From Sphingobacteriales bacterium JAD_PAG50586_3 (GTDB lineage: Bacteria; Bacteroidota; Bacteroidia; CAMBQF01): DNA of 64,000 nt. Below are positions 1 through 64,000 of this stretch, in pieces. The position numbers were made by a program, and so were the translations under genes. The stretch is from NCBI GenBank assembly GCA_023213195.1, contig CP096135.1, positions 3,282,842-3,346,841 on the forward strand, in the 5' to 3' direction. Positions within the stretch are counted from its first letter, which is position 1, and each line of letters opens with the position of its first letter. The notes under the pieces are model-generated. The model made no database searches and was not told the origin of the DNA. It was given only the letters and a program-made list of their open reading frames with translations.

Positions 1-43
1 CTTCAACGCTCAGCGTGACACTACAAAGACAGAGAAAAAATGG

Positions 44-51
44 TATTTTTG
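44..51 (+). promoter_or_regulatory. -7 promoter box
   Basis: TATTTTTG fits the Bacteroidota sigma-factor -7 consensus TAnnTTTG. It lies 19 bases before the ATG of the metallo-hydrolase gene. No clear -33 TTG was found. Confidence 0.5.
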
Positions 52-70
52 ACAAATACTCTTTAGCAAA

Positions 71-901
71 ATGAAACTACATACTATAAATACAGGCATG
101 TTTAAACTAGATGGCGGCGCTATGTTTGGCGTAGTGCCTAAAACCATGTGGAGCAAACTAAACCCGCCCGATGAAAACAACATGTGTACCTGGGCCATGC
201 GCTGCCTGCTTATTGAAGATGGCGACAAACTGATACTGATTGATAACGGCATTGGTAACAAGCAAAGCGACAAATTTTTTGGGCACTATTACCTGCATGG
301 CGATGATACATTGGAAAAATCGTTGAACGCATTAGGTTTTGGGGTTGATGATGTTACTGATATGTTTCTTACCCACCTACACTTTGACCATTGCGGGGGC
401 TCGGTAAAATGGAACAGTGCCAAAGATGGTTACGAAACCGTATTTAAAAACGCCACCTACTGGAGCAATAACAAACATTGGGACTGGGCAACCAAGCCTA
501 ACGCAAGAGAAAAGGCATCATTCTTAACCGAAAATATAATGCCGATGTACGATAGCGGTCAACTGAAATTTGTTGACGATGGGTTTGACTTGTTTGAGTT
601 TACCGAGGTGTTTGGCCATACCGAAAGTATGATGCTGCCCGTGCTTAACTACAAAGACAAAACCATTGTTTACATGGCCGACCTTATACCATCGGCCGCG
701 CATATACCGGTGCCGTATGTTATGGGCTATGATACCCGACCGCTATTAACACTTGGCGAAAAGGAAACCATACTTACCGAAATGCAACAAAAAGGGGCTA
801 TACTATTTTTTGAACACGACCCTGTAAATGAGTGTGGCACTTTGGTGGCTACTGATAAGGGTATTAGGTTGGGAGAAACATTTAAATTAGCGGATATATA
901 G
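71..901 (+). CDS. metallo-beta-lactamase fold hydrolase
   Basis: This 276-residue protein carries the metal-binding signature HLHFDH at residues 102-107, followed by CGG. Further candidate ligands are the His of VFGHTES, the Asp of VYMADL and the His of FFEHDP. This set is typical of the MBL superfamily, which binds two metal ions and hydrolyses lactones, thioesters or other esters. There is no signal peptide, so it is probably cytoplasmic. The length and the extended N-terminal part resemble the AHL-lactonase-like branch, but the substrate cannot be told from sequence. It starts at ATG 71 behind a TATTTTTG box and is intact. It is probably the first gene of a short run with the acetyltransferase 26 bases downstream. 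Confidence 0.85.
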   Translation: MKLHTINTGMFKLDGGAMFGVVPKTMWSKLNPPDENNMCTWAMRCLLIEDGDKLILIDNGIGNKQSDKFFGHYYLHGDDTLEKSLNALGFGVDDVTDMFLTHLHFDHCGGSVKWNSAKDGYETVFKNATYWSNNKHWDWATKPNAREKASFLTENIMPMYDSGQLKFVDDGFDLFEFTEVFGHTESMMLPVLNYKDKTIVYMADLIPSAAHIPVPYVMGYDTRPLLTLGEKETILTEMQQKGAILFFEHDPVNECGTLVATDKGIRLGETFKLADI

Positions 902-927
902 TTAATGAACAGATATGAAGATAAGTA

Positions 928-1440
928 ATGATTAGTCTTCGTGCGATAGAACCATCAGACCTTGAGCATATTTATGCTTGGGAGAATGATCCTTCCAATT
1001 GGAGCTATAGCTATACATATACACCATTTTCAAAAGATGTATTAAAAATCTATATAGAACAAGCGGGCCAAGACATTTATACTTCAAAACAACTGCGCTT
1101 GATGATTGATTTGGAGGAAAATGGTACTATAAAAACTATTGGCTGTGTTGACTTATTTGACTTTGAACCGCGCCACCAACGGGCTGGCGTAGGCATACTT
1201 ATTGGCGATGAAGCTGACCGCAAAAACGGCCATGCATCGCAGGCGTTAAAGCGATTAATTAGCTATGCTTTTTCTACCCTAAACCTTAACCAACTATTTT
1301 GCAACATAGCTGTTGATAATACAGCAAGCCTTGCCCTGTTTAAAAAACACGGTTTTGCCATTACAGGTACCAAAAAGCAATGGCTGCATATTAATAATAA
1401 TTGGGTTGATGAACACACCCTGCAACTGGTGCGCAGCTAA
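928..1440 (+). CDS. GNAT-family N-acetyltransferase
   Basis: This 170-residue protein resembles the RimJ/SpeG-like branch of the GNAT superfamily, which moves an acetyl group from acetyl-CoA to an amine. Visible features are the N-terminal RAIEPSDLEHIYAWEND block, a beta4 strand (AGVGILIG), the acetyl-CoA pyrophosphate-binding turn RKNGHA near residues 98-103, and the C-terminal NTASLALFKKHGF block that closes the fold. The acceptor (polyamine, protein N-terminus or antibiotic) is unknown. Its TAA at 1438-1440 is followed directly by the ATG of the cytochrome gene, which suggests co-transcription. The gene is intact. Confidence 0.85.
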   Translation: MISLRAIEPSDLEHIYAWENDPSNWSYSYTYTPFSKDVLKIYIEQAGQDIYTSKQLRLMIDLEENGTIKTIGCVDLFDFEPRHQRAGVGILIGDEADRKNGHASQALKRLISYAFSTLNLNQLFCNIAVDNTASLALFKKHGFAITGTKKQWLHINNNWVDEHTLQLVRS

Positions 1441-3424
1441 ATGAAAAAAGTAGCCCTGATAGTAGTTATTGTATTTGTAGCCGTGTTCGCTATGTTTTGC
1501 GGGCCGGGCAAGGGCGATACCAAGCAGGGCGGAGAACTTACCACCTTTGCAGGATTAAGCGATACCGTTAGCTATGTGGGCATAAACACCTGCAAGCAAT
1601 GTCACCAGGATATTTACAATACCTACATGCAAACCGGCATGGGGCAGTCGTTTGATAACGCTACACACGCCAAAAGCAAGGGGAAGTTTGAAGATGCCAA
1701 AGTGCTGTACGATAAATTCTCTGACCTATACTACAAACCCTACTGGAAAGGCGACACACTTAAAGTAACTGAGTTCCGCTTATCGGGCAACGATACCGTT
1801 TACAAACGGGTGCAGGCTGTTAGCTACATTGTAGGTTCGGGGCAACATACCAATTCGCACATCATTAATGTAAAAGGCTACTTATACCAGGCCCCATTTA
1901 CTTTTTACGCCCAACAAGGCAGGCTTGATTTACCCCGGGCTTTGAGAACGGCCACAACACGCGGTTTGGCAGGGCTATTGGCTTGGAGTGCATGAGCTGC
2001 CACAACGCCTACCCTAAGTTTGTTATGGGGTCGGAAAACAAGTATACCGATGTGCCCCAGGGCATAGACTGCGAGCGTTGCCACGGGCCGGGCGGCGAGC
2101 ATGTGCGCCGCAAACAAATGGGCGAAAATATTGATACATCAAAATACATAGACTACTCTATTGTAAATCCCGGCAAGCTTAGTGCCGACTTGCAATTCCA
2201 GATATGCCAGCGCTGCCATTTGCAGGGCAATGCCATACTTAAAAACGGTAAATCGTTTTTTGATTTTAAGCCCGGTATGCAGCTAAGCGAGGTAATGGAT
2301 GTGTATCTGCCCCGCTACAAAAATGCCGACCACGATTTTATTATGGCATCGCATGCCGATAGGTTAAAGCAAAGCCAATGCTTTGTAGTATCGGCAAAAA
2401 AATGCCAATAAAAACAGCCTGCGCCCATACAAAAACGCCATGACCTGCGTTACCTGCCACAACCCGCACGTAACCTCTAAAAACCTGGGTGATGGGTATT
2501 TTAATACCAAATGCCAGAACTGCCATACAGCCCCAAAACAAACTACCTGCACAGCGCCGCAAGCCAAGCTTGATGCGGCTAAAAACAACTGTGTAAGCTG
2601 CCACATGCCACGGTCGGGTTCTTCAGATATTCCGCACGTTACCATACACGACCATTATATACGCAAACCCATAGACAAAAAAGAACTGAAGGGCATTAAA
2701 GAGTTTGTGGGCCTTAGCTTGTATCAATAACCCCACCCCTACCCCACTATCTAAGGCTATGGCCTACATAAACCAGTACGAGAAGTTTGAGAATAAGCCC
2801 TATTTACTGGATAGTGCCTGGTTTTACCTGCAAAAAGGTGGTGATGATATGTTTGTGCCCCTTATTCAGTATTACTACATAAAAGGTGATTATGCGGCAG
2901 TAGTAAACGAGGTAAGTAAGGCAGGCAAGGATAAGCTATTGACCCAAAAACTCATTAAAAAATCGTATACAAATGTCGATGGTTGGACAGCCTACCGCAT
3001 TGGCGAAGCATACTACAATACAGGAGTATTTAACGAAGCCTACGTATTCTTTCAGCATGCTGTTAAGCTAACGCCACATTACCCCGATTTTAAAAACAAG
3101 TTAGCTACAACAGCTTTAGTATTAGATAAAAAAGACGAAGCCAAAAAGCTGTTTGAAGACCTTATAGTTGAGAACCCCGGTTTTGCCCCGGCCTACAGCA
3201 ACCTAGGCTTTATATACCTACAAGCGGGTAACGATACCAAGGCCGAAATATTGTATGACCAAGCCCTTGCGCTAGACCCGGATTATGAGCAGGCTTTGCT
3301 TAACAAAGCAGGACTATATTTCTTTAGGAATCAACCCGAAAAAGCCAAGCCGTATTTGCAGCGTGCGCTAAAGCTAAACCCCAACAACAGTAGGGTTAAA
3401 GACATGCTAAAAGCCACCATTTAA
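1441..3424 (+). CDS. multihaem c-type cytochrome with TPR domain (three frameshifts here)
   Basis: The reconstructed protein has about 660 residues. It starts with a signal anchor or lipoprotein-like leader (Cys at residue 20). Seven CxxCH haem sites follow: CKQCH (residues 51-55), CMSCH, CERCH, CQRCH, CVTCH, CQNCH and CVSCH. The C-terminal third holds TPR repeats (FAPAYSNLGFIYLQAGN, YEQALLNKAGLYFF). The family (cytochrome c554-like plus TPR) is periplasmic or envelope-bound and moves electrons. The partner is unknown. The frame breaks at a C4 run (1933-1936, one C missing), an A7 run (2396-2402, one A too many) and CCTTAG (2712-2717, where CCTGG would restore the frame). I read these as consensus errors, because haem motifs continue across each break. 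It follows the acetyltransferase with no gap. Confidence 0.8.
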
Positions 3425-3438
3425 TAAGAAAATTTCTG

Positions 3439-3446
3439 TATATTTG
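3439..3446 (+). promoter_or_regulatory. -7 promoter box of the glycosyltransferase
   Basis: TATATTTG matches the TAnnTTTG consensus and ends 28 bases before the ATG at 3475. It probably drives the glycosyltransferase and the amidotransferase genes behind it. Confidence 0.55.
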
Positions 3447-3474
3447 CGGGTTATTTGGATTTGGTTGTCTTTAG

Positions 3475-4796
3475 ATGAAGAAAGTACTTATACTGGCTTA
3501 TGATTTTCCACCGTACGTATCTGTGGGTGCCCTGCGCCCCCATAGTTGGTATAAGTATTTTCCCGAGTCGGGCATATATCCTGTTGTTGTTACCCGCCAA
3601 TGGGGCAATAAATACAAAAGCAACCTTGACTATATAGCCGCTGGCGATTCTACCAATGTTATTGAAGAAGTTGGCGAACACGGCACAATATTACGTGCCC
3701 CTTACAAGCCCAATTTTGCCAATAGGCTGCTTTTAAAGTATGGCGATAGTAAATACTCATTGTTAAGAAAAGGAGTATCTGCCTATTACGAGATTATACA
3801 ATACCTAACCCATAAAGGCCCTAAAGCAAGCTTGTTTTATGCTGCTGATGAATATTTGAAGAATAACAAGGTTGATTGTATTATTGCTACTGCCGAGCCT
3901 TATGTTTTACTTAAATATGCCAGCGCTTTGGGTAAAAAGCATAACACCCCTGGATAGCTGATTACCGTGACCCATGGTCGCAAAACATTAATGTTTACAA
4001 AAACATTATCCTTAAAAATTATTACAATTGGGTAGAAAAAAATAGTTTCTTCGGCATCAGCAATAATAACAGTATCTGATTTTTTTGAAAGGAAAATTAA
4101 AAGCCTGTTACCCAACAACAAATACTACATATTGCCCAATGGGTTCGACCCGCAAGCCATAGAAAAAGCCGCAGGTGTGCAACAAAACAGCGATGTGTTT
4201 TCTATTGGCTTTGTAGGCACTATATTGGAGTGGCATCCTATACACGGTTTTTAAAAACCATATCAGAATTTATTGCGCAAAACCCAGATAAGCCTGTTAA
4301 AGTAAACTTTTATGGTATAAATACTGAAGATAATATACGGGATATTATAGCTGAATTTCCTAATCTTTCTAATGTCGTTTTAATACACCCTAAGCTGAAT
4401 AACGATTTATTAATTGCCGAGATTACTAAAAACAATGTAATGGCGTTATTCAACTACTACTCATATATGGGAACCAAAATATATGATTATATTGGCATTA
4501 AGCGCCAAGTATTATTATGCTTTGCTGATGATGCTGAAGCTAATGAATTAAAAGATAAGCTATACAATTTAAAAGAAGACGTGCCCGGCGCACCGCAACT
4601 GCAAAGCGAGTTGCTAAAAGAAACAAACGCTGGCATATTAGTTAAAGATAAAGAACATTTAAAAACAGTATTAACAGATTTGTATGTTGTTTTTAAAGAG
4701 AATGGAAATATTCCATGCAACTCTGTAAATACCGACCGGTTTTCCAGAAAAATACAAACGGAAAAACTGGCAGCTATAATAAATACAATTGCTTAG
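3475..4796 (+). CDS. glycosyltransferase, GT4-like (three frameshifts here)
   Basis: The reconstructed protein has about 440 residues. It opens with KKVLILAYDFPP and the RPHSWYKYF and PVVVTR blocks, typical of family-4-like glycosyltransferases of capsule and O-antigen loci. An ADYRDPWSQN acceptor-domain motif and an ILPNGFDPQ donor-domain turn follow. It resembles the minus-strand protein at 7334-8617 (FFPPANIAG, ADYRDEWNS-like DYRDEW, IYNGYDEDDF), so the two are paralogues. Breaks lie at C4 3947-3950 (one C missing), A7 4036-4042 (one extra) and T5 4248-4252 (one missing). The protein is probably cytoplasmic or peripheral to the inner membrane. Sugar and acceptor are unknown. The HisH-like gene starts 21 bases later. 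Confidence 0.8.
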
Positions 4797-4817
4797 TGTA
4801 CTAAAATTGCGAATAGA

Positions 4818-5438
4818 ATGCACGGAAAAGTAGTAATAATAGATTGTGGAATGGGCAACCTTTTTTCTGTAAAAAAGAAATTCAGGAAACTTGGGGGCGA
4901 TATTACTGTAACATCAGACCCGGCAGAAATTAATAGTGCCGATAAGATTGTATTGCCCGGTGTAGGGCACTTTGGCAAAGCAATGGATAATCTGAGAACC
5001 CTGAATTTATTAGACACTTTAAATGAGAATGTGCTAATAAAAAAGAAACCTATATTAGGTATTTGTTTGGGTATGCAACTAATGGCGAAAAGAAGTGAAG
5101 AGGGCAATGCTGAAGGCTTAGGCTGGTTTGATGCAGAGGTTATACACTTTGATGTTAGCGATAAATTGCGATACAAAATACCCCATACAGGATGGAACCA
5201 AATTACAAACGCAAAAGATAGTATGTTGATGAAAGACATACCCGATGCGTCTGAGTTTTACTTTGTCCACTCGTACCATTTTAAGTGCAATAACCAGCAC
5301 GATGTTTTGAACCTTACAGAATATGAATACAATTTTCCGTCTGCTGTAGAAAAAGATAATATTTTTGGTGTGCAATACCACCCTGAAAAAAGCCACGAAG
5401 TAGGAGTTAAATTATTAAATAATTTTATTGAACTATAA
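4818..5438 (+). CDS. HisH-type glutamine amidotransferase of surface-sugar amidation (WbuY-like)
   Basis: This 206-residue class I glutaminase resembles HisH. It has the nucleophile Cys83 in GICLGMQL, His188 and Glu190 in YHPEKS, and the oxyanion-strand motif PGVGHFG. HisH releases ammonia from glutamine and passes it to a partner. Here it sits with a HisF-like and a PP-loop amidotransferase gene between glycosyltransferases, with no other his genes. I therefore infer that it feeds ammonia into acetamidino-sugar synthesis, as in bacterial O-antigen loci, rather than histidine synthesis. Its stop and the next start share one base (TAATG), which indicates translational coupling. The gene is intact. 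Confidence 0.85.
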   Translation: MHGKVVIIDCGMGNLFSVKKKFRKLGGDITVTSDPAEINSADKIVLPGVGHFGKAMDNLRTLNLLDTLNENVLIKKKPILGICLGMQLMAKRSEEGNAEGLGWFDAEVIHFDVSDKLRYKIPHTGWNQITNAKDSMLMKDIPDASEFYFVHSYHFKCNNQHDVLNLTEYEYNFPSAVEKDNIFGVQYHPEKSHEVGVKLLNNFIEL

Positions 5439-6194
5439 TGTTGCGGCCCAGAATAATACCGGTTTTATTGCTTAAAGGCAGTGGTTTGTATAAATCAAAG
5501 CAGTTTAAGGACCATAAGTATATTGGAGACCCAATAAACGCGGTAAAAATTTTTAACGACTCTAACGCTGACGAACTGGTGTTTTTGGATATTGATGCCA
5601 CCAAAGAAAGCAGGCTTATATCACTAGACTTTGTTCAGGAAGTGGGAGAAGAAGCTAATATGCCTTTTGCAGTTGGCGGCGGCATAAAAACGCTGGATAA
5701 CATACAGGATATTATTGCTGCAGGTGCCGAGAAAGTTATTATAAACAGCTATGCGGCAGAGAACCCGGATTTTATTGCACAAGCTGCCGATGCCTTCGAG
5801 CTCATCAACCATTGCAATATGTATTGATTTTAAAACCAAGTTTTTGGGCAAAATGCAAACCTGGACGCATGGTGGCACAAAAGGAACGGGTGTAAACCCG
5901 GTTGATTTTGCAAAAATGATGGAACAAAAAGGTGCCGGTGAAATAATAATACAATCTATAGAGCGCGATGGACTAATGAACGGCTATGATATAAATATGA
6001 TTAAAGCTATAGCCGAAGCCGTAACTATACCTGTTGTTGCATTAGGCGGGGCAGGAAATATACAGCATTTAAAAGAGGGATACCAACAAGGTTATGCCAA
6101 TGGTTTGGCAGGAGGTAGTATATTTGTATATAAAGGAACACGCAACGGAGTATTAATTAGCTACCCTGAGAAATCAGAAATTAAATTTATTTAA
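5438..6194 (+). CDS. HisF-like protein of sugar amidation (WbuZ-like; one frameshift here)
   Basis: This is a (beta/alpha)8 barrel related to HisF, about 251 residues after repair. It keeps FAVGGGIKTLDN, the Asp of ICIDFK (Asp130 of HisF) and VALGGAGN. The N-terminal catalytic segment differs: where HisF has CLDVKDGR with Asp11, this protein reads VLLLKGSG and lacks that Asp. This suits the glycosyl-amidation-associated branch, in which the barrel is thought to carry ammonia rather than run the cyclase reaction. The frame breaks near 5797-5799. Removing one A gives AFGSSTIAICIDFK, which aligns with HisF without a gap. It is coupled to the HisH gene and lies 8 bases before the amidotransferase. 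Confidence 0.83.
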
Positions 6195-6202
6195 CGAAAC
6201 TT

Positions 6203-7327
6203 ATGACAATGTCAACCCGAACATATCAGATATGCACCCGTTGTGTTATGGACACTTCTGATATAGATATAACATTTGACAATAAAGGGTATTGCAACCA
6301 CTGCAAAGACTATTTTGCCAGAATAGCCCAACGTGTTTACCTAGGTGAGGAAAGCGACAGGCAACTGGAATCTATTGTAGAGCAAATAAAAAAATCGGGC
6401 CAAAACAAAGAGTACGATTGTGTTATTGGCATAAGCGGTGGTATTGACAGTTCTTACGTAGCCTATTTATCTAAGCAACTGGGCTTGCGCCCACTGTTGG
6501 TGCACATGGATAATGGATGGAACTCTGAAATATCTGTAAAAAACATTAAAAACATTGCCGATAAACTGGGGTTAGATTACCAAAGCTACGTGCTAGACTG
6601 GGATGAATTTAAAAACATTCAGCTGGCGTTTTTTAAGGCATCGATACCCGAAATGGAAACCCCAACTGATATTGCAATACCGGCCGCGCTGCACAAAATA
6701 GCAGCAGAGCATGGTATAAAATATATTATTAGCGGTGGTAATTTTGTTACCGAAGGTATTTTGCCGAAAACATGGCATTACAATGCAAAGGATGTAAAAT
6801 ATTTAAAATATATTCTTAAAAATTTCGGTGCTAAAAAAATTAAAACATTCCCACTTTTTGGTTGGAAAGAAGAAGCCTATTATAAAACAATAAAAGGTAT
6901 ACGAATGGTATATATACTAAATTATGTACCATTTAGTAAATCTGAGGCAATGGCCACTTTAGAAACAGAATTGGGTTGGAAATACTACGGAGGCAAGCAT
7001 TACGAATCTAAATATACCGGCTTTGTACAATCATATATTTTACCTGAAAAGTTTAATATAGATTATAGAAGAGCTACCTTATCTACCCAGATTTGTGCAG
7101 GCGAAACAACAAGGCAATTGGCTTTGGAAGAGTTAAGCCATAAATCTTATGTTGACGAAAAAGCAGCCGAAGAAAAAGCCTATATATGCAAAAAGTTAGG
7201 CATTCATATCAATGACTTTAATATTATTATGAATTTGCCTGCTAAAATTTACAGGGACTACCCTAATGATGAGCAAAAACTGGATTTTATATACAGTATT
7301 TATAAGTTACTAAACAGGTCGCTGTAG
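6203..7327 (+). CDS. N-acetyl sugar amidotransferase (WbuX/WbpG-like)
   Basis: This intact 374-residue protein has a zinc-ribbon-like N-terminus (CTRC at 11-14, CNHC at 31-34) and the PP-loop ATP pyrophosphatase signature SGGIDSS at 78-84. It belongs to the family that adenylates an N-acetyl group of a nucleotide sugar and swaps oxygen for ammonia, giving an acetamidino group (WbpG/PseA/LegG type). The ammonia should come from the HisH/HisF-like pair encoded directly upstream. Together the three genes imply an acetamidino-modified sugar in a surface glycan. A second ATG lies two codons downstream. The gene ends 6 bases before the convergent glycosyltransferase gene. Confidence 0.88.
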   Translation: MTMSTRTYQICTRCVMDTSDIDITFDNKGYCNHCKDYFARIAQRVYLGEESDRQLESIVEQIKKSGQNKEYDCVIGISGGIDSSYVAYLSKQLGLRPLLVHMDNGWNSEISVKNIKNIADKLGLDYQSYVLDWDEFKNIQLAFFKASIPEMETPTDIAIPAALHKIAAEHGIKYIISGGNFVTEGILPKTWHYNAKDVKYLKYILKNFGAKKIKTFPLFGWKEEAYYKTIKGIRMVYILNYVPFSKSEAMATLETELGWKYYGGKHYESKYTGFVQSYILPEKFNIDYRRATLSTQICAGETTRQLALEELSHKSYVDEKAAEEKAYICKKLGIHINDFNIIMNLPAKIYRDYPNDEQKLDFIYSIYKLLNRSL

Positions 7328-7333
7328 CTATTA

Positions 7334-8617
7334 TTACTTAACATATTCATCAAGGTAGGCAGCAAGCCTTTTAGCCTGCGATTCTCTTGAATAGTTTTCT
7401 ATGCGTTTATAATCGGGTTTATAATCGTATTTATTGAAATAAATTTTTTCAAGATTATCAGCCACGTTTTTTACAGATAAACCAATAATACCTGTATTAG
7501 TTTCTTTCACTAAATCATCCATAACATCACAATCTGTAGGCGAAAGTAAAATAGGCACATTACAGCGTAAGTATTCAAAAATTTTGCTTGAATGGTGGCC
7601 GTGAATACCGTGCTCTATACCAAACATAATTAATAATTTAGCCCCCATCATTATAGAAAGAAGCTCCGATTTAGGTATCCTTTCTAAAATTATCAGGTTA
7701 TCGCCAAGCCACGCAAATTTATCCCTTATCCTCTCTGTTTGGTCTAAACTGTATGTTAAACCCGGAAACTGTACAACAATTTTAATATCAGGGAATTTTT
7801 TAGAGAACAGCTTTAACCCTTCATTAAATATTTTAATATTTTGGGTGGCATACAACGTACCACTATGAACTAAAACAAAATCTTTATAAACTTTAGGAAT
7901 GACACTTTTAAAGTCATCCTCATCATACCCGTTATAAATTACTTTAGTGTTACTTATTTTAGTAAATTTCGCTATACGCTCAGCCCACTCTTCTGAACAT
8001 GTGGTAATTAATGATGCGCCTTGAACCCATTTCTTCTCCCTACGCTTTTCAAATGTTGTAATAATTTTCCTTCTCCACGATTCATCCGTTACCCATTGGT
8101 GAGAGTTCCATTCATCGCGGTAATCAAACACTTGAGGCAAATTATATTTTTTACCCAAAAGGTGCGCAAATTTAAATAACAGGAAAGGCCTTCCAGTAAC
8201 TAATATTGCTTTTATAGATTTATCTTTTTGTAATAACTCATCAGAAAAGGTATATAAATTTTTATAGGGCACCCAGCGATTAGAAAAGCCCGAGCTAAAA
8301 ATTTCCCATAAGGTTAATACCTTGCCAAACCAGTTTTTTAGGTTATCAGGGTTTGCTGCAAGGCGGTCTCTAAGGCTTCTTTCATAAGGCAACCTGTGAA
8401 CTTCGTATGATTCGTTTTTTTCGTACGATTGTTCATTATCAATTACCTCATCAGTAATATCAACTTGGTTGTTATTAAATTTACGGGTAACAATAACCGG
8501 ATACCAACCAAACTTATTTAAATATTTAGCCCACGAAAAAACCCTGAATATACCGGCAATATTAGCCGGCGGGAAAAAATATGATATTATGAGTATTCTC
8601 TTTAACTCCTTCTCCAT
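7334..8617 (-). CDS. glycosyltransferase, GT4-like
   Basis: This intact 427-residue protein is a paralogue of the one at 3475-4796. Shared blocks are LIISYFFPPANIAG, RVFSWAKYL, PVIVTRK, the DYRDEW motif, the VIYNGYDEDDF turn of the donor domain, and a C-terminal HHSSKIFEYL stretch with the glutamate typical of GT-B nucleotide-sugar binding. It is likely cytoplasmic and builds the same surface glycan as the neighbouring amidotransferase genes, toward which it is convergently transcribed. The acceptor and linkage cannot be told. A TATTTTTG box lies 17 bases before its start. Confidence 0.85.
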   Translation of the reverse strand: MEKELKRILIISYFFPPANIAGIFRVFSWAKYLNKFGWYPVIVTRKFNNNQVDITDEVIDNEQSYEKNESYEVHRLPYERSLRDRLAANPDNLKNWFGKVLTLWEIFSSGFSNRWVPYKNLYTFSDELLQKDKSIKAILVTGRPFLLFKFAHLLGKKYNLPQVFDYRDEWNSHQWVTDESWRRKIITTFEKRREKKWVQGASLITTCSEEWAERIAKFTKISNTKVIYNGYDEDDFKSVIPKVYKDFVLVHSGTLYATQNIKIFNEGLKLFSKKFPDIKIVVQFPGLTYSLDQTERIRDKFAWLGDNLIILERIPKSELLSIMMGAKLLIMFGIEHGIHGHHSSKIFEYLRCNVPILLSPTDCDVMDDLVKETNTGIIGLSVKNVADNLEKIYFNKYDYKPDYKRIENYSRESQAKRLAAYLDEYVK

Positions 8618-8633
8618 TTCTAATTGTAAGAAA

Positions 8634-8641
8634 CAAAAATA
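8634..8641 (-). promoter_or_regulatory. -7 promoter box, minus strand
   Basis: On the minus strand this reads TATTTTTG, a TAnnTTTG match placed 16 bases before the glycosyltransferase ATG at 8617. Confidence 0.45.
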
Positions 8642-8664
8642 AGGAATTTTAAGCTTGTCTTAAT

Positions 8665-9307
8665 TTAAAAATTTGGTCTATGGCCTTTAATAAATTTTGT
8701 GGGGTTTATATAGCCTGTAGTATCGGTAGAATAGCCGGGGCCAATGCGCATATCGGGCTTGTCCCTAATTTCAAAGTGAAGGTGTGCAATGTAGGCGCCG
8801 TGGGCGGTACCAATGGTACCCAGTTTATCGCCACGCTGTAGCCAGACACCTTCTTTTACATTCATCTTATCAAGGTGTGCATAAAAGCTCTCTACATAGG
8901 TATTTGGTTTGCCTTAGCAGGCAATGTACAACCCGCACTATGTTTCCCCACCCGCGGCCTGCATCTTTAGCATAAGTAACATACCCGTTGGCTACAGCAT
9001 ATACAGCATCGCCAAGGTCGGTATTGCCGCCGCCGGTGCCGTTCCAATCGCTGCCTAAATGTTTGTTCTTAGTAAAGGGTTGTGCATCATAATAACCATT
9101 ACCATCTGGCTTTCCCACAGGGTAATCAAACCCATTAGCTATGTATTGCGGGTGGTTAGCGAATAAGGTGTGGTATTTGTTTACCGCTTCTGTTTGCGTA
9201 AGCCCGCCTTTGTAAACCGTCCACAGTTTGTCTTTAAAAATAAAGACTACAGCCGCTAATGCAAGTATAGCAAACAGAGTAATGACTAAGCCTTTCCACT
9301 TTTTCAC
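8665..9307 (-). CDS. M23-family metallopeptidase (one frameshift here)
   Basis: After repair this protein has about 214 residues: an N-terminal membrane anchor (LVITLFAILALAAVVFIF) and an M23/LytM domain with HLGSDW (HxxxD zinc ligands) and HLHFE (HxH). M23 enzymes cut peptidoglycan peptide bridges in the periplasm. The frame breaks at CCTTAG, 8912-8917 on the plus strand. Reading CCTGG there restores HCLPGKPNTY, which matches HKLPNGR in the neighbouring paralogue. The gene starts 2 bases after the stop of that paralogue (9310-9918), so they are a tandem duplicate in one transcript. Confidence 0.85.
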
Positions 9308-9309
9308 TG

Positions 9310-9918
9310 TTAACGCTTAGGTCGGTTGGCCTTAATAAACAACTTAGGGCTCATGTAGCCTGTAGTATCGCTAGAGTAGCCTCCGCCTAAATCCATACCC
9401 ACAATATTACGCATTTCAAAATGTACATGTGCATACATTTTACCATCAAGATTGCCCATAATGCCAATCTTGGTTCCTCGTTTTACAAATGAGCCTTGCA
9501 TAACATACACATCTTTTTCGTGGGCATATAATGTTTCTATACAGCGTCCGTTGGGCAGTTTATGCACAATACGGATAACATTGCCCCAGCCGCCGCCATA
9601 ATCGTACACCTCAGTAACATAGCCATTGGCTGCGGCATAAACAGGATCGCCCAGGTCGGTATTGCCACCGCCGTTGCCGTTCCAGTCTTCGCCTAAATGG
9701 GTGTTACGGGTAAAGGGTTGAGCATCGTAATACCCCACAGCATTGGGCGGACCAACAGGATAATCAAACCCATCGCTTATGTATTCTTTATTGGTATTGA
9801 AAAGGGAATCGTAGTTGCCGCAAACGCCGCAAACTTCTATGGTAGTATGCTTACTTTCAGCAAAAAGAATAGCTGTGCCAATGGCAAGCAAGGCAATGAG
9901 CAGGGCTGTTTTTTTCAT
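9310..9918 (-). CDS. M23-family metallopeptidase, exported
   Basis: This intact 202-residue protein has a signal peptide (KKTALLIALLAIGTAILFA) and an M23/LytM domain with HLGEDW and HVHFEM zinc motifs. The mature start carries CGVCG. It is closely related to the next gene, sharing SDGFDYPVG-like, GYYDAQPFT, DWNG and GGGNTDLGD blocks, so the pair arose by tandem duplication. All zinc ligands are present, so an active peptidoglycan endopeptidase in the periplasm is likely. It lies 16 bases downstream of the enoyl-CoA hydratase gene, possibly in one transcript, but the functions show no obvious link. Confidence 0.88.
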   Translation of the reverse strand: MKKTALLIALLAIGTAILFAESKHTTIEVCGVCGNYDSLFNTNKEYISDGFDYPVGPPNAVGYYDAQPFTRNTHLGEDWNGNGGGNTDLGDPVYAAANGYVTEVYDYGGGWGNVIRIVHKLPNGRCIETLYAHEKDVYVMQGSFVKRGTKIGIMGNLDGKMYAHVHFEMRNIVGMDLGGGYSSDTTGYMSPKLFIKANRPKR

Positions 9919-9934
9919 TTCAGAAGAAAGGAAA

Positions 9935-10759
9935 TTATTCGCCTGTCCATACCGGTTGGCGCTTTTCCATAAATGCCTTTAACCCCTCTTGCGCGTCTTT
10001 TGTTTCAATGGTTTTGCCCAGCATTTCGAACATATACAGGTGCAAATCGCTGCCTTGTTTAGCACCCATGTTATGGTAAGCCTCTAAGCCTTTGCGTATG
10101 GCCGCGGGTGAGTATTGCTTAATATCGTCAACCAAAGTATTAACGGCAGAATCTAATTCTTCAACAGTAGCAACAACCTGAGAAACCAAACCGGCATCTT
10201 TAGCCTGTTGGGCGGTTAAAGAACCTGCACGCATGCACAAATCAAGCATGGTGCGGTGTGGCATAACATTCATTAATCCGGCCATAACCTGGAAAGGCCA
10301 CAAGCCACGCTTAACCTCGGGCAAACTAAAAGTAGCCTGCTCTACAGATATTACGTGTGTACAGCCACTAATAATCATAAACCCGCCGGCGTAAACCGAA
10401 CCGTGAACCCTAGCAATGCAAGGCTTGTATAAACCTGCAAATACCTCTACCAAACGGATAGGCTCTGATGGGTCGGGGATGTTTGACGATTGCTCTGTGG
10501 CTGCGCCTGCAAAAGAAAGTAAATCGGCACCGGCGCAAAAAATATTGCCTTCGGCGCCTATAACCACGGCCCATACACTGTTGTTGTGCTTAGCGTGGGT
10601 TAGGGCAAATGCCAGTTCATTTAGCAATGTGGGGTTCATTGCATTTTTCTTTTCGGGGCGATTAAGGGTAAGACGAAGAACATTCGCGTTAAAATCAACC
10701 TTAAGAAATTCAAAACGATAGTTGCTTAAATCGGCAACCTGTTCGGCCGTATAAAACAT
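9935..10759 (-). CDS. enoyl-CoA hydratase/isomerase family protein
   Basis: This intact 274-residue crotonase-fold protein has the oxyanion-hole strand NIFCAGADLL and the second segment VHGSVYAGGFM. The glutamate in LPEVKRG matches Glu164 of classical hydratases, while the Glu144 position appears replaced (AGGFMII). It is cytoplasmic and acts on an acyl-CoA. The altered first acid leaves open hydratase, isomerase or methylglutaconyl-type activity. It lies 15 bases after purE on the same strand, so it may be co-transcribed. Confidence 0.85.
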   Translation of the reverse strand: MFYTAEQVADLSNYRFEFLKVDFNANVLRLTLNRPEKKNAMNPTLLNELAFALTHAKHNNSVWAVVIGAEGNIFCAGADLLSFAGAATEQSSNIPDPSEPIRLVEVFAGLYKPCIARVHGSVYAGGFMIISGCTHVISVEQATFSLPEVKRGLWPFQVMAGLMNVMPHRTMLDLCMRAGSLTAQQAKDAGLVSQVVATVEELDSAVNTLVDDIKQYSPAAIRKGLEAYHNMGAKQGSDLHLYMFEMLGKTIETKDAQEGLKAFMEKRQPVWTGE

Positions 10760-10774
10760 GTGTAGCTATTTATA

Positions 10775-11284
10775 TTAGAAACCTAATTTTGAACGTTTAG
10801 GATTTAGTGCTGCATCGTCAGCCACTACTTTCTCTCCCAGTTCGGCTTTAAAGGCCACCATACGCTCCAGCAAAGCAGCATCAGAAGTAGCTAATATTTG
10901 CGCGGCCAGTATACCGGCATTTTGCGCGGCATTAACAGCAACTGTTGCTACTGGTATGCCGTTTGGCATTTGAACTATAGATAGTAGCGAGTCCCACCCA
11001 TCAATAGAGTTAGACGATTTTACCGGAACACCCACCACAGGCAGCGGCGACAATGAAGCAACCATACCGGGCAAATGCGCGGCGCCACCGGCACCGGCAA
11101 TTATAACTTTAAGGCCACGGTAAACGGCAGTTTCGGCATATTCAAACATGCGTTTTGGGGTGCGGTGGGCCGATACGATGTTTACTTCGTAGCTAACACC
11201 CAACTTATCAAGCACCAAAGCTGCGGCTTCCATTACGGGCCAATCGCTTTTGCTGCCCATTATAATTCCTACTTGTGGATTCAT
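10775..11284 (-). CDS. purE: N5-carboxyaminoimidazole ribonucleotide mutase
   Basis: PurE converts N5-CAIR to CAIR in purine synthesis, after PurK makes N5-CAIR. The 169-residue protein has [14 protein letters not shown], the catalytic SAHRTP motif, [12 protein letters not shown] and GVPVKS, as in class I PurE. I chose the ATG at 11284, which gives the usual [11 protein letters not shown] start. An in-frame ATG at 11317 would add 11 residues not usual in the family. purK is encoded separately about 3 kb upstream on the same strand. The gene is intact. Confidence 0.93.
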
Positions 11285-11419
11285 GTGGTAAAGATAGGAT
11301 TTTCGATTATTAGACAAAGAATGTTTCTCTTCTGGCCTATGCGGCCTGCAATTACTTCAATTTTATACCTCACCCCTAACCCCCTCTCCTGAAGAGACAG
11401 CGGGAATAGGTTCTACATT

Positions 11420-11530
11420 AAAATCCCTCCCCTCTGACTTACGTCAGAGGTACTCCTCCTGACGCTTTGGTCTGGACTATAAGCTTTACAAGGGAGAGTT
11501 ATTTCCGGTGAATGAAGTTTGGTGTTTCAT
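11420..11530. repeat. bipartite hairpin repeat, copy 1
   Basis: Begins AAATCCCTCCC, then the perfect hairpin CCTCTGAC-TTAC-GTCAGAGG, then ACTCC...AAGGGAGAGTT and a tail with GTGAATGAAGTTTGGTG. Head and tail nearly match 14140-14221. Related copies lie at 21221, 24261, 41299, 42462 and 45608. Confidence 0.7.
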
Positions 11531-11625
11531 CATAAATAAAAAAAGTACTCCAACCCCGCCTATGGCGGGTACTCACTTTAATATAATAATTTAGCCATAC
11601 AATTGGATATAAACACTAACCGTGT

Positions 11626-11713
11626 CGCTCCTCTGGAGCTTATAACACATACATTTTATTTTCTATTGATATGCCGTCACTCGGGGACTTAATAAAATAG
11701 CTCCATAGGAGCG
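11626..11713. repeat. MITE-like element with terminal inverted repeats
   Basis: The ends CGCTCCTCTGGAGCT and AGCTCCATAGGAGCG are inverted copies (14 of 15 match) around an A+T-rich 58-bp core. Each end is itself a small palindrome. The flank ATGTCAATAG at the right reappears inverted near 21195, beside CTCCTACGGAGC, so the unit recurs in the window. Confidence 0.5.
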
Positions 11714-11825
11714 AAATGTCAATAGTAAAAAGTGAGGATAATTTTTCAAACCCCATAGGGGTGATACATTTAGCAACAAATCAACATTTCCCCGTAACCA
11801 CGCCTAAATTAAAGGAGGTATTGTA

Positions 11826-12227
11826 TCAGCCAACACTTAACCCAACGCTAAAGAAAACTATAGTTAGGTATATCCAAAGTAGGCTGAAGATGATGTGCAT
11901 TATGGTTTCGAAACGTTTGCCACGCCATAGTTTGGGTGAGTAGACAAAGAATTGAAACAATAGCCTTATGCCCCAAAATATGCTAAGGCCTGTAGCTATT
12001 ACCCTACCAAATGGGTTATTGACCAACTCATTAGCATAAAACCAGCACAGCAGGCCAATCAACATAACTGTTAAGGCTACAAAAAAGGTGTGTACCTCCA
12101 TCATTTGTTTATTGATAAGGCTTAAGGGCTTTAATTCCTCGCCCCAATTAAACCTACGCGGAAAGCCTATGTGGATTAGCGACAATAGGCATAACAGCGC
12201 TGCTATTACCTTAAGATGAAGTTCCAT
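11826..12227 (-). CDS. small integral membrane protein
   Basis: This 133-residue protein has four hydrophobic segments: LKVIAALLCLLSLIHIGF, FFVALTVMLIGLLCWFY, a central FGRVIATGLSIFWGIRLLFQFF, and IMHIIFSLLWIYLTIVFF. A polar loop lies after the first. I do not recognise a named family. It is the last gene of a four-gene minus-strand operon, and its start overlaps the methyltransferase gene by 17 bases, a sign of translational coupling. It may help the membrane-anchored methyltransferase or the DoxX-like protein, but that is inference only. Confidence 0.75.
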   Translation of the reverse strand: MELHLKVIAALLCLLSLIHIGFPRRFNWGEELKPLSLINKQMMEVHTFFVALTVMLIGLLCWFYANELVNNPFGRVIATGLSIFWGIRLLFQFFVYSPKLWRGKRFETIMHIIFSLLWIYLTIVFFSVGLSVG

Positions 12228-12978
12228 TTTTAACTAGTATATAGGTTGATACAAATGGCGTTTGTTTGATTTTTTCTTCTATTTTAAAGCCTGATTTATT
12301 GAATGTATTTAACCAATTGGAAGGCGAGTAAAAATGGAAGAACCCGAAGTTAAAAGCAAGGAAATTTAGTAAGTCGCGCTGGTGCTCAACCACCACTACC
12401 CTACCGTTGTTATTTAGCTTAGTATGTATTTGCTTGAAGAAGGCTATACGTTCCTGCTTATCCCTAATCTCGTGGGCTGCCATTATCAAAAAGATATAAT
12501 CTACAGTACCATTGGCAACGGGTATTTTATCTGTAGTTATTGTTTGTGTAACCGGATAAGGCGGGTAGGCTTTCCGTGCTCTTTCTATAGAAACCTCGGT
12601 ATGTTTTTGTGGATTATAAAAATCAAATACCAGTAATTTATTCTGCGGATATTTATAGGCAATAATTGCGCTTGTTTCGTCAAAGCCCGCATTAATATTT
12701 GCCAATACGCTGCTATTATCAACAGGTAATGTAGCTAGCCAACTCAAGCTATATAAATCAGACTTATCGTATACATAATACGAAACACTGAGGGAAATAA
12801 GGACACTGAGAACTACCGCACCCGTAAATATACTTATGGCCATAAAAAGCCAATAATCTAAATTTAGAGACAGAAGAATTAAAGCAAGTATCAACACATA
12901 GGCCAACACATAGTAATGCCAGTTGAAACGAATGATGTTGCTTACGCCCTGAAAGGGTTTTCTTACCGGCCTGCCCAT
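12211..12978 (-). CDS. membrane-anchored class I SAM-dependent methyltransferase
   Basis: This 255-residue protein has two N-terminal membrane segments (YYVLAYVLILALILLSL; WLFMAISIFTGAVVLSVLISL) and then a methyltransferase domain: ANINAGFDETSA near motif I, LLVFDFYNP (acidic end of beta2), GTVDYIFLIMAAHEI (motif IV region) and NNNGRVVVVEH (motif VI). The glycine-rich SAM loop is weak, so binding is inferred from the overall pattern. The substrate is unknown, perhaps a quinone or lipid given the membrane anchor. Its start overlaps the DUF2071 gene by 16 bases and its end overlaps the next gene by 17. Confidence 0.75.
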   Translation of the reverse strand: MGRPVRKPFQGVSNIIRFNWHYYVLAYVLILALILLSLNLDYWLFMAISIFTGAVVLSVLISLSVSYYVYDKSDLYSLSWLATLPVDNSSVLANINAGFDETSAIIAYKYPQNKLLVFDFYNPQKHTEVSIERARKAYPPYPVTQTITTDKIPVANGTVDYIFLIMAAHEIRDKQERIAFFKQIHTKLNNNGRVVVVEHQRDLLNFLAFNFGFFHFYSPSNWLNTFNKSGFKIEEKIKQTPFVSTYILVKNGTSS

Positions 12979-13703
12979 TTATCTATTTTGCCTTTACGCC
13001 AAAAGTACGGTACATCTTCTATTAAAAATGCGTTGGCCAACACTATGCCTTTAAAACATTTGCTATTTATAAAGCCTACCTGGTCTTTAATAACCTCTAC
13101 GGGGCGGGGTGTCCAGTTTTCGCGCACGCCCTCTATAATCAGCACCTCTTTCTTCTCATTATTATAGGTAAAGGTAAAAGGGAGCGGACCGGCAAAGCGT
13201 CGGGCTTCTTTCCAATCGGCAAAGGGTGTTGATGCCGGAAGCTTAGCATCGGCATTGCTTGTGTCTACTATAATATCAATATCAGACTTAACCGACTTAA
13301 CAGCAATGCGTCCAGCAGTTTTATCAAAATCAATATCGGTAGTGCCGTAATTATAGTGGGTGAAAATGTTGCCAAAGAACGACATGCGGGCTTTGTTAGT
13401 TTCCGACTTTAATATATATAAGCCCCGTAGCCTTTTGCCCGCAGCGGTAGTGTAGCGCACAAACACGCGGAAGCCTGTCAGTATAAAATCGTTGCCCATA
13501 AATGCAGGAAAGCCCTTGGGGCGAAGGTCTTTTGTTTTAACCATAGCTACGGCCACAAAGGCCCAGGTATCGTTAAATGTATCAAGCTCCAGGCACTCGG
13601 GTATAAGCTTTTCCAACTGCTCTTTAGGAATGGCATAGGTAAGAACCAGTGAATTTTCGAAATGGGTTTCTACCGCAAAGGGGTGGTTCTTTAAGTTAAG
13701 CAT
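12963..13703 (-). CDS. DUF2071 family protein
   Basis: The 246-residue protein starts at ATG 13703 (NLKNHPFAVETHFENSLVL). It shows the pattern of DUF2071 proteins, which share an acetoacetate-decarboxylase-like fold: PKEQLEKLIPECLELD, a central GFRVFVRY strand, and a C-terminal FTYNNEKKEVLIIEG and RPVEVIK region. No enzyme activity is established for the family. The frame stays open 85 codons upstream, but that part overlaps the DoxX-like gene and is not coding. The start shares one base with the DoxX-like stop (TAATG). This gene pair occurs together in other Bacteroidota, to my knowledge. Confidence 0.8.
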   Translation of the reverse strand: MLNLKNHPFAVETHFENSLVLTYAIPKEQLEKLIPECLELDTFNDTWAFVAVAMVKTKDLRPKGFPAFMGNDFILTGFRVFVRYTTAAGKRLRGLYILKSETNKARMSFFGNIFTHYNYGTTDIDFDKTAGRIAVKSVKSDIDIIVDTSNADAKLPASTPFADWKEARRFAGPLPFTFTYNNEKKEVLIIEGVRENWTPRPVEVIKDQVGFINSKCFKGIVLANAFLIEDVPYFWRKGKIDKWAGR

Positions 13704-14107
13704 TATGCTTTGGCGTTTATGGGTTTTGCCGGTGGCAAAATAAAACCGTTTATATATACTACTACAATAAACAAGAGGGCAAACACACTGTTCAATTTTC
13801 CCCATAGCAGCAAATGGGGTACCAAAATAAACTCCAGGGTGTTCATGCTGGCGACTATCAAAATTTGAAAGGCAGCACACCAACGGGGCTTTATGCCGCT
13901 TACAATCCAAATAGCTACCAGTATTTCTGAAACACCTATGGCTTTGGTAAATAACCATGCATAGTCGGCACCTAATATTGTAGACACAATCTCCTGATGC
14001 CTCGGCACCAGGTTAAGCACCTTGCATAACAGCCCGTTGCCCAGCCATACAAGCGCTATGCAGATGGTAAGGGCTTTGTTGAGGGTTCTTGCAGTGGTGG
14101 GTTTCAT
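13703..14107 (-). CDS. DoxX-like membrane protein
   Basis: This 134-residue protein has four predicted membrane helices (ALTICIALVWLGNGLLCKV; WLFTKAIGVSEILVAIWIVSG; CAAFQILIVASMNTLEFIL; FALLFIVVVYINGFIL) and the pattern of the DoxX-like family of small quinone-pathway-related or unknown membrane proteins. It is the first gene of the operon DoxX-like / DUF2071 / methyltransferase / small membrane protein, in which every junction overlaps. A weak TAAATTTA box lies 5 bases upstream of the ATG. Confidence 0.75.
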   Translation of the reverse strand: MKPTTARTLNKALTICIALVWLGNGLLCKVLNLVPRHQEIVSTILGADYAWLFTKAIGVSEILVAIWIVSGIKPRWCAAFQILIVASMNTLEFILVPHLLLWGKLNSVFALLFIVVVYINGFILPPAKPINAKA

Positions 14108-14139
14108 TGGGGTAAATTTAGTAAAATCCCTCTCGGCTA

Positions 14140-14221
14140 TAAATCCCTCCCCTCTGACTTACGTCAGAGGTACTCCCTTTAAAAGGGAGAGTTGTTTCCT
14201 GTGAATGAAGTTTTGTGTTTC
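14140..14221. repeat. bipartite hairpin repeat, copy 2
   Basis: Same build as 11420-11530: AAATCCCTCCC, the hairpin CCTCTGAC-TTAC-GTCAGAGG, a second hairpin ACTCCCTTT-AAAAGGGAG, and the tail GTGAATGAAGTTTTGTG. It sits between the DoxX-like start and the purK stop. Confidence 0.75.
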
Positions 14222-14280
14222 AAGCCCCCCGTCCACGCTACGCATGGCTTTCCCCCTTTATAAAGGAGGACCTGAAAATA

Positions 14281-15424
14281 TTAGCTAACTACCTTAACCA
14301 TGCCTTTTACCTTTTCGGTTTTGGCCAGGAGTTCTTCTACGGTATCAGCTAAGATGGTTATGTGGCCCATTTTACGGTAGGGCTTGGTAAATTTCTTTCC
14401 GTATAAGTGAGGGTAGACGCCTTCTATTTTAAGGAGTTCTTCCATGCCTTGGTAAACAGCCTCGCCTTCGTGGCCGGGTTCGCCCAACAGGTTAAGCATT
14501 GATGCGGGCTTTATTATAGAAGTATCGCCAAGAGGCAAACCTAAAATGGCACGCAGGTGCTGCTCGTATTGCGATGTGATGTTACCCTCTATACTTTGGT
14601 GGCCGCTGTTGTGCGGGCGGGGGCTATCTCGTTTACCAATACCTCGCCCTCTTTAGTAAGGAACATTTCTACTGCCAGCACACCTACAATCTCCAGTTTG
14701 GTGGCAACTTCAACAGCTAGGCGTTGGGCTTCGGCATCAACCTCGGGGCTTATGTTTGCCGGGGCAAATAAAAACTCTACCAAGTTGGCAATGGGGTTAA
14801 AATACATCTCTACAGCAGGGAAAGCCTTCACCTCACCTTGTGGGTTGCGGGCTACTATTACCGATAGTTCTTTTTCAAAATTAACCAGTGCTTCTAACAC
14901 CGATGGTTCATTATAGGCGGTTTCAAAATCGGCTGAAGTGGCAAGTTTTTTTACACCCTTACCATCGTACCCGCCACGGCGTAGTTTTTGAAAAACGGAC
15001 CTTTATCTGCATAAGCCTGAGCCTCTTCTCTATTAGCAATTAAATGGTACGATGAGGTAGGAATGCCATTTGCGGCGTAGAACATTTTCTGCTCACCTTT
15101 ATCTTGCACCAGCTTAATAACGCGGGGTTGGGGGTATACTTTTACACCCCAGGTTGTTTCCAACTCCTGCAAAGCATCGGCGTTAATATCTTCAAATTCA
15201 ATAGTAAGAGTGTGCTTACCTTTACCAAAGTCTAGCACGGTGTTATAATCGCGGAAATTGCCGTGAGAGAATGAAGTACACAGGTGTTTACAGGGCGCAT
15301 TTTCGTCGGGGTCTAGTATATGTACCTCAACATCTAAATCTACAGCAGCCTGAATAAGCATGCGGCCTAACTGACCGCCGCCAACAACACCCAGCACGGG
15401 GCGTTTATAGCCTTTAGTTTCCAT
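14281..15424 (-). CDS. purK: N5-carboxyaminoimidazole ribonucleotide synthase (two frameshifts here)
   Basis: PurK makes N5-CAIR from AIR, bicarbonate and ATP, and hands it to PurE. The reconstructed ATP-grasp protein has about 381 residues, with GVVGGGQLGRML (N-terminal nucleotide-binding motif), EFEDINADAL, the repaired RRGGYDGKGV loop, VLAVEMFLT and NEIAPRPHNSGH (metal and ATP ligands). Both breaks are homopolymers: A5 at 14991-14995 and G5 at 14619-14623 (plus strand), each one base short. I take them as consensus errors, because each repair restores a hallmark motif. The start ATG lies only four bases after a TATATTTG promoter box, so the transcript is probably leaderless. Confidence 0.92.
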
Positions 15425-15428
15425 GGGG

Positions 15429-15436
15429 CAAATATA
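15429..15436 (-). promoter_or_regulatory. -7 box of purK, leaderless arrangement
   Basis: Minus-strand TATATTTG is followed by CCCC and then the purK ATG. A start site about 7 bases beyond the box centre would fall at or next to the A of ATG. Confidence 0.6.
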
Positions 15437-15539
15437 GTTGGTAGTTGTCAGAGGTCAGGGGTCAGGGGTCAGTTTATTTTTATGCTCGCCAATTCTCATA
15501 ATTATGAATTAATAATTACAAACTGCTGTGCAGTTTCAC

Positions 15540-15547
15540 TACCTTTG
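15540..15547 (+). promoter_or_regulatory. -7 promoter box of the Nfu gene
   Basis: TACCTTTG matches TAnnTTTG and lies 19 bases before the ATG at 15567. No good -33 TTG was seen. Confidence 0.55.
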
Positions 15548-15566
15548 CATTATATATAGTATAGTT

Positions 15567-16169
15567 ATGGAACCCGTTAAAACCCGCATACCCGTTACCG
15601 TTTACGCAGAAGAAACGCCCAACCCAAACAGCATGAAGTTTGTGGCCAGCTTTTACCTGTTGCCCGAGGGTATTGCCGAATATACCAGCATTGAAGAAAC
15701 CGAAGGCTCATCGCCACTGGCAAAAGAGCTTTTTGGCTTTCCTTATGTTAAGAGTGTTTTTATTACCGCCAACTTTGTATCTGTTATTAAAACAGATGAT
15801 GTAGAGTGGTTTGAGATAACCCAGGAGCTACGCATTTTTATAAAAGAATTTTTAGCCAATGGTGGCGAGTCTATTATTAAGCTGCCTACCCCTAAAAAGG
15901 TAGAAACAGCAGCCCCTGCCCTTAGCGCTAACGATGCCGAAGTGGTAGCTAAAATTATGGGCGCGTTGGATGAGTTTGTACGCCCGGCGGTGGAGCAAGA
16001 TGGCGGCGCTATTACCTTCCGCTCTTTTGAGAATGGTGTGGTAAATGTGGCTTTGCAAGGCTCTTGCTCGGGTTGCCCATCATCAACCATAACCCTTAAA
16101 AACGGCATAGAGAATCTACTGACCCGCATGATACCGGAGGTTAAAGAGGTAGTGGCGATTGGGGAGTAG
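15567..16169 (+). CDS. NifU-like Fe-S cluster scaffold/carrier protein (Nfu type)
   Basis: This intact 200-residue protein combines an N-terminal Nfu domain (ETPNPNSMKFV near residues 13-23, and SSPLAKELFGFPYVKSVFI) with a C-terminal NifU domain (VEQDGGAITF, then GSCSGCPSS with the CxxC cluster ligands). Nfu proteins accept Fe-S clusters and pass them to target enzymes in the cytoplasm. I chose the ATG at 15567. An in-frame ATG 13 codons earlier would lie upstream of or across the promoter box. No other suf or isc gene is nearby. Confidence 0.92.
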   Translation: MEPVKTRIPVTVYAEETPNPNSMKFVASFYLLPEGIAEYTSIEETEGSSPLAKELFGFPYVKSVFITANFVSVIKTDDVEWFEITQELRIFIKEFLANGGESIIKLPTPKKVETAAPALSANDAEVVAKIMGALDEFVRPAVEQDGGAITFRSFENGVVNVALQGSCSGCPSSTITLKNGIENLLTRMIPEVKEVVAIGE

Positions 16170-16883
16170 TTGTCAGTTCTCGGTTGCCGGTTGCCAGTAA
16201 AATAAAATTAGCCGCCTAGGCTGTAACAATCCATTTTGAAAGACTTTTTTTCGGTTCTTTCCAATCTTTTGCTTTTTCACCCCACAATTCTGCTGACAAC
16301 TGGCAACCGGTAACAGGCAACTTTACGTTCATAACCTGTTAGTAGCCCAAAAAGTATATTTTTAGCGTTTTTTCAGCCCCGGCAGTATGCCCTGTTTTAG
16401 TGGCTTGCAGCGTAAAACTTTGGCGGTATACCATACGCAGGTAACCCTGTAACGAAACGATATTTTAAGCGTATACTGTATAGCCCGATACCCGATGTAA
16501 GGGCGCTACAATGCCCGCCAACACGAGGTAAAATTTTTTTTGGGTTGCAACTGCCTGATATTAGACCAGTAGCCATTATTAACAGGGTATTTGTTAACTA
16601 AAAAAATTGCACCGTATCATACTAAGATTTGAATGAAATAATTTTATAGATGCAACCCCTCAACACCACGAAACAATAGCAACCATGGGCTTTGTAAGAG
16701 ATGTTAAGAGAGTGTTAAAAAACAATGCCATTTGTGAATAACAATGTATTGCTTGGTGTGATGAAAAAAAGAAAATTTGCAAATCCAGAATCACATGCGG
16801 GAAAACATACCGCTCTGCCGGGAAAGTTTTGTTTGGCAGGGGGTAAACTAGTTGTGTTATAATTTTAAAAAAGATATTGAGTA
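16170..16883. other. 714-base intergenic region before nrdB
   Basis: I see no gene. It holds an imperfect inverted repeat, TTGCCGGTTGCCAG (16184-16197) against CTGGCAACCGGTAA (16300-16313). The rest is A+T-rich and probably includes the nrdB promoter, but I found no TAnnTTTG box and no clear NrdR box. Confidence 0.5.
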
Positions 16884-17849
16884 ATGGTAGAACCAATTTT
16901 ACAAGAAAATAAGGACCGTTTTGTCCTCTTCCCTATTAAACACAAGGATATTTGGGAAATGTACAAAAAGGCCGAAGCAAGTTTTTGGACAGCGGAAGAG
17001 ATAGACCTGTCTGCCGACACTGTAGACTGGGAACATAAGTTAAGTGCAGACGAGAAGCATTTTATAAAACACGTATTAGCGTTCTTTGCCGCATCAGACG
17101 GTATAGTAAATGAAAACCTGGCTGTAAACTTTATGAACGAGGTGCAGTACCCGGAAGCACGTTGCTTCTACGGTTTTCAAATTATGATAGAAAACATCCA
17201 CAGCGAAACGTACTCGTTGTTGATTGACTCTTACATAAAAGACCCGAAAGAAAAGGATTACCTTTTTAACGCGCTGGAGAATATGCCTTGCGTTAGCAAA
17301 AAAGGCGAGTGGGCTTTGCGTTGGATTGATAACGGAAACTTTGCAGAGCGCTTGGTAGCTTTTGCAGCGGTAGAGGGTATCTTCTTCTCAGGCTCTTTCT
17401 GCTCTATATTCTGGTTAAAGAAACGTGGCCTGATGCCGGGCTTAACTTTCTCTAACGAGCTTATCTCTCGCGACGAAGGTTTGCATTGCGATTTTGCCTG
17501 CTTACTTTACAAGCAGCTGGAAAACAAACTTAGCTAGGAGCAGGTACACGGCATTATTGGCAACGCTGTAGAAATTGAGAAAGAATTTGTTAGCGATGCT
17601 TTGCCGGTTAAACTTATTGGTATGAACTCTGACCTGATGTGCCAGTACATAGAGTTTGTTGCCGACCGTTTGTTAATGTCGTTAGGCTACGCCAAACTGT
17701 ATAACGCTACCAACCCATTTGATTTTATGGAGATGATATCGTTACAAGGCAAAACCAACTTCTTTGAAAAACGAGTGGCCGAATACCAAAAATCGGGCGT
17801 TATGTCTAAAAAAGAAGATAACGTTTTTAAACTTGATGAAGATTTTTAA
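16884..17849 (+). CDS. nrdB: ribonucleotide reductase small subunit, class Ia (in-frame TAG here)
   Basis: NrdB holds the di-iron tyrosyl radical for deoxyribonucleotide synthesis. The 321-codon frame shows [31 protein letters not shown] (His ligand plus the radical Tyr, so class Ia rather than a Phe variant), [11 protein letters not shown] and [10 protein letters not shown] ligands. An amber codon at 17535-17537 interrupts [12 protein letters not shown], and the same frame continues to the natural stop. Reading CCAGG instead of CTAGG restores SQEQ, so I suspect a consensus error rather than a true nonsense mutation. TAG is an ordinary stop for other genes here. nrdA follows 58 bases downstream. 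Confidence 0.9.
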
Positions 17850-17907
17850 TACGCGTTCTACTACCTAGTAAACCCAAGTAAATTAACCACCCTTAAAGAA
17901 CCAACGT

Positions 17908-20270
17908 ATGTTTGTATATAAAAGAGATGGCCGCAAAGAGGCAGTAAAGTTTGATAAAATAACCGCACGTATACAAAAGCTGTGCTATGGCTTAGACCCT
18001 AAGCATGTTAGCGCCGTAAACGTAGCCATGCGCGTTATTGAGGGGCTTTACGATGGTGTTACCACCACCGAGTTGGACAACCTTGCCGCAGAAACTGCCG
18101 CATCGTTAACCACCAAGCACCCAGATTATGCTTTGCTTGCATCGCGCATAGCCATATCTAACCTGCATAAGATTACCAAAAAATCTTTTGCTAGTACAAT
18201 GAAAGACTTGTACGATTATGTTGACCCTAAAACAGGCAAGCAAGCCCCGCTTATTGCTGATGATGTTTACGAAATTATTTTGGCTAACGCCGAGCAGTTA
18301 GACTCTGCTATAATATACGACCGTGACTTTGGTTACGATTACTTCGGCTTTAAAACCCTGGAGCGTTCATACCTGTTAAAGCTAAACGGTAAAGTAGCTG
18401 AGCGTCCGCAACACATGCTTATGCGTGTAGCTGTGGGTATACACAAAGAAAATATTACCAAGGCCATAGAAACGTATGACCTTATGAGCGAGCGTTGGTT
18501 TACCCACGCCACGCCTACCCTATTTAACGCCGGTACTCCTAAACCACAAATGTCATCGTGCTTCCTATTAACCATGAAGGATGATAGCATTGACGGTATA
18601 TACGATACATTAAAAATGTGTGCTAAAATATCACAGTCGGCCGGTGGTATTGGTTTAAGCATACACAACGTACGTGCAACAGGCTCTTACATACGCGGCA
18701 CAAACGGTACCTCTAACGGTATTGTGCCAATGCTACGTGTGTTTAACGATACCGCCCGTTATGTAGGCCAAGGCGGTGGCAAACGTAAAGGCTCTTTTGC
18801 TATTTACATTGAGCCATGGCATGCCGATATTTTTGAATTCCTTGACCTGAAGAAAAACCACGGTAAGGAAGAAGTACGTGCCCGCGACCTTTTCTTCGCC
18901 CTGTGGACATCTGACTTGTTTATGGAGCGTGTAGAGGCTGAAGGCGACTGGACATTGTTCTGCCCTAACGAGGCCCCGGGCCTTGGCGATTGCTGGGGCG
19001 ATGAGTTCCGTGCCTTATACACCAAGTATGAGAACGAAGGCCGTGGCCGTAAAACCATTAAAGCCCGCGACCTTTGGACAGCCATTTTAGAATCGCAAAT
19101 AGAAACCGGTACACCTTATATGTTGTATAAAGATGCGGCTAACGCCAAATCTAACCAACAAAACTTAGGTACCATTAAATCGAGCAACCTGTGTACCGAG
19201 ATTATTGAGTACACCGCGCCAGACGAAGTTGCGGTTTGTAATCTTGCATCGTTAGCACTACCACGCTTTGTTGTTGATGGTGTGTTTGACCACAAACGTT
19301 TGTACGATGTAACCGTTGTTGCTACCAAAAACCTTAACAGGATTATTGATAACAACTACTACCCTGTAGAAGAGGCCCGCAACTCTAACATGCGCCACCG
19401 CCCTATTGGCCTTGGTGTACAAGGTTTAGCCGACGTGTTTATTATGCTGCGTTTGCCTTTCGACTCTGACGAGGCACGCCAGTTGAACGCTGAGATTTTT
19501 GAAACTATTTACTTTGCTGCGATGACAGCATCGTGCGAAGAGGCACAAGCTGATGGCCACTACGAAACATATCCAGGCTCTCCGGTATCTAAAGGTATAT
19601 TCCAGTACGATATGTGGAATGTTACCCCCAGCACCCGTTGGAACTGGACCGGCTTAAAAGCTAAAGTAGCTGAGTTTGGTGTACGCAACTCTTTATTGGT
19701 TGCACCTATGCCTACGGCTTCAACATCTCAAATACTTGGTAATAACGAGTGTTTTGAGCCTTACACAAGCAACATATACACCCGCCGTGTACTTAGCGGT
19801 GAGTTTATTGTAGTGAACAAACACTTACTGAAAGACCTTGTAGACCTTGGCATGTGGAACGAATCTCTGAAAACAAAAATTATTCAGGCTAACGGTTCGG
19901 TACAGGATATTGCCGAGATACCACAGGATATTAAAGACATTTACAAAACCGTTTGGGAAATTAAGCAACGTGCTGTTATTGATATGGCCGCCGACCGTGG
20001 CGCCTACATCTGCCAAAGCCAGTCGCTTAACCTATTCATCCAAAGCCCGAACTTTGCCAAGCTTACCAGTATGCACTTCTATGCATGGAAAAAGGCCTTA
20101 AAACAGGTATGTACTACCTGCGTACTAAAGCCGCTTCCGATGCTATCAAGTTTACTGTGGAGCACCAGGCCGAGCAACAATTGGAAGCCATTGTACCTGA
20201 CGAAAACGCGTTGAGCGAGATATCATGCTCGCTAGATAATCCGGATGCTTGCGAGGCGTGCGGATCGTAA
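17908..20270 (+). CDS. nrdA: ribonucleotide reductase large subunit, class I (one frameshift near the end)
   Basis: NrdA reduces ribonucleoside diphosphates with the radical supplied by NrdB. The reconstructed protein has about 787 residues. It has an N-terminal ATP cone ([16 protein letters not shown]), the specificity and active-site region [33 protein letters not shown], the NLCTEI active-site cysteine motif and GVQGLADVF. The C-terminal CEACGS offers the redox-active cysteine pair. The frame breaks at a GG doublet, 20087-20088. A third G gives [16 protein letters not shown] as in the family. A rho-independent terminator follows at 20305. The nrdB-nrdA order and spacing suggest one operon. 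Confidence 0.93.
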
Positions 20271-20304
20271 TCCAATGAAAAATGAATAACGAAAAATGAT
20301 AAAT

Positions 20305-20332
20305 AAAAGCCTCGGGAGACCGGGGCTTTTTT
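20305..20332 (+). terminator. rho-independent terminator after nrdA
   Basis: AAAAGCCTCGG-GAGA-CCGGGGCTTTT is an 11-pair stem (with G-U) closed by a GAGA tetraloop and followed by more T. It is nearly identical to the one at 21102. Confidence 0.85.
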
Positions 20333-20379
20333 GGTAATACTATCTAAATAAATATATTTGTTTTTATAAAACATACAAC

Positions 20380-21100
20380 ATGAAATTATCAAAGACTACA
20401 CTATTACTAGCTTTAACATTACTATTTTCAATGGCAGTTAATGCTCAAGTTAGAGAAGCTGGCCAAGTAATAACCTTCGAAAAAAAATCAGGCCAGATAA
20501 CTACTGCCAAAGGATGGTATCAGAATCCACAAACCAAGACATGGGTTGAAAATCAAAACGTTTGTTATTTTGAAGCTAGCCCAACAGCTTTTGCAACAAG
20601 TCTTACTGAGCAAAACTTCAAAACAATAGAAATGGCCACCTGCAAACATGCCAATAAACGGTGGTATGTTTTAATTGTTGAAAAAGCTGGTGGAGAATAT
20701 AAATACCCTGCTCTTAAAGAACAGTGGCAACCTGATAACAGGAAGTATTGGTTTGCGATAGATTCTACACAATATGTTAGCCTTAAAGCTACTGTAAACG
20801 ACAAAAAAGGCGTTAACTTAAATTTAACAGCTACAAGGGTTGGATATATTTCAGACAAAGCAGCGGGTGGCTTAGCTGATTATACCAATGAGTACTTTAT
20901 GAAACGCTTGTCGGGATGTATTATAAACCGCGAGTTTACAACTAAGCTGTGTATTATGGTAAATGCTCAAACTACTGAAGGAAAAGATGTTGTAAGGTTT
21001 ACAGTGCTCAGGCTCAAGATGCCTTGATGGAGACACTCAATTTAAATTTGAGTATTTTGAATTACCCATTGATGAGTTCAGAAAACTTATGATAGACTAA
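20380..21100 (+). CDS. exported protein of unknown function (one frameshift here)
   Basis: A signal peptide (KTTLLLALTLLFSMAVNAQ) leads a protein of about 239 residues. I do not recognise the family. It has scattered Cys (NQNVCYF, EMATCKHA, LSGCIINRE) and a YFMKRLSGCIINREF segment. The first frame ends at 21027, but a second frame continues as CLDGDTQFKFEYFELP up to TAA at 21098-21100, ending in DEFRKLMID. Reading CTCAGG (21007-21012) as CCAGG joins them (VPGSRCLDGD), so I extend the gene. It is bounded by near-identical terminators, hence its own transcription unit. Confidence 0.7.
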
Positions 21101-21101
21101 T

Positions 21102-21128
21102 AAAGGCCCCGGGAGACCGGGGCTTTTT
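21102..21128 (+). terminator. rho-independent terminator
   Basis: GGCCCCGG-GAGA-CCGGGGC plus a T5 run, starting just after the stop of the exported protein. Same loop and stem plan as the terminator after nrdA. Confidence 0.85.
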
Positions 21129-21311
21129 GTTTACCCTCGCCCCCTACCCCTCTCCCGTGGGGAGAGGGGGATTGTTTGTGGGCTAGTCTTTTCTATTGAC
21201 ATAACACTCCTACGGAGCTGAAAATCCCTCCCCTCTGACTGCGTCAGAGGTACTCCCCGTCCGAATGGATAAAACCATTTATCCTGGCGGGCCACTTAGA
21301 GGGAGAATTTC
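21129..21311. repeat. hairpin repeat cluster, copy 3
   Basis: It contains CCCCTCTCCC-GTGGGGAGAGGGG, a CTATTGACAT...CTCCTACGGAGC unit shared with 11699-11724 (inverted), AAATCCCTCCC with the hairpin CCTCTGAC-TGC-GTCAGAGG, and CCGTCCGAATGGATAAA...TTTATCCTGGCGG, which folds on itself. Confidence 0.65.
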
Positions 21312-21318
21312 AGTTGTT

Positions 21319-21513
21319 TTAACTAACGGCCAGATATGAAAGGCAGAAATAGCAAGCGTACACTACCAGGAAAATAAATAAAAACACGGTCTTGTTATGT
21401 TCTTCATTTCTCTTTTCCCATGCATAACGCCACACAAAATATATTAATGCAGCTATCAGCCATATTACTATATGAATGAAAAATTCGTTTGGGTCGGTAT
21501 GCTGTCCTTTCAT
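21319..21513 (-). CDS. small membrane protein, unknown
   Basis: A 64-residue frame with two hydrophobic segments (FIHIVIWLIAALIYFVW and FLFIFLVVYACYFCLSYLA) separated by a charged loop, RYAWEKRNEEHNK. The topology is sensible and charge placement suggests a real two-helix membrane protein. No family is recognised. A possible small lipoprotein gene lies just upstream on the same strand. Confidence 0.5.
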   Translation of the reverse strand: MKGQHTDPNEFFIHIVIWLIAALIYFVWRYAWEKRNEEHNKTVFLFIFLVVYACYFCLSYLAVS

Positions 21514-21520
21514 TTAACAA

Positions 21521-21712
21521 CTATTGCTGCACAAACCTACGGGTAACTAATTCTGTTATGCGTATTGTCCAGTTGCGGGGAAAATGCCCGGCAGAATAGA
21601 GGAAATATCCTGACCAACATGTATATCCTTTTTATAAAAGTGAAGTTCTGGTTGTTGTGCATTTGTGCAACCCAGCAAGGCTAAGAATAATAGAGCTATG
21701 ATAGTTTTCATA
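21521..21712 (-). pseudogene. possible small lipoprotein gene, two frame breaks
   Basis: From ATG 21712 the frame gives KTIIALLFLALLGCTN with a lipobox (LLGC). A one-base break near 21660 then leads to AQQPELHFYKKDIHVGQD, and a C4 run near 21578 (one base short) to PRNWTIRITELVTRRFVQQ and TAG at 21521. The two shifts cancel. About 63 residues in all. It could be an intact gene with two consensus errors or a decaying one. Function unknown. Confidence 0.35.
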
Positions 21713-21824
21713 AAATTAAAAATACAATTTTAAGTATCGAATTGACTGCAAGTACATTTTTTTTGTTAAGCCTACAACGGCAACCATTTACCTTATACCT
21801 GTGTAATATACACAAAGTCAACCC

Positions 21825-22212
21825 ATGCCAACTAAGCTATTATTGTTATTGCTTGCTTTTATTATTTCTACTATTGCCATAGCCCAAACCCCATGCGATA
21901 GTGTGTATATTAAAGTAGCAGGTATGAAACCTACCCAATTTGGGGTGGCACGAATTAGCCTAACTAAAGACCTTAGCACAGCAAATAAAAAGGTTATATG
22001 TTAGTACCCCTTCCTACACCATCTCTCATTTTACTTTAGCTATTAGCAGCATGTGTGGCGGAGGTATAAGGAATATAGGAGCTGAATTCAACAGTTATTC
22101 TTTAAAAATTATGCACGGACTGCACAGTGGCGAAACGGTGTTTTTTGATGATGTTGTTATTTCTGGTCCGGGAGGTAAATGCCGTAAGACGTTTATAATT
22201 GATGTCAGGTAG
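21825..22212 (+). CDS. exported protein resembling the GldM C-terminal domain (one frameshift here)
   Basis: A signal peptide (LLLLLLAFIISTIAIAQ) is followed by about 110 residues. The last 60 resemble the C-terminal domain of the gliding/T9SS protein GldM: YTISHFTLAI, then FNSYSLKIMHGLHSGETVFF and DDVVISGPGGKC, ending in a FIIDV strand. GldM is a large inner-membrane protein; this one is a free-standing exported domain. The frame breaks at CCTTAG, 21971-21976. Reading CCTGG gives KDLAQQIKRLYVSTPSYT and joins both halves. A role as a T9SS accessory or ligand is only a guess. No other gld/por gene is in the window. Confidence 0.65.
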
Positions 22213-22256
22213 CTTATACTTTTTAAAAATATTTATTAACATTTTTTATTTATTGC

Positions 22257-22309
22257 TTGACAAAAGGTACTTAAATGTTGTATCTTTGTCGTGTTATTGC
22301 GCAATAACA
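22257..22309 (+). promoter_or_regulatory. orphan promoter with 18-bp palindrome at the start site
   Basis: TTG at 22257-22259, a 21-base spacer and TATCTTTG at 22281-22288 make one of the best matches to the Bacteroidota consensus in the window. From 22292 to 22309 lies the perfect palindrome TGTTATTGCGCAATAACA, which would straddle the predicted start. No gene follows for 960 bases. Confidence 0.6.
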
Positions 22310-22763
22310 TTCCGCCCGGATGAATGACTTCATCCATTCGGACGGGCTTGGCACCCGATTCCTGATGGGTTATTTAGGAAAGATCCCGTATCAAGTACGG
22401 GATGACAGTAGCAGTACTGCGAAAAGTAACCACCCCGTTTTGGCTTTTGCCAAAACACCCCTCCTTAAAAAGGAGGGGACTTAAAACAAAACATAGTTAA
22501 GTAAACCGAAAGCATCTTTGAATTAAGCTCTGTCGGTAGGTTATACCCAAACTAACTCGCTTTAACCCCTTTCTGCACAACAGAGAGGGGTTAAGGTGTT
22601 TCTTTTAAACGAAAAGTGAAAAACTAAAAATGAAAAATTGTAACCACAACGCCGTGAGTAATAAAAAATACCCTCTCCCGTCTGTCGCCCTTAGCGACAT
22701 CCACCTACTGACGATTAATGTCAGCACAGGCTCTCAATGAGAGGGACCTTTAAAATTAACTTA

Positions 22764-23195
22764 CGAAAACGGGTTTTCGGACTAGATGCTGTAAGGGTTG
22801 GAGATTTTGCTTTATTACTTTTTGCTTGTCCAAAAAGTAACCAAAAAAGACACCACGAAAACCAACCTGAAATTTCGCCTTTCGCACAGCTCTACCCTAC
22901 TCGGTTTCCGCGAAATTTCGGGTTCGAACTTTTCGTGGACAACCCACGCACTGCTTGTTACAAGGATAAAAATGAGGCGCGAAAACGGGTTGTCGGGCTA
23001 CATGCTGTAAGGAAAAGCCCCCACCCAACCCTCCCCTTGAAGGGAGGGCTTAAAAACAGGCGCGAAAATGGGTTATCGGGCTACATGCTGTAGGCTTTGA
23101 GGTACAAAAAGACTCCCTCGCCCTTCGCCCCCCTCTTAGAGGGGAATTTTAAAACAGGGTGCGAAAACGAGTTGTTGGGCTACATGCTGTAGGGG
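22764..23195 (+). repeat. four copies of a 36-nt repeat (subfamily A)
   Basis: Units at 22764, 22977, 23059 and 23159 share CGAAAACGGGTTGTCGG and GCTACATGCTGTA, all in the same orientation, 82 to 213 bases apart. Each ends in a small CTACA-TGC-TGTAG fold. Spacers are unequal and hold other hairpins, so this is not a CRISPR array. Three related units lie at 47158-47447. Confidence 0.75.
22811..22960 (+). repeat. structured repeat element S, copy 1
   Basis: Hairpin TTACTTTTTG-CTTGTC-CAAAAAGTAA (22815-22840). Then an outer stem CCACGAAAA (22853-22861) with TTTTCGTGG (22930-22938) encloses a 14-pair stem (22865-22878 with 22910-22923, containing GAAATTTCGC) and a 31-base loop. Copy 2 at 43387 keeps the plan with different stem bases. 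Confidence 0.75.
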
Positions 23196-23262
23196 TTTAA
23201 AAGGGGAGTTAAATAACGATTACTGACTACTTAATTACTAACTACTGACTACTAAAAATACG

Positions 23263-23270
23263 TACCTTTG
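23263..23270 (+). promoter_or_regulatory. -7 box, leaderless arrangement
   Basis: TACCTTTG followed by CGGC and the ATG at 23275. Confidence 0.55.
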
Positions 23271-23274
23271 CGGC

Positions 23275-23619
23275 ATGGAATTTATAGGACTGACGGGGCA
23301 AGTATACCAATCTGTTACAATACAATCGCAACGAGAGAATACGAATAAAAAGCCGGGGGTGATTATTACTAACGCGGTGCATAACGGGGTTAAGATTGAA
23401 ACAAAATCGGGCCAGTTAGATAAGAAACCGGGATATTACACGGCTGAAAATGTTAAGGAATTTTTAGAGGATACGAAGACCTATAATGTGGAAGTGATTT
23501 ACTGCAATAAGATGCATGAAGCATTGAAAATTGCTGATGATATTTGCAAGGCTATTCCGCCAAAGAAACGCCGTAAGACGTTGGGTGAGACCAGGAATGA
23601 GGGTACAGTGGAAGGGTAA
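23275..23619 (+). CDS. conserved-looking small protein of unknown function
   Basis: An intact 114-residue frame with no signal peptide or membrane segment. The sequence (GVIITNAVHNGVKIET, KKPGYYTAENVKEFLED, YNVEVIYCNKMHEALKIADDICK) looks like a small alpha/beta cytoplasmic protein with a basic C-terminal tail (PPKKRRKT). I do not recognise a family. The ATG lies four bases after a TACCTTTG promoter box, so the mRNA is probably leaderless. It stands alone, downstream of the repeat-rich desert. Confidence 0.6.
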   Translation: MEFIGLTGQVYQSVTIQSQRENTNKKPGVIITNAVHNGVKIETKSGQLDKKPGYYTAENVKEFLEDTKTYNVEVIYCNKMHEALKIADDICKAIPPKKRRKTLGETRNEGTVEG

Positions 23620-23737
23620 GCGCAAGATTGGCTTCCTGTGTGTTTAAATAACCACCCCATTCTGACTTTATCAGTCAGAATTACCCCTCCTTAAAAAGTA
23701 GGGGAGTTAAATACTATTGCTGACTACCGACTACTAG

Positions 23738-24184
23738 TTACAACTTACCTTGCTCTTTTAGGCGGCGTTTTACGTTGGCCCAATATACGCGGCCGTAGCC
23801 TACCAAAATTTCGTCGCCGGGCTTTATGTTGCGGGTTGCCACCATGCGCGGGCCACCATCTTCAATTTCAATTTTACAGTTGTTGCGGATACCCTCTTTA
23901 CGTATTAAGCCTGCGGCATCGTTAGCATACATGGCATGGCAAAAAATGGGCATAGAATCGAGTATGCCATCGTTAACGGTTTCTACCAGGTATTGGTCAA
24001 TGCCTGCATCGCAGCGGCGCAGGGCCTCGTCGTTATCAATATACTCGCCCATATAGGTGCATACCCGCTCACCTTTTTTAATTGCTTTATTGGTAAAAAG
24101 GCCCCTGCCTGTAAAGTGAGACTCTTGCAGGTATAGGTACTTTGCTTCTTTAGCCAGAATGGACTTTGAGTGATACAACTTCAT
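23738..24184 (-). CDS. SET-domain protein-lysine methyltransferase-like protein
   Basis: This 148-residue protein has the SET-domain landmarks: FTGRGLFTNKAIKKGERVCTY, a central YLVETVNDG strand, MYANDAAGL and RNNCKIE (pseudoknot region, where eukaryotic SETs have NHxxxPN), and GDEILVGYGRVYW at the C-terminus with the catalytic-type tyrosine. SET enzymes methylate lysines using SAM. The bacterial target is unknown. It could equally be a non-histone protein methylase. I chose ATG 24184 rather than 24193, because a TACTTTTG box lies only six bases upstream. Confidence 0.8.
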   Translation of the reverse strand: MKLYHSKSILAKEAKYLYLQESHFTGRGLFTNKAIKKGERVCTYMGEYIDNDEALRRCDAGIDQYLVETVNDGILDSMPIFCHAMYANDAAGLIRKEGIRNNCKIEIEDGGPRMVATRNIKPGDEILVGYGRVYWANVKRRLKEQGKL

Positions 24185-24190
24185 GGGCGG

Positions 24191-24198
24191 CAAAAGTA
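24191..24198 (-). promoter_or_regulatory. -7 box of the SET-domain gene
   Basis: Minus-strand TACTTTTG, six bases before the chosen ATG at 24184. It implies an almost leaderless transcript. Confidence 0.45.
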
Positions 24199-24260
24199 GG
24201 GATTAGTTGGTAGTTAGTAGTTGGTAGTTGATAGAAATTTAACCACAACTTAAAACTATA

Positions 24261-24336
24261 ATCCCTCCCCTCATTACATTCGGGTACTCCTACTGACACT
24301 ATGGTCAGCACTGTAAGCATTAAAAGGGAGAGTTTT
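24261..24336. repeat. bipartite hairpin repeat, copy 4
   Basis: ATCCCTCCCC, a hairpin CTGAC-ACTATG-GTCAG and a closing AAAAGGGAGAG. Same plan as the copies at 11420 and 14140 with a different inner stem. Confidence 0.6.
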
Positions 24337-24342
24337 AATATC

Positions 24343-25480
24343 TAGTCTTCTTCCTCTTCAGGCTGGTAAGCTTGCTCTAGTGGTAAAGAGAAGCTAAAGG
24401 TTGTGCCTTTGCCAACTTCGCTATCGGCCCAAATGCGGCCGCCGTGGGCTTCTACAATCTTTTTTACAATGGCTAAACCCAGGCCGGTGCTTTTTTCGCC
24501 TTCGGTGCTTTTAACCGATGTTTTTGGAAGGCATTGAAGATTGTTGGCAACTCATCGGCAGGTATGCCCTGTCCTTGGTCGGTAATATGCACCACTACAT
24601 TTTCGCCTTCAAGCTCATTAGTTACGGTAACTGTAGTACCCTGTGCAGAAAATTTAACAGCATTGGTAAGTATGTTGTTTACCACCTGCGATATGTGCAT
24701 AGGGTCGCACTCCAAGCTCATAGTGCCTTGGTAAGGATTAAACTGGAAGGCTATGTTTTTGCGCTGTGCGTGAGGGTTTGCAAGGCTTATCTGCTCTCGT
24801 AGAAACTCAGAAAAATCTACCTCCTGGTGGTTAAGTTTAAGCTCGCCTGCTTCTATCTTAGATATATCAAGCAGGTTATCTACCAGCCTTAATAAAAAGC
24901 CCGATGATTTGTTGATGATAGCAAGGTATTCCTTTTGTTCAGCATCTATCTTACCATCCAACTCATCAATAAGATACTCACTAAACATTTTAATATGGCC
25001 TAGTGGGCCGCGCAAATCGTGGGCGGCAACACCCAGGTAGTAGTTCTTTTCAGAATTTGTGTTTTGCAGCTCGGCATTTTTGCGGTTAAGTTCGGCCTGT
25101 GTTTCATACATACGCAGCACTGCCGATACTTTGGCGCGGGTAAACTCAATATCAAGCGGTTTGTATAAATAGTCTACAGCACCGCCTTTAAGGGCTTTTA
25201 CTACAAACGAAATATCTTTATTAATAGCCGTAACAAAAATGATGGGTACATCTTTTGTTTTGCTGTTTTCCTTTAAAATTTGGGCTACCTCAAAGCCATC
25301 CATGCCGGGCATTTGCACATCAAGCAATATTAAAGATAAAGACTCAGTATAAGCAATACGTAGGGCTTCATTACCATTGGCAGCCGTTAAAATCTCGCAA
25401 TTTTCTGCGCTGAGCATACTTTCCAGAGAAAAGGTATTCTCCGGTTTATCATCAACAACCAGAATTTTGTGTTTAAACAT
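24343..25480 (-). CDS. response regulator-histidine kinase fusion (one frameshift here)
   Basis: An N-terminal receiver domain ([10 protein letters not shown]; phospho-acceptor Asp in [13 protein letters not shown]; switch Lys in LYKPLD) is joined by a coiled linker to a HisKA domain ([12 protein letters not shown] with the phospho-His) and a HATPase domain (N box [10 protein letters not shown]1 ITDQGQGIP, repaired [18 protein letters not shown]). About 380 residues, cytoplasmic. The frame breaks at T5 24521-24525 (one base short); the repaired protein ends at 24343. It lies 52 bases after the hybrid kinase gene and likely forms a phosphorelay with it. Domain order (REC first, kinase last) suggests that it takes phosphate from the upstream kinase. 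Confidence 0.87.
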
Positions 25481-25531
25481 AATAATCAATTAATTAGAAA
25501 CGGTTCCGTTACAAATATATACTACAATGGC

Positions 25532-28433
25532 CTATACTGCCACTGCCCTGTTTAAATTTAGCCATTTAGCTATGCACTCTATCAATACCTTTTTACTTAC
25601 CGGCTTAGGTAAATAGTCAGAAGCGCCGGCGCGTTTGCATATCTCATCATCGCCTACCATTGCGTTAGCAGTTACTGATATTATTGGCAAATCTGTTAGT
25701 TTAAGGTCTTTACGAATCCTCTTCATGGCTTCGTATCCATCCATAACAGGCATCATAATATCCATTAACACAATATCAATATCGGTATGCTCCTGTAGCC
25801 TGTCTAAAGCTTCTTGCCCATTGTTGGCTATTACTACCTGCGGCTTATAATCATCTAATATAGATGTTAAGGAGAAGATATTACGCATATCATCATCAAC
25901 CACCAGTATTTTGTATGCAGCCAGGTTTAAGGTTGAATTCTCCAGAACACTGTCGGCCTCGGTTTTAACCACTGCCGGAACCATAGTCCCCTTGGTATCT
26001 TGACCACCCAAAGGTGCCGGGCTAAATGCTGTTTGAACAGGTTTAACCGATAAAGGCAATTGCTCTACATGTAAGGGTATAAACAACCTGAATGTGCTGC
26101 CTTTGCCTACGGTGCTATCTAACGTCATAAAGCCGCCTAACAAGTTTGATAACTCTTTGCTTATAGAAAGCCCCAAACCTGTGCCACCAAAACGGCGGCT
26201 TGTAGACCCATCGGCCTGGCGGAAGGGCTCAAAAATAAGTTGTTGCTTTTCTTCGGGTATGCCTATGCCACTATCTGCTACTTCAAAGCACAAAGCGTTT
26301 TTACCTTTAAGGCTTTCTATGCTGTGATTACCTGTCATATCTTTAGTAATACGCAGACTAACAAAGCCTTTAGCATCAGTAAACTTAAAGGCATTAGACA
26401 GCAGGTTTTTAATTACCTGAGAGAGGCGCATACGGTCTGTTTCTATTAAATCGGGTATGCTCTTATCTATGGCTACTGTAAAGCGTATGCCTTTGTTTTT
26501 GGCTACTTCGGCAAACAGCATTTGTATATCATGCGCCCAATCTTTAATATCAATCTGGTGTAGGTCTAACTCCATGTGGTTAGACTCTATCTTAGATATA
26601 TCAAGTATATCATTAATAAGCTCCAGCAAATCGTTGCCCGATTTTTGAATAACATTAGCATATTCTACCTGCTTGTTGCTAAGGTTGCTACTTTTATTTT
26701 CGCTTAACAGGTTAGACAGGATTATAATGCTGTTTAACGGGGTGCGCAACTCGTGGCTCATATTAGCCAAAAACTCCGACTTGTATTTATTGGCCTTTTC
26801 CAGTTCTTCGGCCTTAACGCGTATAGCTTCGCGGGCTATTTCTAACGATTCATTCTTAGTGCGGATAGCCTCGTTTTGCTGTTCCAACTCCAGGGCTTTT
26901 TCCTGCATTTTTTGGTTGGCTTGGCGTAGCGCGTCCTCTTTAACAATAAGCTCGGTATTTAGCTTGCGGGCTTCTTTTAATAAATGTTCTGTAGTTTTTT
27001 TACGTAAGATGGTGTCGCAGGTAGAGCCTGTCATATTGCCCACCTGGTAAATCCACTGGGTTTGCAAATTGGTAAAGGCTGTTGCCGATGTTAACTCTAA
27101 CACGCCCATTACTTCACCATCAAACACCAAAGGGGTATATAATACATGGGTAGGATGTATGCCTGCAACTCCTGAGTGTAGGGTTACACCATCGGAAACT
27201 GACAGCGATTGCTGTTGTTTACTAACAGCAACCTTGCCTATAATACTTTGGTTTATTTCAAGTACATCAGGTATCTTTTGTCCGTAAACAGGGTTAGAAA
27301 ATGATTGCAACTTTAGCTTAGGACTAATGGGGTCTGCAATATCTAACCTGTAAAAAGCACCATCTAGCCCACCGGTATACGCTACAATGTATTTAAGTAC
27401 ATTATCGGCCAGTTTAGTAATACTATCGGGGTTATTGCGTAGTATGTTACCCACCTCATTTAAGCCTTGGTTTACCCAGTTACGGTCGCGCTCTTCTGCG
27501 GTAAACTTGGTTAAGTTCACCTTCATATCTATAAGGGCCGCGCCAAGCTCATCATGCTTACTAAGTGGAGTATGCTCTGCAGTAAAGTTACCCTTACCAA
27601 TATTGTTTGCAAACTCTGTAGTTTGCCGCAGGTTGGCTGCTAAGGTTGTTTACAGATGTTATCATCTCGCCAATCTCGTCTTTGCGGGCAGGCATGTTTA
27701 CTTCAGATAGTTTACCAAGGCCCAAGGCGTTAATACCCTCTTTTATAGCTATAATAGGTTTGGTAATGCTGTTAGACATATAAAAACCCAATATCAAGCT
27801 TACAAATACAAACAAAATCAATACGCTTATTACCAGGTTACGCATGTATACAGACATGTCGTTAATGGCATTTTGCAGGTTGGCTTTTTGTACCTTTTGG
27901 TTGCTAATAATGAAGTGAAGGTTATCAATAATAACAGCTGTTTTGGGCAATACAACTTCTTCTAGCGCACTTTCTGCATCCAGTTTATGGGCAGGGTCAT
28001 CATAATCTTCAAAGGTTTGTAGCTTTTGAATAACGTCTTTTTGGTCTAAAACCAACGATTCAAAGTTATCAATGGTAATATCTAAACTATCTACAAGGGC
28101 TTTGCTGGTCCAGTGTTTAGAAAGGCCTAATAGCCTGCCTTTAAGCGTAGGAAATTTATCGGCATGCAATTGCTTTAGGGCTTCCTTATCATCAACCTTA
28201 GAGCGTAAAAACACCCAGTTGGTAGTTAGCATTTTAGACTCTACAATAAGCAGTTCAAAATCGTCCATAGCCTTTAGCGATGGGTCTACCACCTCGGCTA
28301 TGTAGTTGCTGTTTTCTTTGCTATTCATTAAAATGTTGTAGCAAAAAACAGATAGCATTGTACATAATACTATAAGCGCTGAAAAGCTTAAGAAAATGCG
28401 TTGTGTTATACCTATTTTAAATTTCATTTTCAT
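25532..28433 (-). CDS. transmembrane hybrid histidine kinase with GAF domain (one frameshift here)
   Basis: The reconstructed protein has about 966 residues. It has a transmembrane helix (FLSFSALIVLCTMLSVFCY), a periplasmic four-helix-like sensor of about 150 residues, a second helix (NLVISVLILFVFVSLILGFYM), HAMP (ITKPIIAIKEGINALGLGKL), a GAF domain (VYGQKIPDVLEINQSIIG), a long coiled coil, HisKA (SHELRTPLNS), HATPase (NLLSNAFKFT, GIGIPEE, GGTGLGLSI) and a C-terminal receiver (ILVVDDD, LMDIMMPVMDG). The break at 27640-27645 (CTAAGG; CCAGG restores NLAANLRQTTEF) lies in the HAMP region. It follows the TonB receptor by 11 bases in the same operon and probably reads an envelope signal from it. 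Confidence 0.87.
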
Positions 28434-28444
28434 AACCCTATGAA

Positions 28445-30408
28445 TTAATCGTTAAATGAAAATTTATAGCGCAGGCGTATCATATACTCTCTTGTTGAGC
28501 CCGGCAGGGCATCTGTAAAAGACCTATGTGCCTGTATAAACTGATAGTTTTGTCCCAGTATATCAAATACCCCTGCCCCAATGCTTAAGCCGCTAATTAC
28601 ATTCTCATAATTGATGTAGGTAGAAAGCAGATAGGTGGGTTTAACCCTATATAGCTGCTCCAAGCTGTTATAGCCGTAACGCTCGCTATAAAAAACAAAT
28701 ACGGGGTTTACGCTTAGCTTTTTTGTAAGGTTGATGCTGCCGCTAAGCGTTAGTTTATGCGCCGGAAAAGCAAGCGTAAGGTTTGAGTTGCCTTGTACCC
28801 GGTATATATCTACCCTTTGTTTATGTGCTTATGGTAATAAGAGTAGTTTAAATTAAAATACCCGCCTTTGCTTTTTAACCTAAACTCAAACTCTCCTCCG
28901 CGGGTACCGCTACGGTCGTCGTTTACATAATTCTCCACATCGTTTAACAGGGTATATACAATGGGGTTGGTAACCTTATTATCAAAAACGTTTACGGTAA
29001 CATACATTTTATCTGTTATCTGCATGCCAACTTCAGCTTCAGACACGGTAACCATTTCGGGCTTAATATCAGGGTTTACATCAAGGTTAGAAATAACAGG
29101 CGCCCTGTATGCCCAGCTATACATAAGCTTTGCATGAAACCTACCAAAAACCTTAGTAACCGCAGCCCTAGGAAGCACCACATAGCCAAAACGGTTATGC
29201 TTATCTAACCTTACGCCTGCGGTAAAATTGGCCCACTTAGATGTGTACTGCCCTTGCAGGTAGCCGGTGTAATTGGTGTATGCAATTTTATTGTCGCCAT
29301 TAGTAAAACGGTAATGCGATTCATTTGAATATACCTTGGCATGGTCTGCAAAAAACTCGCCACCGGCGGTTAGTTCCAACTTATCAATAGGTTTGTAATT
29401 TAGCTGGACGGCAGCAGTATAGCGGTAGGTAGAAATATTGGTGTTATACGATGCTGTATCTGTTTTATCAGTTAAAAACCATGGTAATTGCTGCTTATAA
29501 GTTAAACGGGGTATAATGCTAAACTTATCGCTTACCTTATAAGTATACTTAACATTTGCCATGTGTGCCCTAAATAAATAGTTATTGCTAATAAGGGTAG
29601 ATTGCAGGTTATAACTATCATAAATATAGCTTGCCTCTAAGCCTTTGTATTTAAAGGCTGCGTTAACATGGCCTGTTGAAATTCCCGAACTGTCTGCATA
29701 GTTTACTAGGCCGTAAGTCGGGTTGTTAATTGTACGGTCGCTCATGTTTAGCTGGCCTAACATTACGTTTACTTTAAAGTTGATGCCATTGCTAAACTCT
29801 TTGCCGCCACCTATATTAACCGTGCGGCGGGCAAGTGCTTTATCCATTTGCCCGTAGGTAATGTTGGCCCCAATGCCGTTAATTTTTTTACCATCGCGGG
29901 TAATAATGTTTATAACCGCTAACGATGCGTTGCCGCCGTATATAACAGAGCCGGGGCCACGTATTATCTCAATACGCTCTATATTAGTTACCGGATAGTG
30001 CCCCACAAATTGTAACGACCCATACGATGTTTCCATCATATCAATACCATCTATCTGTAAAAGCACCTTGGCCTCTTGTGCCCAAATGCCGCGTATACCC
30101 ATACCTACAACTCCCTCTACATCTTCGGCAAAATCAAAACCCGGTACCAGCCTTAATATATCAATTAAATCTCTGGCGCCTGAGTTTCTTATTTCCTCGC
30201 CGGTAACAATGGTTACCACCGCGGGGGTTTCGCGCATGGTTTGCTCGTTTCTAGAAGCAACGGTAATTTTTACCTTCATTAAATCTTCAAGAGACAAAAC
30301 ATCGTCTTCGGCCTGTGCAGTTGTATCTGACGGAATAGGCTGGGCTATAACGCCTGTAGACATTACCAGTAAAAAGACCATAAATAAAAGCACTTTTTTC
30401 ATAAACAA
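28445..30408 (-). CDS. TonB-dependent receptor (one frameshift here)
   Basis: A signal peptide, an SLEDLMKVKITVASRNEQ segment (TonB-box-like region), the plug domain (TPAVVTIVTGEEIRNSGARDLIDILRLVPG style; IERIEIIRGPGSVIYGGNA) and a beta-barrel are visible, about 654 residues. It lacks the carboxypeptidase-like N-terminal domain of SusC and is nearer the BtuB/Cir type. The frame breaks at T3 28816-28818 (plus strand, one base short), and the barrel continues to FSFND at 28445. Such receptors import or sense ligands at the outer membrane. Its place between yfiR-like and kinase genes favours sensing. The ligand is unknown. Confidence 0.87.
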
Positions 30409-30423
30409 TAGCTCTTATGTTTT

Positions 30424-30987
30424 TTATATAACCACCGCCAGTTTTAGCAAGTCGGTAGCTATTTTTAATCCTTTATTTTCTATTATAGATTTGTTAATTT
30501 CAAACTTTAGCTTTTCGTCTTTTATAAAAAAGCTTATATCAGCGCCTTTGCGGGCAAAGCCTTCTTTTTCAGACACCAACAACGCTTTAGCCAAGGCAAC
30601 TTTAGCTGATATAGCCCCCAATTGGCTGCTAGATTTTGATGACACAAAAACCAGGTGTACGCCGGCAAAATCAGCGTCGCTGTGCATGTATTTAATTACA
30701 ATGTTTTGGTTACCTACTTTTTTACCTACAAAAAATTGCTTTATAGCTTTGGTAGCATTGCTCTCACCCACAATGGCAATTACAAAATCGCCTGCTTTTT
30801 TATTGGTAGGCCAGTCTATATACTTGGTAAAGTGGTAAATGTATTTAGGGTAAAAGGTGTAATCCATGTCCTGCTGGGCGTTTAGCCTAGCAGGGCTTAG
30901 CAGCACCATTAAAAAGGCAAACAAAATCAACCCATACCTTACACAGGTACAGTTTTTAAGTATTGATTTTATCTTACCAAACGCCAT
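30424..30987 (-). CDS. YfiR-family (DUF4154) periplasmic protein
   Basis: This 187-residue protein has an export signal (YGLILFAFLMVLLSPARLNAQ) and the YfiR-family pattern: YPKYIYHFTKYIDWP, DFVIAIVGE, GVHLVFVSSKSS, and LLVSEKEGFARKGADISFFIKDEKLKFEIN. In Pseudomonas, YfiR is a periplasmic repressor of the diguanylate cyclase YfiN; here no cyclase is encoded nearby. It is the first gene of the operon with the TonB receptor and two kinases, 15 bases before the receptor gene. I infer that it transmits or modulates a signal between receptor and kinase in the periplasm. Confidence 0.85.
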   Translation of the reverse strand: MAFGKIKSILKNCTCVRYGLILFAFLMVLLSPARLNAQQDMDYTFYPKYIYHFTKYIDWPTNKKAGDFVIAIVGESNATKAIKQFFVGKKVGNQNIVIKYMHSDADFAGVHLVFVSSKSSSQLGAISAKVALAKALLVSEKEGFARKGADISFFIKDEKLKFEINKSIIENKGLKIATDLLKLAVVI

Positions 30988-31202
30988 AGCGTGCTTTTTT
31001 ATGTTTTTGCCCCTTGCGGGGTATTTTAGCTATTTATATATCTGACCTTAATACTTTTAACAATCCCTTTGTAGGGAGGGGTTAACAAACTGATAAAGTG
31101 CAGAACGTTGTAGCCTTATTTTTTACTACACAATAAGTTAACTAGATAAATAAGTACTGTCAATAGGCATGGTACAAAGTGGGTAAAAGTGCATAGCAGA
31201 AA

Positions 31203-31233
31203 AAAGGCAGCCCCTATATAGTAGACTGCCTTT
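31203..31233 (-). terminator. rho-independent terminator of GAPDH gene
   Basis: On the minus strand AAAGGCAG...CTGCCTTT forms an 8-pair stem followed by T's, 32 bases past the GAPDH stop. The remaining 30988-31202 holds no gene. Confidence 0.7.
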
Positions 31234-31264
31234 ATCAAAATACAGTGTATTTCTTACATTGATA

Positions 31265-32263
31265 TTACAACGATTGCCAATAGGTAATTAAATCGGCCAG
31301 GCGGTTAGAGTAGCCCATCTCATTATCGTACCAACCAATAATTTTAACCATTTTACCTTTTACTGATGTAAGCTCAGAATCGAAGATTACAGAGTGTGGG
31401 TTACCAACAATGTCAATAGATACCAAAGGCTCATCGGTATACTCAACAATGCCTTTTAACGGGCCATCGGCGGCGGCTTTAAAAGCTGCTTTAATCTCAT
31501 CTTCGGTAGCATCGGTTTTTAACAACACCGTACAATCGGTTAAAGAACCATCAGGCACCGGCACACGAATGCCACAGCCACCCAGTTTACCATCAAGGTG
31601 AGGAAAAATTTTGGTTAATGCCTTGGCAGCCCCTGTAGTTGTGGGGATGATTGACACCGCAGCAGCGCGGGCACGGCGCAAGTCTTTGTGCGGCGAGTCG
31701 TGCAGGCGTTGGTCGCCGGTATAGGAGTGTATGGTAGATACCTCTCCGCACTCTATGCCCCACTTATCGTCCAGCACCTTAATCATAGGCGCGGCGCAGT
31801 TTGTGGTGCACGATGCATTAGAAACAATAGTATCTGCCGCCGATAACGTAAGGTGGTTTACCCCCATTACTATAGACTTGGTTTCATCTTTTGGCGGGGC
31901 TGATATTATTACTTTTTTAGCGCCTGCCTTTATATGCTTTTGGCACTTCTCGGTATCAAGGTATAAACCGGTAGATTCTATTACCACATCAACATTTAAG
32001 GCAGCCCAGGGCAAAGCCTCAGCATCTTTCTCGGCATATACAGGTATGCTTACGCCGTTTACAATAATGTTTTTATCGTCTGATGAAATGGTTAAGGTAC
32101 TTTTGCGGTGTACAGAGTCGTACTTAAGCAGGTGGGCCAGTGTTTTAGGGTCGGTAAGGTCGTTAATAGCCACTACCTCTGTGTTATCGCGGTCGGCAAG
32201 CACTTTAAAAACGGTGCGGCCAATACGGCCAAAGCCATTAATTGCAACTCGTATTTTGCTCAT
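31265..32263 (-). CDS. gap: glyceraldehyde-3-phosphate dehydrogenase, type I
   Basis: This intact 332-residue enzyme has the NAD-binding start IRVAINGFGRIGR, VAINDLTD (acidic residue typical of NAD rather than NADP use), the catalytic SNASCTTNC with Cys152, His in TIHSYTGDQ, RARAAAVSIIPTTTGAAKA and the C-terminal SWYDNE-type motif (GWYDNEMGYSNRL). It oxidises glyceraldehyde-3-phosphate to 1,3-bisphosphoglycerate in glycolysis, or the reverse in gluconeogenesis. It is monocistronic with its own terminator. Phosphofructokinase lies 2.7 kb away on the other strand. Confidence 0.96.
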   Translation of the reverse strand: MSKIRVAINGFGRIGRTVFKVLADRDNTEVVAINDLTDPKTLAHLLKYDSVHRKSTLTISSDDKNIIVNGVSIPVYAEKDAEALPWAALNVDVVIESTGLYLDTEKCQKHIKAGAKKVIISAPPKDETKSIVMGVNHLTLSAADTIVSNASCTTNCAAPMIKVLDDKWGIECGEVSTIHSYTGDQRLHDSPHKDLRRARAAAVSIIPTTTGAAKALTKIFPHLDGKLGGCGIRVPVPDGSLTDCTVLLKTDATEDEIKAAFKAAADGPLKGIVEYTDEPLVSIDIVGNPHSVIFDSELTSVKGKMVKIIGWYDNEMGYSNRLADLITYWQSL

Positions 32264-32392
32264 AAAAACTAATTATAGGGTAAATTTAGTATATCTGTCA
32301 ACTAACAAATACGCCCATTTATAGTTCTTATCAAGGCCATTACTAACAATAAAAGTTCAGGGGTCAGGGAACCGGTAACTGACAACAGGAAA

Positions 32393-33046
32393 CTACCCCT
32401 TTTTATACTTACGGCTCCAAAAAATAATTAACGGAACCAGTAATAGCGTAGGTAGTAACCAGGCTACTAAACCAGGCAGGCCAATATATTTATCGTTATT
32501 AACCACTAAAAACGCTGTAACAGCCGCTATGTAGCCACCAACCATACCAGCAATGTGGCCTTCAATCCACAAGATCTTGCTGGTGGGTTGCTTTATAAAG
32601 CTGTTTACCGATTTATATACACCCCGCACACCTACTAAACCAAATACCAGGCTTACTATACCCATAGATATGGCACCGTTAGCAATAAGGTATATGCCCC
32701 ATACAACCATGCCAGCCATAAAAAGGCCGGCTACTATATTCAACAACCAGTCTACAACGGCGGGCTTTTGCCCCCTGTGCAGCTTTTTAAGGTATAGAGA
32801 GCGGTAACCACTAGCCACCAGGTAATAACTGAATATGCTGATAAGGAATAAGAACTGTAGATTTTTTATTAGCGATACAGTAAAGCCGGTAAGAAAGACC
32901 ACCGTCATGCCTGCAAAAAATATTTTGCCAAACAGCCTGTGTGTGTTGTTGCCTTTGGTGACTACCATGGGCAAAATGCCACTTAAAAGTGATAATGCAC
33001 CGCCTGCAATATGTATTATAATTAACGTGTGTAGCAGTTTTTCCAT
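32393..33046 (-). CDS. multi-pass membrane protein, DUF2306-like
   Basis: This 217-residue protein (start ATG 33046) has about seven hydrophobic segments, beginning with LLHTLIIIHIAGGALSLLSG and followed by THRLFGKIFFAGM, a motif shared with DUF2306-like proteins (conserved His residues in HI-A-G and THR-G-K). Later segments include SMGIVSLVFGLVGVRGVY and WIEGHIAGMVGGYIAAVTAFLV. Function unknown. The conserved histidines suggest haem or metal contact. It lies 12 bases after the exported protein gene (33059-33905) on the same strand. Confidence 0.75.
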   Translation of the reverse strand: MEKLLHTLIIIHIAGGALSLLSGILPMVVTKGNNTHRLFGKIFFAGMTVVFLTGFTVSLIKNLQFLFLISIFSYYLVASGYRSLYLKKLHRGQKPAVVDWLLNIVAGLFMAGMVVWGIYLIANGAISMGIVSLVFGLVGVRGVYKSVNSFIKQPTSKILWIEGHIAGMVGGYIAAVTAFLVVNNDKYIGLPGLVAWLLPTLLLVPLIIFWSRKYKKG

Positions 33047-33058
33047 ACACAAATATGG

Positions 33059-33905
33059 CTATTTATATTCATAATCAACATCGGCCCACAGGCCCACACC
33101 CACAGGGGCTTTTTCCCATACGGCCTGGCTGGTTTTGCGCGCAAAGCTTTGGCCTTTAAACAGTTTGCACGAGAAAAACAGATTGCCTTTGCCCAAATCT
33201 TTTAGCCATTCTATAGAAATAGCTACCGGCTGGTTAAAACTGATATCGTATTTAGAAATATCAACATCAACAATACCCTGTTTAATGCCTGACGACACAT
33301 AAATAGCCTGGTTAAGTATATTTTCGGCAGGCATGCCTTTCTTATTTAGCGCATAAACGTTTAAGCGGAAGAAAACAGAGTCGTAGCCCGATTCGGCTAT
33401 GCTTATGTATACCTTTTTAAGGTAGGCGGTCTTTTTTATTGTAGGGGATAACGGTGGCAAGCTCGCTACCCAAATCGTTGCTGGAAAAGCCTCCTGTAAC
33501 AATATCAGTATCGGTTACTACGCCCAGCTTTAGGCTTTTATAAAACTTAGGCTTTATAACAACGGTAGACAGTATGGTTTCTTTTTGCCTAAGCGGCACA
33601 GGCAGGGTGCGCATTTTTAACTGCTCCACACTAAAAATCAAATCATCGTACCCAATGCACGAAAATTTAACCGTATCGGTAATAATAGCGCCCGTTAGGT
33701 CTATGGTAAAATTGCCCTGCTCATCGCTAACGGTGCCAATGCCTTTGTGCAGAACCCCAATGTTTACAAAGGGAATAGCCTTTTTTGTGGTAGCATCTAT
33801 CACCTTGTTGGTATATACCGTTGCAATGGGTTGCCCACTTCCCGCTGATACAAAAGTCGTGCTTCCCCCAACTATAAAACATATTATAACAAACAATAAC
33901 CTCAT
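33059..33905 (-). CDS. exported protein with CarboxypepD_reg-like domain (one frameshift here)
   Basis: About 282 residues: a signal peptide (LLFVIICFIVGGSTTFVSA), a carboxypeptidase-regulatory-like beta-sandwich (NKVIDATTKKAIPFVNIGV, GTVSDEQGNFTIDL, DTVKFSCIGYDD), then a region resembling Bacteroidota envelope proteins with KKVYISIAESGYDSVFFRLNV. The frame breaks at T6 33432-33437 (plus strand, one base short). The repair gives YNKKRPPTLKKVYIS. It probably sits in the periplasm or at the outer membrane. Exact role unknown. The divergent universal stress protein gene shares its upstream region. Confidence 0.75.
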
Positions 33906-33927
33906 TATCCGGTTAAATTTAAAGTAT

Positions 33928-33974
33928 AAATGATGTACATCATTTTTTATGCCGAAATGCTACCTTTACCTTTG
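33928..33974 (+). promoter_or_regulatory. FNR/CRP-like palindrome plus promoter of the stress protein gene
   Basis: AAATGATGTACATCATTT (33928-33945) is a perfect 18-bp palindrome with TGAT-N4-ATCA half-sites as used by FNR-type regulators. The -7 box TACCTTTG is at 33967-33974. Taking the start 7 bases past the box centre, the palindrome is centred about 41 bases upstream, the class II activator position. Confidence 0.65.
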
Positions 33975-33992
33975 TAATATAAAATCTAAAGC

Positions 33993-34813
33993 ATGAAAAC
34001 TATATTAGTACCTGTTGATTTTTCAAAGTGTTCAAACAACGCTGCAAAATATGCCATGCAAATTGCTGCACAGGCTAAATGTAAAGTAATTTTATTAAAC
34101 AGCTACCACGTACCCATTAGCATGGCCGAGGTGCCCCAAATTACCGACCTTAGTACTGAACTAAAAAACGACTCTGCCGGGCTGGCTAAAAAACTTGCCG
34201 CTACTTTGCAAAAGAAGCCCCGGGTGTAGTTATAGAAACATGCATTGTTGCAGGCTTTGCCCACGATGCTATTATTGCCGAAGCGCAGGCTAAAAAAGTT
34301 GATTTAATTATAATGGGTACCCGTGGCAAACACGGTGTGCTTGATGAAATTTTTGGCAGTGTAACATCGGGTGTAATTGCACATAGCAAGTTGCCTGTAT
34401 TGGCTGTGCCAGAAGGTTCCCGCTTTAAAGGGGTTACTAAAATTGCCCTGTCTGTAGATTTATACCCTAACGCGCATAAAAACGCGCTGGAACCACTAAT
34501 TGACTTTGCAAAAACATTTAATGCCGAAGTGCTGCTATACCACATTGCCGAAACCGATATGCTGAATATTTGGGGTTTTGATAAAGAGAAAGCACGCATT
34601 ACCAAAGCATTGGGTACTGTTAAGCACCGCTTTTTTGAAGAAGATACTAACGATGTTACCGGCGGCATAGATAAGTTTGTACGCAAACACAAGGCCGAAG
34701 TACTATCTGTAATATCGCGCAAGCATAATTTTATAGAAAGGCTGTTTTGGCGCAGTATTACCCGCCGCATGGCCTTGCATAGCAAAATGCCGTTTTTGGC
34801 GTTACCGGAATAA
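33993..34813 (+). CDS. tandem universal stress protein (one frameshift here)
   Basis: About 273 residues with two UspA-like domains. The first has KTILVPVDFSKCSNNAAKYAM and the ATP-binding-type loop GTRGKHGVLDEIFGSVTSGVI followed by HSKLPVLAVPE. The second starts at VTKIALSVDLYP and ends HSKMPFLALPE, with a degenerate loop. The first domain should bind ATP. The frame breaks at A4 34210-34213 (one base short; repair gives QKEAPGVVIE). An FNR-like palindrome lies upstream, so induction under low oxygen is plausible; Usp genes of other bacteria are often so regulated. Confidence 0.87.
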
Positions 34814-34817
34814 TTTT

Positions 34818-34953
34818 ACTGCTCCCTCCTGCAAAGGAAGGGAATGAATTCCAACACCGATAGGTGGCATGAAGAAAGGGGTGGTGGGCACATGTTCTCA
34901 CCCCTCCCCCGACTACTGCGTGTCGGGGTACTCCCCTTTGCAGGGGGAGAGTC
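34818..34953. repeat. C-rich hairpin repeat between stress protein and pfkA
   Basis: CTCCCTCCTGCAAAGGAAGGGA and CCCCTCCCCCGAC...GTCGGGG...CTCCCCTTTGCAGGGGGAG fold into adjacent hairpins. Same general plan as the other C-rich repeats. Confidence 0.55.
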
Positions 34954-34970
34954 TTATTAATTATTTTTTT

Positions 34971-35945
34971 ATGAGCATACAAACCATTGGACTATTAACA
35001 TCGGGCGGTGACTCTCCGGGGATGAACGCCTGCATACGCGCTGTTGTGCGCACTGCCATTACCAAAGGCCTTAAAGTAAAAGGTATACGGTATGGCTACC
35101 AAGGCATTATTGATGATAACATTGTAGACCTACAGGCTAAAGATGTATCTAACATTATACAGCGCGGCGGCACTATCTTAAAAACATCGCGCAGCAAAGA
35201 GTTTCCAACGCCGCAAGGCATGCAAACAGCCTGGGATAACCTAAAAAAAACAATATTGATGCTGTTATTGCCATAGGTGGCGATGGTACATTTAGGGGTG
35301 CGAATGAATTTTCAGCATTTTCGGGCATACCGTTTATTGGTATACCGGGTACTATTGATAACGACCTTGCCGGTACCGATTATACCATAGGCTTTGATAC
35401 GGCAGTGAACACCGCCCTTGATGCTATTGATAAAATTCGCGATACGGCCGACTCGCACGACAGGCTTTTTTTATAGAAGTGATGGGGCGCGATGCGGGAT
35501 ATATTGCCCTATACAGTGGCCTTGCCGGTGGAGCCGAAGCTTTGGTAATACCCGAAACCCCTACTGACATTAATCAACTAATAAGCACACTGCGCAGCGG
35601 TTGGGGCCGCAAAAAAGCAGCAAAATTGTTGTGGTGGCCGAAGGTGATGATGCAGGTGGCGCTAACGATATAGCCCAAAAGGTAAAGGAGCAATTTAACG
35701 AGATTGATACCCGGGTTAGTATTTTAGGCCATATACAACGCGGTGGTAAACCTACTACCATAGACAGGTTGTATGCCACCCGCATGGGCTTTGCCGCGGT
35801 AAACGCGTTAATAGCAGGCCAACAAAATATTATGGTGGGCATAGTAAACAACCGGGTGCTGTTTACCCCGTTGGCAAAAGCAGTAAAACTAAGGCCAGAG
35901 ATAGATGCTGAACTGTTGGAAATGGTAAGGGTTTTATCATCGTAG
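34971..35945 (+). CDS. pfkA: ATP-dependent 6-phosphofructokinase (three frameshifts here)
   Basis: PFK phosphorylates fructose-6-phosphate with ATP, the committed step of glycolysis. After repair about 325 residues: [18 protein letters not shown] (nucleotide site), [33 protein letters not shown] (catalytic Asp in TIDND), [12 protein letters not shown] (substrate site) and [12 protein letters not shown]. Three homopolymers are each one base short: A8 at 35243-35250, T7 at 35466-35472 and A6 at 35611-35616. Every repair restores a family motif, so the gene is surely intact in the cell. I chose ATG 34971 rather than upstream in-frame codons, which lie in a repeat. Confidence 0.93.
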
Positions 35946-36056
35946 ATAACATTAATAAAACATATCTTTAAATTGGCTTGGCATTACATTAACACAGATT
36001 TAACCTACTTAACATTGCTATAACATAGGCTTAAATAGGAGGCAATAACAGCAGGG

Positions 36057-36064
36057 TACCTTTG
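36057..36064 (+). promoter_or_regulatory. -7 promoter box of TonB receptor gene
   Basis: TACCTTTG, 21 bases before the ATG at 36086. Confidence 0.55.
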
Positions 36065-36085
36065 CAGTAAATAAAAACCCAACAC

Positions 36086-38960
36086 ATGCAAAAGTATTCG
36101 CTCACAATTGCAATTGTACTATTTTTAAGCCTGCTAAACCTAAAAGCCGAGACATACCAAGGCGCACCTACTAAAGGAAAAGTTTACGGCAAAATTACCG
36201 ATGCCAAAACCGGAGAGCCATTATTTGGCGTAGTTGTTACCCTTGAAGGTAGCGGCACCGGTGTAACAACCGACTTTGAAGGCGCTTATAGCCTTGTTGG
36301 CCTTGCCCCCGGAACCAACAAAATAAAATTTAAGCTATTATCGTATAAAGAAAAGGTGGTAGAAGTTGCCATGGTTGGTAACGAACCCATATCGCTTAAC
36401 ATTACGCTGGAAGATGTAGCTACCGACCTTGGCCCTGTTGAAGTGGTAGGCAGCTACAAACAAGAGAGTGTGGCATCTTTGTTAATTGACCAAAAGAAAG
36501 CCGTTGCCATATCAGACGGTATATCTGCCGATGCTATAAAACGTACCCCTGACAATAACACCAGCGAGGTAATGAAACGCGTTAGTGGCGCATCGGTACA
36601 AGACAACCGCTTTGCTATTATCCGCGGCCTTAACGACCGTTACAACATTGCCTTTTTAAATGGTGCGCCGCTACCTAGTACAGAGAGCGACCGCAGGGCT
36701 TTTGCCTTCGACATATTTCCATCAAACATGGTAGATAAGCTGGTTATTACCAAAACTGCTACCCCAGACCTGCCTGCCGATTTTGCCGGTGGCGTTATCA
36801 ATGTTATTACACGCGATATACCCGAAGAAAACTTTTATAATATAGGCGGCAGCATTGGCTACAACGCTATTACCACTTTTAAAGACCGTGCTTATTACCA
36901 GGGCGGAAAAACCGATTGGTTGGGCTTTGACGATGGTACACGCGCTTTACCGGGCAGCATTCCTGATGTTCAAACCTATAAAACCGCTACCACAGCCGGA
37001 GACTCATCAAAATTATTTTGGAGTAAAGACTTTACCAATAACTGGGCTACTAAGCGCCAAAAATCAGCAGCGCCAAACGGCTCGTTCCAGTTTTCTTTAG
37101 GTCAGAAAATAGAGGGAGAAAACAACCAGTTAGGTATTGTGTTTGCGGCATCGTACAACAACAGCTACCGCTTTAGTAATGTTACCCGCAACCAATATGA
37201 TGTGCTGGACAATAATACGTTGCTACGCACTTATAATGACAGCATGCACAAGCACGAGATTTTGGGTGGCGTGCTATTAAACATAGGCTACAAAATTGGC
37301 GACAATAACAAAATAGCTATAAAAAATATTTACTCTATAAACAGCGAAGACCAAGCTGTTCTACGTTCGGGCTTAACCAACGTAAACGATACGTTTGCTG
37401 TGCAACAGGTGCGCAACACCGCATACTGGTACCAACAAAACCAACTAGTTGCCAACCAGGTGGTAGGCGAGCATTACGCATCTAAAATAGGGTTGCGTGT
37501 AAAGTGGACCGGCGGCTACAGCCATGCGGGCCGTATTATGCCAGATTTCCGCCGTGTGTCTTACGCCCGTGCTTATGATTTGCTAAACCCTGAAAACACT
37601 ACCGGAACGTATACCGCACAAATTGGTAACCAGGTTCAGTTAGAGCAAGCAGGCCGTTTCTTCTCTACCCTATCTGAAGACCAATATAGCGGTACGTATG
37701 AGTTTAGCCTGCCATTTAAATTTATGAATGGTAAAAACCTGGAGACAAACTTTAAGGCCGGTGGCTTTAACCAATTCCGCACGCGTACATTCTCTGCCCG
37801 TTCTTTCGGCTATGTGTTTAAAACCGGTGGCGGCTTAAATAACTCTTACAAGCAAGGCACATTAGATACTATTTTTAGTCCTGATAATTTTGTTTATAAC
37901 CGTTTTTATATAGACGATGCCACCAACCCTACCGATGCCTACGATGCAAACTCTACCTTGCATGCAGGCTTTGTAATGTTTGACCAACGCATTGCTAAAA
38001 AAATACGCACGGTTTGGGGTGTACGTTTTGAGAACTTTAACCAAGGTACTTAATTCAAGCAACTCTAATGGCGACCCGTTAAAAATTAATACTACCAAAA
38101 ACGATTGGTTACCATCGTTAAACTTCACGTATGAGTTGAATGCGAAAACCAACCTGCGTTTTTCAGCATCAAAAACCATCTCTCGTCCAGAGTTTAGAGA
38201 GATTGCCCCATTTGCCTTTTACGACTTTAACCTTGATGCTGTTGTGGCCGGTAACCCCGATTTGCAACGCGCTTCTATAGGCAACTTTGATGTACGTTAT
38301 GAATACTACCCAACGGGTGGCGAATTAATATCAGCATCGGTATTCTACAAAACATTTAAAAACCCTATTGAGCTTATAAACGAGCCTAACGTAGGTGCGG
38401 GTAGCCGTAAGTTTGGCTACTCTAACGCCCCATCGGCCCAAAACTATGGTTTTGAGGTTGAGATACGTAAAAACTTTGCTTTTATTGATAGCGCTGCCAG
38501 CACATCGTTCTGGGGCAACCTGTTGTTCTTTGGTAACTTCTCTTACATAGCATCGCAGGTAGATTTATCAAACTTTGGCGAGGCCGGAACAGGCACCCGC
38601 CCGTTACAGGGTCAATCGCCATTTATTATAAACACCGGCTTGCAGTTTAACGAGCCTAAAACCAATATTGGCTTTAGCGTATTGTTTAACCGTGTAGGCC
38701 GCCGTATTGCTTATGTTGGTAACGTACAGGTGCCTAATATTTACGAGAACCCACGTTCTATCCTTGACTTCCAGATAAGCAAGAAGTTTTACAAAATGCT
38801 GGACGTTAAGTTTACTTTAGGCGATGTACTTGCTCAAAACCTGACCTTTTACCAAGACATGAACAACAACAAGAAGTTTGACCGCAAAGGTGGCGATAAC
38901 ATCATATTCGACTACTCGTACGGTTTAAACGCATCGTTTGGGTTAAGCCTGAAGTTTTAG
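36086..38960 (+). CDS. TonB-dependent receptor with CarboxypepD_reg-like domain (one frameshift here)
   Basis: About 957 residues: a signal peptide (LTIAIVLFLSLLNLKAE), a carboxypeptidase-regulatory-like domain (GKVYGKITDAKTGEPLFGVVV), a plug domain (VSGASVQDNRFAIIRGLNDRYN; VDKLVITKTATPDLPADFAGG) and a long beta-barrel ending in FGLSLKF, with the C-terminal aromatic of outer-membrane proteins. The plug block IIRGLNDRYN and PADFAGG is typical of Bacteroidota receptors distinct from SusC, and no SusD follows. The frame breaks at CCAAGG, 38041-38046. Reading CCAGG gives NFNQVLNSSNSNG. A T9SS-exported protein gene follows 332 bases downstream and may act with it. The substrate is unknown. Confidence 0.88.
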
Positions 38961-39292
38961 GTATGAGTGCTTAGATTTGAGGGGTGAGTAAAAAAAATGC
39001 TCTACCATTCAAACAAAATGCTTTTGGGCTGTGTTACATAATCACAACCAGTACAAAAAGCTAACCTGCTACCTACGATAAACATAATTATAGCAACAAG
39101 GCTAACGCCTTAAAGCAATAAGACCAAAACGCCACCCTCGGGTGGCGTTTTGGTTTATATCCAGCCTTAACTATAGCGCAACCTTCTTAACATTGAATAC
39201 ACACTCTTATGACTTTTTAGTAAAGCGGGCTTAACCTGAACAACATACTGTAGTTGGACTTTTGTACCAACAAAACATCTGAAAAGAAACCC
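38961..39292. other. intergenic region between receptor and T9SS protein
   Basis: Apart from the strong terminator at 39123-39154 I see no gene. The promoter of the downstream gene is likely in 39180-39270, but no exact TAnnTTTG box was found. Confidence 0.5.
39123..39154 (+). terminator. rho-independent terminator
   Basis: ACCAAAACGCCACC-CTCG-GGTGGCGTTTTGGT, a perfect 14-pair stem with T's at the 3' side. It separates the TonB receptor gene from the T9SS protein gene. Confidence 0.85.
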
Positions 39293-41219
39293 ATGAAAAA
39301 AATTTTTACCCTTCTTGCGGCAATCATTACAGCTAATGTAGCTTTTGGTCAGGCCGTAGCAACCCTAAGCGGCGAGATTACCGCTAACCGTACCCTTAAC
39401 AACGATACTATCTACTTTCTTGATGGTTTTGTTTATGTTAAAAACGGTGCTACAATTACTATTGAACCGGGCACTATTATTAAAGGTGTATCGGGCGAGC
39501 GTTCTACGCTTATTATTACCCGCGGCTCTAAAATTAATGCTGCCGGTACTAAAAACCAACCTATTGTATTTACATCAGACAAAGTAGCAGGCGACCGTAA
39601 CCCAGGCGATTGGGGTGGTATTGTTCTATTAGGCAAAGCCCGCATTAACCGTTCTGCCGACTGTACTACCTGCCCGGGTGCTGCTATTGCAGCTAACGAA
39701 GCCGGTATACAAACCAACATAGAGGGCGACCTTGACAATGCAAATGGTGATGGTCTTTACGGAGGCAACGACGATACCGACAACTCTGGCACCATGACTT
39801 ATGTTCGTATAGAATATGCGGGTGTTGTAATTAACACAGGTAACGAAATTAATGGCTTTACACTTGGTGCTGTTGGTAGCGGCACTACAATTAACAACAT
39901 ACAGGTTAGCTACGCTAACGATGACTCTTTTGAGTGGTTTGGCGGTACTGTTAGCGCTAAAAACCTAATATCATTAGGTGCTATTGACGATGACTTTGAT
40001 ACCGACTTTGGTTTTACAGGTAAAATTCAATTTGCTGTTGCCCAACGCGACTCTAACAACTACGATACAGGTAGCGGCCCTACTACCAACGGTTTTGAAA
40101 GCGATAACGATGGCGGCCCAACTTTTAACAACCCACGTACAGCCCCTGTGTTTTCTAACGTAACCCTTGTTGGCCCATTGGCAAACGGAGTTGCTCTTCA
40201 ACAATCAAACTCTTTCCAAAATGCTGCACGTCTTCGCCGCAATACCTTAACATCTGTATTTAACTCTGTATTTATGGGTTTCCCTACAGGTATATTGGTT
40301 GATGGTGCTGGTTCTACCGCTGCTTACCTTGGCGATACCTTAAGGTTGAAAAACAATATATCTGCAGGTGCAACAGTATCAGACATACGTTCTACTGTAG
40401 GTGCTAGCGATGTATTGGTTAAAACTAAGTTTGAAGGACCAGATGCTTGCGATACACTTGATGCAACGGCTGGTATTTTAACCGCCCCATTTAACTATGG
40501 CAACCCAAACTTTTTACCTGCTGCCAACAGCCCTGCCTTAACTGGTGGTTCTTTTACTGATAGCTATGTAAGTGGTAACTTCTTTACCCCAACTACTTTC
40601 CGTGGTGCTTTTGGTACTATTAACGGTACTGTGTACCAGTGGGATGAGTGCTGGGCTAAATACAACCCACAAAACGAAAACTACACTACTCCGGGTATAA
40701 ACTACCTAGATGTTGTTGCCGGTTTTTCTACCAACGCAGTGTTAAACGTTGCTGACTTTACTAACTCGTCAACAAACGCTACAGCCTATGCCTGGGATTT
40801 TGGTGATGGTCAAACATCTACAGAAGCTTTCCCATCGCACACTTACCCTAACCAAAACGGTACTTACCAAGGTAACTTTAATTGCTTACCAACCATGCGG
40901 TACAGATACTGTTACCAACACTGTACAAATTATTGTTATTGGTGTTAGCGAATATGCCAATGTATTAGGTGTTGTGGTTTACCCAAACCCAGCCCAAGAC
41001 CTTGCCAACATTAACTTTACCTTGCCAACTGCTGAAAATGTAACATTAAACGTTTACGACCTTGCCGGTAAAATGGTAAGCAACCAAACAATTGGTAAAC
41101 TAGCAGCCGGTAAGCAAAATATTGAAGTAAACACATCAACCCTTGATGCAGGTATTTACTTTGTACGCATTGCCGCAGGCAACATAAACCAAACCGTACG
41201 CATTGCCGTAACTAAATAA
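39293..41219 (+). CDS. T9SS-exported surface protein with PKD domain (one frameshift here)
   Basis: About 641 residues: a signal peptide (KIFTLLAAIITANVAFGQ), a right-handed beta-helix-like body (NGATITIEPGTIIKG, GDWGGIVLLGKA, NPGDWGG), a PKD domain ([20 protein letters not shown]) and a C-terminal type A sorting domain (VVVYPNPAQD, LNVYDLAGKMV, LDAGIYFVRI). It should cross the outer membrane through the type IX system and be anchored or released. The frame breaks at CCAAGG, 40867-40872. CCAGG gives NGTYQVTLIAYQPCG. Its pairing with the TonB receptor upstream suggests a joint role, but no enzyme motif is visible. Confidence 0.87.
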
Positions 41220-41247
41220 CTAATAAAGGTTAGTCAATTCAGTTATA

Positions 41248-41281
41248 AAAAAATCCCCCGGCATATGCTGGGGGATTTTTT
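41248..41281 (+). terminator. rho-independent terminator
   Basis: AAATCCCCC-GGCATATGCT-GGGGGATTTTTT, 29 bases after the stop of the T9SS protein. Confidence 0.85.
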
Positions 41282-41298
41282 GTTTTATATGTTGCTTT

Positions 41299-41353
41299 AA
41301 AATCCCTCGTCTTCTGACTACCGTCAGAATCCACTCCCTTGTAAGGGAGAGTA
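41299..41353. repeat. bipartite hairpin repeat, copy 5
   Basis: AAATCCCTCG, inner hairpin TTCTGAC-TACC-GTCAGAA, then CACTCCCTT-GTAAGGGAGAGT. Confidence 0.7.
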
Positions 41354-41360
41354 AGTTCAA

Positions 41361-42446
41361 TTAATTAAAAATTTTAAAAAACGGGCTGCGCTCGGTAATT
41401 AGTGGTTTTAAATCGGCTAGGTCAATATCTACTTCAATATCGCCTACAACATAAGGGGCTATTTCGTATGGAGAGAAGGTAAGTGTAATGCCTTTAGCGG
41501 TTATGTAAAAGGCCTCTGTACCTTTTAGGTTGATGTTATCTTGGAACAAACCACCATCGCTAGCCTTTTTAACCTTATGGGCCTTATTATAGCTTGCTGT
41601 AGCCAGTTTAGACAGCTTAACCAGGTTAGGGCCTTGTACAAGGTCTATCAGCTTTAATTCGCGGCCTGTGGTAACGTCGTAATAATAGGTGTTAGTGCCG
41701 TGGTTTGGGTGCGCGCCACCTAAGTAGTTGTACCACCCAATATCTACCCCCAATATTTTTTTATGGTTGTATATAACGCCGCCAATGGCTTCGCTCTCAA
41801 AGTCGGGCATGTCTTTAGAAAACTCATCGCGCTCCAGGCCATCACAATCGCTTAAAGCGGCCTCTGCATATTTTTTAATGGATGCGTTTATCTTGTCAAT
41901 TTCGGGCTTCTTATTTGCATTAGCTAATTGCGCATATTGTATTTTAACATTGCAGCGGGCTGTTTTATTGCGTTTGTTTTTCTTAACAATTTCATACGCC
42001 AGGGTATCAAGCCCTGCATATTTAACAGCATTAAACTCTAAAGTAGTTTTATTAAAAGCAAAGGGTTGCGGGGTACCGTTAGGCAAGGTTTTCCAGTTGC
42101 CGGTAAAACTTTCGCCGCCTTTAAAAAGCCCTTTAAACACTCCGCCTTTATCGCCCGATTTAGAAAACTCATACACCTCTGCAGAGTCGCCCTGAAGCAT
42201 AGCACCGCTAAGGGTTACCATATCTTCGCTGCCTTTTTTAAAGTAGTTGCCCGATACTATTTTGTTTGATATATCAAGCTTAACAACCAGCGTATCGCCG
42301 TTTAGTGTGCCGCTGTATATGCCGCCGGTTGCTGCGGCGTTTGCAGGTTTAATGCTATCTATGGTGCTGCTTTCTGCACTGGTGTCTGTTTTGCCACCGC
42401 AGGCTATAAGTAGTAATGCGGGTATTGATATGAGGATATATTTCAT
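41361..42446 (-). CDS. lipoprotein with DUF3298 (RsiV-like) C-terminal domain
   Basis: The 361-residue protein starts at ATG 42446 with a lipoprotein signal (ILISIPALLLIACGG). A middle region, GTLNGDTLVVKLDI...GNYFKKG, looks like a small beta-barrel. The C-terminal half has the DUF3298 hallmark GGAHPNHGTNTYYYD, then GRELKLIDLV and ITLTFSPYEIAPYV. This domain occurs in RsiV, an anti-sigma factor that binds lysozyme, and in many exported proteins. No sigma factor gene is nearby, so regulation is not implied. Upstream in-frame ATG 42494 lies in a repeat and is rejected. Confidence 0.83.
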   Translation of the reverse strand: MKYILISIPALLLIACGGKTDTSAESSTIDSIKPANAAATGGIYSGTLNGDTLVVKLDISNKIVSGNYFKKGSEDMVTLSGAMLQGDSAEVYEFSKSGDKGGVFKGLFKGGESFTGNWKTLPNGTPQPFAFNKTTLEFNAVKYAGLDTLAYEIVKKNKRNKTARCNVKIQYAQLANANKKPEIDKINASIKKYAEAALSDCDGLERDEFSKDMPDFESEAIGGVIYNHKKILGVDIGWYNYLGGAHPNHGTNTYYYDVTTGRELKLIDLVQGPNLVKLSKLATASYNKAHKVKKASDGGLFQDNINLKGTEAFYITAKGITLTFSPYEIAPYVVGDIEVDIDLADLKPLITERSPFFKIFN

Positions 42447-42461
42447 TGTGTGTTGTAATAA

Positions 42462-42513
42462 AAAACCCTCGTCTGGCACTATAGCGCCAGCCACTCCCTT
42501 TGGAAAGGGAGAT
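42462..42513. repeat. bipartite hairpin repeat, copy 6
   Basis: AAACCCTCG, inner hairpin CTGGC-ACTATAGC-GCCAG, then CACTCCCTTTGG-AAAGGGAG. The inner stem differs in sequence from copy 5 but still pairs. Confidence 0.7.
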
Positions 42514-42566
42514 CTTTTAAATCTAAGAAGGGAATTTTTCGTTTTTAATTTTTAGTTTTTTCGTTA

Positions 42567-43286
42567 TTAGTCGTACGATTCAAATTTGATGCGCTTACGG
42601 TCGTAGCCCATAGCTTCTAATCGCTGGCGGGCTTCTTTAAGCATCGCTGTCCACCCGCAAATATAGAACGTTGCGGGGCGTTTATCGGCAAAAATTTCTT
42701 CGTAGATGGTATGCACATACCCTGTGGGGCCATGCCAGGTGTCGGGCGTTTCGCGCGATAGTACGGGGTAGAAATGAAAATTATCGTGCTGTTCGTGCAG
42801 TTCCTGCATTTCTTTATGGTACAGAATATCGCCTTTGTAGCGGTTACCAAAAATCATGTGCATGCTCTTATAGGGCAGGTTTTGGTTGATGATATACAAT
42901 GCCATGGAACGCAACGGCGCAATGCCTGTTCCGGTGCATATAAAGCAAATATCATCATCTATACTATCGGGCAGGGTAAACTTGCCTATGGGCAGTGTTA
43001 AGTTAAGCTTAGAGCTCGGCTTTATATAATCGAACAAGTATCGGGTGCCGGCCCCTTCGGGGTTAAGCACAATACACAGTTCTATAATATTATCAAACGC
43101 CGGTGGCGATGCTATAGAATACTCCCTGTGGGTGTATTTGCCTTCTATGGGCATATCTACAATAGCAAACTGGCCTGCTTTAAAATCAAGCTTAACATCA
43201 TCGGGGTATTTGATGTAGAAACGGCGTACAACGTCGGTTTCGCTAACCACATCAAGAACATCGCACTCATAAAGTTGCTGTTTCAT
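42567..43286 (-). CDS. ferredoxin-NADP reductase-like flavoprotein
   Basis: This intact 239-residue protein has the FAD-binding barrel motif HREYSIAS (RxYS), GKFTLP, and the NAD(P)-binding half with CTGTGIAPLRSM, MIFGNRYKGDILY and YICGWTAMLKEAR. It ends FESYD. This matches the ferredoxin/flavodoxin-NADP reductase superfamily, which moves electrons between NAD(P)H and a small redox carrier through FAD. There is no 2Fe-2S domain, so a separate partner is needed. It is cytoplasmic and appears monocistronic. Confidence 0.88.
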   Translation of the reverse strand: MKQQLYECDVLDVVSETDVVRRFYIKYPDDVKLDFKAGQFAIVDMPIEGKYTHREYSIASPPAFDNIIELCIVLNPEGAGTRYLFDYIKPSSKLNLTLPIGKFTLPDSIDDDICFICTGTGIAPLRSMALYIINQNLPYKSMHMIFGNRYKGDILYHKEMQELHEQHDNFHFYPVLSRETPDTWHGPTGYVHTIYEEIFADKRPATFYICGWTAMLKEARQRLEAMGYDRKRIKFESYD

Positions 43287-43386
43287 AAGCCCATGGTTTT
43301 TGTTAAATATACCAATTAATAATTCAAAATGCAGAATGCATAATTATTTTGAATGGGTATAAATAGTTAATGCCAACCATTCTTTA

Positions 43387-43530
43387 TTCATTACTTTTTG
43401 CTTGTCCAAAAAGTAACCAAAAAAGACACCACGCCCAAAAACACGGCGATTTTGCTCTCGCACTTCCAAACCGCACTAATTGCCATGCAAAATCTTGTGT
43501 TCACACCGGGCGTGGACATGCCTCGCACCT
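43387..43530 (+). repeat. structured repeat element S, copy 2
   Basis: Hairpin TTACTTTTTG-CTTGTC-CAAAAAGTAA (43391-43416, identical to copy 1). The outer stem is CCACGCCC (43429-43436) with GGGCGTGG (43508-43515). The inner stem is GATTTTGC (43448-43455) with GCAAAATC (43487-43494). The loop is 31 bases, as in copy 1, and shares TCGCAC. Stem bases differ from copy 1 yet pair fully. Confidence 0.75.
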
Positions 43531-43620
43531 ATTAGAATGTATATTAAATATCTCACTTTATTAAGAGAGCGTAAATCAATTATATTTTAATTGTGAAAAA
43601 TTTCTTTGAATTACCCACTT

Positions 43621-43650
43621 CATCTTTCAGATTACTTCACAAACTCGTAA
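43621..43650. repeat. direct repeat of the monooxygenase 3' end, distal copy
   Basis: Matches 43991-44020 at 26 of 30 bases, including GATTACTT-ACAAACTCGTAA. On the minus strand it reads as the last codons YEFVK plus stop, with one synonymous change. Confidence 0.7.
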
Positions 43651-43655
43651 AACGT

Positions 43656-43982
43656 TTATTCTTCATACAAACCAAAAGGGTAAATAACTTCAAACCTCTC
43701 ATGGTTTTCTCCTTTAAGTAAAACCTGAACCAATCCCTTATCACTAAAAGCAATTGATTTGATATGTCGCATAAAATCATCAAAAGGAAAGTGGTTATAT
43801 GCCCCAATTAAAACCCTACCCACAAAATATTTATCTCCATCAAAGTTATTTGGTTGTTGAGTTACATCAAGTAAATTAAGTTTTCTCTTACCATCATAAT
43901 AACTAAAAGAATTTATCTTTTCTATACTCTCATCCGGTTCAGCCGGCCCCAATACTATAATAAGGTTGGTTACATTACTCAT
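43656..43982 (-). CDS. small protein of unknown function, flanked by direct repeats
   Basis: An intact 108-residue frame, without signal or membrane segments (NVTNLIIVLGPAEPDESIEKI; NNFDGDKYFVGRVLIGAYNHFPFDDFMRHIKSI). I do not recognise a family. The overall look (short, acidic, soluble, alone between duplicated gene ends) is compatible with a cargo or immunity-like gene, but this is a guess. It lies 19 bases after the stop of the flavin monooxygenase gene on the same strand. A second copy of that gene's 3' end lies just beyond its own stop. Confidence 0.6.
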   Translation of the reverse strand: MSNVTNLIIVLGPAEPDESIEKINSFSYYDGKRKLNLLDVTQQPNNFDGDKYFVGRVLIGAYNHFPFDDFMRHIKSIAFSDKGLVQVLLKGENHERFEVIYPFGLYEE

Positions 43983-43990
43983 AGTACTTT

Positions 43991-44020
43991 CAAATTTCGG
44001 ATTACTTTACAAACTCGTAA
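43991..44020. repeat. direct repeat of the monooxygenase 3' end, native copy
   Basis: The last codons and stop of the monooxygenase gene plus 11 bases. Partner of 43621-43650. Confidence 0.7.
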
Positions 44021-45459
44021 GCACTTGGCTTTATGCGGCGCATTTTTAGCCACATGGTGTAGGTAAGTTGCGGCCATACTGTTGTATTGCGTCCGTTGGC
44101 GGCAATGTACCAGCTGCGGCAGCCTGTTGCCCAAACGGTATGGGTTAGTTTTTGTTGTAGCTCTTCATTGTATTTCTTCTGCACCTCGGGCTTAACATCC
44201 ATAAACTTAGCCTTGCGTTGTGCCAGCTTTTTAAGGCTATCCAGTATATAGTTAACCTGGCTTTCTATTACAAAAATCATAGAGTTATGGCCCAAGCCTG
44301 TGTTAGGGCCTATTAGGAAAAACAGGTTAGGGTAGCCAGTAACGGTAGTGCCAAAATAGGCTTCGGGGCCTTCTTTCCAGTCTTCGGCCAATATGCGTCC
44401 TCCCCTACCCTTTACTACAAAATCAACCGGGGCATCGGCGGCTTTAAAACCGGTGGCTAATACAATAGCATCGGCCTGGTATTGGTTACCATCAGCAGTA
44501 AAAATACTGTTACCCTCTACCTTGCTTATTCCTGTAGTAATCAGGTCTACATTTTTACGCAGCAATGCAGGATAATACTCTTTACTGGGGGTAATGCGCT
44601 TGCAACCCATGGTGTAGTTGGGTATCAGCTTCTCCTTTAACGCGGGGTCTTTTATTTTTTTATTAATGAATTTAACCACCATGCCCTGCACCATTTTATT
44701 AGCGCGGGGGCGGGTAAATATAAGGGTACCTATCAACTCATTCTCCCAATACCATTTCCAACGTAACATGCGTTGGGTAAAGGGCAGTATGCGAAACATC
44801 TTCTTTTCCCACTCTTTCATGGGTCTGTCGGCTTTGGGAATTACCCACGGGGCCGAGCGCTGAAACACCATTAGCTGCTCCACATCTTTAGCAATGGCAG
44901 GTACAATTTGTACCGCACTAGCGCCGGTGCCTACTACTGCTACTTTTTTGCCTTTATAATCGAACGTGCTATCCCACTCTGACGAATGGAACACACGCCC
45001 TTGAAAACCATCTAAACCCGGAATATTTGGTATTTGCGGTCGATTTAAGGGCCCAAGGGCGTTGATAACCACATTAGCCGTAAGCGTGCTTCCGTCTTTA
45101 ATATTAAGGGTCCACATACCTGTTGCTTCGTCAAAGCTACCGCCGGTAACTTCGGTATTCAGCCTTACATATTTTGCCAAGCCGTACTTCTCTACACAAT
45201 GGCGGGTGTAATCTAGAATTTCCTGCTGGTTGGCAAACATGCGGCTCCAGTTAGGATTAGGCTCAAAAGAGAAAGAATATAGGTGCGATGATATATCGCA
45301 AGCCGCGCCGGGGTAAATATTATCGCGCCAGGTGCCGCCTATTGTAGAGCCACGTTCTGCAATAATAAAGTTGGTATTGCCTTGTTTTAGCAGCTTTATG
45401 GCCATGCCTATACCGGCAAAGCCTGTGCCTATAATAATGATAGTGTGAGAGTTCTTCAT
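44002..45459 (-). CDS. flavin-containing monooxygenase, Baeyer-Villiger type
   Basis: This 485-residue protein has the FAD-binding Rossmann motif GTGFAGIGMA, GGTWRDNIYPGAACD, the family fingerprint FQGRVFHSSEWD (FxGxxxHxxxW), the NADPH-binding motif GTGASAVQ and the late ATGFKAAD block. Such enzymes insert oxygen next to a ketone or oxidise N/S atoms, using NADPH and O2. I chose ATG 45459 (KNSHTIIIIGTG). The frame stays open far upstream through non-coding sequence. Its exact 3' end is duplicated 370 bases downstream. The substrate is unknown. Confidence 0.9.
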   Translation of the reverse strand: MKNSHTIIIIGTGFAGIGMAIKLLKQGNTNFIIAERGSTIGGTWRDNIYPGAACDISSHLYSFSFEPNPNWSRMFANQQEILDYTRHCVEKYGLAKYVRLNTEVTGGSFDEATGMWTLNIKDGSTLTANVVINALGPLNRPQIPNIPGLDGFQGRVFHSSEWDSTFDYKGKKVAVVGTGASAVQIVPAIAKDVEQLMVFQRSAPWVIPKADRPMKEWEKKMFRILPFTQRMLRWKWYWENELIGTLIFTRPRANKMVQGMVVKFINKKIKDPALKEKLIPNYTMGCKRITPSKEYYPALLRKNVDLITTGISKVEGNSIFTADGNQYQADAIVLATGFKAADAPVDFVVKGRGGRILAEDWKEGPEAYFGTTVTGYPNLFFLIGPNTGLGHNSMIFVIESQVNYILDSLKKLAQRKAKFMDVKPEVQKKYNEELQQKLTHTVWATGCRSWYIAANGRNTTVWPQLTYTMWLKMRRIKPSAYEFVK

Positions 45460-45572
45460 CTGAATAAATGCAATATTAATTAAAAGAGGAGAGAGAAGCG
45501 AGGAAGAGAAGAGAAAAACAAAAAATCTATATGCACCTCTCTCTTCCAGAAGCGGAACAATAGCTTTATAAA

Positions 45573-45603
45573 AAAAGGCTGCACCATTTAGGTGCAGCCT
45601 TTT
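45573..45603 (-). terminator. rho-independent terminator of the NmrA-like gene
   Basis: GGCTGCACC-ATTTA-GGTGCAGCC, nine perfect pairs extended by A-T pairs, with a T run on the minus strand, about 90 bases past the stop at 45692. Confidence 0.8.
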
Positions 45604-45607
45604 CATG

Positions 45608-45680
45608 TAAAAATCCCTCGTCTTCCGACTTTGTCGGAATCCTGCCTGCGGCAGGCAGGCACTCCCTTTAGAAAGGGAAA
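45608..45680. repeat. bipartite hairpin repeat, copy 7
   Basis: AAATCCCTCG, inner hairpin TTCCGAC-TTT-GTCGGAA, an inserted CCTGCCTGC-GGCAGGCAGG palindrome, then CACTCCCTTTAG-AAAGGGA. Confidence 0.7.
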
Positions 45681-45691
45681 CCTTAAAAAAG

Positions 45692-46585
45692 TTACTGTGC
45701 ATTGTAAGCTGCGGCAAAGCCTTTGGCAAAATCTTCCAGCTTAACCTTGCCTAATTGCGCAGGCGGGTTGGCAAAAAAGTCGGCTTGCATAAGTCCGCTG
45801 CGTTGGCTTTTGCCCATAGCTACATAACCATCAACATTAGTTTTTGGTAAGCCTGCCTGCAACATGCCCTGTTCTGATTGTTCGTCGGTAAACAATACCC
45901 AAGGAGTACCGGGCTTGCCAATAGCATTGCCCAATACGGTAGCAACTTCTCCGTATGTCCTAACATCGCTGGCAATGTATTGAATACTGATGCCGGTAAA
46001 ATCAAGTTTTAATAACGCATCGGCAACCACATCGGCAATATCATTGGTATCCACCAATACAATTTTATCATCGGCACTGCCACCATTGCTACCCATAATG
46101 CCCGCATTTTTTATCAAGTTTATTTGGGCAAACAGGTTATAATAAAAGAATGATGGGCGCATAAACTTAGCGTTGATGCCTTCCAGTTTTAAAAGTTCTT
46201 CTTCTAAATAGCCAACACCATCTACAGGGCCAACGCCTTTGCGCAAATGCGCACCAATGCTGCTAAGTAGCACAACGTTTTTAATGCTGTTAGCTTTTAA
46301 GGCAGCTACATAGTTATTTGCTACCAGCTTTTGGTGGGTAAACCAATCGGGCGCGGCAAAGGTTGGGGGTATCATAAGGTATACCGCATCGGCACCGGTA
46401 AAAGCCTGGGTTAAAAACGCAGCATCATCAACCGAGCCAACGGCGGCTTTAGCGCCAAGGGCTTCAATATCGGCCACGCGGGCTGCTGTGCTGGTTATTA
46501 CGGTTACGGTGTGCCCGGCTGTTGTTAATTTTTCTACTACCGGTTTAGAAATATGGCCTATAGAGCCAGTTATTACATAGTTCAT
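45692..46585 (-). CDS. NmrA-like NAD(P)-binding oxidoreductase
   Basis: This intact 297-residue protein has the atypical SDR/NmrA start NYVITGSIGHISKPVVEKL (a GxxGxxx variant), DAVYLMIPPTF, VVLLSSIGAH and FMRPSFFYYN. It is related to azoreductase-like NmrA proteins (QorB, HSCARG type) that bind NADP and act as quinone reductases or redox sensors. It is divergent from an HxlR regulator with a shared control region, a common arrangement in which the regulator responds to quinones or aldehydes. A minus-strand TAACTTTG box at 46611-46618 probably drives it. Confidence 0.87.
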   Translation of the reverse strand: MNYVITGSIGHISKPVVEKLTTAGHTVTVITSTAARVADIEALGAKAAVGSVDDAAFLTQAFTGADAVYLMIPPTFAAPDWFTHQKLVANNYVAALKANSIKNVVLLSSIGAHLRKGVGPVDGVGYLEEELLKLEGINAKFMRPSFFYYNLFAQINLIKNAGIMGSNGGSADDKIVLVDTNDIADVVADALLKLDFTGISIQYIASDVRTYGEVATVLGNAIGKPGTPWVLFTDEQSEQGMLQAGLPKTNVDGYVAMGKSQRSGLMQADFFANPPAQLGKVKLEDFAKGFAAAYNAQ

Positions 46586-46606
46586 TGTGCTTGTTGTTTT
46601 AAATTT

Positions 46607-46680
46607 TTGTCAAAGTTATTCCAATGCTGTATATTTGTACTGTACTTACTAAATTATATGGTACTTACTAAAAAGTAAGT
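46607..46680. promoter_or_regulatory. back-to-back promoters and HxlR-type operator
   Basis: Plus-strand promoter: TTG 46607-46609, 20-base spacer, TATATTTG 46630-46637. Minus-strand box TAACTTTG: 46611-46618. Just downstream of the plus start, GTACTTACTAAA occurs twice (46642-46653, 46661-46672). The second forms the inverted repeat ACTTACT-AAAA-AGTAAGT (46663-46680), a likely HxlR operator. Confidence 0.65.
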
Positions 46681-46702
46681 TTTATGTTTAACAAACGTTA
46701 CA

Positions 46703-47074
46703 ATGAGAAAAGAAAATTCTACCAACAGCATAAATCGTGAGGCCCTAATAAACCAATGTCCGGTAAATTATACTTTAGAACTTATTGGCGGCCGCTGGAA
46801 AACCCTGATATTATTCAATTTACAAAATAAGCCCTTGCGCTTTAGCGAACTAAAAAGGGCTTTACCTGGTGTTACAGAAAAGATGCTTACCCAGCAACTG
46901 AGGGAATTAGAGGCTGACAACCTGCTTACCCGCACCGTATATGCCGAGGTCCCGCCAAGGGTAGAGTATTCTCTTACTGATTTGGGAAAATCGCTGCAAC
47001 CAGTGCTTATAAATATTGCTAAATGGGGGCTGAGTGTAATGCCTACCTATACATCAAAACAGGCTAGGGCTTAA
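46703..47074 (+). CDS. HxlR-family winged-helix transcriptional regulator
   Basis: This 123-residue protein has the HxlR hallmark: Cys19 in NQCPVNYTLELIGGRWKTLIL, then the recognition helix RFSELKRALPGVTEKMLTQQLRELE and the wing RTVYAEVPPRVEYSLTDLG. HxlR proteins bind inverted repeats as dimers, and several sense aldehydes or quinones through that cysteine. It probably controls itself and the divergent NmrA-like oxidoreductase through the ACTTACT/AGTAAGT repeats between them. Intact. Confidence 0.92.
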   Translation: MRKENSTNSINREALINQCPVNYTLELIGGRWKTLILFNLQNKPLRFSELKRALPGVTEKMLTQQLRELEADNLLTRTVYAEVPPRVEYSLTDLGKSLQPVLINIAKWGLSVMPTYTSKQARA

Positions 47075-47503
47075 AAATAAGGGTTGACATTGGGGATAAT
47101 GGGGTTGTATCTTTGTGGGGAAGTGATTACTGGTTAAGTTTATAAGTGATAAAGCACCCGCGAAAACGAGTGCATTAGCTACACACTGTAAGGATTTAGT
47201 ACCCCCACCGTCAATCACACCTTCGGCGTGATCGACACCTCCCCTACAAGCAGGGGGAGGAAAAACCGAGCTAAGGCGAGGTTAGGAGGAGGTACGAAAG
47301 GATACGCGAAAACGATGGCATTAGCTACACGCTGTAGGTTACCATCCCCGTCACGACTATCGTCGCGACACCCCCTCCTAAATTTAGGAGGGGGAAGGGG
47401 GAGGTAGTAACCGCAAAAACGATAGCATTAGCTACATACTCTAAGGGTTGAAGATCATAGCAAAAATCTACTAATTACTAATTAAAAATTCATAATTAAT
47501 ACG
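47075..47503. other. gene-free region with repeats upstream of rpsA
   Basis: Contains three 36-nt repeats and two C-rich hairpins (around 47205-47275 and 47345-47405). No gene seen. Confidence 0.6.
47158..47447 (+). repeat. three copies of a 36-nt repeat (subfamily B)
   Basis: Units at 47158, 47305 and 47412 share CGAAAACG, GCATTAGCTACA and CTGTA. They align with subfamily A at 22764-23195, with the central nine bases changed (ATGGCATTA-like in place of GGTTGTCGG-like). All lie in the same orientation and precede rpsA. Confidence 0.7.
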
Positions 47504-47511
47504 TACCTTTG
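47504..47511 (+). promoter_or_regulatory. -7 promoter box of rpsA
   Basis: TACCTTTG, 71 bases before the ATG at 47583. Confidence 0.6.
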
Positions 47512-47582
47512 CACTCCTTTTGCAAATGCGGAAGGGATACAGTTCACTGATTGTTTAACCATTTTTAAATTTACTCATTCTG

Positions 47583-49590
47583 ATGTCAGAAGAGATTGAA
47601 AACACAACCGGTGCTGAAGGCACTGAAAACCAAGTAGCTGAAGCACCTGTTGCTGAAGTTACTCCGGAGGCTCCTGCAAAAGCAGCTCCAACCGCCCCAG
47701 CTGTACCAGACCCAAATTTTGACTGGAACGCTATAGGCAAAAAACAACAAAACTATACTGAGGCTGAAGTTGCATCGTACGACAAAAAGTATGAAGACAC
47801 TTTACGTTCTGTTATAGAGCACGATGTAACTATGGGCAAAGTAGTGGCTAAAACCACTAAAGAGCTTATTGTAAACATTGGCTACAAGTCTGACGGCGTT
47901 ATTTCGTTATCTGAAGTTCGTTACAACCCTGATATTGCAGTGGGCGACGAAATTGAGGTTTATGTAGAGCGTCAGGAAGATAAAAGCGGCCAGTTAGTAT
48001 TATCTCACAAAAAAGCCCGTTCGCTTAAATCGTGGGAGCGTATTAACCAAGCCCTTGAAAACGACGAAATCATTAAAGGTTACATCAAAAGCCGCACTAA
48101 AGGTGGTCTTATTGCCGAAATCTTCGGTGTTGAGGCTTTCTTACCAGGTTCTCAAATTGATGTTAAGCCTATCCGCGATTACGACGTTTACGTTGGTAAA
48201 ACCATGGAATTCAAAGTTGTTAAAATCAACAACGAATTTAAAAACGTGGTTGTATCGCACAAAGCCCTTATCGAGGCTGAGCTTGAGCAACAAAAAGTTG
48301 ACATCATGTCTAAGCTTGAGAAAGGCTAAGGTATTGGAAGGTACCGTTAAAAACATCACTTCGTACGGTGTATTCATCGACCTTGGTGGCGTTGACGGAC
48401 TTATCCACATTACCGACCTATCTTGGGGCCGCATAAACCACCCTGAAGAAATCGTTAAACTTGACGAGAAAATCCAGGTGGTTATCCTTGATTTTGACGA
48501 AGGCAAAAAACGTATTGCCCTTGGTTTAAAACAACTACAAGCTCACCCTTGGGATGCTTTAAGCGCAGACTTAAAAGTAGGCGACAAAGTAAAAGGCAAA
48601 GTAGTAGTTTTAGCCGATTACGGTGCGTTTGTAGAAGTTGCAGCCGGCGTAGAAGGCTTGATTCACGTATCAGAAATGTCGTGGAGCCAGCACTTACGTT
48701 CTGCCCAAGACTTCTTAAAAGTAGGCGACGAGGTAGAAGCTGTAGTATTGACTTTAGACCGCGACGAACGCAAAATGTCGTTAGGTATGAAACAATTGCT
48801 GCCTAACCCTTGGGACGAAATTGAAGCCCGTTACCCAGTTAACTCTCGCCACAAAGGTGTAGTTCGCAACTTTACTAACTTCGGCATTTTTGTTGAGTTA
48901 GAAGAGGGTGTAGACGGTTTGGTTCACATTTCTGACCTTTCTTGGTCTAAGAAAATTAAGCACCCATCAGAATTTACCAAAGTAGGTGAAGAACTAGAGG
49001 TTGTTGTATTAGAAATAGACAAAGAAAACCGTCGTTTAAGCTTAGGCCACAAACAACTGGAAGAAAACCCATGGGAAGTATTCTCAACCATCTTTACAGA
49101 AGGTTCAGTACACCAGGGCACTGTTACCAGCTTTGTTGACAAAGGCGCTATCGTATCGTTACCATACGGTGTAGAAGGCTTTGCCCCAATGAAACACCTT
49201 GTTAAAGAAGACAAAACCACTGCTAAAGTTGAAGAAACACTTGACTTTAAAGTGATTGAGTTCTCTAAAGAAAACAAGAAAATTGTTGTTTCTCATACTA
49301 AACTTCATGATGATGCCGTAGCTATTGCTAAGTCTGACGATGAAGGTACTACTGATGCTAAAGGCAAAGAAGTAAAAGCTAAAAAAGCTGTTAAGAAAAC
49401 AACAGACAACTCTGAGAAATCTACCCTTGGTGATTTTGATGTGTTAGCTGATTTGAAATCTAAAATGGAGAAAAGCGAAGGCGCTACCAAAGCTAAAGCC
49501 CCAAAGGCTAAAGTAGAAGAAGCACCTGCCGCCGACGAAGCCCCGGAAGCACCTGCTGCTGAAGAAGGCGAAGCTCCTGCAGCTGAATAA
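47583..49590 (+). CDS. rpsA: 30S ribosomal protein S1 (one frameshift here)
   Basis: S1 binds mRNA on the 30S subunit and helps initiation. The reconstructed protein has about 668 residues, with six S1 (OB-fold) repeats. The clearest are VLEGTVKNITSYGVFIDLGG, KGKVVVLADYGAFVEV, HKGVVRNFTNFGIFVEL and HQGTVTSFVDKGAIVSL, most followed by GLIHISDLSW-like turns. An acidic, Ala/Glu-rich N-terminal leader and tail flank them, as in other Bacteroidota. The frame breaks at CTAAGG, 48326-48331. CCAGG gives EKGQVLEG, the family sequence, so this is a consensus error. A terminator follows at 49612. Confidence 0.95.
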
Positions 49591-49611
49591 GGTTTTTAAA
49601 CCCTAAATACT

Positions 49612-49645
49612 AAAAGCCCCCTTACAGGAATGTCAGGGGGCTTTT
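49612..49645 (+). terminator. rho-independent terminator of rpsA
   Basis: AAAAGCCCCCT...AGGGGGCTTTT stem with T-rich 3' arm, 22 bases after the stop. Confidence 0.8.
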
Positions 49646-49709
49646 GCGTTATATGGTATAGCAATACTAATTTAAAAAAATTGAGTTAACTTTACTACAA
49701 ACGCTGTCT

Positions 49710-50327
49710 ATGCTGTTAAAACTACATATACGGATTACGGTTGCCTTATTAGCAATATTAATGCTGGCAAGCTGCACTAAAGAGCCTGTGGCATCTTTTA
49801 CAGCCCCCAGCCTTGTAGGCCTTTACCAACCTGTCCAATTTTTAAATACTTCTGTTGACGCTAAATCTTATCTATGGGAGTTTGGAGATGGCCAAACATC
49901 TACCGATGAAAATCCTACCCATACCTATACAGAAAGCGGTATTTACACTGTAACACTTACTGTCCGCTCTAGTAATGGTTCTAAAAAAGATGTAGCTACC
50001 CAAATTATTACTGCGGATATGGCACAATCGTTTGTAGGCACATACTTGGTTCAACAAAATTGTACCGGAAGTAGTACTGTTGCCTATACCATAGAAACGT
50101 ATGTTAATAATGGCACTTTATACCTTTCGGGCTTTGATATGTTAGAAGGTGACATTGCCTGCAATTTTAACGAAAGCGATTCGTTAAGCATGCCACCCCA
50201 AATTTTTAATAATGTAACATACGCGGGCACAGCAACTATTACCGGTGATGATTTTAGCATGGTTTATACCAAAACAGATGCCGGGGGTAACATTACAAAT
50301 TGCACCGCTAATTGTACTAAACAATAA
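49710..50327 (+). CDS. PKD-domain lipoprotein (first of a tandem pair)
   Basis: This 205-residue protein has a lipoprotein signal ([15 protein letters not shown]), a PKD domain ([29 protein letters not shown]) and an unrecognised C-terminal region with paired cysteines ([22 protein letters not shown]). PKD domains are beta-sandwiches for protein or sugar contacts at the cell surface. It is related to the next gene (6 bases away) along its whole length, so they arose by duplication. Both share the CTKEP/CAKEP mature start and the FVGTY linker. Function unknown. Confidence 0.82.
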
Positions 50328-50333
50328 CTTATT

Positions 50334-50957
50334 ATGAAAGCATTTATACGTTTCTTATTGGTTGTATTTTCAATTGCGCTATTAGCAGGCTGTGCTAAAG
50401 AGCCATTGGCGTTTTTTAATATAGATACCACAAACCCATTAAAAGTAGGCGTACCTATAGAGATGATAAACTACTCTGTAGATGCCAGAAGTTATGTTTG
50501 GGACTTTGGCGATGGTACTACCTCTACAGAAGAAAGCCCAACACATACCTACAGCCAACCGGGCATGTACACCGTTACGCTTACAGCCCAATCAGGCAAA
50601 AAGGAAAACGTAAAAACCCGTCTGCTAAATGTTACAGAAAACACCAATCCCTTTTTTGTAGGCACTTACAATGTTAACGACAATTGCAGCATCAGCGGGC
50701 CATTAAACTATACCTTAACCATAACCGATGGCGGCATAAACATTGCCATTAACAACCTTAAAAACAGCGGCATACAACTACAAGCCCAAACGTTTAACAA
50801 CAACTTTAATATTCCCAGCCAAACTGTAGAAATACAAGGCTCTGCATGGGGCGTATCGGGTGCGGGGTCGTTGGTTGGCACCCAACTAAATGGTTTCTAC
50901 ACCTTGAGCACTGGTATACAGCAAGAGTCGTGCAACTTTACTGCTGAGAAACAATAA
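50334..50957 (+). CDS. PKD-domain lipoprotein (second of a tandem pair)
   Basis: This 207-residue protein has a lipoprotein signal ([15 protein letters not shown]), a PKD domain ([30 protein letters not shown]) and a C-terminal beta-rich domain with [15 protein letters not shown] and [10 protein letters not shown]. It is a diverged copy of the gene 6 bases upstream. The pair plus the SdiA-regulated-like gene 22 bases downstream look like one operon of surface lipoproteins. Function unknown. Confidence 0.82.
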
Positions 50958-50978
50958 TACTACCCAATACGTTACAAT

Positions 50979-51881
50979 TTGATGATTTATAATTCCCTGT
51001 TGAAACACCTTGCTATCTTTAGCTTGTTGCTAAGTATAGCTAGTTGCAGTGTAAGCACAAACCCTATTACAAGCAGTTACAATTACGCTAACCCTGCCGA
51101 AACTATAATATTGCCCGATACGCTAAGAGAGGTGTCTGGGGTGGCTATTTTAGACTCTACCACCGTATCGTTTATTCAAGATGAAAACGGGATATTATTT
51201 ACCTATAGCCTGCGGGAAAAACGCATTACCAAGCAACAGGAATTTGCTATTGATGGCGATTACGAAGAGATTACCCGCGTAGGTAAATCGGTATACATAC
51301 TTCGCAGCGATGGTACCTTATTTGAGATTGCAGATTATGAAAACGCGGCATCTGATGTAGACACATTTAACACCGGAATACCCGCTGTAGATAACGAGGG
51401 CCTGTGCTACGACAAAGCCAACAACCGCCTGCTAATTGCCTGCAAAAGCAAGCTGGATAAAAGTGCGGGCGATAAAGACTCACGGGCCATTTACGGGTTT
51501 GATTTAACTACCAAAACCCTTAGCAGCACACCGGTATATAACTTCGACCTGAAAGAGATAAAGAAGTTTGCCGAAGACAATAAGGTGGACATACCCCAAA
51601 GCAAAAAGAAGGGTAAAAATGGCGGGGCAGATATTAAATTTAAAACATCAGCCATAGATATACACCCTATAACTAAGAAGCTTTACCTGCTATCGGCAGC
51701 CGACCATTTGCTGTTTATTTTTAACCTTGATGGTACGTTGGAGAATATTGAAGTGCTTGATAAAGACCGCTACAACAAAGCCGAAGGGCTGGCCTTTTTT
51801 GCTAATGGCGATATGCTTATTACCAACGAGGCCCAGAACAAAAAGCCTACGCTATTGCGGTTGAATTATAATAAGCCTTAG
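50979..51881 (+). CDS. SdiA-regulated-domain lipoprotein
   Basis: This 300-residue protein has a lipoprotein signal (FSLLLSIASCSV) and a beta-propeller-like body matching the SdiA-regulated family: LREVSGVAILDSTTVSFIQDENG, GDYEEITRVGKSVYILRSDGTLFEI, VDNEGLCYDKANNRLLIACK, SAIDIHPITKKLYLLSA, and AEGLAFFANGDMLITNEAQ. The family is named for one Salmonella/E. coli gene; its biochemical role is not settled. An asparagine/lysine-rich insertion (SKKKGKNGG) is present. Its 3' end overlaps the convergent outer-membrane protein gene by 35 bases. Confidence 0.83.
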   Translation: MMIYNSLLKHLAIFSLLLSIASCSVSTNPITSSYNYANPAETIILPDTLREVSGVAILDSTTVSFIQDENGILFTYSLREKRITKQQEFAIDGDYEEITRVGKSVYILRSDGTLFEIADYENAASDVDTFNTGIPAVDNEGLCYDKANNRLLIACKSKLDKSAGDKDSRAIYGFDLTTKTLSSTPVYNFDLKEIKKFAEDNKVDIPQSKKKGKNGGADIKFKTSAIDIHPITKKLYLLSAADHLLFIFNLDGTLENIEVLDKDRYNKAEGLAFFANGDMLITNEAQNKKPTLLRLNYNKP

Positions 51882-52584
51882 TCAGCAGTATTGCGAAGGC
51901 TCTTTTGCTGGTGCCTATTAAGAACACCAAGCCTGCATTGAAGTAGCCAATATTACCACGGCTTTGCTTATCAGTAAATACCTGATACTTTTCTAAGTAA
52001 ATGTCGCGGTAGTTAAAGGGTTGAAATATCATTTTGTATGATACCTTGAAACCTAAGGCTACCCTATCGCCCGTAAAAAAGTAGAAGCGTAGCATAGGCT
52101 CTATAGAAAGTGCATTAGTATTGTAGCCTGTGGGTGTTCTAGATGTATCGCTAAACACATTGGTAAACCTGTTTAGTGAGTAGCCCACCTGTACCGAGCC
52201 TGTAAATATAGAATTATCGCCCATAAAGGTTTGGTAGCCAATATCAAGCCCTGGCGTAAGAATAAACATGCGGGTATTAAACCCGGGATTGCTTAAACTA
52301 TCTATAGTAAAATGGGTAAAACTGAATGCGGGCCCTACCGTTAGCTTTTTAGCTATAGTAAAATGGTATGATGTATTAATGTCTACAATCTCTGAAAAGC
52401 TGGTACGCAAAGCGTAGTTGCCGGTTATTACGGGTATGCAAAAATCGGCCCTGAAGTTAGAACGGATAGGCTTTTGCCCCCACGCAGCCGTAGCCAGTAA
52501 TAAGGGCAAAATTGATATAAGTACTATATAGCGTATGCCTGTCTTCAACTTAACGTGTTTATACCTTTTACAGCTAAAAGCCAA
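51847..52584 (-). CDS. outer-membrane beta-barrel protein, unknown
   Basis: This 245-residue protein has a signal peptide (YIVLISILPLLLATAAWGQ) and alternating amphipathic strands (SYHFTIAKKLTVGPAFSF, FILTPGLDIGYQTF, FTGSVQVGYSLNRF, SIEPMLRFYFF, VALGFKVSYKMIF, YFNAGLVFLIG), as in eight-stranded or similar barrels. The final residues AILLTKAYYNSTAIA do not look like a barrel end, so the true stop may be earlier and a small frame error is possible. It overlaps the convergent lipoprotein gene. Function unknown. Confidence 0.65.
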   Translation of the reverse strand: MAFSCKRYKHVKLKTGIRYIVLISILPLLLATAAWGQKPIRSNFRADFCIPVITGNYALRTSFSEIVDINTSYHFTIAKKLTVGPAFSFTHFTIDSLSNPGFNTRMFILTPGLDIGYQTFMGDNSIFTGSVQVGYSLNRFTNVFSDTSRTPTGYNTNALSIEPMLRFYFFTGDRVALGFKVSYKMIFQPFNYRDIYLEKYQVFTDKQSRGNIGYFNAGLVFLIGTSKRAFAILLTKAYYNSTAIA

Positions 52585-52590
52585 AAAGGT

Positions 52591-53406
52591 TTACTTACCG
52601 CCAAACTTTTCAATTACGGCATTGCTTATGCCGGTGCTAGAGAAGCCACCATCGTGGTAAAGGTTTTGCATAGTAACCATCCGTGTAAGGTCTGAAAACA
52701 GCATTACACAGTAGTTTGCACAATCTTCGGCGCTGGCGTTACCAAGCGGAGAAATCTGGTCGGCATAGTCAAAAAAGGCATCGAAACCGCCTACACCGGT
52801 GCCGGCAGTAGTTTTGGTTGGCGATTGTGAAATTGTATTTACCCTAACCTTATTTTTAATACCGTAGTGGTAGCCAAAACTGCGGGCAATGCTTTCCAGC
52901 ATGGCTTTAGCTTCTGCCATATCCCCATAATCGGGGAAGGTGCGCTGACCTGCAATATAGGTTAACGATACTACCGAACCCCACTCTGCAATAGCATCTA
53001 ACTTATAAGCAGCCTGCAATGTGCGGTGCAGCGACATGGCCGAAATATCTAGCGTTTTATGGTAAAAATCGTAGTTAATATCGGTATACGGTTTGCCCTT
53101 GCGCACGTTTGGCGACATGCCTATAGAGTGCAGTACAAAGTCTATTTTACCGCCCAATACCTCTACAGCCTGTTTAAAAAGGTTTTCCAAATCAGCATCA
53201 ATAGTAGCATCGGCCCCAATAAGGGTAGAGCCGGTTTTTTCGGCCAGCTTGTTAATTTCGCCCATGCGTAAAGCTACGGGAGCGTTGGTAAGCACAAAGG
53301 TAGCGCCTTCGGCATGAGCATGCTCTGCTACTTTCCATGCAATAGAATTACTATCAAGTGCACCGAATATGATGCCGCGTTTACCTTTTAACAAGTTGTA
53401 AGCCAT
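52591..53406 (-). CDS. fabI: enoyl-[acyl-carrier-protein] reductase, FabI type
   Basis: FabI reduces enoyl-ACP with NADH at the last step of each fatty-acid elongation cycle. The intact 271-residue protein starts at ATG 53406 (AYNLLKGKRGIIFGALDSNSIAW), with HSIGMSP, the catalytic pair in DYGDMAEAKAML (Tyr-x6-Lys), and VRVNTISQSPTKT in place of the more common GPIKT. The upstream in-frame ATG at 53454 adds a leader without merit. It lies next to an outer-membrane protein gene (6 bases), but the link is probably only positional. Confidence 0.93.
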   Translation of the reverse strand: MAYNLLKGKRGIIFGALDSNSIAWKVAEHAHAEGATFVLTNAPVALRMGEINKLAEKTGSTLIGADATIDADLENLFKQAVEVLGGKIDFVLHSIGMSPNVRKGKPYTDINYDFYHKTLDISAMSLHRTLQAAYKLDAIAEWGSVVSLTYIAGQRTFPDYGDMAEAKAMLESIARSFGYHYGIKNKVRVNTISQSPTKTTAGTGVGGFDAFFDYADQISPLGNASAEDCANYCVMLFSDLTRMVTMQNLYHDGGFSSTGISNAVIEKFGGK

Positions 53407-53499
53407 AAGTATGTGTTTTGTATCGGGGTAAAAATAGAAAATACAGGCACGCAAAAAAGCGGCGATGCAATTTCTTTTTAACCGTACAATGTGTGCTAC

Positions 53500-53769
53500 T
53501 TATTTATCTGCAGATAAAACAGCCTGCTGCTGCTTTTTCATTTTCTTAAAGGCTTTCAGGCGTTCTATACCATTCAAATCGTCCAGTTCTACCCGGTTGG
53601 CGGTTTCGTCCTTTTGCAATTCGGCCCTTAACTCTGCTGTTGTTGCCAGCCAAAACGAGTTTTGCGATTCTTTCTCCAACAGTTTTGCTATCTTCTTCAC
53701 TAAGGCTTCGTTATTGGTATTTTTAATCCCTTCTATTAGCCTTTCCTTTTCTAACTCCATCTCCATCAT
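53500..53769 (-). CDS. small charged protein, unknown
   Basis: An 89-residue, highly charged, mostly helical protein (EKERLIEGIKNTNNEALVKKIAKLLEKESQ; ERLKAFKKMKKQQQAVL). It resembles antitoxin-like or coiled regulatory proteins in size and in the N-terminal helix, but no toxin gene lies beside it and I cannot assign a family. Start may be either Met 1, 2 or 4. Confidence 0.5.
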   Translation of the reverse strand: MMEMELEKERLIEGIKNTNNEALVKKIAKLLEKESQNSFWLATTAELRAELQKDETANRVELDDLNGIERLKAFKKMKKQQQAVLSADK

Positions 53770-53857
53770 TAAACAGTACTATTTATTAATATTTATTTAG
53801 CATTTAGGTTATGCTAAATCCCATCATAAATCGTACCAACTTTTGTATTTAGTTACT

Positions 53858-54442
53858 TTATAGCTCTACCCTACCCTCATTACAGGCGGTAGCAGCTTCG
53901 TCCAATTCTGCATACCAAGCCTCTCCGTATTTACGAATAAGGGGTGCTTTAAGAAAGCGGTATACCGGTACATCAAGGTTAGCACCACACTCGCACGCGG
54001 GCATGCATATATGCCACTTGTGATAGTTTAATGCTTCATACTCAGGCAATTTTTGCACACGTATGGGGTATAGATGGCACGACATTGGCTTATAAAAATC
54101 TATAGCACCCGCTTTGTGTGCCTTTTCTATAGCGCAGGATGCTATTCCATTATCAAACACCACATAGGCACAGCGGCCACCACTGCTTACCAGCGTGGTA
54201 ACATAATCGCCATCCTCATCAATCTCGTATTTGCCCTTCTTCTCTATAGCCTGTATGCCATCAAACTCCATAAAAGGTTTTACATCCTCGTAAATATCAT
54301 CCAGTATAGCTGTTTCATACTCCTCCAAAGGGGCTCCTGCATCGCCCTCTATACAGCACGCACCTTTGCAGGCGTTAAGGTCGCAAACAAAACGGCGTTC
54401 TAAAATATCTTCTGATACTAATGTATCTTGCACTACTAACAT
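53858..54442 (-). CDS. DUF3109 family cysteine-rich protein
   Basis: This 194-residue protein has the DUF3109 signature: CDLNACKGACC (residues 20-30), then GRCAYVVF, ASCAIEKAHKAG, PMSCHLYPIRV and HICMPACECG, in all about ten cysteines that likely bind metal or an Fe-S cluster. Members are widespread in Bacteroidota with no settled function. I chose ATG 54442, because a TATCTTTG box ends four bases before it, implying a leaderless transcript. The ATG at 54457 would lie upstream of the box. Confidence 0.85.
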   Translation of the reverse strand: MLVVQDTLVSEDILERRFVCDLNACKGACCIEGDAGAPLEEYETAILDDIYEDVKPFMEFDGIQAIEKKGKYEIDEDGDYVTTLVSSGGRCAYVVFDNGIASCAIEKAHKAGAIDFYKPMSCHLYPIRVQKLPEYEALNYHKWHICMPACECGANLDVPVYRFLKAPLIRKYGEAWYAELDEAATACNEGRVEL

Positions 54443-54446
54443 AAGG

Positions 54447-54454
54447 CAAAGATA
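54447..54454 (-). promoter_or_regulatory. -7 box of the DUF3109 gene, leaderless arrangement
   Basis: Minus-strand TATCTTTG, then CCTT and ATG (54442). Confidence 0.6.
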
Positions 54455-54519
54455 CAAAGGATATACGGGATAGCAGAAAATGATGGAATAATAAGGATAT
54501 CAATACTTTGTAAAAATTA

Positions 54520-54527
54520 TATATTTG
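54520..54527 (+). promoter_or_regulatory. -7 box of the YhhN-like gene, leaderless arrangement
   Basis: TATATTTG, then CTT and ATG (54531). Confidence 0.6.
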
Positions 54528-54530
54528 CTT

Positions 54531-55211
54531 ATGCGCTACCTGACACCCCTAACCGTATTATTTTTTGTTTTACTAACCGTTGAAATAATAGGCGACTCGC
54601 TTGGCTACGATATAGTAGGCTGGGTTTGTAAACCTTTTTTAATGCCGGTATTAATGGTATTGTTTTTTACCAATAATAAGGGCAACAACCGTGCTGAGCG
54701 TATACTATTTCCGCTAGCCTTGCTGTTTTCTTTAGCGGGAGATGTGTTACTTATGTTCCATAAAGACAACCTGTTTGTATTTGGCTTGGCTTCATTTTTA
54801 GTTGCCCATATATTTTTTATAGCCAGTTTTTGGAGCCGTATTAAAGGCCGCAACATAGCCATTGGCACTTACTTACTATCGCTACTACCCTTTGTAGTGT
54901 TTGTTGGTGGCTTTTTATCTGTGCTAATTCCCAGCCTGCAAGCTAAAGAAGTTACACAACCATTAGTAGTGCCGGTTTCGGTTTATGCGTGTGTTATTGG
55001 CATTATGGGCTTTAGCGCCCTTATGCGCCGCGCGGGAGTGTCAACCCAAGGATTTAACCTGGTATTTGTTGGCGCGTTATTCTTTATTATTTCAGATTCG
55101 TGCATTGCGCTAAACCACTTTATTATGCCTATACCCCAACCTACGCTGTTAATAATGGCTACTTATGGCATAGCGCAGTACCTTATAACAGTAGGCACAG
55201 CAAAGCAATAA
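54531..55211 (+). CDS. YhhN-family (lysoplasmalogenase-like) membrane protein
   Basis: This 226-residue protein has about eight membrane helices and the YhhN/TMEM86 family motifs: VCKPFLMPVLMVLF, FPLALLFSLAGDVLLM (conserved Asp) and FFIISDSCIALNHF (conserved Asp/Ser). In animals and some bacteria the family cleaves the vinyl-ether bond of lysoplasmalogens. Whether this organism has such lipids is unknown, so the activity is inferred. I prefer ATG 54531 to the TTG six bases upstream, which lies inside the promoter box. Confidence 0.85.
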   Translation: MRYLTPLTVLFFVLLTVEIIGDSLGYDIVGWVCKPFLMPVLMVLFFTNNKGNNRAERILFPLALLFSLAGDVLLMFHKDNLFVFGLASFLVAHIFFIASFWSRIKGRNIAIGTYLLSLLPFVVFVGGFLSVLIPSLQAKEVTQPLVVPVSVYACVIGIMGFSALMRRAGVSTQGFNLVFVGALFFIISDSCIALNHFIMPIPQPTLLIMATYGIAQYLITVGTAKQ

Positions 55212-55217
55212 AATACC

Positions 55218-55246
55218 AAGGCCCCGGCAATAATGCCGGGGCCTTT
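55218..55246 (+). terminator. rho-independent terminator
   Basis: AAGGCCCCGGCA-ATAA-TGCCGGGGCCTTT, twelve pairs, just after the YhhN-like gene. Confidence 0.85.
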
Positions 55247-55275
55247 GATAGTACTCGTATTAAGCAGAAATAGTA

Positions 55276-55347
55276 TTAACGTTTTACAATACGTTGGGTA
55301 GTTACATTGTCTATAGAAACAAAGTAAACGCCGGGACTTATACCTTT
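55276..55347 (-). pseudogene. remnant of a T9SS type A sorting domain
   Basis: On the minus strand this reads KGISPGVYFVSIDNVTTQ then RIVKR and stop, the last 23 residues of a type A sorting domain (compare LDAGIYFVRIAAGNINQ at 41180). No frame continues upstream, so it is the stump of a deleted gene. Confidence 0.6.
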
Positions 55348-55580
55348 AAAAGTTTATAATCAATTGCAGCCTATGCTGCCATGTATATCCAACCCACCTA
55401 AATTTATTATTGTTTGAAAAAAATGTGGCGATATAAAACCCAAAACTTTAATAGGCTGAAAGAGAGGTCATAGTAAATTACAAACATTTAGTATTGATAA
55501 TATTCAACTATTAAATGAACAAAATCAGGATTAGATTGTCTCCTTATCTCCAAATGAGAGGTTTGGTATTTATGGAGTTT

Positions 55581-55623
55581 AAAGAAAAAGGGCTCTCGTA
55601 TTTATACGAGAGCCCTTTTCTTT
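55581..55623. terminator. symmetric terminator
   Basis: AAAGAAAAAGGGCTCTCGTA-TTTA-TACGAGAGCCCTTTTCTTT, a nearly perfect long stem with A/T tails on both strands. It lies 26 bases past the stop of the small exported protein (minus strand). Confidence 0.85.
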
Positions 55624-55648
55624 ATATAAAACTTATTTATGCCTTTAA

Positions 55649-55879
55649 TTATTCTTTTGGTGGCATACCGTCTTTGTTTTTACGGGTTGAATCACTAATC
55701 CATGGGTTCTTCAAAGTATCAGTGCGTGCGGGATTTTTATCCATTGGCATATTGTTAATGCGCGTTGTATCAGCCTGGTTTTTCTTTACCGGCTCTGTTT
55801 TGTTGGGTTTGGTTGGCTGCTGCGCGTTTGCATTAAGTGCAAACAGGGCCGCAATTGCCGTAATGATGATTGTTTTCAT
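55649..55879 (-). CDS. small exported protein, unknown
   Basis: A 76-residue protein from ATG 55879: a clear signal peptide (TIIITAIAALFALNANAQ) and a short hydrophilic mature part rich in Pro, Lys, Asn and Asp (QPTKPNKTEPVKKNQADTT; NPWISDSTRKNKDG). It is likely periplasmic and unstructured. No family recognised. It has its own terminator. Confidence 0.65.
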   Translation of the reverse strand: MKTIIITAIAALFALNANAQQPTKPNKTEPVKKNQADTTRINNMPMDKNPARTDTLKNPWISDSTRKNKDGMPPKE

Positions 55880-55971
55880 AGTCTTGGGGATGTTTGTATG
55901 TAGGTATAATCCCCAAAAACACAAAAATGTTTTTACCCTAATAATAACCTATTGATGTTGTAACAGATAAA

Positions 55972-56835
55972 TTACTTTAGAAGAAAGCCTTTAATGGCTT
56001 TCAGCACCTCAGCGGGGCTTTCTACCTGCGGGTAATGGCCTGTAGTTGGTAGTTCAACAATATTGGGGTTTTTAACCATAGAGCGGTAACCATCAGCCAG
56101 GTGCTTTCCTGATACAGGGTCTAAAGAACCATTAATCAATAATACCGGCATAGGTGGGTTTATTGTAGCACCTACCCAACTATCCCTGTTAGCTTTACGG
56201 TCTGCAATGTAATGCAGCAGCTTGTGAATGATAACCTTGCCATTGTTGTATTGGATAAGTTGCCAAAAGTCATCCATTTCAGCATCTGATGGTCTTTTAT
56301 CAGGAGCAAATACCTGCCCGAATGATTTGGCAAACCTCTTCTTAGTAAACAGCTTGCCTATTAAAGGCCCCAGCGGACTTAGCAATAGCTTTTGCATAAG
56401 CACCGGGCGGTGCAATTCAGGAAATAAGCCACCGTTTAACAAGCAAACCGAAAGAATTGTATAATTTTTAGCACGGTTAGCTTTTTGGCGTGCCATAAAC
56501 TCTTGTGCAACAGAAACGGCATAATCGTGCGCTATCAAATGGAATTTTTGTACCCCTATTTCCATTAATAAATCAGTAACTATATTGGCTTGATCAATAA
56601 TAGAATAAGGGTATTTTACCGGCTTATCAGAAAAGCCAAAGCCTAAAAAATCTAATGCAATAAGTTTATAGTTGGCTTTTAAACCGTCCCAAATGTGTTT
56701 CCAATCGTAGCTTGCCGTAGGGTAGCCGTGCAGAAACACAATAGCCTCTCCGGCACCTTCTTCAATATAAAAAACCTTGTTACCGTTGTGGTTATAGTAC
56801 TTTCCGGCTTGTTGCCAACTGGTAAGCGTGTGCAT
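55972..56835 (-). CDS. alpha/beta hydrolase with Asp nucleophile
   Basis: This intact 287-residue protein has the oxyanion motif FLHGYPTASYDW, the nucleophile elbow IAHDYAVS with Asp104 instead of Ser, the acid in LLINGSLDPVSG and the base in PTTGHYPQVESP. An Asp at the elbow is typical of epoxide hydrolases, haloalkane dehalogenases and MEST-like proteins rather than esterases. MEST-like is my best guess from HDY, but the substrate is unknown. There is no signal peptide. It is monocistronic. Confidence 0.85.
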   Translation of the reverse strand: MHTLTSWQQAGKYYNHNGNKVFYIEEGAGEAIVFLHGYPTASYDWKHIWDGLKANYKLIALDFLGFGFSDKPVKYPYSIIDQANIVTDLLMEIGVQKFHLIAHDYAVSVAQEFMARQKANRAKNYTILSVCLLNGGLFPELHRPVLMQKLLLSPLGPLIGKLFTKKRFAKSFGQVFAPDKRPSDAEMDDFWQLIQYNNGKVIIHKLLHYIADRKANRDSWVGATINPPMPVLLINGSLDPVSGKHLADGYRSMVKNPNIVELPTTGHYPQVESPAEVLKAIKGFLLK

Positions 56836-56915
56836 ATTGATGTTTTATTAATCTAAAATAGACTTAATAGCTGTAAATATGCGTTTTATCATTTCGTTTT
56901 TAAACCTAATTAGTT

Positions 56916-56923
56916 TAAATTTG
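56916..56923 (+). promoter_or_regulatory. -7 promoter box of mbnP-like gene
   Basis: TAAATTTG, 24 bases before the ATG at 56948. It supports that start over the in-frame ATG at 56879. Confidence 0.55.
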
Positions 56924-56947
56924 TCTGTATACAGATATAAAAATTTA

Positions 56948-57712
56948 ATGAAAGTAGTTAAGGGTTTAGTACTAGCATTTATTGCGGCCGCTCTTTTTCA
57001 ATCGTGCGGTAATGAGCCGCCTCCTGAGCCGGAAGGTGGAACGTTAACTGTAAATTTTAACCCTACAGCCAATGGGCAGCCCTTTGTTTTGGGCAATGGC
57101 TTCACAAGTGCCAAAGGGCTTCCATACGAGTTTTCATTGTTTAAATTTTATATATCAAACCTGCGGTTATATGGCACATCAGAACCTGATACGATACTAG
57201 ATGCTGACCTTATTAACTTTAGCAACGACCAAGCCATAAGGCATACATCGTTTTCTGTTAAAGTACAGCCGGGTACGTATTCAGGCTTCAGCTTTGGCGT
57301 AGGCTTAGATTCTATTCAAAACCGTTTAGACCCTACCACATTCCCCAGCACATCGCCGTACAGCGCATCGGCAGGTACGCATTGGGGTATGTTTTTTATG
57401 TATCGTTTTGTAATGATTGAAGGTGCCATAGACACATCAGAAAACGGCCTTACCGATTATGAATTGCCTATAATTATGCACACAGGGTTTGATTCTCTTT
57501 ATATTACTAAAGAATTTGCAGCGCACCCTTTTGAGGTGAAAGAGGGCGAAAACACAACCATAAACATCAATTTTGATTTTAACAGGTTATTTTATGGCGG
57601 TAATGATACATTAGACCTGCTTACCAACCATATAACCCATACCAGCGATAATTACCCATTAGCTGCCAAAATAACCCGGAACTTTAAAAACGCATTGCAA
57701 GTTGGCAACTAA
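56948..57712 (+). CDS. MbnP-family copper-binding lipoprotein
   Basis: This 254-residue protein has a lipoprotein signal (GLVLAFIAAALFQSCGNEP) and the MbnP-family pattern: LPYEFSLFKFYISNLRL, YSGFSFGVGLDSIQN, THWGMFFMYRFVMIEG (with the conserved Trp), LPIIMHTGFDSLY and NTTININFDFNRLF. In methanotrophs the MbnH enzyme oxidises a Trp of MbnP to kynurenine, which creates a copper site. The next gene here is the MbnH-like enzyme, overlapping by about 11 bases if its TTG start is right, so the pair should work together in the periplasm. Intact. Confidence 0.85.
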   Translation: MKVVKGLVLAFIAAALFQSCGNEPPPEPEGGTLTVNFNPTANGQPFVLGNGFTSAKGLPYEFSLFKFYISNLRLYGTSEPDTILDADLINFSNDQAIRHTSFSVKVQPGTYSGFSFGVGLDSIQNRLDPTTFPSTSPYSASAGTHWGMFFMYRFVMIEGAIDTSENGLTDYELPIIMHTGFDSLYITKEFAAHPFEVKEGENTTININFDFNRLFYGGNDTLDLLTNHITHTSDNYPLAAKITRNFKNALQVGN

Positions 57713-58813
57713 CCGGTTTAAAATAATAACAATTAGTGCAATGGCCTTTATTATTGGCGGGGCCATGCTAAACGGGTGCGGCAAAGAACCTGACAATTTT
57801 GAGCCGACGCCCTATACATTGGATATACCCGAAGGGCTGCCCCTATGGACCAGCCTGCCGATAATAAACTAACCATAGAAGGTATTGCACTTGGGCGTAG
57901 GTTGTTTTACGATAAAATACTATCGGGCAACCAAACACAGTCGTGCGCATCGTGCCACAAGCAGGAATTAGCTTTTACTGATGGATTACGGTTTAGTACC
58001 GGTATAGATAATATTGCGGGCAACCGTAACTCAATGTCGCTTGTAAACCTAGGCTATAACAGGGATTTATTTTGGAATGGAAGGGCTAAAACATTAGAAA
58101 AACAAGCCTTGGAGCCTGTGCCTAACCCAATAGAAATGCACCTTAGCTGGCCCGATGCCGTTGCACGCCTGCAAGCTGATGGAAGCTACCCTGGTTTATT
58201 TAAAAAAGCATTTGGTACCGAGACTATAGACTCTATTTTAGTAGCCAAAGCCCTTAGCCAGTTTATGCGCACCATAGTTAGCGGCAACAGCAAATTCCAT
58301 AAATACCTGCGCAACGAGGTGCAGTTTACCCAAGCGGAAATAAACGGTTATTTGCTATTTAGGAATGAACTAAAAGGCGACTGCCAGCATTGCCACGAAC
58401 TAGGCAGCAAGCTGCTTACCGATAACCACTTTTTAGATATTACCCAACGTTTCCATAACAATGGGTTAGATAGTATTTACCCAACGTATTTAGGACTGGC
58501 CGAAGTTACCCAAGACCCTAACGATAACGGCAAGTTTAAATCGCCTACGCTGATTAATATTGCGCTGACCGCACCTTATATGCACGATGGGCGTTTTAAC
58601 ACACTACAAGAGGTTATAGAGCATTACGACCATGGTGTTAAGGTATCGCCTACGCTGGATTTCTTTATGACGAAGAACTATCCTGATTTACAAGCCGGCG
58701 ACCGTCGCGAATTGGGACTAACCCCACAGGAAAAAGCTGACTTACTGGCCTTTTTGCTTACGCTGACAGATTCTACTGTTATAACCAACCCGGCTTTTTC
58801 AAGCCCCTTTTAA
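57702..58813 (+). CDS. MbnH/cytochrome c peroxidase-family dihaem protein (one frameshift here)
   Basis: The protein has two haem sites (SCASCHKQE and DCQHCHELG) and family blocks EGIALGRRLFYDKILSGN, RNSMSLVNLGYNRDLFWNGRA, FKSPTLINIALTAPYMHDGRF and LQEVIEHYDHGV. It belongs to the dihaem peroxidase/MauG/MbnH group. Next to an MbnP gene it should be the enzyme that modifies MbnP. The start is uncertain: TTG 57702 gives a lipoprotein leader (RFKIITISAMAFIIGG...LNGC), and ATG 57741 gives a shorter one. The frame breaks at C4 57840-57843 (one short; repair gives LPPMDQPADNK). Its stop overlaps the convergent gene's stop by four bases. Confidence 0.85.
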
Positions 58814-61740
58814 TTCCCCTCGTACTTTTTCAATAAGTTGAAGTATTCATCTTTAGTCAACTCATGGTTTGGCCTTCCATCGCCATAGATAATATAGCCA
58901 TAGTATTTAAGGTTTTCATCGTAACCGTATAGAGCAGCAGTATACAACACTATCCGTGTTCCGGTAGTATTGTTCTCAAAGTCTTTCTTCATTTTCTCCA
59001 TAGCTTCAAAGCGTGCCTTTTCAATGGCTTCTTTCTTCAGCTTCTCTTCTAGTTCTTTCTTGGCTTTTTCTTCGGCCTCTTTCTTCAATTTCTCCTCTGC
59101 CTCAAACTTGGCTTTGTCTTCTGCCTCTTTTTTCAGCTTCTCTTCCAGTTCTTTCTTAGCTTTTTCTTCGGCCTCTTTCTTCAATTTCTCCTCTGCCTCA
59201 AACTTGGCTTTGTCTTCTGCCTCTTTTTTCAGCTTCTCTTCCAGTTCTTTCTTGGCCTTCTCTTCAGCCTCTTTCTTCAATTTCTCCTCCGCTTCGAACT
59301 TAGCTTTGTCTTCGGCTTCTTTTTTCAGCTTCTCTTCTAACTCTTTCTTAGCTTTTTCCTCAGCCTCTTTCTTCAATTTCTCCTCCGCTTCGAACTTAGC
59401 TTTATCCTCCGCCTCTTTCTTCAATTTTTCTTCAGCTTCGAACTTAGCTTTATCCTCAGCTTCTTTCTTAAGCTTCTCTTCCAGTTCCTTCTTAGCTTTT
59501 TCCTCCGCCTCTTTCTTCAATTTCTCCTCTGCCTCGAACTTGGCTTTGTCTTCGGCCTCTTTTTTCAGCTTTTCTTCTAATTCCTTTTTAGCCTTCTCTT
59601 CGGCCTCTTTTTTCAATTTCTCCTCAGCCTCAAACTTGGCTTTGTCTTCGACTTCTTTCTTCAACTTCTCCTCGGCCTCAAACTTGGCTTTATCTTCTGC
59701 CTCTTTCTTCAATTTTTCTTCAGCTTCGAGCTTAGCTTTATCCTCAGCTTCTTTCTTAAGCTTCTCTTCCAGCTCTTTCTTAGCCTTCTCTTCGGCTTCT
59801 TTCTTCAATTTCTCCTCTGCCTCAAACTTAGCTTTGTCTTCGGCTTCCTTCTTCAGCTTCTCTTCCAGCTCTTTTTTAGCTTTTTCCTCGGCCTCTTTCT
59901 TCAATTTCTCCTCTGCCTCAAACTTGGCTTTGTCTTCCGCTTCTTTTTTCAGCTTCTCTTCCAGTTCAAATTTGGCTTTGTCTTCTGCCTCTTTCTTCAA
60001 TTTTTCTTCAGCTTCGAACTTAGCTTTATCCTCAGCTTCTTTCTTAAGCTTCTCTTCTAGCTCTTTCTTAGCCTTCTCTTCGGCTTCTTTCTTCAATTTT
60101 TCTTCGGCCTCGAACTTAGCTTTGTCCTCGGCTTCTTTTTTCAGCTTCTCTTCTAACTCTTTCTTAGCTTTTTCCTCAGCCTCTTTCTTCAATTTCTCCT
60201 CGGCCTCAAACTTGGCTTTGTCTTCCGCTTCTTTTTTCAGCTTTTCTTCCAGCTCTTTTTTAGCTTTTTCCTCGGCCTCTTTCTTCAATTTCTCCTCTGC
60301 CTCAAACTTGGCTTTGTCTTCGGCCTCTTTTTTCAGCTTCTCTTCTAACTCTTTCTTAGCTTTTTCCTCGGCTTCTTTTTTAAGCTTCTCCTCCAGTTCT
60401 TTCTTGGCTTTTTCTTCGGCCTCTTTTTTCAACTTCTCCTCTGCCTCAAACTTGGCTTTGTCTTCGGCCTCTTTTTTCAGCTTTTCTTCTAACTCTTTCT
60501 TAGCTTTTTCCTCGGCTTCTTTTTTAAGCTTCTCCTCCAGTTCTTTCTTGGCTTTTTCTTCGGCCTCTTTTTTCAACTTCTCCTCTGCCTCAAACTTGGC
60601 TTTGTCTTCGGCCTCTTTTTTCAGCTTCTCTTCTAACTCTTTCTTAGCTTTTTCCTCGGCCTCTTTTTTCAGCTTCTCTTCTAACTCTTTCTTAGCTTTT
60701 TCCTCGGCCTCTTTCTTCAATTTCTCCTCGGCTTCGAACTTAGCTTTGTCTTCGGCTTCCTTCTTCAGCTTCTCTTCTAACTCTTTCTTGGCTTTTTCCT
60801 CGGCTTCCTTCTTCAATTTCTCCTCGGCTTCTTTTTTCAACTTCTCCTCTGCTTCGAACTTAGCTTTGTCTTCGGCTTCTTTTTTCAGCTTTTCTTCCAG
60901 TTCTTTCTTAGCCTTCTCCTCCGCTTCTTTCTTCAGCTTTTCTTCCAGTTCTTTCTTAGCCTTCTCCTCGGCCTCTTTTTTCAGCTTCTCTTCCAACTCT
61001 TTCTTAGCTTTTTCCTCCGCTTCTTTCTTCAGTTTCTCCTCGGCCTCAAACTTGGCTTTGTCTTCGGCTTCTTTTTTCAGCTTTTCTTCCAGTTCTTTCT
61101 TAGCCTTCTCCTCCGCTTCTTTCTTCAGTTTTTCTTCCAGCTCTTTTTTAGCTTTTTCCTCAGCATCCCTTTTCACCTTGTCGCCATTCTCGGCACGCTT
61201 GGTTACAATCTCAGCCTTAAAGTCTTTTATCTCGGTTTTAGATTCCTTCCTTATGCCCTCGTCAAAGTCGAAGCCATTAACCTCGTCAGAGTATTTTATC
61301 TTCTCTACCGGGTGTGTAAGGTTCTTATTGAAGCCTTCGGCCCCCTCAAATATGCTTACGTTTAACTCGTAGGGTACAAAGCCTTCTTTTATCCTGTCTT
61401 TAGATACGGTAGTGTTAATCATAACGCGCTGCGTTATAAAACCGGCTTTGGTTATAATAAGTGTGTATTCCGACTGATATTCAAGAGTAACATCAAACTT
61501 GCCATTGGCTGATGGTTTTACCTCTTTGCCGCCTTTTCCGTTTTTTTGAATGGTAATGGTAACCCCTTCTGTAGTACCTTTGTCTAGGGAAATGATACCA
61601 CTCACCTCAAGTCCCTCATCCTGGGCCTTAAGCGTTACAGCAATTAAAAGCAGCGCTAGAGTAAGCGCGTATGTTATAAAGCGTATCAGTGGTTCAAAAT
61701 ACGGTTGGTATAAAACAACCTTTATACCCCAATATAACAA
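58810..61740 (-). CDS. exported protein with a giant charged helical repeat domain
   Basis: A 976-residue protein: a signal peptide (FITYALTLALLLIAVTLKAQ, ending near residue 40), a carboxypeptidase-regulatory/transthyretin-like domain (residues 45-125; SGIISLDKGTTEGVTITIQK), a linker, 91 octads of the type [AL]E[ED]K[LA]K[KF]E at residues 193-920, and a 56-residue C-terminal domain (RIVLYTAALYGYDENLKYYG). Octads follow a 32-residue super-repeat. The period of 8 and opposite charges at every i to i+4 position suggest a single alpha-helix rod rather than a heptad coiled coil. The start is uncertain, because an N-region of 20 residues precedes the signal. Copy number may be affected by assembly. 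Confidence 0.85.
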   Translation of the reverse strand: MLYWGIKVVLYQPYFEPLIRFITYALTLALLLIAVTLKAQDEGLEVSGIISLDKGTTEGVTITIQKNGKGGKEVKPSANGKFDVTLEYQSEYTLIITKAGFITQRVMINTTVSKDRIKEGFVPYELNVSIFEGAEGFNKNLTHPVEKIKYSDEVNGFDFDEGIRKESKTEIKDFKAEIVTKRAENGDKVKRDAEEKAKKELEEKLKKEAEEKAKKELEEKLKKEAEDKAKFEAEEKLKKEAEEKAKKELEEKLKKEAEEKAKKELEEKLKKEAEEKAKKELEEKLKKEAEDKAKFEAEEKLKKEAEEKLKKEAEEKAKKELEEKLKKEAEDKAKFEAEEKLKKEAEEKAKKELEEKLKKEAEEKAKKELEEKLKKEAEDKAKFEAEEKLKKEAEEKAKKELEEKLKKEAEEKAKKELEEKLKKEAEDKAKFEAEEKLKKEAEEKAKKELEEKLKKEAEEKAKKELEEKLKKEAEDKAKFEAEEKLKKEAEEKAKKELEEKLKKEAEDKAKFEAEEKLKKEAEEKAKKELEEKLKKEAEDKAKFEAEEKLKKEAEEKAKKELEEKLKKEAEDKAKFEAEEKLKKEAEDKAKFELEEKLKKEAEDKAKFEAEEKLKKEAEEKAKKELEEKLKKEAEDKAKFEAEEKLKKEAEEKAKKELEEKLKKEAEDKAKLEAEEKLKKEAEDKAKFEAEEKLKKEVEDKAKFEAEEKLKKEAEEKAKKELEEKLKKEAEDKAKFEAEEKLKKEAEEKAKKELEEKLKKEAEDKAKFEAEEKLKKEAEDKAKFEAEEKLKKEAEEKAKKELEEKLKKEAEDKAKFEAEEKLKKEAEEKAKKELEEKLKKEAEDKAKFEAEEKLKKEAEEKAKKELEEKLKKEAEDKAKFEAEEKLKKEAEEKAKKELEEKLKKEAIEKARFEAMEKMKKDFENNTTGTRIVLYTAALYGYDENLKYYGYIIYGDGRPNHELTKDEYFNLLKKYEGN
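58981..61164 (-). repeat. 24-bp tandem repeat array (about 91 units)
   Basis: The DNA of the octad region. Units vary at synonymous positions, so most of the variation is silent while the protein motif stays fixed. A 96-bp higher-order period is visible. Confidence 0.85.
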
Positions 61741-61806
61741 ACAAGTTGCGCAATTAGATGTAAACTTGGCATACTGTGTAAGAAAGAACGATAAATTGTA
61801 TTAATT

Positions 61807-62150
61807 ATGAGCGCATTAGGAAACATTATTTCATGCAAATGCCCAAACTGTGGCGATGCATACGTTTTTACCAATCAAAACCCCTATAACCTTTGGCACC
61901 TTGCCGATATGCACCAAAACTGCCCTAAGTGTGGAAAAAGCTTTAGTAAAGAACCCGGCTTTTATTTTGGCGCTATGTATGTTAGCTACGGCCTTACATC
62001 GGGTATTGTTATAGTTTTTTCGCAGTGTTTGGCTGGGGTTTTGACCTTGCTACATTGCCACTTATTGGCATTATTACAGCTGTTATTTTAGCCACCTTCC
62101 CGTTAATCTTCCGTTGGTCGCGGATGATTTGGCTGAGTTGGTTTATATAG
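61807..62150 (+). CDS. DUF983 family membrane protein (one frameshift here)
   Basis: About 114 residues: an N-terminal zinc-ribbon-like part (CKCPNCGDAYVF; HQNCPKCGKSF), the family motif EPGFYFGAMYVSYG, and two membrane helices. The frame breaks at T6 62015-62020 (one base short). Repair gives IVIVFFAVFGWGFDLATLPLIG and ends RMIWLSWFI at 62150. The family is widespread in Bacteroidota and Proteobacteria, sometimes near cytochrome oxidase genes. Its function is not settled. Confidence 0.87.
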
Positions 62151-62183
62151 CCACGAAGTGGTGTGTGGCTAAGTGGCTCAGCA

Positions 62184-62212
62184 AAAAGGCTGATACTACG
62201 TATCAGCCTTTA
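62184..62212. terminator. terminator between convergent genes
   Basis: AAAGGCTGATAC-TAC-GTATCAGCCTTT, 12 perfect pairs with A/T on both sides. It can serve both DUF983 and the gene ending at 62266. Confidence 0.8.
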
Positions 62213-62265
62213 ATAAATATTATTTATGCGATGGATATAAACTTATCCACTCGGCACTCAAACCA

Positions 62266-63943
62266 CTAGTTTACTTTCATTATCTGTTTTGATGATACCT
62301 TATCGCCGGCGGTTAGGCGTATTAGGTAATTGCCGTTTACCATATTGGCTGTAGCGGCATCTAATGTAAGAGTATTTAAACCCTGCGGACGGTGGCCCAT
62401 GTTTTGGGTAAATACTTTGCGGCCCAGGTTATCAAACACCTCAATACTTACTGTACTGCTCTTATCTAAATGGAAACGCAGGTTGGTAGCATCGTTAAAA
62501 GGATTTGGATAGGCATCAAACATATTAACGTCTTTGGTATCCTCATCAGTACCTGTAGCAATATCGGTAGTGTATTGCACATAGTACAACATCATTTCAT
62601 CTTCTGTGGTTAATCCAAAGGTTACTAACGGTTGCGTGCAGCAATTGCGAAACTTAGCTTCTTGTATTAAACCATATTGGGCAGGGAAAGGCAATAATGG
62701 GTCGTAATAAGCCGTAGGTGGATGGCTCCAGTTGTAATAGCCAAGGTTTACGCCGCTTTCTTCATCAAGAAAACCTTCGTACACCTGCTGGCCTTTGCTA
62801 CCATCGGCATTACGTAAATACACATCATAATCAGTACCATATTTATGTGTATGCGATTTAAGCGACCATAAGTTGTAAATCAGGTTACTGCCGCTAACAT
62901 AATCAGCACGGGTAAAGGTCATTTCATTATTAGTACCGGGAATAATTAACCCGGTTACAGGGTACAATACAATATCAGAGAACATCTCTTTTTGCGCTGT
63001 CCCTTTAGGCTGATAGTATACATTCAGGTACATTTCGGCCCCTAAAATACTATCCTGGCTATAGTTATTAATGTGATAGTTTAAATCTAAAAAAGTTGAT
63101 TGCGGGAAAGTATAAGCCGTTCCTTGGGGTAATGATATGTCTCCCGGGTTACTCCACGCTAACAAGTAGCGGGTTTGATCTGGAAATACATTTGAAAAAT
63201 TTACTACACGCAACCCATCAGGAAAATCGTTCTCCTGTCCGGGGTCGTATTTAAAGACGATAAAATGATGAGAAAAAGAATTCATTTTAAGGTCCATACG
63301 GGTTACCTCTACCGTGTCGGGCAATACCACTTCGCGTTTAATATAGTATTCAAACTCTTCGCCGGGGGCTAAGAATATTTTACCCAGCTTTAGCTGGAAG
63401 CCTGTGCCCGGGGCCGGGGCTGCTGGTACCGGAATGGATGGTACCGCCAATCCGTTATAGTATTGTGTTAAAACAGCCTCATCGGCTACGTTTGAGGTTA
63501 ATGGTGCGCCAAAGTATATCCACTGGCGGAACATCTCTACCTCTACACTGCTAAGCTGTGCCTTGGCCGCTAGGCATTTGTCCCCCTTCGGCCGGTTGTT
63601 CAATAGCATAATCGCCATTTTCAAACCCTGCATGGGCAATTTTGCGTAATAAGAAGCTTTTATCAGGATAGCCTTTGCGAATGTACTTATACCCTTTGGC
63701 CGCAGCACTTGCGTTGGCCGGGGTAACATCTACCAGATTGTTGTAAACCGCCTGGCGCTTTTGGGTAGTGCCGCCGCCGCTACCTTCAAGGTCTAGCCCG
63801 GCAGTGGGGCTGGCGTTGTTGTGGCAGCTAACACATTTAGACTGCATAATGCTGTATAAACGGGCAAAACCAAATTGCTGGCCCTGGCTTGCAGAGGCAG
63901 AAAGTAACAAGGCTGTTAAGCCCAATAGTAAAGATTTTTTCAT
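62266..63943 (-). CDS. T9SS-exported haem-site and copper-monooxygenase-like protein (one frameshift here)
   Basis: About 558 residues: a signal peptide (LLLGLTALLLSASASQG), one CVSCH haem site within a short cytochrome-like domain, then a region recalling copper type II ascorbate-dependent monooxygenases (HH in NSFSHHFIVFKY, HxH in KSHTHKYG, Met in TTEDEMMLYYVQY) and a type A sorting domain (FDAYPNPFND, FDNLGRKVFTQN, MVNGNYLIRL). The frame breaks at CCTTGG, 63561-63566 on plus. CCTGG gives GGQMPSGQAQLSSVE. Metal ligands are inferred by analogy with PHM. It may be a surface oxygenase; the substrate is unknown. It lies near the MbnP/MbnH pair, in a copper-rich neighbourhood. Confidence 0.8.
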
Positions 63944-63963
63944 GTATGAAGTAAGACGAATAG

Positions 63964-63971
63964 CAAATATA
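63964..63971 (-). promoter_or_regulatory. -7 promoter box, minus strand
   Basis: Minus-strand TATATTTG, 20 bases before the ATG at 63943. It supports that start over the in-frame ATG at 63994. Confidence 0.55.
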
Positions 63972-64000
63972 TCAATAAAACTATTGATTACCAATTGTTA

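Follow-up and report, generated by a model that had tools for sequence, protein, structure and literature searches.

A short AT-rich gene between two copies of a monooxygenase gene end: a candidate orphan immunity gene, probably acquired by short-homology recombination

In the genome of Sphingobacteriales bacterium JAD_PAG50586_3, the 3' end of a gene for a flavin-containing monooxygenase (FMO) is present twice, and the two copies enclose a short AT-rich gene of 108 codons that both available congeners lack. The explanation that we prefer, with moderate confidence, is that this is a horizontally acquired orphan immunity gene that was inserted behind the FMO stop codon by illegitimate recombination over a short stretch of homology. 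An immunity gene that has no toxin gene beside it is difficult to identify as such, and if the explanation is correct, direct repeats of host-gene 3' ends could help to locate more genes of this kind.

A repeated gene end around a short AT-rich gene

The window, by which we mean the whole stretch of 64,000 nucleotides that was analysed, carries on its minus strand, in this order, an NmrA-like gene, the FMO gene, the 108-codon gene, the second copy of the FMO end, a dispersed repeat and a reductase gene. The features that matter here are as follows.

44002..45729, minus strand: FMO gene (PF13738, PF00743), a flavin-containing monooxygenase gene of which the 3' end is duplicated
43989-44020, minus strand: repeat copy 1, the last FMO codons, the stop codon and 13 nt 3' of the stop
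43651..43988, minus strand: insert between the repeats, 338 bp, GC 0.322
43656..43982, minus strand: 108-codon gene, starting 19 nt past the FMO stop, GC 0.321
43619-43650, minus strand: repeat copy 2, downstream of the 108-codon gene, 28/32 identical to copy 1
43427..43448, minus strand: terminator-like hairpin with T-run, downstream of copy 2 and within the dispersed repeat 43380-43525
42567..43286, minus strand: reductase gene (NAD/FAD oxidoreductase), the next downstream gene, GC 45.4%

The 32-nt copies lie 370 bp apart, and the FMO stop codon (44004-44002, minus strand) falls within copy 1. Copy 2 reads TFYEFVK-stop in the same frame as the stop of the 108-codon gene, but 3' of that stop. 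Only one of the four differences between the copies lies in the 19 bases through the stop, a GTA/GTG exchange that gives valine both ways, and the other three are in the 13 bases 3' of it. An earlier, sequence-only reading of this DNA had noticed that the FMO end reappears 370 bases away, past the 108-residue gene and with a synonymous coding change only, and this holds over the full 32 nt. The longest open reading frame of the FMO gene uses a TTG start, and similarity to the congener orthologues begins near 45456. The insert leaves the FMO gene intact and contains one open reading frame, the 108-codon gene, which is co-oriented with the FMO gene and has no integrase match. Its GC content of 0.322 compares with 0.457 for the FMO gene, and a GC content of 0.321 or lower is found in 24 of 453 sampled genes, the 108-codon gene counted.

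Chance can be set aside as the source of the repeat, both by randomised downstream sequences and by a survey of gene ends. The best match to the 32-nt FMO tail in the 2.5 kb downstream has 28 identical positions, as compared to 18-24 in 1000 first-order Markov resamples, of which none thus exceeded 24/32. A conserved C-terminal FMO peptide as the sole cause was also rejected: it accounts for the likeness of orthologues, as among six FMO genes of another genus, in which the last 21 nt are conserved to 90-100%, but not for a second copy in the same genome. For FMO homologues from 14 other genomes of the class, all of other genera, the tails gave 18-22 matches.

The survey took in the window and a further 400 kb from its genome, 464 kb in all or about a tenth of the whole, with 423 gene ends. 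Eight gene ends scored at least 24/32, the FMO gene being one of them. Two of the other matches, L030 (32/32) and L034 (26), concern adjacent genes with a common C-terminal coding end; L037 (26) encodes a protein with internal repetition; the match of the gene at window 22737-23093 (28) is a dispersed repeat inside an open reading frame; that of L042 (25) is a repeat 3' of the stop which is present at nine places in the sample; and that of L041 (27) is, in our reading, a low-complexity stretch 3' of the stop. For L044 (26), where the match is mostly 3' of the stop and A-rich, no explanation was found; the end region of this gene (1949-3157) recurs about 490 bp past its stop with 26/32 identity, and at only two places in the 464 kb. 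A second locus that clearly shows the arrangement of the FMO gene was not seen in the 464-kb sample.

A Pfam scan of the neighbourhood included 13 proteins of the 36.1-51.9 kb region, taken from 39 open reading frames of at least 60 aa at 36-52 kb. Besides the FMO and the reductase, these neighbours include NmrA-like and HxlR proteins, ribosomal protein S1, a TonB receptor and others. Neither a toxin gene beside the 108-codon gene nor an integrase or recombinase was found among the 13 proteins. Terminator-like sites number two in the stretch, against 0.7 expected. The dispersed repeat downstream of copy 2, of some 146 bp (43380-43525; also 22811-22857), gives nine BLAST pieces in the 464 kb, query included, and a piece of it is also present in congener G001 (L012 8911-9044; 90% over 134 columns). 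Dispersed repeats of this type may interrupt assemblies.

The same site in congeners

The genus, family and order samples all consist of the same three genomes, which are that of the window (G000) and those of two congeners (G001 and G002). The FMO genes of the three species are about 15% apart, the G002 orthologue having 84% nucleotide identity to the gene in the window. With up to two mismatches allowed, the FMO tail pattern has two places in G000, one in G002 and none in G001, where the contig ends within the FMO gene. The three true places have no mismatches, and a reversed-pattern control gave four places in G000 and one in G002.

In G002, the position 8 nt past the FMO stop is occupied by a different, unrelated gene of 106 codons (GC 0.321), which is co-oriented with the FMO gene and has what we read as a lipoprotein-like start. 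It had no match in plasmids or viral contigs, and its family matches are only weak. The contig (C136) ends 40 bp past this gene, and these 40 bp contain no second tail copy; the G002 orthologue of the reductase starts at the end of a separate contig. The sequence past copy 2 and that past the start of the G002 gene show no detectable likeness, with a local alignment score of 22 where shuffled sequences give a mean of 20.2 and a maximum of 27. Just before the tail, the FMO genes of the window and G002 agree at 29 of 50 positions, the lowest value of any full 50-column block inside the gene; a comparable stretch in the six genes of another genus is 71-94% identical. This diverged stretch may be a mark of replaced sequence, although it is too short to decide the matter.

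The sequence-only reading had proposed a search for relatives with an empty site and a single gene end. The 108-codon gene is indeed absent from both congeners, being present only in the window's genome of the three, and the tail in G002 is single. An empty site with both flanks on one contig was not seen in the two congeners, the contigs of which end early. The opposite outcome, with all relatives carrying both repeats and the gene, was not encountered either, as the gene is lacking in two of two congeners.

The 108-residue protein and its relatives

A scan of genome contigs yielded three relatives of the 108-residue protein with 29-35% identity.

L005: Pedobacter frigiditerrae, 35% identity
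L006 and L007, the two Chitinophaga relatives: Chitinophaga sp. CB10, 30% identity, and Chitinophaga sp. sic0106, 29% identity

The family alignment has 23 invariant columns, which include the motifs MSNVTNLI and IGAY. The distribution of the family is rare and patchy: out of 395 class genomes, a search with the single sequence matched two, one of these matches being weak (E 9.8e-4, residues 35-89) and inside a longer open reading frame that by eye is short-chain dehydrogenase-like, and a profile search found 1 of 395 genomes of a phylum sample. No model in Pfam, NCBIfam, PADLOC or PHROGs matches credibly or names the family. Cargo of a phage or plasmid was set aside as an explanation, since the 108-residue protein has no match in plasmid, phage or viral-contig collections; the DNA of 43300-43988 had none in phages, and a Chitinophaga relative none in plasmids.

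An AlphaFold2 model built with four sequences (mean pLDDT 78.7) predicts a ferredoxin-like fold, which is a common arrangement. When folds were compared, the matches were of intermediate quality (best Z 7.2); they include PII-like proteins, Cas2, ribosomal protein S6 and others, and gave no informative assignment. Foldseek returned no match to the model at E <=0.001, and four sequence-profile matches in the PDB (E 0.55-0.66) were rejected as not credible.

Two of the three relatives, those of Chitinophaga, are located among fragments of Rhs cores. The model of the Rhs-associated core (TIGR03696) matches L006:9-197 at the cut-off, L006:1797-1994 weakly (15.1 bits) and L007:3480-3719 above the cut-off, and Rhs-core segments are repeated within L006. 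In L006, an open stretch ending in GEGFDFTKEVKVSN has its stop 6 nt before the ATG of the relative; the matching stretch in L007, AGE*FDFTKQVNVAN*, has an internal stop and ends 2 nt before the ATG. This is the position where the C-terminus of a toxin would be expected, and it is by position that the stretch before the L006 relative may be taken as a toxin end; no toxin model matched this stretch, and its 29 aa had no plasmid or family match. L007 also holds a DUF2247 gene, presumably of an immunity-type family. L006 and L007 are close to each other and have common flanks, with 82% identity over 461 columns, and are therefore treated as a single case. Near the Pedobacter relative no Rhs gene was recognised by eye among open reading frames of at least 80 aa in 10 kb. 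A direct repeat (4808-4829 and 5317-5338; 82% over 22 nt) encloses this relative, and a third, weaker copy is at 4282-4303. The search for the protein family and its genomic contexts, which the earlier reading had advised, thus delivered three relatives, two of them in Rhs surroundings, without a family model that names them.

The flanks of the Chitinophaga relatives show a further resemblance to the FMO locus. In L006, the 3' end of a helix-turn-helix (HTH) gene (PF01381) is duplicated (46/49 bases) and flanks the relative on both sides, and in L007 a copy of the HTH end (39/45) is also present downstream of the relative. We read these copies as a parallel junction, at which a displaced end of an unrelated gene again goes with the small gene. 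They lend support to recombination at gene ends, as one independent case.

Origin and function of the insert

We propose that an AT-rich foreign gene would have entered directly 3' of the FMO stop codon, most likely via homology-facilitated illegitimate recombination anchored on a diverged FMO end that the donor would have carried in the incoming DNA. The junction would then have given rise to a further FMO 3' end, slightly diverged, beyond the insert, with the FMO coding end whole. Read-through of the FMO transcript, up to the hairpin at 43427-43448, probably serves to express the 108-codon gene, since this gene is co-oriented with the FMO gene and starts 19 nt past its stop. As suggested by the two related contexts in Chitinophaga, its product is most likely an orphan immunity protein, which would bind and neutralise the toxin domain at the C-terminus of a polymorphic toxin of the Rhs type, as used by competitors. 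Each element of this proposal belongs to a known type, and what is mildly unusual is that the gene sits by itself downstream of a metabolic gene. The copies in the window are 12.5% apart, close to the divergence of about 15% among the FMO genes of the three species. This may be compatible with one foreign copy, but it is weak evidence since the FMO gene is more strongly conserved in its tail than elsewhere, and an old duplication would equally yield 12.5%.

The main rival for the mechanism, which we regard as unlikely, is a site-specific cassette of which the 32-bp copies would be the left and right junctions. Such a cassette would fit the direct repeats and the regenerated gene end, and also the other short, AT-rich and co-oriented gene that G002 has at the same point; moreover, the rAID arrays, in the excerpts of their description that we draw on (PMC12247911), comprise co-oriented short genes of low GC, a recombinase and intergenic motifs that are conserved. 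Against it, no recombinase is encoded among the 13 neighbouring proteins scanned, the tail-pattern counts with up to two mismatches (two in the window's genome, one in G002, none in G001) reveal neither an array nor a second site, and four differences in 32 bases are more than expected for a fresh att pair. The G002 gene is not followed by a second tail copy either, within only 40 bp available. With neither a recombinase nor a second site found, illegitimate recombination is preferred over site-specific insertion. Of the two origins that the sequence-only reading had offered, insertion with a regenerated 3' end is the better one, in view of the AT-rich insert, the absence of the 108-codon gene from both congeners and the single tail in G002, even though a clean empty site was not found; its comparison to att sites is not borne out by the 13 proteins scanned, which include no integrase. 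The other origin, a remnant of a duplicated monooxygenase, has become less likely because only 32 bp are common and no further FMO sequence was found at copy 2.

The repeat could also be what is left of a tandem duplication, either of the FMO end alone or of FMO and the small gene together, that has since decayed; foreign DNA would not be required. Tandem duplications are common in principle, and the copies have diverged. The shortness of the common sequence (32 bp), the deviating composition of the intervening 338 bp (GC 0.322 vs 0.457) and the absence of the small gene from both congeners make this course of events very improbable. An alternative that concerns function only, and overlaps with any of the mechanisms, is that the acquired gene has a non-immunity product and that the Rhs context in Chitinophaga is coincidental. 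We consider this a real possibility, if the lesser one: no family model matches the protein, its predicted fold is generic and the Pedobacter relative has, by eye, no Rhs gene nearby, but the L006 and L007 relatives come closely after a stretch, open in the one and decayed in the other, that lies downstream of Rhs-core fragments, and the protein is small and its family rare.

Comparison with known systems

The nearest kind of gene is found in the orphan toxin-immunity modules of CDI and Rhs systems (PLoS Genet 2011, PMC3150448). As in the portions of that paper considered here, a small immunity-type gene occurs without its toxin, and the Chitinophaga relatives stand behind Rhs-core fragments; unlike in those portions, the 108-codon gene is found by itself after a gene of metabolism, and no Rhs gene was recognised in the scanned neighbourhood. 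In the Vibrio arrays of type VI secretion (T6SS) immunity genes, as far as the cited passages go, homology-facilitated illegitimate recombination was proposed for added effector-immunity modules (PMC5361080). The likeness is that an immunity gene would be gained by a proposed short-homology insertion, with no dedicated integration site; the site there is an effector gene, and here it is an unrelated monooxygenase gene.

Of the features of a site-specific 3'-end element, this locus has the direct repeats and the regenerated gene end, but no integrase match inside the element, the single open reading frame being that of 108 codons. Insertion with long target duplication in Helicobacter pylori, which is said to concern mainly restriction-modification genes and longer duplications, is similar in that an inserted gene lies between direct copies of the target sequence, and different in the kind of gene and the length of the copies.

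Among systems that collect orphan immunity genes, the rAID arrays are the nearest known (PMC12247911, in the excerpts mentioned above). The FMO locus shares with them a short gene of low GC, some 100 codons long, located on the strand of the preceding gene and with a repeat behind it; it differs in that there is a single gene, that a recombinase was not found and that what is repeated is the host gene's own end. The locus is not classed as an rAID array because neither of the two defining features tested was observed: the 13 proteins scanned in 36.1-51.9 kb include no tyrosine recombinase, and between the FMO gene (45.7% GC) and the reductase gene (45.4%) there is only one gene (32.1%), where the definition has at least two co-directional genes below 41% GC. 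As to conserved intergenic motifs, the locus has the 32-bp repeat, but this repeat is itself the FMO end.

A more far-reaching and decidedly doubtful idea is that the FMO 3' end serves as a recurrent docking point, at which different one-gene, integrase-less immunity cassettes would be exchanged between species, each bringing a copy of the gene end by which the host gene is restored. The site would then be a minimal, array-free counterpart of rAID, a comparison that is just as doubtful. If the 108-codon gene is a real stand-alone immunity gene, the presence of different genes past this FMO stop in two species would also make the route of entry accessible to a comparison of strains.

Other observations in the genome

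The gene for ribosomal protein S1 (window 47583-49590) is divided over two overlapping frames, and it encodes 667 aa in both congeners. Since the S1 gene is normally essential, the split is likely due to an indel error in the assembly. The 32-bp repeat is independent of this indel problem. The TonB receptor gene (36086-38960) and a PKD-domain gene (39254-41219) have apparent splits that resemble that of S1. Further along the window, at about 58869-61000, there is a long array of 24/48-nt repeats, with a period that is compatible with 8 or 16 codons.

The window's genome has four Rhs-core sites. These include two pairs of convergent Rhs-core matches that are 3-4 kb apart, at G000:C1:21575-24972 (L056) and 1546824-1550959 (L057). 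The pairs carry inverted copies (76% over 213 columns and 97% over 79), which could permit inversion. Beside the first pair, an open reading frame (L056 11588-12604) combines a weak Rhs-core match with a Tox-HNH-HHH domain.
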